A stretch of DNA of 48,107 nt from Clostridiaceae bacterium. Lineage in GTDB: Bacteria > Bacillota > Clostridia > Oscillospirales > Acutalibacteraceae. Positions 1 to 48,107 of this stretch are shown here, piece after piece. The number at the start of each line of letters is the position of its first letter. The first letter of the stretch is position 1. The stretch lies in NCBI GenBank assembly GCA_016280595.1, contig JAEEHB010000036.1:1-48107 (forward strand), given 5' to 3'. The notes beneath the pieces are model-generated. The model saw only the letters and a list, made by a program, of their open reading frames with translations. It ran no database searches and was not told the origin of the DNA. A program made the translations under genes and the position numbers.

Positions 1-13
1 CTCTTTGAGGTGC

Positions 14-175
14 AAAGCAGTTTTCCCGTGAAAAATAAGCCGCAGAACAAGGAAGATTTGCGAAAGCATACTGAGTATGTATGGTAAGCAAATCTGACGA
101 TGTGCTGCGGTTTTAGTTTTCCGTGAAAACCAATACCGGATTACGACTCTCCGCCCAAAGCAGTCCCGTGTTTTC
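14..175. repeat. structured intergenic element with long bulged hairpin
   Basis: This stretch has no convincing gene. It folds into a long interrupted hairpin: CCGCAG (40-45) pairs with CTGCGG (105-110), ACA (47-49) with TGT (101-103), AGATTTGC (54-61) with GCAAATCT (88-95), and CATAC with GTATG at the tip (67-79). The motif AAAGCAG followed by CCCGTG occurs on both sides (14-30 and 157-170), and CCGTGAAAA also appears at 26-34 and 121-129. The layout suggests a small inserted repeat or a structured RNA. I cannot name a family; the identity is inference. Confidence 0.45.
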
Positions 176-188
176 ATATAAAACCAAA

Positions 189-217
189 GTGCTCTGTTTT
201 GGGCTGTAACAGAGCAC
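189..217 (-). terminator. probable terminator of the nanA-like/ydcF-like transcript
   Basis: A perfect 10-bp stem (GTGCTCTGTT, 189-198, with AACAGAGCAC, 208-217) and a 9-nt loop lie about 90 nt past the stop of the lyase gene. On the minus strand the stem is followed by TTTGGTTTTAT, a moderate U-rich tract. Confidence 0.55.
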
Positions 218-218
218 T

Positions 219-281
219 CATCAGTAGGTTCGTTGGCGAAAATTGCGAAAGCAATCGGGAGGCCTGACGCGCCTACTGATG
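219..281. repeat. 63-bp element with 10-bp terminal inverted repeats
   Basis: CATCAGTAGG at 219-228 is mirrored exactly by CCTACTGATG at 272-281. Inside is a small hairpin, ATTGC-gaaa-GCAAT, around 242-254. The size, perfect ends and position between a gene end and a terminator fit a miniature interspersed repeat (MITE- or REP-like). No coding capacity is seen. Confidence 0.45.
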
Positions 282-308
282 AAATTTTATCATATCAAAC
301 CGTCTTTG

Positions 309-1175
309 TCAAATCAGATCGAGCAGGTTCTTCATTTCGCGCTTTCCGCTATCATCAAGAGGCAGGAAAGGTCTGCGGCACGGACCCATATCAATTCCCA
401 TAAGAGTGAGGATTTCTTTTTCGCACTGGAATACTCCGAAGCGGCACATAACCTCTATTATTCTGCACGCCTCAGCCTGCAGTTTTTCAGCAAGTTCAAG
501 GTCGCCCGAGCAGAAGGCGTTATAGAGACGCACAAACTTTTTGCCCATGAAATTATATGTTGAGCCGATTGCTCCGTCGGCGCCCATTGACAGCCCTGCA
601 AGGCAGATTTCATCATATCCGTTGAAAACGGTGATATCCCTGATTCTGTTCTTAAACTGCCTTATGGCAAACAAATCGTTTGAAGTATGCTTGATGCCTG
701 CAAAATGAGTATCAAGCGAAAAGATTTTTTCGGCAACGTCGGGTGTAAGACCGAAGCCGTTTCCCGCGGGGAAATTGTAGATATAAACGGGCAAATCAGC
801 CTCGTGTGCTATATCGGTATAGTATTTGATTATCGCTTCAAGCGGGAAAGAATAGTAAAACGGAGCGACGGCGGAAACCGCGTCATAGCCGAGTTTTTTA
901 GCCTCGCGCGCCATATCGAGAGCATCGTCCGTTGAAATAGCGCCAACGTGAGCAATAAGAGGCACAGTACCTCCCGAACAGTTTTTGACAAGGGCGAAAA
1001 TGCGTTTTCTCTCCTCTTTGCTCATAAGCATACTTTCACCCGTACTGCCGCCGATATAGAAGCCGTGAACGCCGCTGTCAAGGTTGTATTTTATAAGTTT
1101 TTCAAGGCTTTTTTCATTGATTGAATAATCCGCGTTAAACGGCGTGAGCAGAGCCGTGAAGATACCGTTCATCAT
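309..1175 (-). CDS. nanA: N-acetylneuraminate lyase family aldolase
   Basis: This 288-residue class I aldolase of the DHDPS/NAL superfamily probably cleaves N-acetylneuraminate to N-acetylmannosamine and pyruvate in the cytosol. The glycine-rich GGSTGES motif (about residues 43-49), the tyrosine in IYNFP (about 136) and the Schiff-base lysine in GIKHTSNDLF (about 164) are all present. KHTSNDLF is more typical of NAL than of dihydrodipicolinate synthase. The start overlaps the stop of the upstream DUF218 gene by 4 bp (ATGA), implying translational coupling; a second ATG follows directly. The divergent sugar symporter fits a sialic acid or amino sugar role, but no nanE or nanK is nearby, so another 2-keto acid substrate is possible. 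Confidence 0.8.
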   Translation of the reverse strand: MMNGIFTALLTPFNADYSINEKSLEKLIKYNLDSGVHGFYIGGSTGESMLMSKEERKRIFALVKNCSGGTVPLIAHVGAISTDDALDMAREAKKLGYDAVSAVAPFYYSFPLEAIIKYYTDIAHEADLPVYIYNFPAGNGFGLTPDVAEKIFSLDTHFAGIKHTSNDLFAIRQFKNRIRDITVFNGYDEICLAGLSMGADGAIGSTYNFMGKKFVRLYNAFCSGDLELAEKLQAEACRIIEVMCRFGVFQCEKEILTLMGIDMGPCRRPFLPLDDSGKREMKNLLDLI

Positions 1176-1789
1176 TTTTTGCCCGCCTTTCTTTTAATCG
1201 CTTCAACGGGAAGCTGATATGCTACAAAGTATTCTCTGACATATCTTCTGAATGCTTCGCCCGGGGTAGGCGCGGTGACTTTGCCGCTTATTTTCACGCC
1301 GCAGATTTTTGCTATCAGAGATGCTCTGAAAATGTGATAACTGCTCGTTAAAAAAGCGACTTTTTTCTCTTCGTTTCCGAAGCGTTCTTTTATTATCATT
1401 GAGGCAAAATCAAAGTTTTCAAACGTGGTGGTCGATTTATCCTCAAGGATGATTCTGTCTCTTTCAATTCCTTGTGATATAAGGTAATCGGCAAATATCT
1501 GCGCTTCGCTCTTTTTCTGCTCTTTTCTGAAGCATCCGCCGCAGGGAATCGCGATTGTATCCGGATGGGCTTTAAGGTATTCAGCCCCTTTTTTCATTCG
1601 CTCAAAAGTCTGCGGCGCAGGAGTATCCGCCCCGATTATATCTCCGCCGAGCATAAGCAGAATATCGCAGTCATCCTCATATTTTTTTGATGCCGTTACA
1701 AGCACAAAAGGCATATAGCCCGCCGCGGTAACGACAAGAAAACCTGCAAGCGCGCCGGCGCACTTAAGTACAATAAATATCACATTCAT
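1172..1789 (-). CDS. YdcF/ElyC-like DUF218 membrane protein
   Basis: This 205-residue protein has an N-terminal hydrophobic segment (about residues 3-30) followed by a DUF218 domain. Visible family signatures are LLMLGGDI, PCGGC, the acidic ILEDKSTTTFEN block and FLTSSYHIFRA. DUF218 proteins (SanA, YdcF, ElyC) are envelope-linked, and their biochemical role is largely unsettled. I start at the ATG at 1789, 7 nt after a GGTGAT site. An upstream in-frame TTG at 1834 is actually the -35 hexamer of the promoter, so it cannot be the start. The gene overlaps the lyase gene by 4 bp and forms an operon with it. Confidence 0.75.
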   Translation of the reverse strand: MNVIFIVLKCAGALAGFLVVTAAGYMPFVLVTASKKYEDDCDILLMLGGDIIGADTPAPQTFERMKKGAEYLKAHPDTIAIPCGGCFRKEQKKSEAQIFADYLISQGIERDRIILEDKSTTTFENFDFASMIIKERFGNEEKKVAFLTSSYHIFRASLIAKICGVKISGKVTAPTPGEAFRRYVREYFVAYQLPVEAIKRKAGKK

Positions 1790-1805
1790 TATAATCACCG
1801 CTGTT

Positions 1806-1834
1806 ATTCTATCACCCCGCAAAGAATAATTCAA
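1806..1834 (-). promoter_or_regulatory. sigma-A promoter for the DUF218-lyase operon
   Basis: On the minus strand TTGAAT (1834-1829), a 17-nt spacer and TAGAAT (1811-1806) precede the ATG at 1789, leaving only a short leader. It lies back to back with the symporter promoter, with about 30 bp between the two -35 boxes. Confidence 0.6.
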
Positions 1835-1863
1835 GCAACACTCAATAACTGCTAAAAGAGTCC

Positions 1864-1892
1864 TTGAAAAAGGTATATGATAATGTTATAAT
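1864..1892 (+). promoter_or_regulatory. sigma-A promoter for the symporter-lepA-hemW run
   Basis: TTGAAA (1864-1869), a 17-nt spacer and a perfect TATAAT (1887-1892) lie about 30 nt before the symporter ATG. Confidence 0.7.
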
Positions 1893-1920
1893 AAAATATC
1901 TTTTAATAAGAGGGGTTATT

Positions 1921-3504
1921 ATGGGGTTAGGTAATAAAATCAAAGACATTGTCGGTATAGAAGGCAAAACGGGCGAAACACTGCGCCCGATGGTCAACTA
2001 TACCTGCGCCAACATCACTCTGGGCGGCGCGGGCTATCCTCTCGGTCAGTTCCATCAGCAGTTCCTTGCCTATGTTGAAGGCATGCGCACCGGAATGGCG
2101 GGCAGAATCACCCTGATTTCCGGCTTGTGGGACGCAATCAGCGACCCGATGATGGGCCTTATAACCGACAGGACAAAATCCAAAATGGGCAGGCACAGGC
2201 CGTATCTGATTATCAGCGCAATCCCCTTTGCGATAGCCTACCTTTTCAAATGGACTTCCTTCGGCATTTCCGCGCAGGGTAACGAAACAAAGACCTGGCT
2301 CTGGTATCTCTTTGCTTCGCTTCTTTACTGCACATTTATGACTATGATGAGCATTCCGCACACGGCGATGCTCCCCACAATCGCGCCCGGTTACTTTGAG
2401 AGAACGCAGTATAAAATAGTAGAATACGCCATGAACTCCGTAGGTCAGGTTTCCTCTTATGTATTCACGGCGCTCGCGCTAAGCGGTTTCAATGTAAAAA
2501 CCGCTCTCACCGCCCTTCCGACGCCCTCGCCCGACGACCGCCATAATTACGCGATGGTCGGCATCGTGCTTATGATATGGTTTGTCTGGGCACCTATTGT
2601 CTGCTTTTTTAAAACAAAAGAGCCCTCGTCAAAAGACCAGATTAACGAAAAGATGGATTTCAAGTTCCTGCTCAGCGAATACAAAGCGGTATTTGCAAAC
2701 AGGTCGTTCAGGCAGTATTTCATAATTTCCCTCTTCTTCTCAATGAGCAGATACTTCTGCTCCTACGCAGATCAGTACTTTATGGTCAGCGTTACGGACA
2801 CTTACAATATCTTTATTTCAATGAACATAGTTGCCGGTATATCCGAGTTTTCCGGCTCGCCGATAAATTATCTGATTACAAGATACAAGGGCAAAACCGC
2901 CTGCGGCAAGATACTCGGGCCGCTCATGGTTGTCGGTATGGCAATCAACGGTTTCCTGACTTACGAAACTCCCAAAGCAATCAAATACGCCGTGATAGTA
3001 ATTTCGCAGGTGCTTTATAACATCGGCTTCAGCGGACCCGGCTTTGTGGCGGAAAACATTCAGCCCGACATTACCGACGTTGACGAACTTATCACAGGCA
3101 GAAGGCGTGAAGGCGTTATCTCAACATTCAAGACGTTCTTCAGCAAAACAATCAGCAGTCTGATGGGCTTCGCCGTCGGGCAGAGCCTTGAGTGGTTTGG
3201 CTACGACCCGAAAGTCAAGCACCCGACAGAGCAGTCCGCAAAAACCATATTCGGCCTGAGGCTCAACTACGCAATCATCCCGTCAATTCTCGCGTTCTTC
3301 TGCGTGCTGTCAATCTTCAATTACAAGATGACAAAACACGATCACGAGGAAATCAAGAGAATAATCAAAGAAAAGCACGAAACCGGCGAATGCACCGTGA
3401 CAAACGACGAAAAGAAGCGCATAGAAAAAATTGCCGGTATGAAATGGGAAGATATGTGGATAGGCAAAAGCAAGGTTAACAGAGATATAGAAAACATAAT
3501 GTAA
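1921..3504 (+). CDS. GPH-family sugar:cation symporter (MelB-like)
   Basis: This 527-residue integral membrane protein of the glycoside-pentoside-hexuronide family imports a glycoside or sugar with Na+ or H+. The family hallmark is seen at about residues 70-97: [18 protein letters not shown] followed by GRHRPYL, close to the MelB pattern around its cation-binding aspartates. Roughly 12 hydrophobic segments are spread along the chain, and the C-terminus is long and charged. The start is the ATG at 1921 behind GAGGGG; upstream in-frame TTG codons lie inside the promoter. The divergent sialate-lyase-like gene hints at an amino sugar substrate, but the substrate cannot be read from sequence. Confidence 0.8.
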
Positions 3505-3517
3505 CGAGGTAATCACA

Positions 3518-5332
3518 TTGGCAGTTGACAAAAGCAAAATCCGGAATTTCTGCATAATTGCTCATATTGACCACGGCAAGTCAACCCTTGCCGACAGGCT
3601 CCTTGAACTCACCGGCTCGGTTGCGCTCAGGGATATGACTGCGCAGCTTCTTGACAAGATGGACCTTGAAAGAGAACGCGGCATCACCATAAAAGCGCAT
3701 CCCGTAAAACTCAATTACAAGGCGGAAGACGGCTCGGAATATGCGCTCAACCTGATTGACACTCCGGGTCACGTTGACTTTAACTACGAAGTTTCACGCT
3801 CGCTCGCCGCCTGCGAGGGTGCGATACTCATAGTTGACGCCACTCAGGGTGTAGAGGCGCAGACACTTGCAAACACATACCTCGCCCTCGACCACGACCT
3901 TGAAATAGTGCCCGTAATCAACAAGATTGATTTGCCCTCCGCCGACCCGGACAGGGTTGCCGCAGAGGTTGAAGATGTGATAGGCCTTGACTGCAGTGAG
4001 GCGCCGAGAGTATCCGCGAAGACGGGTGAAAACTGCGCCGAAGTGCTTGAGCAGATAGTGAAACTTATTCCTCCGCCGGTTGCGGATGACAGCAAGCCCT
4101 GCCGCGCCCTTATATTCGACTCGGTCTATGACAGTTACAAGGGCGTTATCGTATATGTAAGAATAGTTGAAGGCAAACTCAAACCAGGCGACACCATGAA
4201 AATGATGGCAACCGGAGCGGAGTTTACAATAGTTGAAACGGGGTATATGAGGGCTCAGGACCCCGAGCCCTGCGCCGAACTGACGGCGGGTGAAGTAGGC
4301 TACATCACCGCTTCTATCAAAACCGTGAGCGACGCGAGAGTCGGCGATACGGTCACCACACTGCAGAATCCCGCCTCCGAGCCGCTGCCAGGCTACCGCA
4401 AGGTAAACCCGATGGTATTCTGCGGCATCTACCCCGCCGACGGCGCGGATTACGAAAACCTGCGCGACGCGCTCGAAAAACTGCAGTTAAACGATGCCGC
4501 TCTGAGTTATGAGCCCGAAACATCGGGTGCTCTCGGCTTCGGTTTCAGATGCGGTTTCCTCGGTCTTCTTCACCTTGAAATCATACAGGAGAGGCTCGAA
4601 AGAGAATACGACCTTGACCTTGTAACCACAATCCCGAGCGTTGTATATAAAATCAACCTCACCGACGGCTCACAGATTGAGATTGACAACCCGACTCATT
4701 ACCCCGACCCGGCTTTAATCGCATCCTGCGAGGAGCCGTTTACCGACGCTCATATCTACTCCCCCGCCGAATACGTAGGCACTATTATGGACCTTTGCCA
4801 GGAAAGGCGCGGAGTATTCAAAAATATGGACTATATCACTCCCGAGAGAGTTGATATACACTATGAACTTCCCCTTAACGAAATCATTTATGATTTCTTT
4901 GATTCGCTCAAATCGAGGACAAGGGGCTACGCCTCATTCGACTATGAAATCTGCGATTACAGGCAGTCAAAACTCGTGAAACTCGATGTGCTCTTAAACG
5001 GCGACATCGTTGACGCGCTCTCGTTTATTATTCACGCCGATAAGGCCTATGCGAAGGCAAGGAAAATTGCCGAAAGGCTCAAGGACAATATCCCGCGCCA
5101 GATGTTTGAAATACCCATACAGATAGGCATCGGCGGCAAGATTATCGCCAGAGAAACCGTAAAAGCAATGCGCAAAGACGTGCTCGCGAAGTGCTACGGC
5201 GGTGATATCACGAGAAAGAAGAAACTGCTCGAAAAGCAGAAGGAAGGAAAAAAGAGAATGCGCCACTTCGGCACGGTTGAAGTGCCTCAGGAGGCGTTTA
5301 TGGCAGTGCTCAAACTTGATGACAATGACTGA
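3518..5332 (+). CDS. lepA: elongation factor 4 (LepA), ribosomal back-translocase GTPase
   Basis: This 604-residue translational GTPase acts on stalled or mis-translocated ribosomes. The G1 motif AHIDHGKST (about residues 15-23), G2/G3 motifs ERGITIKAH and DTPGHVDF, and G4 NKIDLP are intact. The C-terminal LepA-specific region is complete, including [11 protein letters not shown] and the basic end with [14 protein letters not shown]. The length is normal. It starts with TTG at 3518 after ACGAGGT, 13 nt past the symporter stop, so it is probably co-transcribed with it. The end overlaps hemW by 8 bp. lepA-hemW is a conserved Firmicutes pair. Confidence 0.96.
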
Positions 5333-6431
5333 GAAAACTCTGCCCGGACTCTATATACACGTCCCCTTCTGCCGAGGCAAATGTCCCTACTGCGATTTCT
5401 ACTCCGCCCTGCCCGACGAAGAGACAAAAGCGCTCTATGTGAAGCGCACAGAAGAACTTGTTTCTTCGCTCGGCAAAACCTTTGACACGGTATATTTCGG
5501 CGGAGGCACGCCGGATACTCTCGGGCACGGTAATATCGCCCGCCTGCTTTCGGCGGCGGATTTCACGGAAAACGCCGAGATAACTCTCGAGTGCAACCCT
5601 TCCGGCACGGGAGGAGAAAACAGCACGTTTGATTTCTGCACGGTAGCCGAGGCAGGAGTAAACAGAATATCGCTCGGACTTCAGAGCGCGGTAGACTCCG
5701 AAAGAAAAGCGCTCGGAAGAAAAGCCGGAATAAAAGAAGTGCTTACGGCAATCCGCAGGATAAACGATACAGGAATTGACAACATCTCGCTCGATATTAT
5801 GCTCGGCATACCCGGTCAGACGCCCGCTTCTCTCAGCGAAACACTTGAATTCTGTGTTTCGTCGGGAGCAAAGCACATAAGCGCCTATATGCTCAAGATT
5901 GAGGACGGCACTTATTTCAGCAGAATAAAGGATAAACTCGACCTGCCGGGCGAAGAAGAAACAAGCGATATGTATCTGCAGGCCGTTGATTACCTCGAAA
6001 AGCACGGCATAATGCAATATGAGATTTCAAACTTCGCCGTGCCCGGATATGAGAGCAGACACAATCTCAAATACTGGCGGTGCGAAGAATACGAGGGAAT
6101 CGGTCCCTCCGCCCACTCATTTATGAGCGGCAGAAGATATTATTATCCGCGTAGCACAAGCGATTACATAAGCGGCATACAGCCTGTTTTCGACTGTGAA
6201 GGCGGAGATGAAAAAGAATATGTTATGCTCGCTCTCAGGCTTAAAGAGGGCGTGATGTTTGAAAGATTTCGCGAAAGATTTTCACACTCTCTGCCTGAAA
6301 GATTCGTTGAATACGCGAAGTTTCTTGAAAGCAAAGGGCTTGCGGAAGTTTCGGATAAAAGCGTTTCGCTGAGTGCGAAAGGTTTTCTTGTTTCCAATTC
6401 GGCAATATTGAATCTGACGGACCTGCTCTGA
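5325..6431 (+). CDS. hemW: HemW-like radical SAM protein
   Basis: This 368-residue radical SAM enzyme of the HemN/HemW group is now viewed as a heme chaperone rather than a coproporphyrinogen oxidase. The cluster motif [10 protein letters not shown] (CX3CX2C, about residues 18-25) and the SAM-binding GGGTPDTLG are visible. LGLQSA, the YEISNFA block and the HNLKYW motif match HemW. The start is ATG at 5325 (or 5319), overlapping the lepA stop without a clear Shine-Dalgarno, so translation is probably coupled. The usual next gene hrcA is absent; xpt follows instead. Confidence 0.88.
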
Positions 6432-6448
6432 AAAAAATACGCCTGTTT

Positions 6449-6469
6449 CAGGGCAGATTTTTTGCCCTG
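6449..6469 (+). terminator. possible terminator after hemW
   Basis: CAGGGCA (6449-6455) and TGCCCTG (6463-6469) form a 7-bp stem with a U-rich loop about 20 nt after the hemW stop. No clean U-run follows directly, so termination may be partial. Confidence 0.35.
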
Positions 6470-6485
6470 TACCGTCAATTCGGTC

Positions 6486-6514
6486 TTGATTTTTTTACTC
6501 TGTTATTTTATAAT
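6486..6514 (+). promoter_or_regulatory. sigma-A promoter for the xpt-nucleoside ABC operon
   Basis: TTGATT (6486-6491), a 17-nt spacer and perfect TATAAT (6509-6514). The ATG of xpt is at 6543, so the leader is only about 20 nt, too short for a purine riboswitch. Confidence 0.7.
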
Positions 6515-6542
6515 TATTTCAGTATTTTCGGGGGTAAGTTTT

Positions 6543-7112
6543 ATGCAGCTGCTTGAGGAAAGAATCCGCAGAGACGGTGAAATAATAGGCAACGATATTG
6601 TCAAAGTGGATATGTTTCTCAACCACCAGATTGATGTTGACTTACTGTGCGAAATAGGTAAAGAGTTCAAGAGGCTTTTTGCCGGCAAAAACATAAATAA
6701 AATTGTCACAATTGAAGCTTCGGGCATAGGAATTGCGTGCATTGCCGCGCAGTATTTTTCTGTGCCTGTTGTTTTTGCGAAAAAGGGTATACACAGAAAT
6801 GTGGGCAACGATATTTACGAGGGCGAGGTTTTTTCCTTCACCAAAGGAATCACCACAAAAATCGGAATATCGAAAAAATATCTCAACCCGGAAGACCATA
6901 TCCTGATTATCGATGACTTCCTTGCAAACGGCGGCGCCGTAAAAGGGCTCATAGGTCTGATTGAGCAGGCGGGCGCTCACGTTGAAGGCATCGGCATAGT
7001 GATTGAAAAAGGCTTTCAGTCCGGAGGCAAAGAACTCAGGGATATGGGATATCAGCTTGAGTCCCTGGCTATTATCAATTCCATTGACGACGGAAAAATC
7101 GTCTTTGGTTAA
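6543..7112 (+). CDS. xpt: xanthine phosphoribosyltransferase
   Basis: This 189-residue type I phosphoribosyltransferase converts xanthine and PRPP to XMP in purine salvage. The N-terminus (LLEERIRRDGEII) and the block VFAKKGIH are typical of Firmicutes Xpt. The PRPP loop ILIIDDFLANGGAVKGL (about residues 121-137) has the expected acidic pair. The length matches the family (about 190). The start is the ATG at 6543 behind GGGGGTAAG. It is the first gene of a run into the nucleoside ABC transporter, which fits salvage of imported nucleosides or bases. Confidence 0.92.
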   Translation: MQLLEERIRRDGEIIGNDIVKVDMFLNHQIDVDLLCEIGKEFKRLFAGKNINKIVTIEASGIGIACIAAQYFSVPVVFAKKGIHRNVGNDIYEGEVFSFTKGITTKIGISKKYLNPEDHILIIDDFLANGGAVKGLIGLIEQAGAHVEGIGIVIEKGFQSGGKELRDMGYQLESLAIINSIDDGKIVFG

Positions 7113-7148
7113 CACGATAACAATTATTTATTTCACGGAGGTAATGAA

Positions 7149-8384
7149 ATGAAAAAGTTATTGGCAATCGTTCTTTCTCTTGTGCTCGTAATCGGCCTTG
7201 CCGCCTGCGGAGCAAACAGCATTGAGAAAGAAAGCACATCCGCTCCCGAAGACACCACGGCACAGGGCGAAGTCAGTTATGCCGACCTCAAGATCGGTCT
7301 TATCTGCCTTCACGACGAAAACTCCACTTATGACAACAACTTCATCCTTGCCCTCAAAGAGGTACAGGCTGAACTCGGTCTCTCCGACGACCAGGTACTT
7401 ATCAAGACCAATATCGGCGAAGACGACAGCTGCCTGACCACTGCTGAGGAACTTGTTGACGAAGGCTGCAACGTAATCTTTGCCGACTCCTTCGGCCACG
7501 AGACTTATATTATGCAGGCTGCGCAGGACAACCCCGATGTTCAGTTCTGCCATGCAACCGGCACACACGCTCACAATGCGGGCATCCCCAACTTCCACAA
7601 TGCTTTTGCTTCCATCTATGAAGGCCGCTTCCTTGCAGGCGTTGCCGCAGGTATGAAAGTAAAAGAAATGATTGACAAGGGCGACATCACCGCAGATCAG
7701 GCTAAAATCGGCTATGTAGGCGCTTTCCCCTATGCTGAAGTTAAATCAGGCTACACTTCCTTCTATCTCGGCGTTCGTTATATCGTGCCCGAAGTTACAA
7801 TGGAAGTAACCTTCACCAACTCCTGGTTTGACATTGCTCTCGAAAGAGAAGCCGCTCTCAAACTCATCAACAACGGCTGCGTTCTTATCAGCCAGCATGC
7901 CGACTCCGAAGGCGCACCCAAGGCCTGCGAAGAGAAGGGCATCCCCAATGTTGCTTACAACATCAATACCGCTTCCATCGGCCCCAATACTGCTCTTGTT
8001 TCCTCAAGAATCAACTGGGCTCCCTACTACAAGCTTGCTATCGAAGCAACTGCAAAGGGCGAAAGCTTTGACGCCGACTGGACCGGCACCATCGCTACCG
8101 GCTCCGTTGAACTGCTTGAACTCAACGACGCTGTTGCGGCAGAAGGCACCAAAGAGAAACTTGACGAAGTGAAGAACCGCATCGAAATCGGCGATCTCAA
8201 GGTTTATGATATCAACTCCTTCACCGTTGAAGGCAAGACTATTGAATCCTATCTTGCAGACGTTGACGATGACGGCACCTTCACCGGCGACACCGAAGCG
8301 GTCAAGGACGGCTACTTCCACGAAAGTGAGTTCCGCTCCGCTCCCTACTTCGATATTGCGATTGACGGAATTACCATTCTTTAA
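7149..8384 (+). CDS. BMP-family nucleoside-binding lipoprotein of ABC transporter
   Basis: This 411-residue substrate-binding protein has a lipoprotein signal (lipobox LAAC, Cys20) and a type I periplasmic-binding fold of the BMP/Med family, which binds purine nucleosides. Typical segments are LICLHDENSTYDNNF, NVIFADSFGHE and KIGYVGAFPYAEVKSG. The Shine-Dalgarno ACGGAGGT is strong. It lies 36 nt after xpt and 127 nt before its ATPase. The gap holds two hairpins that probably let this gene be made in excess over the membrane components. Codon use looks optimised (many GGC, CTC, AAC), as expected for an abundant binding protein. Confidence 0.9.
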   Translation: MKKLLAIVLSLVLVIGLAACGANSIEKESTSAPEDTTAQGEVSYADLKIGLICLHDENSTYDNNFILALKEVQAELGLSDDQVLIKTNIGEDDSCLTTAEELVDEGCNVIFADSFGHETYIMQAAQDNPDVQFCHATGTHAHNAGIPNFHNAFASIYEGRFLAGVAAGMKVKEMIDKGDITADQAKIGYVGAFPYAEVKSGYTSFYLGVRYIVPEVTMEVTFTNSWFDIALEREAALKLINNGCVLISQHADSEGAPKACEEKGIPNVAYNINTASIGPNTALVSSRINWAPYYKLAIEATAKGESFDADWTGTIATGSVELLELNDAVAAEGTKEKLDEVKNRIEIGDLKVYDINSFTVEGKTIESYLADVDDDGTFTGDTEAVKDGYFHESEFRSAPYFDIAIDGITIL

Positions 8385-8398
8385 TAGTTTTCATTTCA

Positions 8399-8434
8399 CG
8401 GGCGAAGCGGATTTCGCTTCGCCCGAAGTTTTTT
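8399..8434 (+). terminator. intra-operon terminator/attenuator after the binding protein
   Basis: CGGGCGAAGCG (8399-8409) and CGCTTCGCCCG (8415-8425) form a perfect 11-bp stem, followed by AAGTTTTTT. It sits between the binding protein and ATPase genes, the usual place for a partial terminator that raises binding-protein output. Confidence 0.8.
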
Positions 8435-8448
8435 ATTTCTGATACTCT

Positions 8449-8495
8449 GTTTTCCGAAAAGAGGGCGCTTTAACGGCGCTCTGTTTTAGGAAAAC
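8449..8495 (+). other. second imperfect stem-loop before the ATPase gene
   Basis: GTTTTCC (8449-8455) pairs with GGAAAAC (8489-8495), and the inner GCGC pairs close a loop with TTTAACG. The structure ends just before the Shine-Dalgarno GGAGGT of the ATPase gene and may protect the downstream mRNA or tune its translation. Confidence 0.4.
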
Positions 8496-8511
8496 ATGAC
8501 GGAGGTAATAT

Positions 8512-10053
8512 ATGAGCACACCTGCCATTGAACTGAAAAACATAACCAAAACTTTCGGCAGCATCACGGCGAATAAAAATGTATGCCTCACCGTAAACAG
8601 CGGCGAGATTCTTTCACTGCTAGGCGAAAACGGAAGCGGCAAAACAACGCTTATGAATATGATATCGGGCATATATTTCCCCGACGCCGGTCAGATTTTC
8701 ATTGACGGCAAGGAAGCGGTTATCAGATCCCCTAAAGACGCTTTCGATTATAAAATCGGCATGATTCATCAGCACTTCAAACTTGTTGATATTTTCACCG
8801 CCGCTGAAAATGTTGTGCTGGGTCTGAAAGAGGACGGGAAGTACAACATAAAAGAGGTTGAAAAGAAGGTCGCCGAAATCAGTTCCCGTTACGGCTTTGA
8901 AATCAGCCCCTCAAAGAAAATCTATGAGATGTCCGTGTCCGAAAAGCAGACGGTTGAGATAATCAAGGTACTTTACAGAGGTGCCAACATACTGATACTT
9001 GACGAGCCCACCGCTGTGCTTACGCCTCAGGAAACGCAGAAACTGTTTGCAGTGCTGCGCAAGATGAAAGAGGACGGCAAGGCAATAGTAATCATCACCC
9101 ACAAACTGCACGAAGTGCTCGATATATCCGACAGAGTTTCCGTTTTGCGCAAGGGCGAATACATAGGCACTCTCAATACAGCTGAAACAAACGAAGCCGA
9201 ACTTACGGAAATGATGGTCGGCAAAAAAATCTCGCTTGATATTAACAGAAGCGAGCCCGAAAACTGTGTTGACAGGCTTAAGGTTGAAAGTCTTAACTGC
9301 ATTGATTCCGACGGCGTGAAAGTGCTAAGCGATATTTCGTTCACGGCACGCGGCGGAGAAATACTGGGCGTTGCCGGCATAGCGGGAAGCGGACAGAAAG
9401 AACTGCTTGAAGCGATTGCAGGTCTTCAGAAATACGACAGCGGCTCAATAATTTACAGCGACCCGAAGAGCGGAAAAGACGTAAACCTCAAAAACAAATC
9501 ACCCTATCAGATAAAAGAACTCGGTGTAAGGCTCTCGTTTGTGCCGGAAGACAGGCTCGGTATGGGTCTTGTGGGCAATATGGATATAACCGACAATATG
9601 ATGCTCCGTTCATACCGCAAAGGGCGCGGCGCTTTCCTTAAAAGAAATGCTCCGAGAGAACTTGCGAAGACTATAGTCAAGGACCTTGAGGTGGTTACTC
9701 CGAGCATTAACACTCCGATAAGAAGGCTCTCGGGCGGCAATGTTCAGAAAGTGCTTGTTGGCAGAGAAATCTCCCTCTCCCCGAGCGTACTGATGACGGC
9801 GTACGCGGTGAGAGGTCTTGATATAAACTCATCATACCTCATTTACAATCTTCTGAATTCGCAAAAGGAAAAAGGCGTTGCGGTTATCTTCGTGGGCGAA
9901 GACCTCGATGTGCTTATTGACCTGTGTGACAAAATCATGGTGCTCAGTTCAGGCGCGGTGACGGGAATAGTTGACGCGAAGACGACCACAAAAGAAGAAC
10001 TCGGAAGACTGATGACAAAGAACAGCAAAGGAGGTGCAGACAGTGAACAGTAA
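8512..10053 (+). CDS. nucleoside ABC transporter ATPase with two NBDs
   Basis: This 513-residue protein carries two fused ABC ATPase domains, as in RbsA/NupO-like importers of the CUT2 and nucleoside type. NBD1 has Walker A GENGSGKTT (about residue 40), a degenerate signature MSVSEKQTVE and Walker B ILILDEPTAVLT. NBD2 has a weak Walker A-like GIAGSGQKE and a good signature RRLSGGNVQKV. Its Walker B region, LMTAYAVRGLD, lacks the usual aspartate-glutamate pair. Asymmetric NBDs are normal for this family. The final codons contain the Shine-Dalgarno of the next gene, and the two genes overlap by 11 bp. Confidence 0.92.
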   Translation: MSTPAIELKNITKTFGSITANKNVCLTVNSGEILSLLGENGSGKTTLMNMISGIYFPDAGQIFIDGKEAVIRSPKDAFDYKIGMIHQHFKLVDIFTAAENVVLGLKEDGKYNIKEVEKKVAEISSRYGFEISPSKKIYEMSVSEKQTVEIIKVLYRGANILILDEPTAVLTPQETQKLFAVLRKMKEDGKAIVIITHKLHEVLDISDRVSVLRKGEYIGTLNTAETNEAELTEMMVGKKISLDINRSEPENCVDRLKVESLNCIDSDGVKVLSDISFTARGGEILGVAGIAGSGQKELLEAIAGLQKYDSGSIIYSDPKSGKDVNLKNKSPYQIKELGVRLSFVPEDRLGMGLVGNMDITDNMMLRSYRKGRGAFLKRNAPRELAKTIVKDLEVVTPSINTPIRRLSGGNVQKVLVGREISLSPSVLMTAYAVRGLDINSSYLIYNLLNSQKEKGVAVIFVGEDLDVLIDLCDKIMVLSSGAVTGIVDAKTTTKEELGRLMTKNSKGGADSEQ

Positions 10054-11152
10054 CTCCGTCAAAAAGACGCACGAGCCGCTTTTCCATATTGCCAAGCGCA
10101 ACGGTATGGTCTGGTGGAAAGCGTGGCTGATAAGAGGAATATCCGTAATCATCTCACTTCTTGTCTGCGCCGTTATAATAGTGTCACTGACACATCAGAA
10201 TCCGCTTGAAGTTTACGGCGCGATGATCAAGGGCAGTTTCGGCACAAGCAGAAAATTCTGGGCGATGCTTCAGAATCTCGCAATCCTGCTGTGCATCTCC
10301 CTCGCCGTAACCCCGGCGTTCAAAATGAAATTCTGGAACCTCGGTGCCGAAGGTCAGGTGCTTTTCGGCGGACTGTGCAGCATGGTGCTGATGTTTATGG
10401 TCGGTGACAGAATCCCCAATATACTTCTGATACTCGCGATGCTCGTCGCTTCAATACTCGGCGGCATAATCTGGGGTCTGCTCCCCGCGTTGTTCAAGGC
10501 AAAATGGGGCACAAACGAAAGCCTCTTCACTCTGATGATGAACTACATCGCTATTCAGCTCGTCTCCTTTGCGATTATGGTTTGGGTGCCGAGCGGCTCA
10601 AGCGTTATGGGTCTTGTCAATTCAAACACAAGAGCGGGCTGGCTGCCCGATCTGTTCGGTCAGAAATACCTCATAAACATTCTTATAGTAGCGGTGCTCA
10701 CGGTTGTAATGTTTGTTTACCTCAGATACTCAAAGCACGGCTATGAACTATCGGTCGTGGGCGAAAGTGAAAACACGGCGAGATACATCGGCATAGATGT
10801 AAAGAAAGTAATTATCCGCACGATGATTCTTTCGGGCGCAATCTGCGGTCTCTCCGGTTTCCTGCTTGTGGCAGGCACCAACCACACCATTTCAAAGGAA
10901 CTCGCGGGCGGCAACGGATTCACCGCAATCATGGTTTCGTGGCTCGCGAAATTCAACCCCGTGATGATGGTACTCACCTCGCTCATAGTTGTATTCCTTC
11001 AGAGAGGCGCGGGCGAAATCGCAACAAAATTCAACCTCAACACAAGCCTCGCGGATATACTCACCGGCATTATAATCTTCTTTATTATCGGATGCGAATT
11101 CTTTATCAACTATAAGATAATGCGTACAAATTCGGGAAAGGAGGGCAAATAA
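10043..11152 (+). CDS. nucleoside ABC transporter permease, first subunit
   Basis: This 369-residue permease of the BPD_transp_2 family (NupP/YufP-like) has about 8-10 membrane segments and the family motif KFWNLGAEGQVLFGG (about residues 95-110). The cytoplasmic loop VVGESENTARYIGIDVKK contacts the ATPase in this family. The start is the GTG at 10043, 8 nt after AAAGGAGG; a GTG at 10034 lies inside that site and is rejected. It ends directly at the next permease start. Confidence 0.92.
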   Translation: MNSNSVKKTHEPLFHIAKRNGMVWWKAWLIRGISVIISLLVCAVIIVSLTHQNPLEVYGAMIKGSFGTSRKFWAMLQNLAILLCISLAVTPAFKMKFWNLGAEGQVLFGGLCSMVLMFMVGDRIPNILLILAMLVASILGGIIWGLLPALFKAKWGTNESLFTLMMNYIAIQLVSFAIMVWVPSGSSVMGLVNSNTRAGWLPDLFGQKYLINILIVAVLTVVMFVYLRYSKHGYELSVVGESENTARYIGIDVKKVIIRTMILSGAICGLSGFLLVAGTNHTISKELAGGNGFTAIMVSWLAKFNPVMMVLTSLIVVFLQRGAGEIATKFNLNTSLADILTGIIIFFIIGCEFFINYKIMRTNSGKEGK

Positions 11153-12136
11153 ATGCTGTTTACGATAGCGCAGTTTATAAAAGCCGCAATCATTCAGGGC
11201 ATTCCCCTTCTTTTCGGCTCAACCGGTGAAATAATCACCGAAAAATCGGGTAACCTCAATCTCGGTATTCCCGGCATTATGTATGTGGGCGGCATTTCGG
11301 GCATCATAGGCGGCTACCTGTATGAACACGGCAACGAAAACCCCGTTCCGATTCTATGCATACTGATTTCCCTCGCCTGCTCTCTTTTCGGCTCGGCTCT
11401 GATGTCGCTGATATATGCTTTCCTCACTCAGACGCTCAAGGCAAATCAGAATGTAACGGGTCTTGCTCTTACGACATTCGGCATAGGTCTCGGCAATTTC
11501 TTCGGCGGCTCGCTGCTCAAATTCTTTAATGAATCGGGCTCCATTTCGCTTATCAACACGGGCCTTGCCTACAAAAAGACTCTGCCTTTCGCTGCAAAAC
11601 TCGGTCTTTTCGGAGACACTTTCCTTTCATTCGGTTTCCTTGCCTATCTCGCTGTTATAATCGCGATTATCGCTTCGCTGTTTCTTAACAGAACGAGAAC
11701 GGGCCTGAACCTCCGGGCAATAGGTGAAAACCCGGCGACTGCTGACGCGGCAGGCATCAACATTACGAGATACAAATATATCTCGACCCTCGTTGGCGGA
11801 ATGATAGCGGGTCTCGGCGGTCTCTACTTCGTTATGGACTACACCGCAGGCGCCTGGACAAACAACGGCTTCGGCGACAGAGGCTGGCTCGCGATTGCGA
11901 TTGTTATATTTGCTCTGTGGAAACCGAAATCGGCAATCTGGAGTTCTTTCATTTTCGGCGGTCTCTACATTATATGCGTTTACATTCCCGGCCTTTCGTC
12001 CGCCGCGAAAGAAATCATCAAGATGCTCCCCTACCTCGTAACAATCCTCGTGCTCATATTCATCAGCGCGAAAAAGAAAAAGGAGCATCAGCCCCCCGCA
12101 AGTCTCGGTCTCTCATATTTCAGAGAAGACAGATAA
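11153..12136 (+). CDS. nucleoside ABC transporter permease, second subunit
   Basis: This 327-residue BPD_transp_2 permease (NupQ/YufQ-like) pairs with the preceding permease to form the membrane pore. The motif GNLNLGIPGIMYVGG near residue 33 and the coupling-loop pattern RAIGENPATADAAGINI (about 185-201) are characteristic. About eight hydrophobic segments are seen, and the tail is lysine-rich. The ATG abuts the stop of the first permease and has its own AAAGGAGG site. It is the last gene of the operon; a strong terminator follows within 15 nt. Confidence 0.92.
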   Translation: MLFTIAQFIKAAIIQGIPLLFGSTGEIITEKSGNLNLGIPGIMYVGGISGIIGGYLYEHGNENPVPILCILISLACSLFGSALMSLIYAFLTQTLKANQNVTGLALTTFGIGLGNFFGGSLLKFFNESGSISLINTGLAYKKTLPFAAKLGLFGDTFLSFGFLAYLAVIIAIIASLFLNRTRTGLNLRAIGENPATADAAGINITRYKYISTLVGGMIAGLGGLYFVMDYTAGAWTNNGFGDRGWLAIAIVIFALWKPKSAIWSSFIFGGLYIICVYIPGLSSAAKEIIKMLPYLVTILVLIFISAKKKKEHQPPASLGLSYFREDR

Positions 12137-12148
12137 CACAAACACAGC

Positions 12149-12185
12149 AAAACGCCGTCAGTATAAAACTGACGGCGTTTTTATA
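12149..12185 (+). terminator. bidirectional intrinsic terminator
   Basis: AAAACGCCGTCAGT (12149-12162) and ACTGACGGCGTTTT form a 14-bp perfect stem with a 5-nt loop and a T-tract on either strand. It ends the ABC transporter operon and the convergent GtrA-like/YajC transcript. Confidence 0.9.
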
Positions 12186-12197
12186 ATAACTTTTTTA

Positions 12198-12962
12198 TTA
12201 TTCTGTAATATCGTCTGCGGCGTCTTCAACTGCCTGAGCGGCGGCTTCGGTTTCCTCGGTTACTGTCTGTGCAACAGCGTCAATGGTTTCCTCTGCGGTC
12301 TGAGCAACTGCTTCGGCTTCTTCTTCAACTTCTTCGGCAACTGCTTCGGCGGTTTCTTCAACGGCCTCTGCTTTTTCGGTTACTTCCTGAGCGATTTCTT
12401 CGGCGGCGGGAATTACGTCTGCCGCTTCCTCGACTGCCTCTTCCTTTTTCTTGTGGAAGAGAATCTTGTCAACCGGGAAATAGAGGAAGAACTGAACTGC
12501 GGAGCAAATCATTGTTGACGCGTTTGATGCGAGCGCGTCTTCCATCCAGCCCTTTGATACAAACAAATCCTTTAATGTGGGATTGAGCCAGGCGGAGAAG
12601 CAGATAAGCGCGATGGTGAAAACGATGTAAATAGGAAGGGTTACCGCGATGTTTGCGCTTGAGTTGAAAGTCTTTTCTCTGTTTACAAAGAAAGCAACTA
12701 TCTGGGCAATGATGTTTGCGGTGTTGTTAACGATGAAATAACCGAGACCGCCAGCGGCAACTGTTGAAACAAATACCCACCAGGCGAAAGGTGTATCATA
12801 CTGCGCTTTGATTGCGGGAATAAGGGGAAGGATGTTCAGCAGTGCAAACTGAACTATCATCGCGAGAAGACTTACGAAAATGAACTTAACGAACTGCCAA
12901 ATAGTGGTTACTGCTGAACCTTTGCTGTCGGCTGCTTTGTCAATCTGATTAAGTTTTCCCAT
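12198..12962 (-). CDS. GtrA-like membrane protein with acidic Ala/Glu tail
   Basis: This 254-residue protein has four hydrophobic segments within residues 22-170 in a GtrA-like arrangement; the FFVNREKTF motif (about residue 95) is the best family marker. GtrA proteins are thought to move lipid-linked sugars in cell-wall or teichoic acid decoration. After residue 175 comes an approximately 80-residue tail made almost only of Ala, Glu, Val and Thr, with a loose AEAVEE/AEEV periodicity that should form an amphipathic or coiled helix. Such a tail is not part of the family. The gene follows yajC by 19 nt and is probably co-transcribed. Its role is unproven. Confidence 0.65.
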   Translation of the reverse strand: MGKLNQIDKAADSKGSAVTTIWQFVKFIFVSLLAMIVQFALLNILPLIPAIKAQYDTPFAWWVFVSTVAAGGLGYFIVNNTANIIAQIVAFFVNREKTFNSSANIAVTLPIYIVFTIALICFSAWLNPTLKDLFVSKGWMEDALASNASTMICSAVQFFLYFPVDKILFHKKKEEAVEEAADVIPAAEEIAQEVTEKAEAVEETAEAVAEEVEEEAEAVAQTAEETIDAVAQTVTEETEAAAQAVEDAADDITE

Positions 12963-12981
12963 TTTTTTCTCTCCTTAAAAA

Positions 12982-13434
12982 TTATTCATCAAAAGTGTCG
13001 TCTTTATTCTTTTTGCTCTTTTTTCTCTTTGCTTTGCCTTCTTCGGCTGCTGCATCAAGTTTGGCTTTCTTTTCGGCTTCTGCGGCCTCTTTGGCAGCCT
13101 GTCTTTCAGCCTCCGCCTTTTCGTTGGCGGTGTTGTTCTGCGATACAGCCCAGCGCGCAATCTTCATCTTGTTTCTGTCTGCGCCGGTTTCGATAATGAG
13201 AGAGTCTTCTTTAACGGTGACAACTCTGCCCATAATACCGCCGATGGTGGTGATTTCGTCACCGACCTGGATATTATCTCTCATTGACTGCTCTTCCTGC
13301 TGCTTTTTCTTCTGCGGGCGAATCATCATAAAATACATCGCGCCGAAAAGAGCAACCATAATAACAATCATAGTGATGGGTGAGCCCTGGGAAGTGCCGC
13401 CCTGCTGAGCGGTATTCATTAAAAGAAAATTCAT
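12982..13434 (-). CDS. yajC: YajC, Sec translocase accessory subunit
   Basis: This 150-residue single-pass protein has one membrane helix (about residues 20-38) followed by the hallmark MMIRPQKKKQQEEQ, and then the small beta domain IQVGDEITTIGGIMGRVVTV. The last 45 residues form an extra Ala/Lys/Glu-rich charged helix ending in KKSKKNKDDTFDE, longer than the usual YajC (about 85-110 residues). It has its own promoter, separated from tgt by an AT-rich gap. The Shine-Dalgarno TCGGAGGT lies 6 nt before the ATG. Confidence 0.93.
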   Translation of the reverse strand: MNFLLMNTAQQGGTSQGSPITMIVIMVALFGAMYFMMIRPQKKKQQEEQSMRDNIQVGDEITTIGGIMGRVVTVKEDSLIIETGADRNKMKIARWAVSQNNTANEKAEAERQAAKEAAEAEKKAKLDAAAEEGKAKRKKSKKNKDDTFDE

Positions 13435-13462
13435 TTTATAACCTCCGAATCAAATTATAACA

Positions 13463-13491
13463 ATTATATATTATGTTGTAAAAATATGCAA
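13463..13491 (-). promoter_or_regulatory. sigma-A promoter for yajC
   Basis: On the minus strand TTGCAT (13491-13486), a 17-nt spacer and TATAAT (13468-13463) lie 29 nt before the yajC ATG, in an AT-rich gap between tgt and yajC. Confidence 0.6.
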
Positions 13492-13515
13492 GTATATTTT
13501 ATAAAGACAATATAG

Positions 13516-14646
13516 TCATATTCTTGTGTCAAGTTTTTCGGCGTTTTCGTTTCTGAATTGCTCGTATCTGCCTTCGTCAAGGGCGAGGCGGATTTCGGAC
13601 ATAAGGTTATTGTAAAACCAGAGGTTGTGCATAACGGCAAGCCTCATGGCGAGCATTTCCTTGCTTCTGAAAAGATGCCTGATATATGCCCTCGAAAACT
13701 TGCGGCAGGTGGGGCAGGAGCACTCAGGGTCAATCGGCAGAGTATCTTTTTCGTACTTGTTGTTATTGATATTGATTATGCCCGCCTTTGTGAAAAGATG
13801 GCCGTGCCTCGCGTTCCTGCTGGGCATAACGCAGTCAAACAAATCAACGCCCCTGTAGACAGCTTCTATTATGTTGCCGGGCGTACCTACGCCCATAAGA
13901 TATCTGATTTTGTTTTCGGGCATATAAGGCTCAACGGCGGAAATGATGCGGTACATCTCCTCCTTCGGCTCCCCTACCGCGAGGCCGCCTATTGCGTAGC
14001 CGTCAAGGTCGAGAGCGGCAATCCGCTTCATATTTTCTATGCGCAGGTCTTCATAGGTGCAGCCCTGATTTATGCCGAAAAGAAGCTGGTTCTTATTGAT
14101 TGTATCCGGCAGAGCGTTAAGCCTTTCCATTTCAGCTTTGCAGCGCTCAAGCCAGCGCACGGTCCTTTCGCAGGACCTTTTTGCATATTCGTATTCTGCG
14201 GGGTTTTCAACGCATTCGTCAAACGCCATCGCTATGGTTGAAGCGAGGTTTGACTGAATACGCATACTCTCCTCGGGACCCATAAAAATGTGCCTGCCGT
14301 CAACGTGCGATTGAAAATATACGCCCTCTTCTTTAATCTTCCTTAAAGAAGCGAGTGAAAAAACCTGGAAACCGCCGCTGTCGGTCAGGATGGGACCTTT
14401 CCAGCCGGTGAAGGCGTGAAGACCGCCGAGTTCTTTTATAAGTTCATCGCCCGGTCTCACGTGAAGGTGATAGGTGTTTGAGAGCATCACCTGGCAGTTA
14501 ACCGCTTCAAGGTCGGTTGAAGAGAGGCCGCCTTTTATTGCCGCGCAGGTTGCCACATTCATAAACGCCGGCGTCTGCACCGTGCCGTGCACGGTTACAA
14601 ATTCGCCCCGCCTTGCGGTGCCCTGCTTACTTATGAGTTTATACAT
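13516..14646 (-). CDS. tgt: queuine/preQ1 tRNA-ribosyltransferase
   Basis: This 376-residue TIM-barrel enzyme exchanges guanine-34 for preQ1 in GUN-anticodon tRNAs. The catalytic segments are LTDSGGFQVFSL (about residues 90-101) and GVDLFDCVMPSRNARHG (about 255-271). The zinc site CSCPTCRKF...H lies near residue 310. The start is the ATG at 14646, after AGCAGGT; an upstream TTG start is unlikely. No queuosine biosynthesis genes lie nearby, so preQ1 may be salvaged or made elsewhere. It is separated from ftsH by a hairpin. Confidence 0.95.
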   Translation of the reverse strand: MYKLISKQGTARRGEFVTVHGTVQTPAFMNVATCAAIKGGLSSTDLEAVNCQVMLSNTYHLHVRPGDELIKELGGLHAFTGWKGPILTDSGGFQVFSLASLRKIKEEGVYFQSHVDGRHIFMGPEESMRIQSNLASTIAMAFDECVENPAEYEYAKRSCERTVRWLERCKAEMERLNALPDTINKNQLLFGINQGCTYEDLRIENMKRIAALDLDGYAIGGLAVGEPKEEMYRIISAVEPYMPENKIRYLMGVGTPGNIIEAVYRGVDLFDCVMPSRNARHGHLFTKAGIININNNKYEKDTLPIDPECSCPTCRKFSRAYIRHLFRSKEMLAMRLAVMHNLWFYNNLMSEIRLALDEGRYEQFRNENAEKLDTRI

Positions 14647-14672
14647 AAATAATACCTGCTCTGTTTTAATCA

Positions 14673-14707
14673 ACAGGGGCCGCTTGCGGGCAGCCCCTGT
14701 GTTTTTT
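14673..14707 (+). terminator. hairpin between ftsH and tgt with plus-strand T-tract
   Basis: ACAGGGGC (14673-14680) pairs with GCCCCTGT (14693-14700), with an inner CCGC/GCGG stem. The U-rich tail (GTTTTTTATT) is on the plus strand, although both neighbours are on the minus strand. On the minus strand the stem is followed by TGATTAAAA, so read-through into tgt is likely. Confidence 0.5.
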
Positions 14708-16661
14708 ATTCTTCGGTATCGCTCTGTTCGGGAGTTTCGTTGCTTTCGGGCTCAGCGGGAGTTTCCGGCTCCTGTGCAGGTTTATCTTCCATAATAGCCC
14801 TGAATTCGGCGCCCTCAATCTTGTCGTTTTCAAGCAGTGCGCCTGCTACGGCGTGGAGTTTGTCGATGTGTTCATTGAGGATGGCGTCCGTCTTGCTGTA
14901 AGCCTCGTTGATAAGTCTTTCAATTTCCTCATCAATCTGCGCGGCAACGGTTTCGGAATAATTACGCACCTGGCCGTAATCTTTGCCGAGGAACACTTCG
15001 TTATTATCGCTGCCGAAAGCGATGGGACCGAGTTTGTCGCTCATACCGTATTTGGTAACCATATTTCTGGCGATTTCGGTGGCTCTGTGAATATCGTTTG
15101 AAGCGCCTGTTGAAATATCGCCGATAACAATCTGCTCCGCAACCCTGCCGCCGAGAAGGCTGACAAGTTCATCGAGCATCTGATTCTTGGAAACATAGTT
15201 TTTATCTTCGGTAGGTCTGTGCAGGGTGTAGCCGCCAGCAAGACCTCTGGGTATAATCGAAATCTGGTGAACCGGGTCGGAGTTTTCAAGGTAATATGCC
15301 GATACGGCATGGCCTGCCTCGTGATAGGCGGTAAGCCTTCTCGCCTTTTCGTTCATCTTGTGCGATTTCTTCTCCGAGCCGACTTCAACCTTGAGAGCCG
15401 CTTCGTCAACCTCTTCCATAGTGATGGCGAGTTTATTTCTTCTTGCGGCAAGCAGTGCTGCTTCGTTGAGCAGGTTTTCAAGGTCTGCGCCCGTAAAGCC
15501 TACGGTTGCGTGAGCAACGCTTTCAAAGTCAACATCCGGGCCGATGGGTTTGCCCTTGGCGTGGACTTTGAGGATTTCCGTTCTGCCCTTTGCGTCGGGA
15601 TAGTTGACAGTTACCTGCCTGTCAAATCTGCCGGGTCTGAGAAGCGCGGGGTCAAGGATATCGGGGCGGTTGGTCGCCGCTATGACGATTACGCCTTCAT
15701 TTGCGCCGAAACCGTCCATTTCAACAAGCAGTTGATTGAGAGTCTGCTCTCTTTCATCGTGGCCGCCGCCCATACCGGCGCCTCTGTGCCTGCCGACGGC
15801 ATCAATTTCATCAATGAAAATAATTGCGGGGGCTTCTTTTTTGGCTTTATCAAACAGGTCGCGCACTCTGCTCGCGCCGACACCTACATACATTTCAACA
15901 AAGTCTGAGCCCGAAATGGAGAGGAAGGGTACGCCCGCCTCACCCGCTACGGCTCTTGCAAGAAGGGTTTTACCCGTGCCCGGAGGGCCTACGAGCAGCA
16001 CGCCTTTGGGTATCCTTGCGCCGAGATCGTCAAACTTCTTCGGGTTTTTAAGAAACTCAACTATCTCTTCAAGTTCCTCTTTCTCTTCGTCGGCGCCTGC
16101 GACATCTTCAAATGTGGTCTTTCTCTTTTCGTCCTTGCCCTGCTTTATTCTCGCCTTGCCGAATGAAATGGTCTTGTTGTTTTCGCTGTTGATGGTCTGA
16201 CCCATCTTGCGGAAAAGAATTACCATCACGGCAATCATAACGGCGGTAATCAGCAAGGTAGGCAGAATACTCATAACTGCCGACATTGAAGAGCCCGAAA
16301 CGTATTTTGCCTCAATCGGGTTATCGGGATTCAATTTGTTGTAATCCATCACATCTTCGTGAACATCCTCCACAAAGAGCGATACGCTGGGCACAACGAA
16401 TACGTGGCCTTCCGATTTTTTCGGGTCTTCGCCTTTGAGATAATAGACGAGAGAGCCGCTGCTGAGATTGAGGGTGTAACTTGACACCTTGCCCTCGTCA
16501 AACAGGGCTACAACCTCATAGTATTCGAGTTTTTCTTTTTTCTGATTCTGGGCGTAGAAAGACACGCCTGAAATGATGATAAGGGGAATCAGAATATAGG
16601 GAATGATGGTGAGCCATCTTCTCTTGCTGTCAGGTTTATTGTTCTTATTCTTGTTCTCCAC
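14706..16661 (-). CDS. ftsH: ATP-dependent zinc metalloprotease FtsH
   Basis: This 651-residue membrane-anchored AAA+ protease degrades misfolded membrane proteins and short-lived regulators. There are two membrane helices (about residues 17-36 and 130-150) around an extracellular domain. These are followed by Walker A GPPGTGKT, Walker [12 protein letters not shown], the second region of homology with RPGRFDRQ, and the zinc site HEAGH. The C-terminal 30 residues are Pro/Glu-rich. It starts with GTG at 16661 after AAGGAGAGG, inside the last 17 bp of hpt. tilS-hpt-ftsH is the conserved Firmicutes order. Confidence 0.97.
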
Positions 16662-17217
16662 TTTCCCTCTCCTTGGTTTCTGAATAGATTTCTTTTTTGA
16701 GAACGCCGATATACGGCAGGTTGCGGTATTTTTCCGCGAAGTCGAGGCCGTAGCCTACAACGAATTCATCGGGCACATCGGTGCCGCGGTAATCGGCTTT
16801 TATGTCAACCGTTCTGCGCTCGGCTTTATCGAGCAGAGTACAGATTCTTATGCTGCGCGGATTTCTCGTTTTGAGCACGCTTATTACATAACTGAGAGTG
16901 CGCCCGGAATCGAGAATATCCTCAACGAGCAGAATATCCTTTCCCGCGATATCGGAATCTAGGTCCTTGAGAATTCTGACGGTGCCGGAAGTGTTTTCCG
17001 TTTTGTTTCCGTAAGAGGAAACGCACATAAAATCAATTTCGCACGGAACTGTTATTTCGCGCATAAGGTCAGCCATAAAAACTACCGAGCCTTTGAGTAT
17101 GCTCACGAGCAGAAGATTTTTGTCTTTGTAATCCTCGCTTATTTCCGCACCGAGCCTTTTTACTATCGCTTTGAGGGCTTCCTCGGTGTAGTAGGTTTTT
17201 TCAATGTCTTTATACAA
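16645..17217 (-). CDS. hpt: hypoxanthine phosphoribosyltransferase
   Basis: This 190-residue phosphoribosyltransferase makes IMP or GMP from hypoxanthine or guanine and PRPP. The visible motifs are [14 protein letters not shown], the flexible-loop region [12 protein letters not shown] and the PRPP loop [13 protein letters not shown] (about residues 95-107). I choose TTG at 17217, 9 nt after AAGGAG, giving [10 protein letters not shown]. The longer reading from 17238 begins upstream of that site. The start overlaps the tilS stop by 8 bp, and the end overlaps ftsH by 17 bp, so the three genes are translationally linked. Confidence 0.93.
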
Positions 17218-18568
17218 AACTGCCGTCTCCTTTTTCAATGCTTATCTCAAATATGTTACGCGTGCCGCCGTCAACCTTTACCCTCTCGTCAACACAGCAG
17301 AAGCAGGCGGCGATAATGCCGCTGTTATCGCAGAATACGGGAGCGGTCTCTCTGTATTCGGGCGGTATGCCTTTTTCGTTTTGCAGTTTACGCAGGGATT
17401 TGCTCACGCCCCTGCCCGCGGGGCTTATTCTGTCGCCCTCAAGGCGGGTGCGCAGCCTTATGCTGCCGTTTATCTTATCGCGGTCCATAAAGAGGCTGCC
17501 GCTGTCTTTTTTGAGTTTATATTCTTCGGGCGAAATAACGGCGGTTTTCACCGTAAAAACACCGAAGATCATTTCCGGACTGTCGAGTACGGCTTCAGCG
17601 GGCGCGCAGTCAACACTTTCCGGCTTTTCAATTATGCCCGCTCTTGTCCTCAAAAAAAGACCTTTACCGAGCTGAATCAGCCTGCCTTTGCCGTGGCACT
17701 CATATTCATAAAGGGCTTTAAGCGTATCTTCCAGAACCGGGGTGTCGGGGCTTTCGCCTGTTTCGGCAATGATTATCATGTAAACAGCCCTTCTGAGCAC
17801 GGGGAACGCAAGAGTGAGAAGAGGTGAAATGCGGTAACCGTTTTCTGTCTTCGCCGCCTTAACGGCATCTTCCGCGAGATACGAAAGGTATTCCTCATCG
17901 TCATTGATTGCGTCGAGGCATCTGAAAGCGCACTCCTCAAAAGCGGGATTAATCTCTTTGAGTTCGGTAATAACCCTGTGTCTTATCCTGTTTCTTGAGT
18001 ATTTTATATCGTCGTTGGTTTCATCTGTTATATAATCTATGCCGTTTGCTTTGCAGTAATCAACAATTTCGTCCTTTGTGCAGTCGATAAGCGGGCGGAT
18101 TATATTGTCCCTTACGGGCGGTATGGAGCAGAGGCCTTTGAGAGAAGAGCCTCTGGCGAAATTGAAAAGCAGGGTTTCAATGCGATCGCTCAGGTTGTGA
18201 GCCGTGGCGATAAAAGTGCTTTCGCCGAAAGAAGCGAAGAAATCATAACGGACTTTTCTGCCCGCCTCTTCGAGTGACATTCCCGTTTCCTTTGCGTATG
18301 CGGGCACATCCGCTCTGAGCACATGGCACTTTATGCCGAGCTTTTCGCATTCGTTCACGGCAAAGTTCATATCGCGCTCTGCGCCCTCGCCCCTGATGCC
18401 GTGATTCACATGAGCCGCCTCAAGAGTCAAATCATATTCATCACGGAGTTTATACAGTATGTGAAGCAGGCACATAGAGTCACTGCCGCCCGAGAGAGCA
18501 ACAACAACCCTGCGGCGTGCAACCGGCATACCGTATTTTTCAATTGCGTCGGTTACTTTATCAATCAT
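17210..18568 (-). CDS. tilS: tRNA(Ile)-lysidine synthetase
   Basis: This 452-residue enzyme adds lysine to C34 of the CAU-anticodon tRNA-Ile, allowing AUA reading. The PP-loop ALSGGSDSMCLL sits at about residues 24-35, and the catalytic neighbourhood includes HVNHGIRG and ATAHNLSDRIETLLFN. The C-terminal substrate-recognition domain is present. The length is normal. The ATG overlaps the dnaB stop by 8 bp, and the 3' end carries the Shine-Dalgarno of hpt. Confidence 0.93.
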   Translation of the reverse strand: MIDKVTDAIEKYGMPVARRRVVVALSGGSDSMCLLHILYKLRDEYDLTLEAAHVNHGIRGEGAERDMNFAVNECEKLGIKCHVLRADVPAYAKETGMSLEEAGRKVRYDFFASFGESTFIATAHNLSDRIETLLFNFARGSSLKGLCSIPPVRDNIIRPLIDCTKDEIVDYCKANGIDYITDETNDDIKYSRNRIRHRVITELKEINPAFEECAFRCLDAINDDEEYLSYLAEDAVKAAKTENGYRISPLLTLAFPVLRRAVYMIIIAETGESPDTPVLEDTLKALYEYECHGKGRLIQLGKGLFLRTRAGIIEKPESVDCAPAEAVLDSPEMIFGVFTVKTAVISPEEYKLKKDSGSLFMDRDKINGSIRLRTRLEGDRISPAGRGVSKSLRKLQNEKGIPPEYRETAPVFCDNSGIIAACFCCVDERVKVDGGTRNIFEISIEKGDGSFV

Positions 18569-19940
18569 TGTGTATCTTTTCTATCGGCAGGAAGAGAGTG
18601 TGCTCGCCGTCCCACGCGAAATCAACAGTGCCGAGTTCGCCGTGCCTGTTTTTGGAAACAATAACGGAAATCTTGTTGACTTCGGGCTGGGAGGAATAAT
18701 CTTCGCCTTCCTCTTTTTCGCCGTTGTAATAATCTTCACGGTAGAGCATCATAACGATGTCGGCATCCTGCTCGATTGAGCCGGATTCTCTAAGGTCCGC
18801 AAGCTGCGGTCTGTGTGATTTGCCTCTTGTTTCGGTGCCTCTTGAAAGCTGTGCGCAGCAGATAACGGGGATGTTAAGGTCCTTTGCCATCATCTTGAGG
18901 TTTCTGGTGATTTCGCTGACTTCATTTACTCTGTTTTCCGCTTTGGTGCTCGGGCGCACAAGTCCGAGATAGTCAACTATAACACAGTCAACGCCGGAAA
19001 GTCTTCTTGTTTTTGCCTTCATTTCGGGCACGGTGATTGCGGAAGTATCGTCAAAATACAGAGGGCAGTCACCGAGCACATTTGCCGCCGTGCCGAGCCT
19101 CACCCACTCATCCTGGTCAATCTGGCCGGACCTCATTTTCTTTGAGGAAACTCTCGCTTCGGTGCCGAGCACTCTCATGGCAAGCTGTTCTTTGGTCATT
19201 TCGAGTGAAAACATAAGAGTTTTCTTTTTCGCCTTTACGGCAACATTTCTCGCAAGGTTGAGCGCGAAACTTGTTTTACCCATACCGGGTCTCGCACCGA
19301 TAATGATAAGGTCGGAGCGGTTGAGACCGGTGAGTATATTGTCAAGTTCATCAAAGCCGGTGGTATAGCCCTTGTACTGCTCCTTATCTTCGCCCGTGAG
19401 TTTTTTGAGCGTGTCAAAAACCTCGTTCATCAGGATATCCTTGAGCTGTGAAGGAGCGTCCGTGGTTTTGCCCTGACGGATGTTGTAAATCTTCTGCTCC
19501 GCGTTATCAAGCAGGGCATCGGCTGTATCTTCCTGAGCGGCGGCGCCCTGAATTGTCTCGCTCGAAATCGTAATAAGAGAACGCAGATAGAACTTCTCAC
19601 GTACTATCTTAGCGTATCTCTCAACATTTTCGGTCGATGGGACGGAATCTGCTATCTCCATCAGATACTTTTTTCCGCCTGCGCTGTCAAAAGTGCCGTT
19701 GTCAACAAGTTTGTTAAGTATAACAAGCGGGTCGATTTTACTGCCCGCGTTGTCTACGGCAAGCATCTGAGTGAAAATCTCACGGTGCTGCGGATGGAAA
19801 AACGATTCCGGCTTTAAGTAAACCGCGACCTGAGGAAGGCAAGCCGGGTCAACGAGAATGCTGCCCAGCACCGCCTGCTCCGCCTCAAGGCTCCACGGCA
19901 TATCAATATTGTCAAATGAAATGATACGGGATTCGTCCAT
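18561..19940 (-). CDS. dnaB: replicative DNA helicase
   Basis: This 459-residue hexameric helicase unwinds DNA at the replication fork. The N-terminal primase-interaction domain begins with PWSLEAEQAVLGSILVD. The RecA-like core has Walker A GARPGMGKTSFA (about residues 215-226), Walker B VDCVIVDYLGL and the arginine-containing region QLADLRESGSIEQDAD. The C-terminus has the usual VSKNRHGELG block. No intein is present. It follows rplI directly, as in Bacillus (rplI-dnaC), where it is called dnaC. Confidence 0.96.
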   Translation of the reverse strand: MDESRIISFDNIDMPWSLEAEQAVLGSILVDPACLPQVAVYLKPESFFHPQHREIFTQMLAVDNAGSKIDPLVILNKLVDNGTFDSAGGKKYLMEIADSVPSTENVERYAKIVREKFYLRSLITISSETIQGAAAQEDTADALLDNAEQKIYNIRQGKTTDAPSQLKDILMNEVFDTLKKLTGEDKEQYKGYTTGFDELDNILTGLNRSDLIIIGARPGMGKTSFALNLARNVAVKAKKKTLMFSLEMTKEQLAMRVLGTEARVSSKKMRSGQIDQDEWVRLGTAANVLGDCPLYFDDTSAITVPEMKAKTRRLSGVDCVIVDYLGLVRPSTKAENRVNEVSEITRNLKMMAKDLNIPVICCAQLSRGTETRGKSHRPQLADLRESGSIEQDADIVMMLYREDYYNGEKEEGEDYSSQPEVNKISVIVSKNRHGELGTVDFAWDGEHTLFLPIEKIHND

Positions 19941-19942
19941 TA

Positions 19943-20383
19943 TTATTCTCCCACAAGTACATAAATAGAGGCTGAAATGCCTTTGTAGAGTTTAACCTCT
20001 GCAGGGTAAGTGCCGTAGGATTTGATTTCCTCCATCTGCACTTTCTTTTTATCGATATCAAAACCGTACTCTTTGCCGACTGCTTCGGCAACATCCTTTG
20101 CGGTTACGGAGCCGAAAAGTTTGCCGTTTGCTCCGCCCTTTGCGCTGATTTTGATTGTTTTGCCTTCGAGTTTCGCGGCCTCTTCCTTTGCCTGCGCGAT
20201 TTCGGTTTCAATCCTGTGCTTTTCGGCGGACTCTCTGTTTTTGAGTTCGCTCATAGCCTGGGAATTTGCCTCCATTGCGAGTTTACGCGGAAAGAGGAAA
20301 TTCCTTGAATAACCGTCGGACGCGTTTACAAGTTCGCCTTTTTTGCCGAGACCTTTTACATCCTGTAACAGTACAACTTTCAT
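19943..20383 (-). CDS. rplI: large ribosomal subunit protein bL9
   Basis: This 146-residue protein is a two-domain ribosomal protein with a long connecting helix. The N-terminal domain has [13 protein letters not shown] and the RNA-binding [14 protein letters not shown]; the C-terminal domain has [14 protein letters not shown]. The start is the ATG at 20383, 9 nt after GGAGG, giving the standard MKV N-terminus. A GTG two codons earlier lies too close to the Shine-Dalgarno. It sits between gdpP and dnaB, a conserved order. Confidence 0.96.
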
Positions 20384-20399
20384 TTTCACTTACCTCCAC

Positions 20400-22349
20400 T
20401 TATTCAATCATATTGTCGAGAGTTTCAATCAGTTTTTCTTTTGCTTCCTGCGGTGAAAGTTCCATTCGCGCGGCAGCCATAGTCCTGTGGCCTCCGCCGC
20501 CGAGCGCCTCCATAATGAGCTGCACGTTGATTTCGCCGAGGCTCCTTGCGGAAACGGAAACACCGCCGTCTGTTTCGTAAATAACAAATGACGCTTTCAC
20601 GCCCGAGATGCCGAGAAGTTCATCGGCGGATTTTGAAGCGATAAGCCGCGCTTCGGATATCTGACCGGGCACCTGCGCAATCGCGCACTCCCCGACGAAT
20701 ACCGCCGAATCAACCACAGCATTTTTATATTTCACTTCCTCAAAGGAGGAATTGAAGAGTTTTTTGGTTTCAACAAGATTTGCTCCTCGCTCTTTGAGGT
20801 ACGCCGCCGCGCCGAAGGTACGCGCACCCGAGCGGATAACGAAGTTTTTGGTGTCGAGCATAATTCCCGAGAGAAGCGCCTGAGCCGTTTCGGCACTTAC
20901 CTGGGTATCGTCGAGCACATAGGAGATGTACTCGGTTATCATTTCACAGCAGGATGATGCCGTGGGCGAATGATATAGTTTCACCTCGGAGTCGTAACTG
21001 CCTGCGGCAAGGCGGTGATGGTCTATTATGATTCTGTCTGCGCATTTCTCAAACAGCTCGGGATATTCGCTCATCGCGGCAACGTGAGTGTCAACGAGCA
21101 CCATAAGAGTTTTTCTGCCGATTAGTTTCGCCGCTTTTTCAGCCCCGATAAACATATCCGGGAAGCTGCCTTTTTCAAGCGTTTCGACAAGCGAAAGCGC
21201 GAGGGTTGTGTCTCTGTTGATAACCACATAGGCGGGCACACCCAGCGCACGCGCCGCCGCCGCTATTCCTACTGCTCCGCCTACGGAATCGAAATCGGAA
21301 AACGCGTGCCCCATAGCGAGCACGGCACTGCTGCTCTTTATTTCTGCGGCGAGGTTGCCCGCAAGCACCCTCGTCTGAGTTTTGGAATATTTTTCAGCCG
21401 ACGCGGATACTCCTCCGAAGAAGGTATATGAGCCGTCGGGAGCGAGAAGCGCCGCCTGGTCTCCGCCTCTGCCGATTGCCATATCGAAGGCTTTGCGCGC
21501 CGCCTTCTCGGCTTCTTTAACAGTGCTTCCGGGCGCGATGCCGATTGAGAGCGTAACTCCGGCATTCTTTTCTTTATAGGTGAAGTTTCTGACCTGCTCG
21601 ATGATTGAAAACTTGTCTTCAATCATTTTGTCGATGTTTTCCTTTTCGGTGATAACGGAATATCTGTCATCGCTTATGCGTCTGACGCCCGAGCCGAATT
21701 TTTCGCTCCACTCTTCTATAAGTTCCTCCACCCTTGAAATGATGGCGGATTTTTCGCTGTCTTTTATATCGGAGCGGGAATTATCGATATTATCAACATC
21801 AATGATAATTGAATAAGGCCTTGTTCTTAAAAACTCTGCTTCAGTCTTTTTGAGAGAGGTGTTGTCAATCAGTTCAAATACCGTGTAGTTTTTGCCGTCT
21901 CTGTGGAAAGGAACGGTGAACACGGTGAAATATTTATCGCCCACCGGAACACAGATGTCTTCGCTCTCGGGGTCAATATTGCCGAGGAAGTTCTTTGCCG
22001 AATAATACTGATTGAAATCATCACCAGCGACTTCGTCAAGAAACGGTTTGTTGCACCATGTGACGAGCAGTTCATCGTCCGCCACACACACGGGATAGGT
22101 AAGGCTGCCGAGAATTTTTGTGTCGGTATGATCCGCTTTCTTTGCCGCCGCGGTGAGCATCCTGCGGTATCTTCTGCCGGCAACAGCGGCTCTTGCGAGG
22201 AAAAGAACAAGCACCGCAAACACAGCCGCGCACTCATAGAGCGCGAGGTTATAATTGCCTGTGAGGGCTGTATAAGCGGCAAAGCCGAGCGCCGCTACAA
22301 CAGAAACGGCAAGCACAAAGCCGTCATACCGGTAGCCTTTGATTCTCAT
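20400..22349 (-). CDS. gdpP: GdpP-type cyclic-di-AMP phosphodiesterase
   Basis: This 649-residue membrane protein has two N-terminal helices (about residues 10-55), a PAS-like domain, a degenerate GGDEF domain (GRGGDQAALL) and a C-terminal DHH/DHHA1 phosphodiesterase. Catalytic motifs are GHAFSDFDSVG (about residue 345), VLVDTH, IIIDHHRLA and the DHHA1 GGGGHRTMAAAR. It hydrolyses c-di-AMP to pApA, linking cell-wall and potassium homeostasis. The variant SDFD replaces the more usual PDxD, but the metal-binding His and Asp residues are kept. It starts immediately after the RNase J stop. Confidence 0.92.
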   Translation of the reverse strand: MRIKGYRYDGFVLAVSVVAALGFAAYTALTGNYNLALYECAAVFAVLVLFLARAAVAGRRYRRMLTAAAKKADHTDTKILGSLTYPVCVADDELLVTWCNKPFLDEVAGDDFNQYYSAKNFLGNIDPESEDICVPVGDKYFTVFTVPFHRDGKNYTVFELIDNTSLKKTEAEFLRTRPYSIIIDVDNIDNSRSDIKDSEKSAIISRVEELIEEWSEKFGSGVRRISDDRYSVITEKENIDKMIEDKFSIIEQVRNFTYKEKNAGVTLSIGIAPGSTVKEAEKAARKAFDMAIGRGGDQAALLAPDGSYTFFGGVSASAEKYSKTQTRVLAGNLAAEIKSSSAVLAMGHAFSDFDSVGGAVGIAAAARALGVPAYVVINRDTTLALSLVETLEKGSFPDMFIGAEKAAKLIGRKTLMVLVDTHVAAMSEYPELFEKCADRIIIDHHRLAAGSYDSEVKLYHSPTASSCCEMITEYISYVLDDTQVSAETAQALLSGIMLDTKNFVIRSGARTFGAAAYLKERGANLVETKKLFNSSFEEVKYKNAVVDSAVFVGECAIAQVPGQISEARLIASKSADELLGISGVKASFVIYETDGGVSVSARSLGEINVQLIMEALGGGGHRTMAAARMELSPQEAKEKLIETLDNMIE

Positions 22350-24275
22350 TTATACCTCCATTATCACGGGTAAAACCATCGGATCGCGTCTTGTTTTTTC
22401 ACGGACATATTTTGAAACCGAGTCTCTTACTTTGCCTTTTATGGCGTTGATATCGGTTATATTTGAATAATAGCAGTTTTCAAGGGTCTTTTCTGCCGCA
22501 TTGCGTGCGCCTTCGATTATTTCTTCGGATTCTTTCACATAAACGAAGCCTCTCGAAAGCACTTCGGGACCCGCTATGAGCTGACCTGTTTCGTAATCTA
22601 CGGAAGCGGTCACAACGATGATACCGTCCTCGCCGAGTTTCTTTCTGTCTCTGAGCACTACCGAGCCTACATCGCCTACGCCCTTGCCGTCAACAAACAC
22701 TTTTCCTGCTGTGACGCCCTCGCCTTTGGTGATTGCCTTGGAGGTAATCTCGGCGGTCATACCGTTGTCGGCGATAAAGATATTCTTTTTGGGAATACCT
22801 ATGCTCTGCGCAAGTTCGGCGTGCTTCTGAAGGTGCTTCTGCTCGCCGTGTACCGGGATGAAGAACTTGGGCTTTACAACGCTCATCATAAGTTTGAGTT
22901 CTTCGCGGCAGGCGTGGCCGGACACGTGCACGTCATACATCTTTTCGTAGATGACCTTTGCGCCGAGTTTCATAAGTTCGTTGACAACATTGCCTACTGT
23001 CTTTTCGTTGCCGGGGATGGGGGTGGCGGATATGATTACGAAATCGTTGGGTTTAATTTCAACTTTTCTGTGATCGGAAAAAGCCATACGGGTGAGCGCG
23101 GACATCGGCTCGCCCTGACTGCCCGTGGTGATGATGACAAGTTTGTCATCCGGGTAAGAGCCGAGTTCATCGGGGCTGATAAGCAGTTTCGAGGGCACAT
23201 CGAGATAGCCGAGCTCCTCTGAAATGCTGACAACATTTTCGAGTGACCTGCCGACCATACACACTTTTCTGCCGGCGGCGTGAGCCACATTGATAATCTG
23301 CTGCACCCTGTGAATATTCGAGGCGAAAGTAGCGATTATGATTCTGCTCTTTTTTGCCTGCCTGAAAAGTATGTCGAGGCTCTCGCCCACCTTACGCTCG
23401 CTCTCGGTGAAGCCGGGGCGCTCCGCATTGGTGGAATCGGAAAGAAGGGCAAGCACGCCTTCGCTGCCGAGCGAGGCAAACCTCGCTATATCAATAACAT
23501 CGCCGTCAATGGGAGTAGTGTCAATCTTGAAGTCGCCCGTCTGCACTATTACGCCCGCGTCTGTTTTAATCGCAAGAGCGATGGAATCAGGTATAGAGTG
23601 GTTTACATGAATCATCTCAATGCTGAATTTGCCGAGAGTGACCGTGTCACCCGGAGAAACCACATTGAGCGTGCAGGCGGAGAGCAGACCGTGCTCCCTG
23701 AGTTTGCCCTCTATGAGGCCTATTGTGAGTTTGGTGCCGTAAACCGGAATGTTGACGGACTTGAGCAGATAGGCAAGACCGCCTATATGGTCCTCGTGAC
23801 CGTGGGTTATAACAATGCCCTTTATCTTATCCGCGTTTTTCTCAACATAGGTAAAATCGGGGATAACCATATCAATGCCGGGCATATCGACATCGGGGAA
23901 AGCAAGACCGCAGTCAACAATGAACATATCGTCTTCATACTCGTAAAGAGTCATATTCTTGCCGACTTCGTTAATGCCGCCCAGAAAGGAAATTCTCACG
24001 GGGCTTGTATTCTTTGACCTGCGTTTTTTCTCTGAGCCGTTGCGGGGCTTGGGCGCCTTTTTGGGTGTCTGCTTACCCGCCGTCTTTTTCTTTGAAGGAA
24101 GACCTTCGGTTACCGCGGAGGCGGCAGGAGCGGCCTTTGAAGCGGAATTCTTCTTTTTGGCGGCTCTGTCCTGATTGCGGGCCTTCTGGGATTTATCCGC
24201 TTTGGCTTTTGAGACTTTGGTTTTTTCTTTATTTTTATTTGAGGTTTTTGATTGATTATCGGTTTTCTTCTGCAT
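22350..24275 (-). CDS. rnj: ribonuclease J with long basic N-terminal extension
   Basis: This 641-residue metallo-beta-lactamase/beta-CASP nuclease has 5'-3' exo- and endonuclease activity in mRNA decay and rRNA processing. The catalytic core starts near residue 92 (VRISFLGGINEVGKNM), with THGHEDHIGG as the metal site, QTGDFKID, and the beta-CASP region including SDSTNAERPG and HVSGHACREEL. The first 90 residues are a Lys/Ala/Ser-rich, probably disordered extension absent from the compact RNase J of Bacillus; it may bind RNA or the membrane. It is the first gene of the large minus-strand operon. Confidence 0.93.
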   Translation of the reverse strand: MQKKTDNQSKTSNKNKEKTKVSKAKADKSQKARNQDRAAKKKNSASKAAPAASAVTEGLPSKKKTAGKQTPKKAPKPRNGSEKKRRSKNTSPVRISFLGGINEVGKNMTLYEYEDDMFIVDCGLAFPDVDMPGIDMVIPDFTYVEKNADKIKGIVITHGHEDHIGGLAYLLKSVNIPVYGTKLTIGLIEGKLREHGLLSACTLNVVSPGDTVTLGKFSIEMIHVNHSIPDSIALAIKTDAGVIVQTGDFKIDTTPIDGDVIDIARFASLGSEGVLALLSDSTNAERPGFTESERKVGESLDILFRQAKKSRIIIATFASNIHRVQQIINVAHAAGRKVCMVGRSLENVVSISEELGYLDVPSKLLISPDELGSYPDDKLVIITTGSQGEPMSALTRMAFSDHRKVEIKPNDFVIISATPIPGNEKTVGNVVNELMKLGAKVIYEKMYDVHVSGHACREELKLMMSVVKPKFFIPVHGEQKHLQKHAELAQSIGIPKKNIFIADNGMTAEITSKAITKGEGVTAGKVFVDGKGVGDVGSVVLRDRKKLGEDGIIVVTASVDYETGQLIAGPEVLSRGFVYVKESEEIIEGARNAAEKTLENCYYSNITDINAIKGKVRDSVSKYVREKTRRDPMVLPVIMEV

Positions 24276-24342
24276 ATAATCTCCTGTTTTGTAATGTAAT
24301 CTTAAAAATTTGAGCGTCGTCCATATAAAAATAACCCATAGT

Positions 24343-24371
24343 ATTTTATATTTTATTTATATATTTGTCAA
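24343..24371 (-). promoter_or_regulatory. strong sigma-A promoter for the RNase J-to-FtsH block
   Basis: On the minus strand a consensus TTGACA (24371-24366), a 17-nt AT-only spacer and TAAAAT (24348-24343) lie about 65 nt before the RNase J start. Confidence 0.75.
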
Positions 24372-24388
24372 GTGTACAGAAAATATAA

Positions 24389-24412
24389 GGGGAGAGACAT
24401 AACGTCCCTCCC
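24389..24412 (-). terminator. probable terminator of the GH5 gene
   Basis: On the minus strand GGGAGGGAC and GTCTCTCCC form a near-perfect stem with loop GTTAT, about 16 nt past the GH5 stop, followed by CTTATATTTTC. Confidence 0.6.
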
Positions 24413-24427
24413 ATTTGAAAATGTAAT

Positions 24428-25696
24428 TTATAAAACCGGTTTTACGTCTTTGTCATAGTGGCCTGAATCGGTGTAGCCAATCTGCGTCTGCTGGCATTCG
24501 CCCCATTTGCGGGCGATTTCTTCAAAACTGTCGGTCTTGATTTTTGCTCTCTCAAAACCGTCTTTGCTGCCCATAATGCACCAGTCGCTGCTCCACATCA
24601 GATGGCCTGTCGCTTTATATGTCCAGAGCATCCACGAGTAGCCGTATTTATCCATCGCTTTGAAGCAGTTTGCCCAGGTTGCCGCCTTGTGCGGGAAAAA
24701 CTCGCCCATAAGCAGCGGGCAGTCGGGAAACCATACTCTCGTAATCCACACAAACAGATTGAAGATAAAATCGGAATTCTGATAAAAATGCACCTGATAG
24801 ACAACGTTGTCCCAGCCCTTGAGCTGTTTGTGAGGGGCGGCAAGGCAGGTCCAGATACATTCTATCGAGATGAGATGAGCGGAGTCAACCTCTCTCACGG
24901 CATCATAAAGGATTGAATATATGTATTCGTTATTCTGACGCCTTTTGATTTCGGTACAGTCAACATCGCACATCGGCTCATTGAGAAGGTCATACATTGC
25001 CACAGCGGGCGAATCCTTGAATTTAAGGGCGATTGCCTGCCAGAGTTCAATTGTCAGGCGCCTGTATTCCTCGCCCTGCTCCGTCTGCTCATACAGCCCG
25101 CAGGAAAGCCCTTTGCCCGCGTGAGGAGCATCGCTCTGATAGCCGGGTGCTCCGTGCATATCGAGGATAACATAAAGTCCTCTTTGCGAGCACTCGTTCA
25201 CCGCCCACTCAAGGCGTGAAAAATCCCACTCGCCGTTTTCGTCAAGTATCTTTGTGCCCTCGTCGTCGGAATAGAAATTTCTGAACCAGAAGGGTATTCT
25301 CACGCAGTTGAATCCCAGTGATTTTATATAATCGAAATCGTATTCGGTGATGAAATTATCATAGTAAGTGTTAAGAAGTTCATAGGCTTTTTCCGTGCCG
25401 AAACGCTCTGTCAGCGTTTTGAGCACCTCATAGTTATCCGACACTTCTTCATAGGGACAGAGCCAGTCCTCAAAAATCAGCCAGGCGCCGAGATTTACGC
25501 CTTTGAGAACAACCTCTTCTCCCCTTGCGTTGACTATTTTTTTGCCCTTCGCGCTGAGCATATCTTCGGCGGTAAAAGCGGCGCTTTCACCCGAAACGGA
25601 GGGCCCGTCTGTGTCTGCAACACACAGCGGAGCAAAGGCCGCGATAAGCGAAACGGAAAGGATAACGGAAAGGATTCTGACAAAAGTTTTTTTCAT
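24428..25696 (-). CDS. secreted glycoside hydrolase family 5 enzyme
   Basis: This 422-residue exported enzyme has a signal peptide (about residues 1-27, ending near LCVADT). The GH5 TIM-barrel entry is KGVNLGAWLIFEDWL, the acid/base glutamate lies in YDLLNEPMCD, and the predicted nucleophile lies in LLMGEFF. The GVNLGAWL opening resembles beta-glucan-acting GH5 groups such as exo-1,3-glucanases and endoglucanases; the exact substrate is not decidable here. No binding module or dockerin is seen. I start at the ATG at 25696, after GAGGGTG; the longer reading runs into the divergent promoter region. Confidence 0.85.
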   Translation of the reverse strand: MKKTFVRILSVILSVSLIAAFAPLCVADTDGPSVSGESAAFTAEDMLSAKGKKIVNARGEEVVLKGVNLGAWLIFEDWLCPYEEVSDNYEVLKTLTERFGTEKAYELLNTYYDNFITEYDFDYIKSLGFNCVRIPFWFRNFYSDDEGTKILDENGEWDFSRLEWAVNECSQRGLYVILDMHGAPGYQSDAPHAGKGLSCGLYEQTEQGEEYRRLTIELWQAIALKFKDSPAVAMYDLLNEPMCDVDCTEIKRRQNNEYIYSILYDAVREVDSAHLISIECIWTCLAAPHKQLKGWDNVVYQVHFYQNSDFIFNLFVWITRVWFPDCPLLMGEFFPHKAATWANCFKAMDKYGYSWMLWTYKATGHLMWSSDWCIMGSKDGFERAKIKTDSFEEIARKWGECQQTQIGYTDSGHYDKDVKPVL

Positions 25697-25713
25697 TGTA
25701 ATCACCCTCTCAT

Positions 25714-25742
25714 ATTTTATCACCCGCACGCGCGCGTGTAAA
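25714..25742 (-). promoter_or_regulatory. promoter for the GH5 gene
   Basis: On the minus strand TTTACA (25742-25737), a 17-nt spacer and TAAAAT (25719-25714). The spacer and -35 contain the palindrome CACGCGCGCGTG (25727-25738), a candidate operator. Confidence 0.5.
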
Positions 25743-25749
25743 GAACATA

Positions 25750-25779
25750 TTGACGGAATTGTTTTGTGTATGATATTAT
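25750..25779 (+). promoter_or_regulatory. promoter for the repeat-rich surface protein
   Basis: TTGACG (25750-25755), an 18-nt spacer and TATTAT (25774-25779), divergent from the GH5 promoter and only a few bases from it. Confidence 0.45.
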
Positions 25780-25808
25780 TTATCCGTATAATTATCATTT
25801 CATGGGAG

Positions 25809-28457
25809 ATGAAAAACTTGAAAGAATCACTCAGAAAAGCGATATCTGTGCTGCTGTGCGCGGCTGTTTTGCTTTCCGCCGTTGCAGTATCGCTTACGGC
25901 ATTTGCGGATTCATACGAAAAAATAGAGTACGGCTACTATCCGCAGAAAGTGCTCGACCCCAATAACAAGAGCGAGGGCGCGATAATCAATTCGCTCACG
26001 GCAAAACTGAAAGACGAAGACTGGAAGGCGTTTGATTATTATTCGGGCGACGGCACGGAAATAAGCGCGCATATCACGGAATATACCTACTATGCCGATG
26101 TCACTCTGCACGGCGCGCTCTACCGCGCTGTTAAGTTTACGGAATTCAGACCTGATATGTCATACGGCGTATTCGGGGAGTTAAACAGTTCGGATTATCC
26201 TCAGTACAAAAACGGATACAGCGAAAAGAACAAGGTTTACTGGTTTAAGTATCAGCCGATAGTATGGAATGTGCTTGACCGCTCATCCGGGCTTCTTATG
26301 AGCGAAAGCGTGCTTGATGCTCAATCCGCAAACGGTTTGAACTCAAACGACATGCCGTTTGCTCAGACTGAACTTTTTGCCTGGCTCAACGGTGATTTCG
26401 CAGAAACCGCTTTTACCGATGAAGAGGCCTCGTTCATCATAGGCAAGGTAAGAATTCTTACCGCGTCGGAGGCGACCGACAGCAGTTACGGCTTTACGGC
26501 GGGCATTACAAGTCTGGATGCAAACCGCACCGCGATTGCCACGGATTATGCCGCGGCGCTCGGAGAGCCGCATTTTCAGCAGGTAAACGGAATATATCCC
26601 GGCCCTTACTGGATAGATGACGAAAGCGCGGGCGACACCTCCGCCTCCTTGTATGCCGCAGGTTATACAGGCTCGGCAACAAAAACTCCGATGCAGAAAG
26701 TACGCGGTGTGAGAGCCGTGATAAACCTCAATATATCTGCAAGCAACACGGTATTCGGCAAGACGCCCGTCACCTATTACTACGACCCCGACTGCACACT
26801 CGCTCACACGGATTATTACACTCCCGGCGACAGTATCACTCCCTACTCCCCCGCAGGTATAACGGGCTATCAGTTCAAAGGCTGGGACGAAAAGCCTCCT
26901 CAGCAGGCAGGAAGCGACAAACTTGTTTACTATGCAAACTGGGAGGCAAATACTCACACTGTCACCTTTGACGCAAGCGGCGGAAAATTCAATTCAAACA
27001 ACAGCGAAACCCTGTCGAAAGATGTGAAATACAATCAGCCGATACCTGCTGAAACTCCGGTAAAACAGGGCTATGATTTCAGCAGCTGGGATGACGAAAT
27101 CCCCGCAACGATGCCCGATAATGACCTCAGTTTCAAAGCGGTATGGACTCCCTCGACAAACACTCACTACTCGGTAACCGTTTATAAACAAAACGCAGAC
27201 GATGACGGTTACACTGCAGAGGTAACGGATTGTAAAGGCACTACGGAAGCGCCCGTATCGGTTACTCCCGATACGATTGAGCACTTTGTATATAACGAGT
27301 CAAAGAGCAAAACTTCCGATGAAATCGCTCCCGACGGCTCGACAGATCTTGCCATTTATTATGACAGAGAAACTCACACCGTCACTTTCAATTTCAATGA
27401 CGGCGCAACGCAGAGTATGACAAACACATACAAATACGGTCAGAGCGTGAGCATACCCCGTATTCCTTCAAAATACGGCTACGCAACCGAAGGCTGGCGT
27501 GACGCTGACGGGAAAACACCTGTATCGCCCTGCGAAGGCGACGCCGTTTACTCGCTCGAATGGGAAAAAGGCAAGTTTTCAATTCAATACTACGACTCCG
27601 ACGGAGTGACGCCTCTGGACGGTCAGACTTATATATTTGAACAGCCCGTCACCGCTCCCGAAGACCCGCAGAAAGAGGGCTACACCTTTATGGGCTGGAC
27701 CCCCGCTCTGCCGGAAACAATGCCCGGCGAAAACCTTGAAGTAAAAGCTGTCTGGAAGGTTAACACCTACAAAGCAACTTATTATATTGACGGTGAACAG
27801 TTCGCAACCCGTAATGTTGACTACGGCACCGCTGTCCCCTTGCTCAACGCTCCAGCAAAAGAAGGCTACGCGTTCACATGGACCGATAAGCCCGCGACAA
27901 TGCCCGCGAGCAATATTGAGATAAACGGCACATACACAATCTGCGATTACACGGCGACTTTCAAGGTTGACGGCAGAGAATATAACACTCAGACCGTCAC
28001 CTTCGGTCAGGCAATTACCGTGCCTGCCGCTCCGTCAAAATCCGGATACATCTTCAAGGGCTGGTCTCCCGAAATACCCGCGACCATGCCCGGGCGCGAT
28101 ATGACCTTCACGGCACAGTTTATAAAAGAGCCTTCCATCGCAATCGCCGCTTATAAATCAAAACTCTCGGTCGGCTGGAAAACAACTGTTAAATTCCACG
28201 TAGTTGTGGATGCCGACAGTTACGACAGGGTTATATGGATTATCGGCAGCAACGAATATACCGATGACGGCTCGCTTTCATACACGGTAAAATCGGCAAC
28301 TCAGAATTACAAAATACAGTGCAGACTTATAGCCGGCGACCTTGTTAAAGAGAGCGCCGTGGAGGAAGTAAATGTAGACGCAAGATTTGTGGCAAAAATC
28401 ATCTACTTCTTCAGAAACATATTTGCCGCATCCAAATTGACACTCGACCAGAAATAA
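25809..28457 (+). CDS. secreted surface protein: DUF6273-like domain plus InlB-type repeats
   Basis: This 882-residue exported protein has a signal peptide ending about residue 32 (LTAFA). A DUF6273-like domain follows, opening IEYGYYPQ and containing WNVLDRSSGLLMSESVLDAQ and FAWLNGDF. From about residue 320 to 775 come about seven Listeria-Bacteroides (InlB B) repeats, recognised by patterns such as GYTFMGWTPALPETMP and GYIFKGWSPEIPATMP. An Ig-like segment and a hydrophobic end (IIYFFRNIF) close the protein. There is no LPXTG. It is probably a cell-surface or adhesion protein. Start: the ATG at 25809 directly abuts GGGAG; TTG at 25818 has better spacing (9 nt) and may be the true start. Confidence 0.8.
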   Translation: MKNLKESLRKAISVLLCAAVLLSAVAVSLTAFADSYEKIEYGYYPQKVLDPNNKSEGAIINSLTAKLKDEDWKAFDYYSGDGTEISAHITEYTYYADVTLHGALYRAVKFTEFRPDMSYGVFGELNSSDYPQYKNGYSEKNKVYWFKYQPIVWNVLDRSSGLLMSESVLDAQSANGLNSNDMPFAQTELFAWLNGDFAETAFTDEEASFIIGKVRILTASEATDSSYGFTAGITSLDANRTAIATDYAAALGEPHFQQVNGIYPGPYWIDDESAGDTSASLYAAGYTGSATKTPMQKVRGVRAVINLNISASNTVFGKTPVTYYYDPDCTLAHTDYYTPGDSITPYSPAGITGYQFKGWDEKPPQQAGSDKLVYYANWEANTHTVTFDASGGKFNSNNSETLSKDVKYNQPIPAETPVKQGYDFSSWDDEIPATMPDNDLSFKAVWTPSTNTHYSVTVYKQNADDDGYTAEVTDCKGTTEAPVSVTPDTIEHFVYNESKSKTSDEIAPDGSTDLAIYYDRETHTVTFNFNDGATQSMTNTYKYGQSVSIPRIPSKYGYATEGWRDADGKTPVSPCEGDAVYSLEWEKGKFSIQYYDSDGVTPLDGQTYIFEQPVTAPEDPQKEGYTFMGWTPALPETMPGENLEVKAVWKVNTYKATYYIDGEQFATRNVDYGTAVPLLNAPAKEGYAFTWTDKPATMPASNIEINGTYTICDYTATFKVDGREYNTQTVTFGQAITVPAAPSKSGYIFKGWSPEIPATMPGRDMTFTAQFIKEPSIAIAAYKSKLSVGWKTTVKFHVVVDADSYDRVIWIIGSNEYTDDGSLSYTVKSATQNYKIQCRLIAGDLVKESAVEEVNVDARFVAKIIYFFRNIFAASKLTLDQK

Positions 28458-28467
28458 AAGCAAAGCA

Positions 28468-28496
28468 AAAGGCTCACCCTTTACGGGTGAGCCTTT
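28468..28496. terminator. bidirectional intrinsic terminator
   Basis: AAAGGCTCACCC (28468-28479) and GGGTGAGCCTTT (28485-28496) form a perfect 12-bp stem with a 5-nt loop between two convergent genes. It serves the surface protein gene and the ceramidase-like gene. Confidence 0.85.
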
Positions 28497-28514
28497 AAAT
28501 TATATGAATGGTTA

Positions 28515-29951
28515 TTACTGATTATCCATTCTGCTTACAATTTCTCTGAAAGCGTCGGCGATTGCTTTCTGCGAATTGATACCCATTGAATTGGTTTCGT
28601 GATAGTGATTGAGTCCGTTTTTATCCTTTACGCCGTTGAGGAAAGGCTGTGTGGGATTAAGGATGAAATCATTGGGCGGCACCACGTAGCCCGTCATATC
28701 GTTTGTGTTGCCCACGGCGATAATCTCACTGTCGCCGCAGATTTCGCAAAGCGGCTCGGGGTTAATCCCGGGGCCTTCGCCTGTAGGCGCCGTATCGGCA
28801 TCCATATATGAGCCGTAAACGGTGGAAACAAAACTTTCGCCGGGCAGAAGCACAAACTTCTGACTGCCGATTTTAAGATAAGAAATCTCTGTTTCGGTGG
28901 CAACGCCGGTGAGACTGTCTTCACAAGGATAAGCCTTGAAACTCATGGTGTGTAAGATTGCGAGAAGGGTGAGCACGTAATTGTCAACCGGCATATAGAA
29001 GGGCTGCTCAATGAATTTTATCTCGGGGGCAAGTTCCTGCTCATCCGCTATTTTCAGCGCGTTATCCGCAATCATTTCGCCCTGCAGTTTCACGCATTCA
29101 ACTCTGTCTTCCGCCATTTCGGCTACATCCATGCCGCCTATCGCGCCTATGGTGAAAAGCACATCAGCGCCGCATTCGGCCTTGATTTTTTCTCTCATAA
29201 AGTAGGGATATTCGCCGCTGAGCATTCTGTTGGAGCCGCCGAGAGAATTCGGATGTCCGCCGAAATTCATCATCCAGATTTCCGATGAGGAATCATCGGG
29301 CACAAAGCGGAGTCTCGTAAGAAATTCGTGCTTATCGATGAAGCCTCTCTTGGTGAAAAGCCCGTCTTTTATCTCAATTCTGCCGTCAAGCAATTTGCCG
29401 GGTTTCCTTGATGCGTAAGCCTCTTCGGATACTTTAACGGCGTTTGACATAAGGGTTTCCATATATTCGGCGTCTTTGCCGTTTAGGGGTACGCTTGCAA
29501 TCGGTTTGCCCCAGTAGCCGAGAGTATCAATGCCGGAGTGGCTGTGTGTTACGCTGACAATCACGTTACGGCAGCCCTTGATTGCTTCGGAGGCGAGGAT
29601 TCGCTCACGAATCTGATTTACTTCTATGCGGGTAAGGCCGATTATATCCGCGCTTATCCAGATAATGCCCTCTTCACCGCCGCAGTCAAGCCATACTGCG
29701 CTGACATAAACGGGGGTGAGAATGCCTTCCATCTTGTGACCGGAGCCGTGACCAGCAATCCAGAAAGTCCTGCCGCTTGCGGTATTCGGCATAATCTCGG
29801 CAGTTGAAAATCCTGCTCTGAATCCGCTTCCGCTTATTGTGCATACCGGCGCCGGGTCAATCGCGGGCAGGTCCTGCTTTTTTCTTACTTTTGCGGCATA
29901 GCGGTGATCAATGCCGATGATGCCTTTCATTACAAGATCGAGTGGATCCAT
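28515..29951 (-). CDS. cytoplasmic neutral ceramidase-like (PF04734-type) protein
   Basis: This 478-residue protein resembles the N-terminal domain of neutral/alkaline ceramidases. It shows FRAGFSTAEIMP near the start, a GHGSGHKMEGIL segment, ADIIGLTRIEVNQIRERI and the metal-ligand motif VSVTHSHSGID (about residue 131). The serine-bearing GDVSPN signature of true ceramidases is not visible; the corresponding region reads IGAIGGMDV. No signal peptide is present. Substrate unknown: amide hydrolysis is possible, ceramide is not supported. It is the third gene of the cyclophilin/SecB-like operon, with AAAGGAAAGAG before the ATG. A paralogue lies at 37309-39057. Confidence 0.65.
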   Translation of the reverse strand: MDPLDLVMKGIIGIDHRYAAKVRKKQDLPAIDPAPVCTISGSGFRAGFSTAEIMPNTASGRTFWIAGHGSGHKMEGILTPVYVSAVWLDCGGEEGIIWISADIIGLTRIEVNQIRERILASEAIKGCRNVIVSVTHSHSGIDTLGYWGKPIASVPLNGKDAEYMETLMSNAVKVSEEAYASRKPGKLLDGRIEIKDGLFTKRGFIDKHEFLTRLRFVPDDSSSEIWMMNFGGHPNSLGGSNRMLSGEYPYFMREKIKAECGADVLFTIGAIGGMDVAEMAEDRVECVKLQGEMIADNALKIADEQELAPEIKFIEQPFYMPVDNYVLTLLAILHTMSFKAYPCEDSLTGVATETEISYLKIGSQKFVLLPGESFVSTVYGSYMDADTAPTGEGPGINPEPLCEICGDSEIIAVGNTNDMTGYVVPPNDFILNPTQPFLNGVKDKNGLNHYHETNSMGINSQKAIADAFREIVSRMDNQ

Positions 29952-29972
29952 TTTTCTCTTTCCTTTCCTGAA

Positions 29973-30365
29973 TTATTTCTGCGGCTTTTCGAAGCGGTAG
30001 ATATCGTGCCCTTCAACATCAAACGGAGGTATGATAATCGGAGGGATGCCCGCATTCGCGGAAACGGCGATAATTATGCTTTTGCAAAGAGGATAGAGTT
30101 CTTTGAAAGTGGCTACGTGAATAATCTCTTTCTCTTTTTCGGGGTTATATTCAAATATTCCCGTAAGTACGATTTTTACGCCGAATTTATCTTCTGCCTG
30201 CTTATCAAACGTTTCAACGGACAGTTCGCCTATGCAGACTCTTGTGCCGTCGTACTTAACATTGTAGGACACCTTGTTGCCCAGCTGCACCTTTGTGCCG
30301 TTGTCGTGTCTGTTGACAAATTCGAGTTTTGTCACCTTATAGCCTTTAAGCACAACATTATTCAT
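29973..30365 (-). CDS. SecB-like small protein
   Basis: This 130-residue cytosolic protein has alternating beta-strands and a C-terminal block ELYPLCKSIIIAVSANAG followed by IPPIIIPPFDVEGHDIY. This matches the end of SecB-family export chaperones (an LFP-type helix followed by a PP-rich strand). SecB-like proteins bind unfolded proteins, and in Firmicutes-type genomes many are divergent. No toxin gene of the TAC type is adjacent. It overlaps the cyclophilin gene by 8 bp, with AGAGG 9 nt before the ATG, and ends 21 nt before the ceramidase-like gene. The family call rests on pattern only. Confidence 0.5.
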   Translation of the reverse strand: MNNVVLKGYKVTKLEFVNRHDNGTKVQLGNKVSYNVKYDGTRVCIGELSVETFDKQAEDKFGVKIVLTGIFEYNPEKEKEIIHVATFKELYPLCKSIIIAVSANAGIPPIIIPPFDVEGHDIYRFEKPQK

Positions 30366-30966
30366 ATGACACAACCTCTGCTTTTTCAATTATTATCGGC
30401 TCGACGGGAGAACTGCCGGATACCTTTTCAACTTTCTGGAAAGAATCAATCACGTCCATACCGTCTACAACTTTGCCGAATGCGGCATACTCGCCGTCAA
30501 GATAATCTATAGTGCCGTAGCAGATAAAGAACTGATTGGAGGCGGAGTTGTAATCGTTGCCGACTCTCGCCATTGAAACAACGCCTCTTTCGTGCTTCAT
30601 CGGGTTTTCATAGCCGTTTGCCATCATCTCGCCCTCAATTCTATCCGCCTGTCTCATACGTCCGCTTGGCTCCACTGCGCCTGCCTGCGCAACGAAATTG
30701 TCAACAACCCTGTGGAAGATAACACCGTCGTAAGCGCCGCTGTTTACAAGATTAAGGAAATTCTCAACCGTTTTGGGTGCATGCTCCGGGTAAAGCGCTA
30801 TATCAAATGTCTCGCCGCTTTCAAGCGTAAAACGCACAATCGTGCGAGAGGAAAAGTCTTCCTGCGTTGTTTCGGGAGCGTCGCTGCTTTCGCCGGAAGA
30901 TTTGCCGCAGGAAGCGAGCATCAATGCAAAGCAGAGAGCGAGAATAACACAGACAATCTTTTTCAT
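30358..30966 (-). CDS. lipoprotein cyclophilin-type peptidyl-prolyl isomerase
   Basis: This 202-residue exported lipoprotein has a lipobox LASC (Cys20) and a Ser/Glu-rich linker to residue 40. A cyclophilin domain follows, with TVENFLNLVNSGAYDGVIFHRVVDNFVAQAG-type core segments; FHRV, MARVGNDYNSASNQFFI and AFGKVVDGMDV are seen. It should assist folding of secreted proteins outside the membrane. It is the first gene of the operon with the SecB-like protein. A promoter lies 38 nt upstream, overlapping the divergent birA control region. Confidence 0.92.
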   Translation of the reverse strand: MKKIVCVILALCFALMLASCGKSSGESSDAPETTQEDFSSRTIVRFTLESGETFDIALYPEHAPKTVENFLNLVNSGAYDGVIFHRVVDNFVAQAGAVEPSGRMRQADRIEGEMMANGYENPMKHERGVVSMARVGNDYNSASNQFFICYGTIDYLDGEYAAFGKVVDGMDVIDSFQKVEKVSGSSPVEPIIIEKAEVVSYE

Positions 30967-31003
30967 AAACGGTTACCCCTTTCAAGGATATTTATCTGTA
31001 TAA

Positions 31004-31032
31004 ATTTTATCGCATAATTATTAACAAGTCAA
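31004..31032 (-). promoter_or_regulatory. promoter for the cyclophilin operon
   Basis: On the minus strand TTGACT (31032-31027), a 17-nt spacer and TAAAAT (31009-31004). Confidence 0.65.
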
Positions 31033-31043
31033 TAACGGGAGTG

Positions 31044-31071
31044 TTGACTTTACGGTTTACGGCGGTATAAT
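31044..31071 (+). promoter_or_regulatory. promoter for the birA operon
   Basis: TTGACT (31044-31049), a 16-nt spacer and TATAAT (31066-31071), 20 nt before the birA ATG. It is back to back with the cyclophilin promoter; both share the TTGACT -35. Confidence 0.7.
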
Positions 31072-31091
31072 TTAATTAGGGAGGCGAAATA

Positions 31092-31787
31092 ATGAATCTT
31101 AACACCGTAAAACTTGATATTATTGATTCAACAAGCACATACGCAAAAGAAAACGCCGCCTCGCTTCCCCTGCCCTCGCTCATAACGGCAAGGGGACAGA
31201 CAGACGGAAGAGGGCGCACGGGCAAAAAGTTTTATTCGCCGGAGGGCACGGGGCTTTATATGACACTGCTTACAGAGGCTCCCTCAGGCTTTGACCTGAT
31301 TACTCCCGCCGCGGCTGTATGTGTGTGCGAAGCGCTTGAGGAACTGCTTAGCGTTAAACTTGACATAAAGTGGGTAAATGATATATTCTTAAACGGCAGA
31401 AAAGTATGCGGCATACTTACCGAAAAGTTTATCTGCGAAGGGCGGGCACTCATAAGCATAGGCATAGGGATAAACCTTACCACGCAGGCGTTCCCCCCCG
31501 ATATACCGCAGGCAGGCTCGCTCGGTGCGCAGATTGACCCGCAGGCTCTGGCGGAAAGTATAAGCGCACGCATACTTGAAACGCTTGAAAAAACCGACAT
31601 CGAAAAAATACTCGCTTCTTACAGAGAGCGGATGTTCATACTCGGCAGAGAAATATCTTTCCGGATAAACGGGAAAGAAATGACAGGCGTTGCCTCAGGC
31701 ATAAACGAAAGCGGAAACCTTGAGGTAAAAACAGACGGCGGCACAATCACGCTCTCCTCGGGCGAAATATCAATCGGAATAAGGTGA
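31092..31787 (+). CDS. birA: biotin--[acetyl-CoA-carboxylase] ligase
   Basis: This 231-residue enzyme activates biotin to biotinyl-AMP and attaches it to biotin-dependent carboxylases. The biotin-binding loop GRGRTGKKFYSPEGTGLYMT (about residues 37-56) and the catalytic KWVNDIFLNGRKVCGILTE (about 94-112) are intact, and a short C-terminal SH3-like domain is present. It lacks the N-terminal winged-helix DNA-binding domain, so it is a monofunctional ligase rather than the bio repressor. It is the first gene of an operon with a lipoprotein and an Sfp-type transferase, both close behind; the shared theme is carrier-protein modification. Confidence 0.93.
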   Translation: MNLNTVKLDIIDSTSTYAKENAASLPLPSLITARGQTDGRGRTGKKFYSPEGTGLYMTLLTEAPSGFDLITPAAAVCVCEALEELLSVKLDIKWVNDIFLNGRKVCGILTEKFICEGRALISIGIGINLTTQAFPPDIPQAGSLGAQIDPQALAESISARILETLEKTDIEKILASYRERMFILGREISFRINGKEMTGVASGINESGNLEVKTDGGTITLSSGEISIGIR

Positions 31788-31791
31788 AAAT

Positions 31792-32280
31792 ATGAAAAAA
31801 GCAATCATCATTTTACTGTGCACATTTTTAATAACAGCGCTTATTTGCTCCTGCGCGGGTAACAAAAGCGCGGACACGGGTGCTTCTTCGGGCACCGAAA
31901 TGGAGCCCGCCGTTGCAGAATACATAAAGAACAGAGGCGTTGACGAATACGGCAGAAACACCACCGCGAGCGCCGAAAAACCCGAAGCAAACGGAAACGG
32001 CGTGGAACTTATGGGTATATCAAACCAGGTACATCACAGGGAAACCGCATCAATAGCGATAAAAGGCCCCGAAAGCGCAAACTACACAATTAAAGTATAT
32101 GATGAAAACGGTGTGCCCGCCGACATCGGAGCCGACACGGAAACTCAGGCCGACGAATCGGGCTTTGCCTCCTGCATGTTCACGATTTCGCCCGAAGTGA
32201 AGCAAGGCACTTACATAATCCTCTTCAAAGCGGACGGCACGGATAAATACCTGCAGACTACAATGACGGTGACTGCATGA
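31792..32280 (+). CDS. small lipoprotein of unknown function
   Basis: This 162-residue protein has a lipoprotein signal with lipobox ICSC (Cys21) and a flexible, charged linker to about residue 75. The C-terminal domain of about 80 residues is predicted all-beta: SIAIKGPESANYTIKVYDENG followed by a Cys-containing strand and GTYIILFKADG. This reads like an Ig/fibronectin-type fold. I recognise no family. It starts 4 nt after birA and overlaps the Sfp gene by 4 bp (ATGA), so all three are co-translated; a functional link to them is not obvious. Confidence 0.75.
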   Translation: MKKAIIILLCTFLITALICSCAGNKSADTGASSGTEMEPAVAEYIKNRGVDEYGRNTTASAEKPEANGNGVELMGISNQVHHRETASIAIKGPESANYTIKVYDENGVPADIGADTETQADESGFASCMFTISPEVKQGTYIILFKADGTDKYLQTTMTVTA

Positions 32281-32867
32281 AAACCGGTATTTTCAACACG
32301 GAAGATTACAGCAAAGAGCAGTTTGAGTTTTTTTTCTCGATGATGAGCGAAGAAAGAAAAGCAAAATGCTCCGGTTACCGTAACGCGCAAGACAGAAAAC
32401 TCTGCATACTCGCCGATTATGCGGCAAGGAAAATGATTGAAGAAGAAACGGGAATTCCCGCCGCAGACATCGTTTTTTCAAAAGACGAAAACGGCAAGCC
32501 ACAGGCTGAAAACATTGATATTCAGTTCAATTACAGCCACAGCGGCATGCTCGTCGCCGTCGCCGCAGGCGACAAGCCGGCAGGCATTGACATTGAAAAA
32601 ATCAGTGAAAAGATACTCAAAGTAATCCCGAGATTCGCCTGCGACAGCGAAAAAGAATTCGCCCTGGCAAGCGAAGAAAACGCCGCAATGCTCTGGACTC
32701 TCAAAGAGGCATACCTCAAAGCGGCAGGCACAGGCATAAAAGCAGGGCTCAAAAGCGTGAGTTTCACAGTGCAAAACGGTAAAATCACCTGCTCGGATGA
32801 CAGATACATATTTACAACCGAAAAAACGCACGGCGATTACATAGTATCAACCTGCGAAATGAAATAA
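32277..32867 (+). CDS. 4'-phosphopantetheinyl transferase, Sfp type
   Basis: This 196-residue enzyme transfers phosphopantetheine from CoA to carrier-protein serines. The family motifs are NYSHSG, the Mg-binding GIDIEKI (about residues 101-107) and LWTLKEAYLKAAGTGI (about 141-156). It is shorter than Sfp (about 224) but similar to bacterial stand-alone homologues. It may act on acyl carrier protein or a secondary pathway; no NRPS or PKS lies in the window. Translation is coupled to the upstream lipoprotein, and a strong terminator follows within 10 nt. Confidence 0.9.
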   Translation: MKTGIFNTEDYSKEQFEFFFSMMSEERKAKCSGYRNAQDRKLCILADYAARKMIEEETGIPAADIVFSKDENGKPQAENIDIQFNYSHSGMLVAVAAGDKPAGIDIEKISEKILKVIPRFACDSEKEFALASEENAAMLWTLKEAYLKAAGTGIKAGLKSVSFTVQNGKITCSDDRYIFTTEKTHGDYIVSTCEMK

Positions 32868-32871
32868 AGAT

Positions 32872-32902
32872 AAAGGACTGCGAGTAAGTCGCAGTCCTTT
32901 TT
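32872..32902 (+). terminator. intrinsic terminator of the birA operon
   Basis: AAAGGACTGCGA (32872-32883) and TCGCAGTCCTTT form a perfect 12-bp stem with a 5-nt loop and a TTTTT tail. Confidence 0.9.
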
Positions 32903-32904
32903 AT

Positions 32905-33308
32905 TAATGCAGAATGCAGAATTTCGGGTCACTTCGCTCCGAAAACTATTATGCTCCGCATATCCTTGCGCTATGAGATCCTTCGACTCGCTCCGCAGCC
33001 CCTCAGAAACATAGTCGCCCTGCTCACTGGTTCGTTTCGCAGTTCTCCTTGTTTCTTCATCTCAGCGTAACGCCTTTATCTGCCACAGGCAGCGGCGTTT
33101 CGCTTCGACCCAGGATGACAATCAATTTTTAATTCTCCATTTGTTCCAGATGTCACTTCCTGAGTGGCACTTAGGGAGGGAACAGAAAAGGATGAAAACG
33201 GAACATTTGCGAATGAAGACAATACTGAAGTACGGCGAATGAGCAAAGGCTCTGAGAAAAGACAATAATCAATAATTTCTTATATCAAATCAGATACCAT
33301 AAAGAAAA
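32905..33308. repeat. gene-free region with interspersed-repeat debris
   Basis: About 400 bp hold no supported gene. The start has a tandem AATGCAG pair. GAGATCCTTCGACTCGCTCCGC (32975-32996) and a CGCTTCGACCCAGGATGACA-type end (33101-33120) look like the two halves of the widespread GATCCTTCG...AGGATGACA intergenic repeat, split by about 100 bp of other sequence. From 33164 a 34-codon GTG frame is open but unsupported. The family assignment is from memory. Confidence 0.45.
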
Positions 33309-33335
33309 GAAGTTCGAGTTAATAACCCGAACTTC
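33309..33335 (-). terminator. terminator of the IMP dehydrogenase gene
   Basis: On the minus strand GAAGTTCGGGT and ACTCGAACTTC form an 11-bp stem with one G-T pair and loop TATTA, followed by TTTTCTTT, about 45 nt past the guaB stop. Confidence 0.8.
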
Positions 33336-33381
33336 CTTATTATTTGTCTTTTCGTTTTTCGCCTTTTATGTCCCGACCGAA

Positions 33382-34890
33382 TTATCTTCCGGGTGTGGCG
33401 GTGGACTTAAGCATTACGTCGTGATATCCGCCCTCAACAATGCTCGTCGCCGACACAACCGTCAGCTTCGCATTCTTCTGCAAATCGGGAATATTGATAA
33501 CGCCGCAGTTGCACATTGTGGACTTCACTTTGTAAAGGCTCTTTGCGACATTGTCGCCGAGAGGTCCTGCGTATGTAACATAGGAGTCAACGCCCTCTTC
33601 AAACGAGAGTTTTGCCTTGCCGCCGAGGTCGTATCTCTGCCAGTTTCTCGCTCTGTTGGAGCCCTCACCCCAGTACTCTTTTACATAAACGCCGTTTACC
33701 ATGGTGATGGGTGTGGGACTCTCGTCAAATCTTGCGAAATATCTGCCGAGCATAAGGAAATCGGCGCCCATTGCAAGTGCGAGAGTCATATGATAATCAT
33801 GCACTATGCCGCCGTCGGAGCATACGGGAATATAGATGCCCGTTTCCTTGTAGTATTCATCTCTTGCCGCGGCAACTTCGATAAGCGCGGTTGCCTGGCC
33901 TCTGCCGATGCCCTTTGTCTCTCTGGTGATGCAGATTGAGCCGCCGCCGATACCGACCTTTACGAAATCGGCGCCCGCTTTTGCGAGGAAGAGGAAACCG
34001 TCTCTGTCAACAACGTTGCCTGCGCCGACTTTGACTTTGTCGCCGTATTTTTCTCTGATAAAAGCAAGAGTCTTTTCCTGCCAGCAGGTGTAACCTTCGG
34101 ATGAATCTATGCAGAGCACGTCAGCGCCCGCTTCAACAAGGGCGGGTACTCTTTTTTCATAGTCGAGGGTGTTGATACCCGCGCCTACAACATAACTCTT
34201 GTTGGCGTCAAGCAGTTCCTGAGGATTCTCTTTATGCTGGGCATAGTCTTTTCTGAAAACGAAATAGAGAAGTTTGCCTTCTTTATCAACAATAGGAAGT
34301 GAATTGAGTTTATGGTCCCAGATGATGTCGTTTGCCTCTTTGAGCGTGGTGGATTCGCCTGCAACAATGAGTTTGTCAAGCGGAGTCATAAATTCTTCAA
34401 CTCTGGTATCCTCGCTCATACGGCTTACTCTGTAATCCCTGCCGGTCACAACGCCGATGAGTTTGCCGTCGGGCTTGCCGTTTTCGGTAACCGCCATTGT
34501 GCTGTGGCCTGTCTGCTCATAGAGTTCAAGAACATCTTTGAGGGTGGAATCCGCCTTGAGATTGGAGTCGGATACAACGAAACCCGCTTTGTAACTCTTT
34601 ACCTTTGCGACCATAGCCGCCTCATCTTCTATGCTCTGTGAGCCGTAGATGAAAGAGATACCGCCCTCTTTTGCAAGAGCGATTGCGAGAGTGTCGTTGG
34701 AAACGGACTGCATAATCGCGGATGTGAGAGGAATATTAAGGCTCAGCGGGCACTCTTCCTCACCCTTCCTGTATTTCACGAGAGGGGTTTTGAGAGAAAC
34801 GTTTGCCGGTATGCACTCGGGAGAAGTGTAACCGGGGATAAGAAGATACTCGCTGAAAGTTCTTGAGGGTTCTTTGCAATAGATTGCCAT
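33382..34890 (-). CDS. guaB: IMP dehydrogenase
   Basis: This 502-residue TIM-barrel enzyme oxidises IMP to XMP with NAD+, the first committed step to GMP. Two CBS domains are inserted (about residues 100-220). The catalytic cysteine loop reads [20 protein letters not shown] (about 308-327), the flap region [13 protein letters not shown] is clear, and a CNC pair occurs near residue 465. This loop form differs from the common bacterial GSICTTR...GVG type and belongs to a divergent IMPDH clade. It follows the DHFR gene by 19 nt with AAGGAG, as the last gene of the pdxK-thyA-DHFR run. Confidence 0.93.
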
Positions 34891-34909
34891 AATTCATTCA
34901 CTCCTTATG

Positions 34910-35401
34910 TTAAATGGTCTTTGTATACTTTGTAAACTTGAATTTCAGGCCTTCATACTCGTTTTCTTCGCTTTCGCATACGCATTCCCAGCCCGGAATT
35001 TCGTCAAGATTGGGGAAGTATTTGTCTGCGGGAGAAACGGCGTCAACCTTTGTTACATATGCCGTGTCACAGTACGGAAGCATCTGCGCATATACGGAGG
35101 CGCCTCCGATAATGAAAACGGAATCGGTGTCATAATCATCAAGTGTCTGTATCAGTTCATCTATGCTGCCGCAGAGAATTACGCCTTCTTTTCTGAAATC
35201 CGGATCGTCGCACAGCACTATATTGACTCTGTTTTTAAGCGGATTGCCGCCGGGAAAAGACTTGAGGGTAGCAAGTCCCATAACCACTACGCTGTTCATT
35301 GTCTTTTCTCTGAAAAACTTCATATCGTCGGGGATATGATAAAGCAGGTCGTTTGCGGAGCCGATGCCCCACGCTTTGTCAACACAAACAATAGTCTTCA
35401 T
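34910..35401 (-). CDS. folA: dihydrofolate reductase
   Basis: This 163-residue enzyme reduces dihydrofolate to tetrahydrofolate with NADPH. The N-terminal VCVDKAWGIG and YHIPDDMKFFREKT contain the substrate-binding acid, and the NADPH motifs VVVMGLATLKSFPGG and VFIIGGASVYAQML are intact. The start is ATG at 35401, after AGAGGTG, overlapping the thyA end. The pairing with thymidylate synthase, which produces dihydrofolate, is a classic operon. Confidence 0.94.
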   Translation of the reverse strand: MKTIVCVDKAWGIGSANDLLYHIPDDMKFFREKTMNSVVVMGLATLKSFPGGNPLKNRVNIVLCDDPDFRKEGVILCGSIDELIQTLDDYDTDSVFIIGGASVYAQMLPYCDTAYVTKVDAVSPADKYFPNLDEIPGWECVCESEENEYEGLKFKFTKYTKTI

Positions 35402-35411
35402 TTTGCACCTC

Positions 35412-36242
35412 TCACACCGCAACGGGTATCTTCGCGGTAAACTCGTGATACTTGTAGTTTTCTATTGTGAAACTGTCTTTGGTGAACGCATAAAAATCGG
35501 TTACGCTCTTATCGAGAGTGACAGTCGGGGCGTCATAGGGAGTTTTTTCGATGAGTTCTTTTACAATGGGGATATGCCTGTCATAGATATGAGCGTCAGC
35601 AATCACGTGAACAAACTCGCCCGGCTCAAAGCCCGTAACCTGGGCTATCATACAAACGAGAGCGGAATACTGCGCCACATTCCAGATGTTCGCCGCAAGC
35701 ATATCCTGGCTGCGCTGGTTGAGGATGGCGTTGAGTTTGCCGCCGGTCACATTGAAAGTCATACTGTATGCGCAGGGATAAAGAGCCATTTCGCTTAAGT
35801 CCTGATGCACATAGATATTTGTGAGAATTCTTCTGCTGCCCGGGTTATGCTTAAGATCGTAAAGCACTTTGTCAACCTGGTCCATATCGCCCTCGGGGTA
35901 ATGATGCTTAACGCCGAGCTGATAGCCGTAAGCCTTACCGATTGAGCCGTTTTCATCAGCCCAGGAATCCCATACGTGGCTGGAAAGGTCGTGAATGTTG
36001 TTTGATTTTTTCTGCCATATCCAGAGCAGTTCGTCAACGGCGCTTTTGAGAAATGTTTTTCTGAGGGTTAGCATCGGGAATTCCTTGCTCAGGTCATAGC
36101 GGTTTACAACGCCGAATTTTTTGACCGTGTGGGCGGGTGTGCCGTCTTCCCATCTCGGCCTTACTTCGATATCGTTATCGTAGATACCGTTTTCGAGAAT
36201 GTCTCTGCAGGTGTCGATAAAAACTTTGTCTGCGTAACTCAT
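35412..36242 (-). CDS. thyA: thymidylate synthase (ThyA)
   Basis: This 276-residue enzyme methylates dUMP to dTMP using methylene-tetrahydrofolate. The catalytic cysteine lies in LYPCAYSM (about residue 165), the arginine pair in PGSRRILTN, and the dUMP-binding region in NQRSQDMLAANIWNVAQYSAL. The cysteine context PCAY rather than PPCH marks the divergent ThyA subgroup known from some Firmicutes and phages. The ATG overlaps the pyridoxal kinase stop by 4 bp. Its stop lies within 11 bp of the DHFR start region. Confidence 0.94.
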   Translation of the reverse strand: MSYADKVFIDTCRDILENGIYDNDIEVRPRWEDGTPAHTVKKFGVVNRYDLSKEFPMLTLRKTFLKSAVDELLWIWQKKSNNIHDLSSHVWDSWADENGSIGKAYGYQLGVKHHYPEGDMDQVDKVLYDLKHNPGSRRILTNIYVHQDLSEMALYPCAYSMTFNVTGGKLNAILNQRSQDMLAANIWNVAQYSALVCMIAQVTGFEPGEFVHVIADAHIYDRHIPIVKELIEKTPYDAPTVTLDKSVTDFYAFTKDSFTIENYKYHEFTAKIPVAV

Positions 36243-37081
36243 TCGGTTTCCTCCTCTGCCCTGTTAAGCATATACAGATATTTTTCAAACGCGACTCCGA
36301 ATCTCGGGTCGGTGCCTTCGTTATATGTTTCACGGATTGCGCGTGAGGTGAAATTAAGCGCCTTTTCCGCGCCTTCAAACACGGATTTGCCGAGTGTGAC
36401 AAGCGACACAAGCACGCTCGCGAATATATCGCCCGTGCCGTAATATGTGCCCGGGTATTTATCGCTGAAATAATAGCGGCTTTCGTTTCCGTCACAGGCG
36501 AGGCAGCCTATTCTGTCGCCGTCAAATGAAACGCCCGTAATAACCGCGTATTTGCGGGTATAATCAAGCAGTGCTTCGGCAAGGGCTTCAATATAATCTC
36601 TGTCATACTGCTCTTTGTACGGCATACCCGTGAGCATACACGCCTCGGTGATGTTGGGTATAATCAGGTCGGCGGATTTACAGAGATTTGCCATAAGCGA
36701 CGGGAAATCTTCACCGAAGCCTTTATACAGGATACCCGAGTCCGCCATAGCGGGATCAACGGCAACAAACGGACGGCGGTCTGAAGATGAAAAGAGCGAA
36801 ATGATTTCTTTTACATCGCTTACCTGCCGCGCGGAGCCGAGATAGCCGGAATAAACGGTATCGGGGTAAATGCCGAGCGAAGCCCAGTGGCGGCATACCG
36901 GCAGGATTTCATCCGTAAGATCCCTGAATGTGTAGCCGTTTATGTTGCCCGTATGGGTTGAAAGAACGGCGGTGGGAACGGGGTTGCACTCTATGCCGAA
37001 TGCCGAAATAATCGGGATTGCGGCTGTCAGCGAACATTTGCCCACGCCGGATATATCGTGAATTGCCGCTATTCGCTTCAT
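36239..37081 (-). CDS. pdxK: pyridoxal/pyridoxamine kinase
   Basis: This 280-residue ribokinase-fold enzyme phosphorylates B6 vitamers to PLP or PMP. The N-terminus HDISGVGKCSLTAAIP, the PTAVLSTHTGN segment, the LIIPNITEACMLTG block and the anion-hole region GTGDIFASVL (about residues 220-229) are typical of PdxK/PdxY-type kinases. It is the first gene of the thyA-DHFR-guaB operon. PLP is the cofactor of serine hydroxymethyltransferase, which feeds the folate cycle, so the grouping makes metabolic sense. Confidence 0.88.
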   Translation of the reverse strand: MKRIAAIHDISGVGKCSLTAAIPIISAFGIECNPVPTAVLSTHTGNINGYTFRDLTDEILPVCRHWASLGIYPDTVYSGYLGSARQVSDVKEIISLFSSSDRRPFVAVDPAMADSGILYKGFGEDFPSLMANLCKSADLIIPNITEACMLTGMPYKEQYDRDYIEALAEALLDYTRKYAVITGVSFDGDRIGCLACDGNESRYYFSDKYPGTYYGTGDIFASVLVSLVTLGKSVFEGAEKALNFTSRAIRETYNEGTDPRFGVAFEKYLYMLNRAEEETE

Positions 37082-37165
37082 CTGAGCCGCCTCCCCCGTT
37101 AAATGTGATTATATTTAATAGATTATACTAAACATTGAGAAATAATGCAACATATTTGAAAGAAA

Positions 37166-37194
37166 AATTTATCACGTTTTCGCGTTACAGTCAA
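37166..37194 (-). promoter_or_regulatory. candidate promoter for the pdxK-thyA-DHFR-guaB operon
   Basis: On the minus strand TTGACT (37194-37189), a 17-nt spacer and TAAATT (37171-37166), about 85 nt before the kinase ATG. Confidence 0.45.
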
Positions 37195-37308
37195 TTAACG
37201 GCATTTGCATAAAAAATCGTGCCCTGTGCGGATATTTTACACTTTACTATACGCTCTCATAATGGTAAAATGATTTTATGAATATATCCCGGAAGGAGTA
37301 ATTGCAGG

Positions 37309-39057
37309 ATGAAAAATTTCGGTATCAAAGCGGTAAGCGTTGTGCTTGCGGTTTCGCTGCTTGTGGGCGGATGTTTCACGGCAAGTGCATCGGCACTCGA
37401 TGTTGAAAAAGCTCTCACTCACGCGGGCGTAGGCGCGCTCGGCGGAATAGTTAAAGGCCTTATAGGCGGGCTTTGCGCCATAGTGCCCGACAGCGCAAAA
37501 ACGAAAAAACTCAGTGAAAAGACTTCGGAGAATTTCTACTCCGGCACCGAAACGATGCTTGACTCCCCCGCCCCGGGCGCGCAGTGGCAGCTCGGCTACG
37601 CGAAGTCTTCGCTTGTGCCCGACGATATACTTGACGAAGGCACCGAGTATTATCTCGGCGGTTTCCTTACCCTTGACAACGGTATGAACAACAAGATTGA
37701 GGAAGTAATTGACGATATGCAGGTCAGGGTAATCGCGCTCTCCGATTCAAGCGACAGAGGCGTGAGCGTATTTGCAAACGTTGACTGCATCGGCTTCTGC
37801 AACAGCGACATCAAAGTGGTAAGGCAGTATCTCAAAGACCTTAATCTCGATGTTGATTTCAACAGCGTAAACATTTCTTCCACTCACTGCCACAGCTGCA
37901 TTGACACGCAGGGACTGTGGACCAATACATTCAAAAAGATTTTCGGCAATCTTTTCAAGTCATATATTCCCTTTGCGAAACTTGAAAGAGGCGCAAACGA
38001 AGAATGGCTTGACGGCGTGTGCCATATCATAGCAAACAGCATCAAGGCGGCTGTTGAGGATATGACACCCGGCACAATGACTTACGCCGTGAAAACTCTC
38101 AACCCCGAATATTTTGACAACAGAAACAGGAAGTCATCAACAAGCCTGTGCTCCGATATGTCAAGATTCATTTTCACGCCCGATGACAGCGGCAAAACTC
38201 CGACCATGCTCGTAAACATAAACGCCCATCCCGATGTTGTAGGCCTTGCAACAAGCGACCCGCAGGATAACGGCAGACAGCTTTCCGGCGACTATGTTTA
38301 TTATCTGGGCAAAAGGATTGAAGAGGGCGGCTACAACTTTATGTTTGTAAACGGAGCCATCGCGGGCATCTACTACGGCAGAGGCCTTTCAAACGACGGC
38401 GTAGACCTCGAAAGAAGATATATGCAGGCCGTGAGATACGGCACGGAAATGGGCAACATAGCCCTAAGCCTCACGAAGACCTATGATGAGATTTCAAGAG
38501 AGGCGGACTGGGATACAATCAACGCGGAATCCGAGGGCAACGAGCATTACACCCTCTGGTTTGAAGGCTGGGAGCCCGTTGAGGAGCGCGAGATTGAGCC
38601 TGTGCTCAACATAAGGCTCAAAGAAATTCAGGTGCCAGTAACAAATCCGCTTATCAAACTTGTGGGCAAACTCGAACTTACAAGTTACGAGATTTACAAA
38701 GACGGTCTTAGCAAATACTATATGTTCTCGGAAGTCGGCTACGCCGAATTCGGCGATGTTAAAATCGCAATGGTGCCCGGCGAACTCGTGCAGGATGTTA
38801 TGTACGGCGGCGGCTCTCTCACGGCAGAGGGTTCGTTCAGCGGCAAGGATTTCGGCCTGCCTTACATAAGGGAAATCTTCGGTGAAGATACAATCTGCTT
38901 CGGCCTGTGCAACGACGCTTTCGGCTACATAGTACCCGACAATGATTACTGCCTCGCAATAGCGGACGACCACTATCAGGAACTCATTTCACTCGGTGAC
39001 AAAACCGCATCTACAGTTGTCAAAGGACTTATGGAGATTGCGGAAGAAATAAAATAA
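37309..39057 (+). CDS. secreted neutral ceramidase-like (PF04734-type) protein
   Basis: This 582-residue exported protein has a signal peptide (about residues 1-27; the run LLVGGCF also offers a possible lipobox) and then a ceramidase-N-like domain. Marks of the fold are VFANVDCIGFCNSDIKVV, the metal-ligand motif ISSTHCHSCIDTQG (about residue 190), NINAHPDVVG and VPGELVQDVM. As in the paralogue at 28515-29951, the GDVSPN serine motif is missing and the region reads VNGAIAGIYYG. The segment IVPDNDYCLAIAD near the end matches the paralogue's VPPNDFIL. Substrate unknown. It has AAGGAG 10 nt before the ATG and forms an operon with the esterase behind it. Confidence 0.65.
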   Translation: MKNFGIKAVSVVLAVSLLVGGCFTASASALDVEKALTHAGVGALGGIVKGLIGGLCAIVPDSAKTKKLSEKTSENFYSGTETMLDSPAPGAQWQLGYAKSSLVPDDILDEGTEYYLGGFLTLDNGMNNKIEEVIDDMQVRVIALSDSSDRGVSVFANVDCIGFCNSDIKVVRQYLKDLNLDVDFNSVNISSTHCHSCIDTQGLWTNTFKKIFGNLFKSYIPFAKLERGANEEWLDGVCHIIANSIKAAVEDMTPGTMTYAVKTLNPEYFDNRNRKSSTSLCSDMSRFIFTPDDSGKTPTMLVNINAHPDVVGLATSDPQDNGRQLSGDYVYYLGKRIEEGGYNFMFVNGAIAGIYYGRGLSNDGVDLERRYMQAVRYGTEMGNIALSLTKTYDEISREADWDTINAESEGNEHYTLWFEGWEPVEEREIEPVLNIRLKEIQVPVTNPLIKLVGKLELTSYEIYKDGLSKYYMFSEVGYAEFGDVKIAMVPGELVQDVMYGGGSLTAEGSFSGKDFGLPYIREIFGEDTICFGLCNDAFGYIVPDNDYCLAIADDHYQELISLGDKTASTVVKGLMEIAEEIK

Positions 39058-39096
39058 GGGAAACAAAGAAAATAAGAACGAAATGGAGAAATGACT

Positions 39097-39966
39097 ATGC
39101 AAACCATGCTGGCGTATTACCTGACTTTTATCCTTGCCTTCACATCCGTTTTCGGCCTTGCCGGAGATAAATATGAAGTCTACAAGGATATCCGTTACGG
39201 CGATGCCGAAAGAGACCTTGTGACAATCTATGTGCCCGAAAGTGCCTATGAAAACGAGCACAACGGCTGTATTCTTTACATCCACGGCGGCTCCTGGCAG
39301 GGCGGCGAAAAAGAAGATATGGCACCCCACTGCAAGAAACTCGCAATGAAGGGCTACATCACCGCCACAATGAGTTACTCGCTTTACAGCGAAGAAGTTT
39401 TCGGCGAAGTTACCGCGTTTACAATGATTGACGAAGTGGACAAATGCATTGACGCAATCAAGGATTTCTCGGATGAGCACGGCCTGAACATAACAAAGAT
39501 GGCGACCTCCGGCTACTCCGCGGGCGGTCACATCTCAATGCTTTACAGTTATTCAAGGCCGCAGGATTCATCAATTGAACTCGCCTTCACTGCAAACAGA
39601 GTAGGTCCCTCCGACATGAGCGCGGATGCCTGGGGCAGTTATTCACTCGCCTCAATGCTTGCGGGTGTGAAAATCACCGACGAAATGATTGAAAGCGGCG
39701 AAGCGGAAAGAATAGCGGACTCCGTCTCCCCCGTTGCATTTATAAACGATGACACCATCCCCTCAATTTACGCATACGCGGGCAACGACATTCTCGTAAA
39801 CGCCAATAACAGGAAAGCGATGAACGCCGCTTTTGATGCCTGCAGCGCGGAGCACGAATTCATCTTCTTCCCGTTCTCGGGGCACGGGCTGATACTTGAT
39901 CCTGTAAGTGAAATAATGTATTACCGGGCACTATACTCCTATTGCCAAGAATACTTCGGCTACTAA
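39097..39966 (+). CDS. secreted alpha/beta-hydrolase (esterase/lipase type)
   Basis: This 289-residue exported hydrolase of the HGG/hormone-sensitive-lipase-like group has an N-terminal hydrophobic export signal (about residues 1-22). The oxyanion motif is YIHGGSWQGG (about 64-73), the nucleophile is in GYSAGG, the acid is in AGNDILV, and the histidine is in SGHGL. It likely deacylates small esters such as acetylated glycans or lipids. The start is ATG at 39097, 8 nt after GGAG; the in-frame ATG at 39091 is only 2 nt from that site. It lies 39 nt after the ceramidase-like gene, suggesting joint action on one substrate class. Confidence 0.82.
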   Translation: MQTMLAYYLTFILAFTSVFGLAGDKYEVYKDIRYGDAERDLVTIYVPESAYENEHNGCILYIHGGSWQGGEKEDMAPHCKKLAMKGYITATMSYSLYSEEVFGEVTAFTMIDEVDKCIDAIKDFSDEHGLNITKMATSGYSAGGHISMLYSYSRPQDSSIELAFTANRVGPSDMSADAWGSYSLASMLAGVKITDEMIESGEAERIADSVSPVAFINDDTIPSIYAYAGNDILVNANNRKAMNAAFDACSAEHEFIFFPFSGHGLILDPVSEIMYYRALYSYCQEYFGY

Positions 39967-40013
39967 GCCGATCGTAGCAATAAGCGCGAAAAACGAAAAG
40001 ATAATAGAGAAAA

Positions 40014-40045
40014 AAGGACTGCAAGTATAAAAACTTGCAGTCCTT
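40014..40045. terminator. bidirectional terminator
   Basis: AAGGACTGCAAGT (40014-40026) and ACTTGCAGTCCTT (40033-40045) form a perfect 13-bp stem between the convergent esterase and ribU genes. The stem shares GGACTGC with the terminator at 32872. Confidence 0.75.
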
Positions 40046-40075
40046 GAATTATAGTTATCAAAAGTGTAAAACTGT

Positions 40076-40696
40076 TCAGATTTTCCCTTTCATCAGTTTT
40101 GAAAGCGGTTTGTATGCGGCGATGCAGATGATTGCGTCAATTACGCCCTTGATAAATGTGAACGGCACATTGAAAATCAGCAGGCAGTTGAACAGAGCGT
40201 TTGAGGTGGGCACTTCGGCAACGGGTGAAAGGATTTCTTTATACATCCCGATAATCGCCTCGAGCGGCAGATGGTAAAATTTGACATATGCGGGATATAC
40301 CACGAAATAGTTTAGCGGCAGGCAGATAATGCCCATAACCGCCGCGCCGGCAATCGAAGCGATGACCGCGCCCTTGAGGGTTTTGCTTTTTTTATAAATC
40401 AGACCGGCTACAAGCACAAAGGAGGCACCGAGCAGGAAGTTGCTCAGTTCACCCACAAAGGCGCTTGTGGTACCCTTGATTACAACATGCAGTATATTTT
40501 TGATAAGTTCAATGATTACGCCGTAAACCGGGCCGAGCGCAAAAGCGCCGAAGAGCGCGGGCAGGTCGGAAATATCAAACTTTATAAAAGCCGGCATCAC
40601 GGGCACGGGAAACTCCACAAACATCAGCACAAACGCCGCCGCAGAGAGCACCGCCGTGAGAGTAAGTTTGAAAATGTTGGATGAAGATTTGCTCAT
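40076..40696 (-). CDS. ribU: ECF transporter riboflavin S component
   Basis: This 206-residue protein with six membrane helices is the substrate-capture subunit of an energy-coupling factor importer for riboflavin. The RibU pattern is seen in FVEFPVPVMPAFIKFDISDL, followed by PALFGAFALGPVYGVIIELIKN (about residues 25-65) and GELSNFLLG. The energising module (EcfA, EcfA', EcfT) is not in the window and is presumably shared. The start is the ATG at 40696, after GGAGGAAAG. The FMN riboswitch upstream confirms the vitamin and predicts shut-off by high FMN. Confidence 0.93.
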   Translation of the reverse strand: MSKSSSNIFKLTLTAVLSAAAFVLMFVEFPVPVMPAFIKFDISDLPALFGAFALGPVYGVIIELIKNILHVVIKGTTSAFVGELSNFLLGASFVLVAGLIYKKSKTLKGAVIASIAGAAVMGIICLPLNYFVVYPAYVKFYHLPLEAIIGMYKEILSPVAEVPTSNALFNCLLIFNVPFTFIKGVIDAIICIAAYKPLSKLMKGKI

Positions 40697-40714
40697 TTTT
40701 CTTTCCTCCGCAAT

Positions 40715-40742
40715 AAAAAATGCTCCGATAATAACCGGAGCA
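40715..40742 (-). terminator. riboswitch-controlled terminator of ribU
   Basis: On the minus strand TGCTCCG and CGGAGCA form a 7-bp stem with an 8-nt loop, followed by TTTTTT (40720-40715), between the FMN aptamer and the ribU ribosome-binding site. This is the expression platform. Confidence 0.85.
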
Positions 40743-40759
40743 CATAATAAGCGGAAATA

Positions 40760-40877
40760 TAACATCCTCTCACATCCGGACTTTAACCGTCGGTTGCGGA
40801 ATTTCACCGCATCGGCCTCAATGAGGTTCGTGGACTGTAACCACCGGTGGGGAATTGCGCCCCGCCCCGAGAATTAT
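40760..40877 (-). ncRNA. FMN riboswitch (RFN element)
   Basis: On the minus strand the conserved RFN blocks occur in order: CTCGGGGCGGGGCGCAATTC, CCACCGGTGGT, AGTCC, GGTGAAATTCCGC, ACCGACGGTTAAAGTCCGGA and TGTGAGAGGA. These are close to the family consensus of a six-helix junction that binds flavin mononucleotide. The aptamer is followed by a terminator and then ribU, so FMN binding should stop transcription of the riboflavin importer. Confidence 0.95.
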
Positions 40878-40884
40878 CATTTGT

Positions 40885-40912
40885 ATTATACCATCGTTAC
40901 GGAATATGTCAA
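40885..40912 (-). promoter_or_regulatory. promoter for the FMN riboswitch-ribU transcript
   Basis: On the minus strand TTGACA (40912-40907), a 16-nt spacer and TATAAT (40890-40885), directly before the aptamer. Confidence 0.8.
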
Positions 40913-40945
40913 TAGGTTTATTGTATCGTATATACTCTTTAATAA

Positions 40946-40974
40946 TTGACAAAATAGCGATGCGGTTGTAAAAT
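40946..40974 (+). promoter_or_regulatory. promoter for the metal-trafficking operon
   Basis: TTGACA (40946-40951), a 17-nt spacer and TAAAAT (40969-40974), divergent from the ribU promoter with about 33 bp between the -35 boxes. Confidence 0.75.
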
Positions 40975-40979
40975 AAAAT

Positions 40980-40991
40980 ACAATATATTGT
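40980..40991 (+). promoter_or_regulatory. palindromic candidate operator at the transcription start
   Basis: ACAATATATTGT is a perfect 12-bp palindrome 5 nt after the -10 box, covering the predicted start point, where a repressor would block transcription. It does not match the Zur or Fur boxes I know; the regulator is unknown. Confidence 0.4.
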
Positions 40992-41008
40992 GTTAGCGAG
41001 GTGAAATG

Positions 41009-41293
41009 ATGAAAAAGCGTTCTTCTGTTATACTTGCCGTTGTTTTGTCATTTTGCCTGCTTATTTTATGCCTGAGCCCCGTAATCGGCTGCTGCCATAA
41101 CTGTAATGATGACGACTGCGCTATCTGCAGAGCGGTCTGCGCGGTGTCCAATCTGTTCAAAACGGCGGGACTGTTCCCGTTCACGGCGGCAGCGGCGGCA
41201 TACCTGATTATCGGGCAAATCAAAAGCGAACACAGCGCGGTCACGGTTACCGCATCGAGCCCCGTTGAACTTCATACCGTAATACTGTCCTGA
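41009..41293 (+). CDS. small Cys-rich membrane protein, putative metal-site protein
   Basis: This 94-residue protein has an N-terminal hydrophobic helix (about residues 7-27), then a compact cluster CCHNCNDDDCAICRAVC (28-44) with six Cys, one His and three Asp. A second hydrophobic helix (about 56-70) and a short Ser/Thr tail follow. If the first helix is not cleaved, the Cys cluster lies outside the membrane. Small proteins with HxCxxDDCxxC clusters recur in Firmicutes near metal transport genes (from memory). It starts at 41009, 7 nt after GAGG, and is the first gene of the operon with an ABC transporter. I infer a metal ligand role. Confidence 0.6.
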   Translation: MKKRSSVILAVVLSFCLLILCLSPVIGCCHNCNDDDCAICRAVCAVSNLFKTAGLFPFTAAAAAYLIIGQIKSEHSAVTVTASSPVELHTVILS

Positions 41294-41340
41294 CTTTCCG
41301 TTTGATTCTGTAAAACAATCAACCGGAAAGGAAATTGAAT

Positions 41341-42003
41341 ATGATAGAAATAAAAGGCGTGAGCAAGACGTTCAAAAACGAGACTGCTCTCGACTACAGG
41401 GATATTGCGTTTGAAAACGGCAAATCCTATATGCTGCTCGGCGCGTCCGGATGCGGCAAATCCACCCTGCTCAATATGATTGCAGGCATTCTTTCACCCG
41501 ACAAGGGCGAAATCATAATTGACGGCAAAGAAATGAGCGCCGCCTCACAGAAAGAAAAAGACAGATTCCGCATAGAAAAAATAGGCTATATTTTTCAGGA
41601 TTTCAAACTGATAAACGAAATGAGCGTGGCCGACAATATAAATATTCTCCGCCTTGAAGGCGTTGATACCTCCCGCGCGGATGAACTGCTGGAAAAACTC
41701 GGCATAGCCGAAAAGAAAAACAAAAAGGTAAAGCACCTCTCCGGCGGTCAGAAGCAGAGAGTTGCTATAGTCAGGGCGCTCGTAAAATCGCCCGATATCA
41801 TACTTGCAGACGAGCCCACAGGCAACCTCAACTACTCAATCGGCGAGCAGGTAATAAAAGAACTGACTCAGGCGGCGCAGGGCAAAACCCTTATCGCCGT
41901 GACTCACGATGAACGCCTGAGCAGATTTTTTGACTGCGTGATTGATATGAACAGCGTTACCGGAACACCCTATGACGCTGCTCAGGGAAAGGCGGTGAAC
42001 TGA
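41341..42003 (+). CDS. MacB/LolD-type ABC transporter ATPase
   Basis: This 220-residue single-domain ATPase belongs to the group that works with FtsX/MacB-fold permeases. Walker A GASGCGKST (about residues 36-44), the Q-loop IFQDFKL, signature HLSGGQKQRVAI, Walker B IILADEPTGNL and the switch histidine in AVTHDE are all intact. The start is ATG at 41341, 8 nt after AAAGGA; an in-frame TTG six bases upstream is less likely. It lies 1 nt before its permease. Such pairs usually perform mechanotransmission or lipoprotein/efflux work rather than classical import. Confidence 0.92.
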   Translation: MIEIKGVSKTFKNETALDYRDIAFENGKSYMLLGASGCGKSTLLNMIAGILSPDKGEIIIDGKEMSAASQKEKDRFRIEKIGYIFQDFKLINEMSVADNINILRLEGVDTSRADELLEKLGIAEKKNKKVKHLSGGQKQRVAIVRALVKSPDIILADEPTGNLNYSIGEQVIKELTQAAQGKTLIAVTHDERLSRFFDCVIDMNSVTGTPYDAAQGKAVN

Positions 42004-42004
42004 A

Positions 42005-43204
42005 ATGCTGTCCTTTGCCCTTAAAAATATGGCAATCAAAAAAGTCCAGGTTATCCTCGTGGCTGTATCGATAATCATCTCGGCGGGCGTTGCCGTGCTC
42101 GCATACAACACCGCAAACCAGGTGCGCGACGGTATAACAGGCACCGCAGGCTGGTATTCGGCAATCATCGGCCCTGCCGGAAGCAAAACCCAGCTGGCGA
42201 TGAACACAATGTATTTCACGGATGAGCCTCTCGGCACTATCCCCTACTCCGTTGTCAGTGAATTACAGCGCGACAGCCGCGTTAAGCGGGTTATCCCCTA
42301 CGCTATGGCGGACAATTACAACGGCTACCGTGTGGTCGGCACAGAACCCGCTTTTCTTGAAAGCAAAGAAATCGCCGAAGGCAGAATGTTTGATTACGCT
42401 GCGGAATATGAAGTAGTGCTCGGAGCAAGCGTTGCAAAGGTTTGCGATGTGAGCGTGGGCGATGATATATTCACAAGTCACTCCGCTTCCGAGCAGCACA
42501 CGCAGCCGCTCAAAGTTGTGGGCATACTCAAAGAAAGCCACTCGGCTTATGACAGGGTTGTGTTCACTCAGCTTAAGACAATATGGGCAGTGCACGAGCA
42601 CGAAGAGGAGCACGAAGAAGAGGAAGAGCACGAGCACGAGCATATGGAAAACAGCGTATGCGCGGCAATCGTCAGCACGGAAAATCCCTCTTTCGCAATG
42701 ACTCTCGTAAGTGATTACGGCGGCAAAATCATAGCAGATGAAGACGGCGACTCGGTCACCCTTCAGGCGATTGAGCCGATGGAAACGGTGAGAGGCATAC
42801 TTGAGGAAATCGACTCCACAAAGTATATCGTATATGTGCTGTGCGCCATTATCCTGATAATGAATGTGATAGTCATCTCGATTATCACGCTGCTCAATAT
42901 GTATAACTCGGCAAAAGAGATTTCGCTTATGCGCCTTATCGGCATAAGCATGAAAAAAATCAACCTGCTCTATATACTGCAAAACGGAATTATCGGACTT
43001 GTATCCGTATTGCTCGCTTTCGCAGTTTCAAAAATATGCCTCAGGTTTATGGATACCTACGCGTCATCCATGGGCGTTGTGCTTAACACGGCAAAGGTTT
43101 ACCCTATGGAATGGGTGATACTCGCCCTGGTGTTTGCCATTGCGGTGCTGCCGACAATAATCTGCACATTTGTAATGGCGCGGCGTGACAGCATAAGCGA
43201 ATGA
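42005..43204 (+). CDS. MacB/FtsX-type permease with His/Glu-rich extracellular stretch
   Basis: This 399-residue permease has one N-terminal membrane helix (about residues 14-34), a large extracellular domain (about 35-270) and three C-terminal helices, the type VII ABC fold. The extracellular domain resembles MacB periplasmic core (VVGTEPAFLESKEIAEGRMF, VVLGASVAKV, VVGILKESHSAYDRVVF). Residues 197-213 read HEHEEEHEEEEEHEHEH, with six His and eleven Glu and nothing else, a very likely transition-metal binding loop. Neighbours (Cys-rich protein before, CxxC lipoprotein after) point the same way. It resembles MacB-like zinc-linked loci such as zrg of Vibrio as I remember them; the direction of transport is unknown. 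Confidence 0.85.
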   Translation: MLSFALKNMAIKKVQVILVAVSIIISAGVAVLAYNTANQVRDGITGTAGWYSAIIGPAGSKTQLAMNTMYFTDEPLGTIPYSVVSELQRDSRVKRVIPYAMADNYNGYRVVGTEPAFLESKEIAEGRMFDYAAEYEVVLGASVAKVCDVSVGDDIFTSHSASEQHTQPLKVVGILKESHSAYDRVVFTQLKTIWAVHEHEEEHEEEEEHEHEHMENSVCAAIVSTENPSFAMTLVSDYGGKIIADEDGDSVTLQAIEPMETVRGILEEIDSTKYIVYVLCAIILIMNVIVISIITLLNMYNSAKEISLMRLIGISMKKINLLYILQNGIIGLVSVLLAFAVSKICLRFMDTYASSMGVVLNTAKVYPMEWVILALVFAIAVLPTIICTFVMARRDSISE

Positions 43205-43213
43205 GGTGATATT

Positions 43214-44176
43214 ATGAAAACGAAAAGATTTATCGCATTTTTGCTTGCGCTGATTACCGTGATATCGCTGAGTTCCTGCGGCGGAAAAAGTGCATCCGGC
43301 TCAGTGCAGGAAGCGGGCAACAAACTCAGTTTCAAATCCGCAATGAGTTATGACTACCTGAAAACGCTCGACGGCCGGCAGGTAACAATAAACGGCTACC
43401 TTGCCACAAGTTCACCCGCAGACGGCTCATTCATCTTTCTGATGAACCTCCCCTACCAGAGCTGTCCGTTCTGCAAACCGAACACTTCACAGCTTTCCAA
43501 TACGCTTGAGGTGTATCCAAAAAAAGATAAAAGATTTGACTACACCAATCAGGCGGTAAAAGTAACGGGAACGCTCGAAGTTGCACCCGACGAAAGCAAG
43601 GCGTTCACGGATACATTCGGCTACGAATTCAACTTCAAAATAGTCGACGCGGAGTATAAGATACTAAAGCCCGAAGAACTCGGCGAAGAATACGCAATGT
43701 GGTCAAAAATCGCAGAGTCGGATATAGTCAACAAACTTTACGAGATGTATAACTACGTCTGCTTCGTCTGCTCCTGGAACACTTACTCCGTAAAACCCTG
43801 GACAGATGAAAACGGCGAAAAGCACAACGGCTTTTATCTCTGGGATACCGACGCGAAGCATTTTCTTGAAGGGAAAGACGCACAGTATCATTACGGGTAT
43901 GAAGACGGTTACTTTGATAAAATAATCGCTTCAATCAAAGCCGTTGATCCCGATGAATTCGCGGACCTTGTAAAGAATGTTGAGAAATGCAAAGCGCTCT
44001 CCGAAAAAGCGGTGAAAGAACTCTTTGACGGAAACTACACGAAAAAGATGACTTATATAGAGGAATTCGACTGTGAGGACTATGTTTACACCCTTAACAA
44101 AGGCGATGAACTCATGAGCGAATACGACGCGCTTTACAGCGAATTTGCAAACTGGCTCGGCAGCTGGGAAATGTAA
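43214..44176 (+). CDS. lipoprotein with OB-like domain and CxxC motif
   Basis: This 320-residue lipoprotein has a lipobox LSSC (Cys22). Residues about 38-150 form a probable OB-fold: LKTLDGRQVTINGYLA, FIFLMNLPYQSCPFCKPN (Cys84, Cys87) and VKVTGTLEV. The pattern is similar to DUF3299-like domains found beside MacB-type transporters. The second half (about 155-320) is mainly helical, with VCFVCSWNTYSVKPW containing another CxxC and a few His residues. It starts 9 nt after the permease, with a GAGGTGAT site. It is the likely extracytoplasmic metal-binding or redox partner of the permease; this is inference. Confidence 0.75.
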   Translation: MKTKRFIAFLLALITVISLSSCGGKSASGSVQEAGNKLSFKSAMSYDYLKTLDGRQVTINGYLATSSPADGSFIFLMNLPYQSCPFCKPNTSQLSNTLEVYPKKDKRFDYTNQAVKVTGTLEVAPDESKAFTDTFGYEFNFKIVDAEYKILKPEELGEEYAMWSKIAESDIVNKLYEMYNYVCFVCSWNTYSVKPWTDENGEKHNGFYLWDTDAKHFLEGKDAQYHYGYEDGYFDKIIASIKAVDPDEFADLVKNVEKCKALSEKAVKELFDGNYTKKMTYIEEFDCEDYVYTLNKGDELMSEYDALYSEFANWLGSWEM

Positions 44177-44187
44177 TAAAACAAACT

Positions 44188-44216
44188 TCTGCGGCGGGAC
44201 AAAACCCCGCCGCAGA
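44188..44216 (+). terminator. terminator of the metal-trafficking operon
   Basis: TCTGCGGCGGG (44188-44198) and CCCGCCGCAGA (44206-44216) form an 11-bp GC-rich stem with a 7-nt loop, 12 nt after the lipoprotein stop. The tail is only weakly U-rich (TTGGTTTG). Confidence 0.6.
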
Positions 44217-44255
44217 TTGGTTTGAAAGGCATATTCAATTATATAAATAAATATC

Positions 44256-44284
44256 TTGATTTTTCAGCAACAATGTAATATAAT
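44256..44284 (+). promoter_or_regulatory. promoter for tRNA-Pro
   Basis: TTGATT (44256-44261), a 17-nt spacer and TATAAT (44279-44284), the same hexamers as the xpt promoter. Transcription would start near 44291, giving a leader of about 150 nt before the tRNA, unusually long. Confidence 0.65.
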
Positions 44285-44338
44285 AAGCGTTGCCGTATCG
44301 GAAAGACTATAGGCGATCAAGCAACTGTATTCAATAAG

Positions 44339-44450
44339 ATATTTCGGGGTGTAAGAACCTGAAGCTGTGCTTCAGAACCTTGTTACTCGCTACGCTCGTA
44401 ATATGCGCAGCGCTACACCCCTCACCTAAAACTTTATATTTCGGGGTGTA
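44339..44450 (+). other. tRNA leader with repeat of the tRNA 5' end and alternative hairpins
   Basis: ATATTTCGGGGTGTA occurs at 44339-44353 and again at 44436-44450, where it forms the tRNA 5' end. Between them lie a CTGAAGC/GCTTCAG hairpin (44359-44375) and GCGCTACACCCC (44410-44421). The last segment can pair either with the upstream GGGGTGTA (44346-44353, 8 bp) or, over 12 perfect bp, with the tRNA's own 44443-44454. The second fold would hide the RNase P cleavage site. It may be a regulatory leader or the scar of a small insertion. Confidence 0.5.
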
Positions 44451-44517
44451 GCGCAGATGGTAGCGCGCTTGGTTCGGGACCAAGAGGCCGTGGGTTCAAA
44501 TCCCGCCACTCCGACCA
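44442..44517 (+). tRNA. tRNA-Pro (anticodon CGG)
   Basis: A 76-nt cloverleaf with acceptor CGGGGTG/CACTCCG (one G-U), D-arm with GATGGTAGC, anticodon stem CTTGG/CCAAG and loop TTCGGGA (anticodon CGG, reading CCG). The T-arm has GTGGG-TTCAAAT-CCCGC, and the 3' CCA is encoded. A first base of C is usual for bacterial tRNA-Pro. A terminator follows directly. Confidence 0.95.
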
Positions 44518-44556
44518 CTCGGAAAGTCTTATATATCAAGGCTTTCCGAGTTTTTC
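44518..44556 (+). terminator. terminator of tRNA-Pro
   Basis: CTCGGAAAG (44518-44526) and CTTTCCGAG (44542-44550) form a 9-bp stem followed by TTTTTC, starting at the base after the CCA end. Confidence 0.85.
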
Positions 44557-44584
44557 TTTCAAAGTGGTTACCGGGCGCTTTTTA

Positions 44585-44621
44585 GATTTTTAGAAAATCT
44601 TTCTAAAATTTTCTAAAAATC
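44585..44621. repeat. AT-rich inverted repeat
   Basis: GATTTTTAGAAAA (44585-44597) and TTTTCTAAAAATC (44609-44621) are a perfect 13-bp inverted repeat with an 11-nt loop. It sits between the tRNA terminator and gene debris; its function is unknown. Confidence 0.5.
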
Positions 44622-44689
44622 CGCAAGGTTTTACACAAAATAACAGCCGATTTTCTATGTATTTTGCCAAGCGGCTTTTCCTCTGAATC

Positions 44690-44790
44690 ACCCTTCGTTA
44701 CTCTCCGTTTCATCTTCTACCCCATAAATCATAGAATTCAGAATGTCTATTTTTCTGTCATTAAACAGATGAGCATACCATATTTCCGGC
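44690..44790 (-). pseudogene. 3' fragment of an unidentified gene
   Basis: The minus strand reads PEIWYAHLFNDRKIDILNSM, followed by an acidic end and a TGA at 44688-44690. It looks like a real C-terminus, but the frame upstream of about 44790 is only the antisense of the neighbouring fragment. The 5' part is missing, so this is probably gene debris. I cannot assign the family. Confidence 0.35.
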
Positions 44791-45048
44791 GGCTGTGAAT
44801 TCTGGGTGAATGAAGAGAAGCAGATAGGCAGTATCGGCACCAACCTTGCCGAAATCTCTTTCAGAGTTGCCAAAGACGGCTCCATTGACCCGTCCACCGG
44901 TCAGCTGTTTGAGAAGTATAACAGCGGCAGCGAATCCGGCGGCGAGGACGAGCCCGAGCTCAATTTCTTCCAGCGCATCGCGGCGTTTTTCAGCAATCTC
45001 GTTGAGAGAATCTGCGTGTTTTTCGCTTCCCTTTCCCCCAAAGTGTAA
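44773..45048 (+). pseudogene. 3' remnant of a secreted protein gene
   Basis: From the stop at 44770-44772 an open frame of about 91 codons runs to the TAA at 45046-45048. It reads GGCEFWVNEEKQIGSIGTN, continues to a Ser/Gly/Glu linker, and ends with a hydrophobic amphipathic segment, LNFFQRIAAFFSNLVERI. A strong terminator follows. There is no Shine-Dalgarno at the GTG at 44806 and no signal sequence, so this looks like the C-terminal end of a longer exported protein whose 5' part was lost. The end resembles the C-terminus of the surface protein at 25809-28457. Confidence 0.5.
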
Positions 45049-45063
45049 TTTATAACAGATAAT

Positions 45064-45093
45064 GGCTCCTGCCTTTGGCGGGAGCCGTTTTTT
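45064..45093 (+). terminator. terminator of the truncated gene
   Basis: GGCTCCTGCC (45064-45073) and GGCGGGAGCC (45077-45086) form a 10-bp stem with one G-U pair, followed by GTTTTTT. Confidence 0.85.
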
Positions 45094-45121
45094 GCGCCCG
45101 GCGGGGGACAAATACAGATAC

Positions 45122-45157
45122 AAAAAAAGGCAGAACCTGCATTTTACAGATTCTGCC
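45122..45157 (-). terminator. terminator of the hypA operon
   Basis: On the minus strand GGCAGAATCTG and CAGGTTCTGCC form an 11-bp stem with loop TAAAATG, followed by TTTTTTT, 14 nt past the hypA stop. Confidence 0.85.
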
Positions 45158-45170
45158 GTTTTGTTGTGTT

Positions 45171-45539
45171 TTATTCTGCCGCTTCATCCTGCTCAAACAC
45201 GGCGGAGATATCTTTGATGATAACCTGGTCGCCGGTGAGAAGGTATGTATCCGGGCTGCCGCAGTGCGGGCACTTCTTGCCGTATTCGGTTGTGCGGTAG
45301 GTTTCGCCGCAGGCACGGCAATAGGTTCTGCCCTCGATTATTATCATCTCAAGCTCGGCCTCTTCAAGGTATTCCGTCCTTTTTTTTGCCCAGTTGAAAG
45401 CATCGAGAAACAGCTCCGGCACGATGGTGCTCACTTCGCCTATCTCCATCGTGATACCCACAACCTTCTGAGCGTTATTGTCGGCGGCTATTTTGTCCAC
45501 CTGCTCAACGACGTTCATTACAATACCGAGTTCGTGCAT
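45171..45539 (-). CDS. hypA: HypA-type nickel metallochaperone
   Basis: This 122-residue protein has the N-terminal nickel-binding MHELGI (His2, Glu3) and a zinc ribbon CRACGE...CPHCGS (about residues 74-95). HypA delivers nickel to [NiFe]-hydrogenases, together with HypB. The start is ATG at 45539, preceded by AAAAAGG, 4 nt after the stop of the large Fe-S flavoprotein gene; the longer reading would add a non-conserved basic N-terminus. No other hyp gene or hydrogenase is in the window, although the operon continues past the right edge. An acidic tail follows the zinc ribbon. Confidence 0.9.
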   Translation of the reverse strand: MHELGIVMNVVEQVDKIAADNNAQKVVGITMEIGEVSTIVPELFLDAFNWAKKRTEYLEEAELEMIIIEGRTYCRACGETYRTTEYGKKCPHCGSPDTYLLTGDQVIIKDISAVFEQDEAAE

Positions 45540-45543
45540 ATTA

Positions 45544-48107
45544 TCAGCCTTTTTGCGCCTTTTTCCACTCTTTGCGCTTTGCACGCATAATCTTTGCCTC
45601 TTCGGAGCCGGAGTTCGCGATTATCTTGCCTATACGCGAAATCTCGTATTTCATAAGCCCCGTTACCTTGTCCTCGGCTACGCGCATATCCGAGCACTTC
45701 GGGTTATCCCTGACAAGGTGGATTGCGTCAAACTGGCACTTGGTGGTGCACAGGCCGCAGCCGATGCAGAGGTTCGGGTCAACATACGATGCGCCGCAGG
45801 AGAGACATCTTGCCGTCTCGGTCTTTACCTGCTCCTCGGTGAGGGTAAGGTGAAGATCCTTATATGACATTCTGTGGTCTTCGGACTCATCCATACCGGC
45901 TTCCTGTCTGCCGGCTGAATCGTAATCGGGGAAGGTGATGTCATCCTTGTCAAGCGGAGTGTATGCGCGCCTGTTTCTGCCTATGGTCATATCTGCCTTG
46001 GGCCTTACAAAGCGGTGAAGGCTCTCCGCCGCCTCGTGACCTGCCGCGATGGCGTCAATGACAAATTTGGGTCCGGTATAAACATCGCCGCCCACAAAGA
46101 TATCTTCCTCAGCGGTCTGGTAGGTGAATTTGTCGGCTACGGGATAATTGCCGTGCCAGAATTCAACCTTGGTGCCCTCAAGCAGCTTGCCCCATTCGAT
46201 TGCCTGGCCGATTGCGAAAACAATCTTGTCCGCCTTGACCTCGATGGTGTCGTTCTCGTCATACTTCGGGGCAAACTTGCCGTCGGTGTCATAGACGGAA
46301 ACGCAGCGTTTGAAGATGATTCCGGTAACCTTGCCCGATTCATCGGTGAGCACCTCTTTGGGTCCCCAGCTGTTGCAGATTTCGATATCCTCTTCGAGAG
46401 TTTCGGCTATCTCTTCTTTTGATGCGGGCATAATGTCGCGGGATTCGAGTGAGAACATCTTAACGCTTGACGCGCCCAGACGGTGAGCGTTTCTCGCGCA
46501 GTCAACGGCAACATTACCGCCGCCGACCACTACAACATCGCCTGTGAAGTTCTCTCTGTTTTCATAGCTCTTGCGAAGGTATGAAACAGCGATATCGGTG
46601 CCTTCGGCGTTATCGTTTGCAACGCCCGGGCGTCTGCCGCCCTGGCAGCCGATTGCGATATAGAAGGCCTTGTAGCCCTGCTTGCGCAGCTCATCAATGG
46701 TGACATCCTCGCCCACATTGACTCCGCACTTGATTTCCACGCCGAGCTTGCGCAGAACATCTATCTCGGCCTCGATGACATCCTTCTCAAGCTTGTAGCT
46801 CGGGATGCCGTAGGTCAGCATTCCGCCGGGAGTGGGGTTCTTTTCAAATACAGTGGGTGTGTAGCCCATCTCGGCAAGGTAATATGCGGCAGAAAGGCCT
46901 GCGGGGCCGCCGCCGATGATTGCAATCTTGTCATCCCATTTGCCGTAAACGGACTGAACTATCTTTTCGGGAACAAAGCGGTCCTCGCTCCTGAGCTCGA
47001 GGTCAGCCACGAATTTCTTTACTGCGTCGATTGAAACGGGGGCATCCACAAGTCCTCTTGTGCAGGCGTCTTCGCAGCGCTTGTTGCACACGCGGCCGCA
47101 AACTGAGGGGAAGGGATTCTCCGTCTTTATCATAGCAAGCGCTTCGCGGTATTTGCCGTCACGCGCGAGCTTAAGATAGGCCTGGATGGGCACATGGGCG
47201 GGGCAGGCCGCTTTACACGGTGCGCTGCCCTGAGCGTAGGTGTTTGACATAACCTTGGTGTCGCGGTAGTTCTCATCCCAGGCATATTCGCCCCAGCGCA
47301 CCTTGTCGGGAAGGATTGCGTGCTTATACTGAACGGGGGAGCCGTCTTTCTTGCACAGCTTCTGGCCGAGCTTGACAGCGCCTGCCGGGCAGATTTCAAC
47401 GCACTTGCCGCAGGCGACGCACTTCTCGCGGTCAACCTCTGAGGTATAGGCGCTCCTTGAAAGGTAGGGGGTGTTGAAGAGCATTGAGGTCCTGAGCGCG
47501 TTGCAGATGCGGACATTGCAGTTGCAGATATCGAAAATCTTGTTTTCACCGTCGATATTCGTTATCTGGTGTACATATCCGTTCTTTTCGGCGAGCTCAA
47601 ATATCTCGAGGGCGCGTTCTTTGGTGATATAGTGGGCGCGGTGGGTTTCAACGGCGTAATCTGCCATATCGCCCAGCTGCACGCACCAGTCGTTTACATC
47701 GTCGGTACAGCCCTCGTCAAGCACTGCTCTTGAAGCTCTGCAGGAGCAGATGCCGGCGGCGATGTGGCCGTCATATTTTTCAAGCCAGTATGAAATCTTT
47801 TCGAGAGTGATAGATTCCTGCTGAGCGCTGATTGCCTTCTCAACGGGGATAACATGCATGCCGATACCCATACCGCCCGGCGCTACCATGTGGGTGATGC
47901 CGGCAAGGGGAATATAGGTCATTCTCTCAAAAAAGCTGGTTACGGCAGGGTTCTTCTCGATACGGTCAAGCGAGGAGTTGAAAAGCTCCGCCGAGCCGGG
48001 CACGAAGAACGGGAGCCTGTATCTCTTGATTTTGGGGGCATCCTTTATAGGATGATCGTGCTCGAGATTGTGTGTGTAGTTGTCACCGTAATCGTATTCG
48101 ATGATGC
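45544..48107 (-). CDS. multi-cluster Fe-S flavoprotein, NAD(P)-dependent, 5' end outside the window
   Basis: An open frame of at least 853 codons continues without a stop to the window edge, so the start is not seen; a GTG at 48003 is internal. Cys-rich motifs occur near the start (ICSCRAS, CNCNVRIC), then a ferredoxin CVACGKCVEICPAG. A glutamate-synthase small-subunit-like part follows, with Fe-S region CGRVCNKRCEDAC, FAD site IIGGGPAGLSAAYYL, NAD(P) site VVVGGGNVAVDCAR and AIGQ. A C-terminal CIGCGLCTTKCQFDAIH closes it. It moves electrons between NAD(P)H and a ferredoxin-type partner. Coupling to hypA suggests hydrogenase-linked metabolism, which is inference. Confidence 0.85.
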   Translation of the reverse strand, partial: IIEYDYGDNYTHNLEHDHPIKDAPKIKRYRLPFFVPGSAELFNSSLDRIEKNPAVTSFFERMTYIPLAGITHMVAPGGMGIGMHVIPVEKAISAQQESITLEKISYWLEKYDGHIAAGICSCRASRAVLDEGCTDDVNDWCVQLGDMADYAVETHRAHYITKERALEIFELAEKNGYVHQITNIDGENKIFDICNCNVRICNALRTSMLFNTPYLSRSAYTSEVDREKCVACGKCVEICPAGAVKLGQKLCKKDGSPVQYKHAILPDKVRWGEYAWDENYRDTKVMSNTYAQGSAPCKAACPAHVPIQAYLKLARDGKYREALAMIKTENPFPSVCGRVCNKRCEDACTRGLVDAPVSIDAVKKFVADLELRSEDRFVPEKIVQSVYGKWDDKIAIIGGGPAGLSAAYYLAEMGYTPTVFEKNPTPGGMLTYGIPSYKLEKDVIEAEIDVLRKLGVEIKCGVNVGEDVTIDELRKQGYKAFYIAIGCQGGRRPGVANDNAEGTDIAVSYLRKSYENRENFTGDVVVVGGGNVAVDCARNAHRLGASSVKMFSLESRDIMPASKEEIAETLEEDIEICNSWGPKEVLTDESGKVTGIIFKRCVSVYDTDGKFAPKYDENDTIEVKADKIVFAIGQAIEWGKLLEGTKVEFWHGNYPVADKFTYQTAEEDIFVGGDVYTGPKFVIDAIAAGHEAAESLHRFVRPKADMTIGRNRRAYTPLDKDDITFPDYDSAGRQEAGMDESEDHRMSYKDLHLTLTEEQVKTETARCLSCGASYVDPNLCIGCGLCTTKCQFDAIHLVRDNPKCSDMRVAEDKVTGLMKYEISRIGKIIANSGSEEAKIMRAKRKEWKKAQKG

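Follow-up and report, generated by a model that had tools for sequence, protein, structure and literature searches.

Zinc control in bacteria is usually ascribed to DNA-binding repressors (Zur, AdcR). Among described transporters, ZrgABCDE of Vibrio and PA4063-PA4066 of Pseudomonas aeruginosa come closest to the locus analysed here, as they too pair a separate LolD-type ATPase with a MacB-fold permease carrying the same three histidines. The Zrg system also has an exported OB-fold partner (a DUF3299 protein) and, in Vibrio and Aeromonas, a small first gene, which in the Vibrio operon is zrgD (DUF2607) according to the available text of PMC9817125. The same core and the same three permease histidines occur in operons of Deinococcus-Thermus, Alphaproteobacteria and some Bacillota that encode an OB protein with a CPFC motif, an ATPase and an FtsX permease. 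Where the OB gene comes first in such operons, an alkaline phosphatase gene precedes it in the 9 loci looked at, and no leader of the kind described below was seen at these operons. The link to the zinc importer ZnuABC is of another sort: leaders of the same family stand ahead of it in 21 genomes of the class, but the MacB-type machine is an unrelated transporter type, and Pfam finds no ZnuA-like protein among the four operon proteins.

For the small first gene, the nearest counterparts are the DUF2946-type upstream reading frames CutF of Rhodobacter and CruR of Bordetella, which are likewise exported first ORFs of metal operons. In these a Cys pair lies about 45 residues ahead of a conserved C-terminal motif (45 residues between CXXC and RAPP in CruR, in the accessible part of PMC9426467; 45 at the corresponding place in CutF, in that of PMC9973294). 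The distance is 44 residues in the small first gene of an Aeromonas zrg operon, and 40-46 residues from the Cys pair to residue -10 in 31 leaders of the present family. A stem-loop shields the next ribosome-binding site in CutF, as the portion available has it, and one is predicted from sequence here. Unlike CutF and CruR, the present leaders show no DUF2946 among the families listed and no RAPP, their motif ends at the stop codon, the genes downstream are zinc-linked rather than copper genes, and the hosts are Clostridia. SecM, MifM, VemP and CliM share with them a membrane or exported nascent chain, a C-terminal motif and a hairpin hiding a downstream ribosome-binding site (accessible parts of PMC10987492 and PMC13183943); however, these are Sec/YidC monitors, whereas the present leaders carry a Cys/His cluster at fixed spacing and have metal transporters as their putative targets.

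Layout and conservation of the operon

The window (the whole 48,107-nucleotide stretch analysed) contains four open reading frames, for a small Cys protein, an ATPase, a permease and a lipoprotein, with a promoter-like element ahead of the first, just as the preliminary description had placed them:

40946..40974, + strand: putative sigma-70-like promoter TTGACA-17-TAAAAT, 5' of gene 1 (consensus scan, 11 of 12 matches)
40980..40991, unstranded: 12-bp palindrome ACAATATATTGT, 3' of the -10 box
41006..41293, + strand: gene 1 (candidate leader), 95 aa, with a hydrophobic N-terminal segment, H31-x-C33...C38-x2-C41 and a conserved C-terminal decapeptide up to the stop codon
41341..42003, + strand: LolD/FtsE-type ABC ATPase (PF00005, 4.6e-38), alternative TTG start at 41335
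42005..43204, + strand: MacB-fold FtsX permease, Zrg-like clan
43214..44176, + strand: lipoprotein carrying an OB domain; CPFC encoded at 43463-43474, C186 nearly invariant

The shared direction of the four genes and their short intergenic gaps (47, 1 and 9 bp) suggest co-transcription. For the ATPase, the ATG at 41341 is better placed, behind GAAAGG, than the TTG at 41335. Two candidate control elements were set aside: the palindrome recurs only in L001 among the relatives, and the FMN element seen in both the window and L001 goes with the divergent gene. The earlier proposal that every protein carries a metal or thiol site on the outer face fails for the ATPase, which in this transporter family is a cytoplasmic subunit.

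Within the limits set by contig ends, the genes for ATPase, permease and lipoprotein stay together in 37 relatives. Homologous operons mostly retain both the His loop and the Cys cluster that had been taken as marks of the system, with H197-x-H199 and an acidic loop of varying length in 34 of 34 complete permeases; the small Cys gene is present in 33 of the 36 loci that allow a judgement. ArsP_2, a putative heavy-metal permease, replaces the leader in two of the three leaderless loci, and DUF134/NifX-like genes are found among the neighbours. Of 11 other genomes of the phylum, 8 have the OB protein together with ATPase and permease; L151 holds pieces with stops, and no such ATPase or permease lies near L147 or L150. 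The trio lies 3' of cobalamin genes in one genus. No metal riboswitch was detected among the 37 relatives; L144, which belongs to another group, has a cobalamin riboswitch 2.9 kb 5' of the ATPase. In L024 the + strand carries an L10 leader 1.1 kb 5' of the counterpart of gene 1.

Kinship of the permease and the lipoprotein

Two stretches of the permease gene encode the residues of interest:

42479..42499, + strand: codons of H159 to H165, the first two of three kept histidines
42593..42643, + strand: H197, the third kept histidine, and the His/Glu loop 197-213, 17 residues, disordered in the model

H159, H165 and H197 are kept in 22 of 22 permeases compared, a hand-picked set made up of 6 of the 35 complete Clostridial sequences (the window counted), 9 from loci at phylum and order level, 4 plasmid-borne of the CPFC type and 3 Zrg; H165 is not among the listed invariants of the 34-row alignment A2, where the gaps differ. 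The reported run of 17 consecutive His/Glu residues at 197-213 is exact, and 20,000 protein shuffles never gave a run longer than 6, yet on sequence grounds this loop is the variable part and not the core site. Among the few aligned control permeases, LolC has none of the three histidines, LolE has one (at 165), and MacB is gapped at two positions with Tyr at the third. Other FtsX permeases of eight genomes never show the triad, but nearly all are gapped at those positions. In the tree, our permeases form one clan with the three Zrg permeases (98/95), Zrg being sister to the rest (97/97), while MacB and LolC/LolE fall outside this 22-member clan on long branches. By tree and triad, the permease is a homologue of the Gram-negative zinc-regulated Zrg/PA4065-type permeases, in agreement with the likeness to zinc-linked Vibrio zrg loci that had been pointed out at the outset.

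The lipoprotein carries the CxxC motifs in an OB domain that were originally noted (lipobox LSSC, CPFC at 84-87, second CxxC at 183/186). Profile comparison links it to the CPFC family (E 3e-14) and that family to DUF3299 (1e-8); compared directly with DUF3299 by hhalign, it gives E 1e-5 and probability 83. Pfam DUF3299 weakly matches 3 of 33 lipoproteins (best E 0.097), 4hsp is among the fold matches, and PDB sequence profiles yield no relative. A DUF3299 search of 60 class genomes gave no match, but all 14 controls were likewise silent. By these profiles, the lipoprotein is probably distantly related to ZrgE/DUF3299. Several features nevertheless set the locus apart from Zrg: the lineage is Gram-positive, a CPFC lipoprotein with an extra helical domain takes the place of the partner, and ZrgA (PF10986, DUF2796) finds no match among the four operon proteins, whereas the Aeromonas ZrgA matches at 6.5e-58. 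Neither was a Zur box found in 40 upstream regions beyond the level of shuffles; with consensus boxes and up to 3 mismatches, Zur, Fur and AdcR boxes occur at 1, 4 and 12 loci, compared with 0.7, 1.7 and 16.4 in shuffles, which is no enrichment.

Gene 1 as a candidate metal-sensing leader

The 3' end of gene 1 and the junction that follows contain three further elements:

41261..41290, + strand: codons of the last ten leader residues PVELHTVILS, candidate arrest/pause motif
41294..41330, + strand: predicted RNA hairpin CTTTCCGTTTGATT/AATCAACCGGAAAG, directly 3' of the leader stop, its 3' arm covering the ribosome-binding site
41326..41331, + strand: ATPase ribosome-binding site GAAAGG, predicted hidden (P unpaired 0.09)

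Six Cys do fall within 17 residues of gene 1 (CCHNCNDDDCAICRAVC), as claimed. When gene 1 is shuffled 20,000 times, 169 of the shuffles reach such a count, so this modest argument from chance was dropped; the real evidence is conservation, as the cluster H31-x-C33...C38-x2-C41 is kept in relatives. The distance from the second Cys to the leader end is 53.3 +/- 1.3 residues (range 50-56, n=31). Over 29 loci, mean identity is 0.50 in the last ten residues and 0.11 from -11 to -40, while the synonymous codons of the last ten vary (alignment A3 omits L035, a copy of L033). The C-terminal motif is close to P-V-x-L-K-V-K-L-S-D/N and ends at the stop codon, with Pro at -10 in 20 of the 29 leaders; a search for a RAPP or proline-rich C-terminal motif found no RAPP among them. 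DUF2946 is absent from the best 25 of 56 families, ranked by members, for 31 leaders, and at most one unlisted member could match.

The predicted probability that the ATPase ribosome-binding site is unpaired is 0.22, against 0.45 with shuffled upstream bases (29 of 32 leaders, L008, L022 and L035 being left out and the ATPase starts of L009, L012, L016, L025 and L033 re-chosen by hand; Wilcoxon p 8e-8). In 19 dereplicated loci the values are 0.21 and 0.42 (p 6e-5), one row (L213, own value 0.33) being tied to the wrong ORF end. At 35 other tandem junctions the probability is 0.51 (p 5e-7). It lies below 0.25 in 18 of 29 leaders and 6 of 35 controls, and is at least 0.25 in the other 11 leaders; no consensus fold emerged in one set of seven leaders (third hairpin set). 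Since the CxxC-stop length is fixed, the sequence between is not conserved, the C-terminal motif extends right up to the stop codon and a hairpin is predicted to hide the next ribosome-binding site, gene 1 probably acts in cis as a leader that senses metal through its nascent chain, in the manner of CutF and CruR, and is not, as first suggested, a different first component of the transporter.

A leader profile matches 22 of 391 class genomes, the window genome included, and in 21 of the 21 others a ZnuA-type zinc-uptake gene follows directly (19 by Pfam; 2, L209 and L221, by eye). These znuA leaders have 53-57 residues after CxxC, although the choice of ORF favoured 40-60. A strict leader pattern precedes 0 of 43 other ZnuA loci, so the leader marks a subset of znu operons. 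Because relatives of the leader precede ordinary zinc-uptake genes, the present operon can be tied to zinc, and zinc is most likely its metal. ZnuA is rarer in trio carriers, with 13 of 38, than in order genomes, with 124 of 197 (Fisher p 0.0012, uncorrected for kinship and completeness, the window genome being in both groups), and a Fur-family gene is present in 29 of the 38 carriers.

A proposed zinc-responsive system and its alternatives

Taken together, we lean towards a zinc-responsive operon that joins a cis-acting metal-sensing leader to a Zrg-like ABC machine acting at the outer face. While being threaded into the membrane, the leader would bring to the outside its H-x-C...CxxC cluster, which lies some 53 residues ahead of the stop codon and would sample metal there; its conserved last ten residues would decide whether the ribosome stays on the stop codon or is released. 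A held ribosome would keep open the hairpin that otherwise hides the ATPase ribosome-binding site, so that metal at the translocon would govern transporter expression. The sign is likely that of CruR, with arrest and expression when metal is poor and release and silence when it is rich; the opposite sign, as in CutF, is the alternative. Topology, putative metal binding, arrest and zinc response are all predictions from sequence. In the machine, the ATPase would drive a MacB-fold permease that has a His/acid loop in addition to its three-His site, partnered by the OB-fold lipoprotein, in which CxxC and C186 are candidate metal ligands. The most likely mode of action is mechanotransmission, powered by ATP, that would move zinc between the lipoprotein and the outer domain of the permease and serve either uptake or the loading of exported metalloproteins.

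Gene 1 could instead be a working small membrane chaperone or receptor that hands zinc to ZnuA or to the MacB-type machine, its C-terminus being a docking site and the hairpin only coupling translation of neighbouring genes. We regard this as unlikely: the kept Cys/His cluster would suit it, as would the company of two kinds of zinc system and the 147-fold rise of the small first gene zrgD with its operon under zinc limitation (available text of PMC9817125), but a CxxC-stop length fixed within a few residues over unconserved sequence, and a motif reaching the stop next to a hairpin predicted to mask the following ribosome-binding site, are marks of a nascent-chain sensor. It is quite unlikely that the leader merely couples translation, ribosomes that finish it opening the hairpin with no sensing of metal; the hidden site does adjoin the leader stop, yet the kept H/Cys cluster, its fixed distance and the peptide-level conservation of the last ten residues would be left unexplained.

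As to the machine, the idea that a MacB-type operon of a Gram-positive handles metal, which the preliminary description had thought unusual, is supported because the permease, and probably the lipoprotein, are akin to the Zrg system (Zrg/PA4064-PA4066); the three histidines in 22 of 22 permeases and the ZnuA-linked leaders in 21 of 21 genomes point the same way, although the His/Glu loop did not stand as core site and gene 1 is less likely a transporter component than a regulatory leader. There is a small chance that the cargo is cobalt or another metal, or a metallophore to be exported, as proposed for PA4064-PA4065. The cobalamin genes and riboswitch that precede the trio in one genus, the ArsP_2 and DUF134/NifX-like neighbours and the pyochelin-cobalt export proposed in P. 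aeruginosa (accessible part of PMC11481552) would fit, but same-family leaders precede ZnuA in every other genome matched, and zrg operons are zinc-regulated in the sources as far as available. An ordinary MacB/LolCDE-type exporter of peptides or lipoproteins, with an incidental His/Glu run, would agree with the fold matches to LolCDE, MacB and YknZ, yet is very improbable given the three kept histidines, the separate clan, the zinc-linked leader and the acidic His loop in all complete relatives.

Returning to the zinc-responsive operon, we tentatively propose that Clostridia possess an undescribed class of zinc-sensing arrest peptides that use a motif other than RAPP to stall the ribosome at the stop codon of the leader itself, and that control both ZnuABC and a Gram-positive Zrg-type machine, which would work wholly at the outer face and pass zinc from the three-His permease site to the OB-fold CxxC lipoprotein and client metalloenzymes. 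The setting is one of anaerobic gut bacteria, and the window genome, as far as sequenced (78 percent complete), shows neither a Fur-family gene nor ZnuA. The three-His signature unites the Gram-negative Zrg with Gram-positive and Deinococcus systems; views on the direction of Zrg conflict (uptake of zinc in Vibrio, export of pyochelin-cobalt in Pseudomonas), and a Gram-positive version lets direction and cargo be asked. If the proposal is true, a nascent-chain zinc sensor common to two unrelated transporters would be a different way of reading metal outside the membrane.

The operon and its surroundings

Four plus-strand genes lie downstream of a sigma-70-like promoter, at the positions that the preliminary description had assigned to them. 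The features that concern us here are as follows.

Features of the operon and its flanks
37309-39057: secreted protein, 582 aa, with the segment NISSTHCHSC
40076-40807, minus strand: ECF transporter S component, ribU-like, divergent from the operon
40760-40878, minus strand: FMN riboswitch (106.7 bits), leading the divergent ECF transporter gene
41006-41293, plus strand: gene 1 of the operon
41341-42003, plus strand: ATPase
42005-43204, plus strand: permease
43214-44176, plus strand: lipoprotein
44442-44514, plus strand: tRNA gene, within 44340-44514
45171-45584, minus strand: HypA nickel metallochaperone, adjoining the oxidoreductase gene
45544-48003, minus strand: large FAD/iron-sulfur oxidoreductase, adjoining the HypA gene

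Gene 1 encodes a 95-residue protein that has a hydrophobic segment at its N-terminus and a cluster of Cys. The ATPase is of the LolD/FtsE type (ABC_tran, 4.6e-38), the permease has MacB_PCD and FtsX domains, and the lipoprotein had no Pfam or NCBIfam match above the cut-off. The stretch of 17 consecutive His/Glu residues noticed earlier in the permease is exact (residues 197-213); 20,000 shuffles gave runs of at most six. The predicted permease model (pLDDT 81.5, low confidence at residues 200-214) matches LolCDE, MacB, YknZ and the haem exporter HrtBA. An OB-like domain with CxxC had also been proposed for the lipoprotein, and its model (pLDDT 84) matches aspartyl/asparaginyl-tRNA synthetases, MCM, RPA and CST subunits, all of which contain OB domains; only two matches reached E < 0.001, and the DUF3299 protein PA4066 (4hsp) ranked 13th (E 4.5e-3, probability 1.00).

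One scan of genome contigs retrieved 37 related loci, under Clostridia or Bacillota names. ATPase, permease and lipoprotein genes (the trio) are adjacent in 37/37, as far as the contigs extend, and their flanks vary: the largest neighbour cluster besides the small gene, DUF134 (two members verified by Pfam), comprises six loci, and further clusters three or four each. The small gene is present in 31/37 relatives, plus a contig-end fragment in L031, and absent in L007, L026 and L028; with L004 and L005 left out, as presence could not be judged there, and the window counted, it occurs in 33/36 loci. Its position is taken by an ArsP_2 putative heavy-metal permease in L026 and L028, and by a DUF134/Nitro_FeMo-Co protein in L007. 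His159, His197 and His199 are invariant in 34 complete permeases, as are Cys84, Cys87 and the PNT after them in 33 lipoproteins. The operon is real and conserved.

An FMN element lies likewise upstream, on the opposite strand, in the related locus L001. A copy of TATTTCGGGGTGTA, a sequence spanning the tRNA start, is found ~100 bp upstream of the tRNA gene (44340-44514), perhaps the trace left by excision or duplication of an element. Pfam gave the 582-aa secreted protein no match at E 0.1 or below; by eye, its NISSTHCHSC segment resembles a neutral ceramidase.

Kinship with the Zrg systems

A likeness to the zinc-linked zrg loci had been pointed out in the preliminary description. In the published accounts, zinc limitation raises the five zrg genes 76- to 206-fold in Vibrio parahaemolyticus (PMC9817125), V. 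cholerae lacking ZnuA requires ZrgA to grow in zinc-poor medium, ZrgB is described as MacB-like (both PMC9820375), PA4064-PA4065 of P. aeruginosa is modelled as a MacB exporter with proposed pyochelin-cobalt export (PMC11481552), and PA4066 has an OB-like fold with no role assigned (PMC8561739). Transport direction and cargo are disputed even in these Gram-negative systems.

Permeases from the Clostridial, phylum, CPFC and Zrg loci were aligned, and three columns (H159, H165 and H197, window numbering) are His in 22/22 sequences, while any other column has less than 55 percent His; among controls, LolC has none of the three, LolE one, and MacB two gaps and a Tyr. A maximum-likelihood tree, with long control branches and a root for drawing only, sets the 22 permeases apart from seven controls (support 98/95). 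Within the 22, a further split (97/97) divides the Zrg permeases from the remaining 19. The OB partners are likewise linked: the lipoprotein matches the CPFC family (E 3e-14, probability 98), which matches DUF3299 (E 1e-8, probability 96), and a direct comparison of lipoprotein and DUF3299 gave E 1e-5 (probability 83). The likeness is upheld, and the ATPase-permease-OB core of the window, CPFC and Zrg loci is therefore probably one old system; the His loop is its variable part next to the kept three-His signature. Two permease relatives have very large His loops, one protein having 66 His with HDDHHHDDH repeats (L149:5476-7050, minus strand) and the other 39 His (L148:3584-4987).

A tblastn search of plasmid records with the permease retrieved 108 records. 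The gene order in Phaeobacter is Fur, DUF2796, ATPase, permease, DUF3299; the Aeromonas zrg operon, in a 4.9-Mb record deposited as a plasmid, starts with a small ORF whose match to DUF2946 is weak (E 8e-4, below cut-off). The OB protein was found in 12/398 genomes of the phylum, the window genome counted, and the whole trio in 8/11 of the others. At L151 (3578-5357) the trio is fragmentary: its ATPase and permease pieces are short and the OB frame contains stops, which may reflect decay or misassembly.

In Deinococcus, Thermus and several Alphaproteobacteria, a CPFC OB protein accompanies alkaline phosphatase. Both ATPase and permease follow the OB gene in L040, L041, L052 and L053; L055 has an ATPase together with an unnamed protein there, and L054 has neither ATPase nor permease. 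The phosphatase gene lies immediately upstream of the CPFC OB gene in 9/9 such loci examined (L040, L041, L052-L055 and L152-L154). Since alkaline phosphatase is an exported zinc enzyme, its position suggests metal loading of a client.

Gene 1 as a candidate leader

The small Cys-rich protein had been viewed as a different first component of the system. Three features indicate that gene 1 is instead probably a leader, and we propose reading it as a candidate nascent-chain leader that would respond to zinc and has a new kind of C-terminal motif. When 29 leaders were aligned on the stop codon, mean pairwise identity was 0.50 over the last ten residues versus 0.11 from -11 to -40. Synonymous codon choice differs between leaders, the Leu at -3 being encoded by CTT (12), CTC (4), CTA (5), CTG (1) or TTG (1), which places the selection at the peptide level. 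The distance from the second Cys of CxxC to the end is nearly fixed (53.3 +/- 1.3 residues, 50-56, n=31), while the part before CxxC spans 35 to 58 residues (starts as called).

Finally, the ATPase ribosome-binding site is predicted to pair with the leader's last codons or bases just past its stop. In 29 loci its mean P(unpaired) was 0.22, versus 0.45 once the upstream bases were shuffled (p 8e-8); after dereplication to 19 loci the values were 0.21 and 0.42 (p 6e-5). At 35 further tandem junctions on these contigs the mean was 0.51 (p 5e-7 versus leaders). These p values are a guide only, because the loci are related and non-independent. The window's site has 0.09. Values below 0.25 occur in 18/29 leaders versus 6/35 control junctions, a strong but non-universal effect. 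Consensus folds have 14 pairs in the window's subgroup (2 listed as changed on both sides) and 18 in a second set (6 changed on both sides); a third set gave none because two hairpin layouts are mixed.

The likely metal and the reach of the proposed leader control

At least 22/391 class genomes, the window's and 21 others, match the leader profile at E <= 1e-4, a lower bound since at most 13 candidates were scored per genome. Of the 38 genomes carrying the trio, 32 have one strong match (E < 1e-11), equal to the 32 loci with a complete leader gene beside the trio. Neighbourhoods of 1.8-5.3 kb were taken around 20 of the 21. The long ORF after the leader is ZnuA by Pfam in 19 loci; in L221 and L209 a ZnuA-like ORF was judged by eye. 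Downstream of a same-family leader, L210:1425-2954 encodes a 510-aa protein combining ZnuA and ZinT domains. The ZnuA-associated leaders share similar ends (e.g. TLVSLKVKLSD, TPVMLKVKMTD), have 53-57 residues following CxxC (n=19) and a predicted hidden ribosome-binding site (0.19 versus 0.36, p 2e-5; 19 rows, one mis-assigned). That a single leader family stands ahead of two unrelated systems, of which one is the ZnuA family of zinc uptake, is the best evidence both that zinc is the metal and that the leader is regulatory. Members of the ZnuA family can also serve manganese, so the family name by itself does not settle the metal. No leader was found by strict pattern ahead of other ZnuA loci (0/43); it marks only a subset of znu operons.

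ZnuA occurs in 13/38 carriers versus 124/197 genomes of the order (p 0.0012; window genome in both sets, kinship uncorrected, carrier completeness not given). FUR is found in 29/38 carriers; neither ZnuA nor FUR was found in the window genome (78.5 percent complete), and Zur-type boxes showed no enrichment. Two genomes, both from one genus, have the trio downstream of cobalamin-linked genes (part by eye, CobS by Pfam). At L144:85-3807 a cobalamin riboswitch and cobalamin-linked genes stand immediately 5' of the trio. We favour zinc as the metal; cobalt is possible. The metal role first proposed for the operon draws its support from Zrg kinship, the three kept His and the leader rather than from the His run.

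A literature search, with most subscription papers outside its reach, turned up neither a leader of this sort nor a Zrg-type operon described from a Gram-positive. CruR (PMC9426467) and CutF (PMC9973294) are exported first ORFs controlling copper genes, each with a Cys pair 45 residues from a C-terminal motif. CutF acts via a stem-loop shielding the next ribosome-binding site (PMC9973294); CruR homologues are mostly proteobacterial, with few in Firmicutes, Planctomycetes and Deinococcus (PMC9426467). Small RAPP/RGPP proteins occur upstream of metal genes, with metal sensing suggested (PMC12992588), and hairpins are described for MifM and CliM, the C. difficile CliM having its stop codon directly after the stall position (PMC13183943). 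The Clostridial leader differs in having no RAPP, and DUF2946 is absent among the matches listed, so we suggest that it may work like CutF/CruR-type leaders and do not claim membership in their family. The small first ORF of the Aeromonas zrg operon (L042:3304-3618) has its CxxC 44 residues before RAPP, which makes it a candidate arrest leader of the RAPP type for a zinc operon in a Gram-negative; Gram-negative zrg operons may therefore also be under nascent-leader control.
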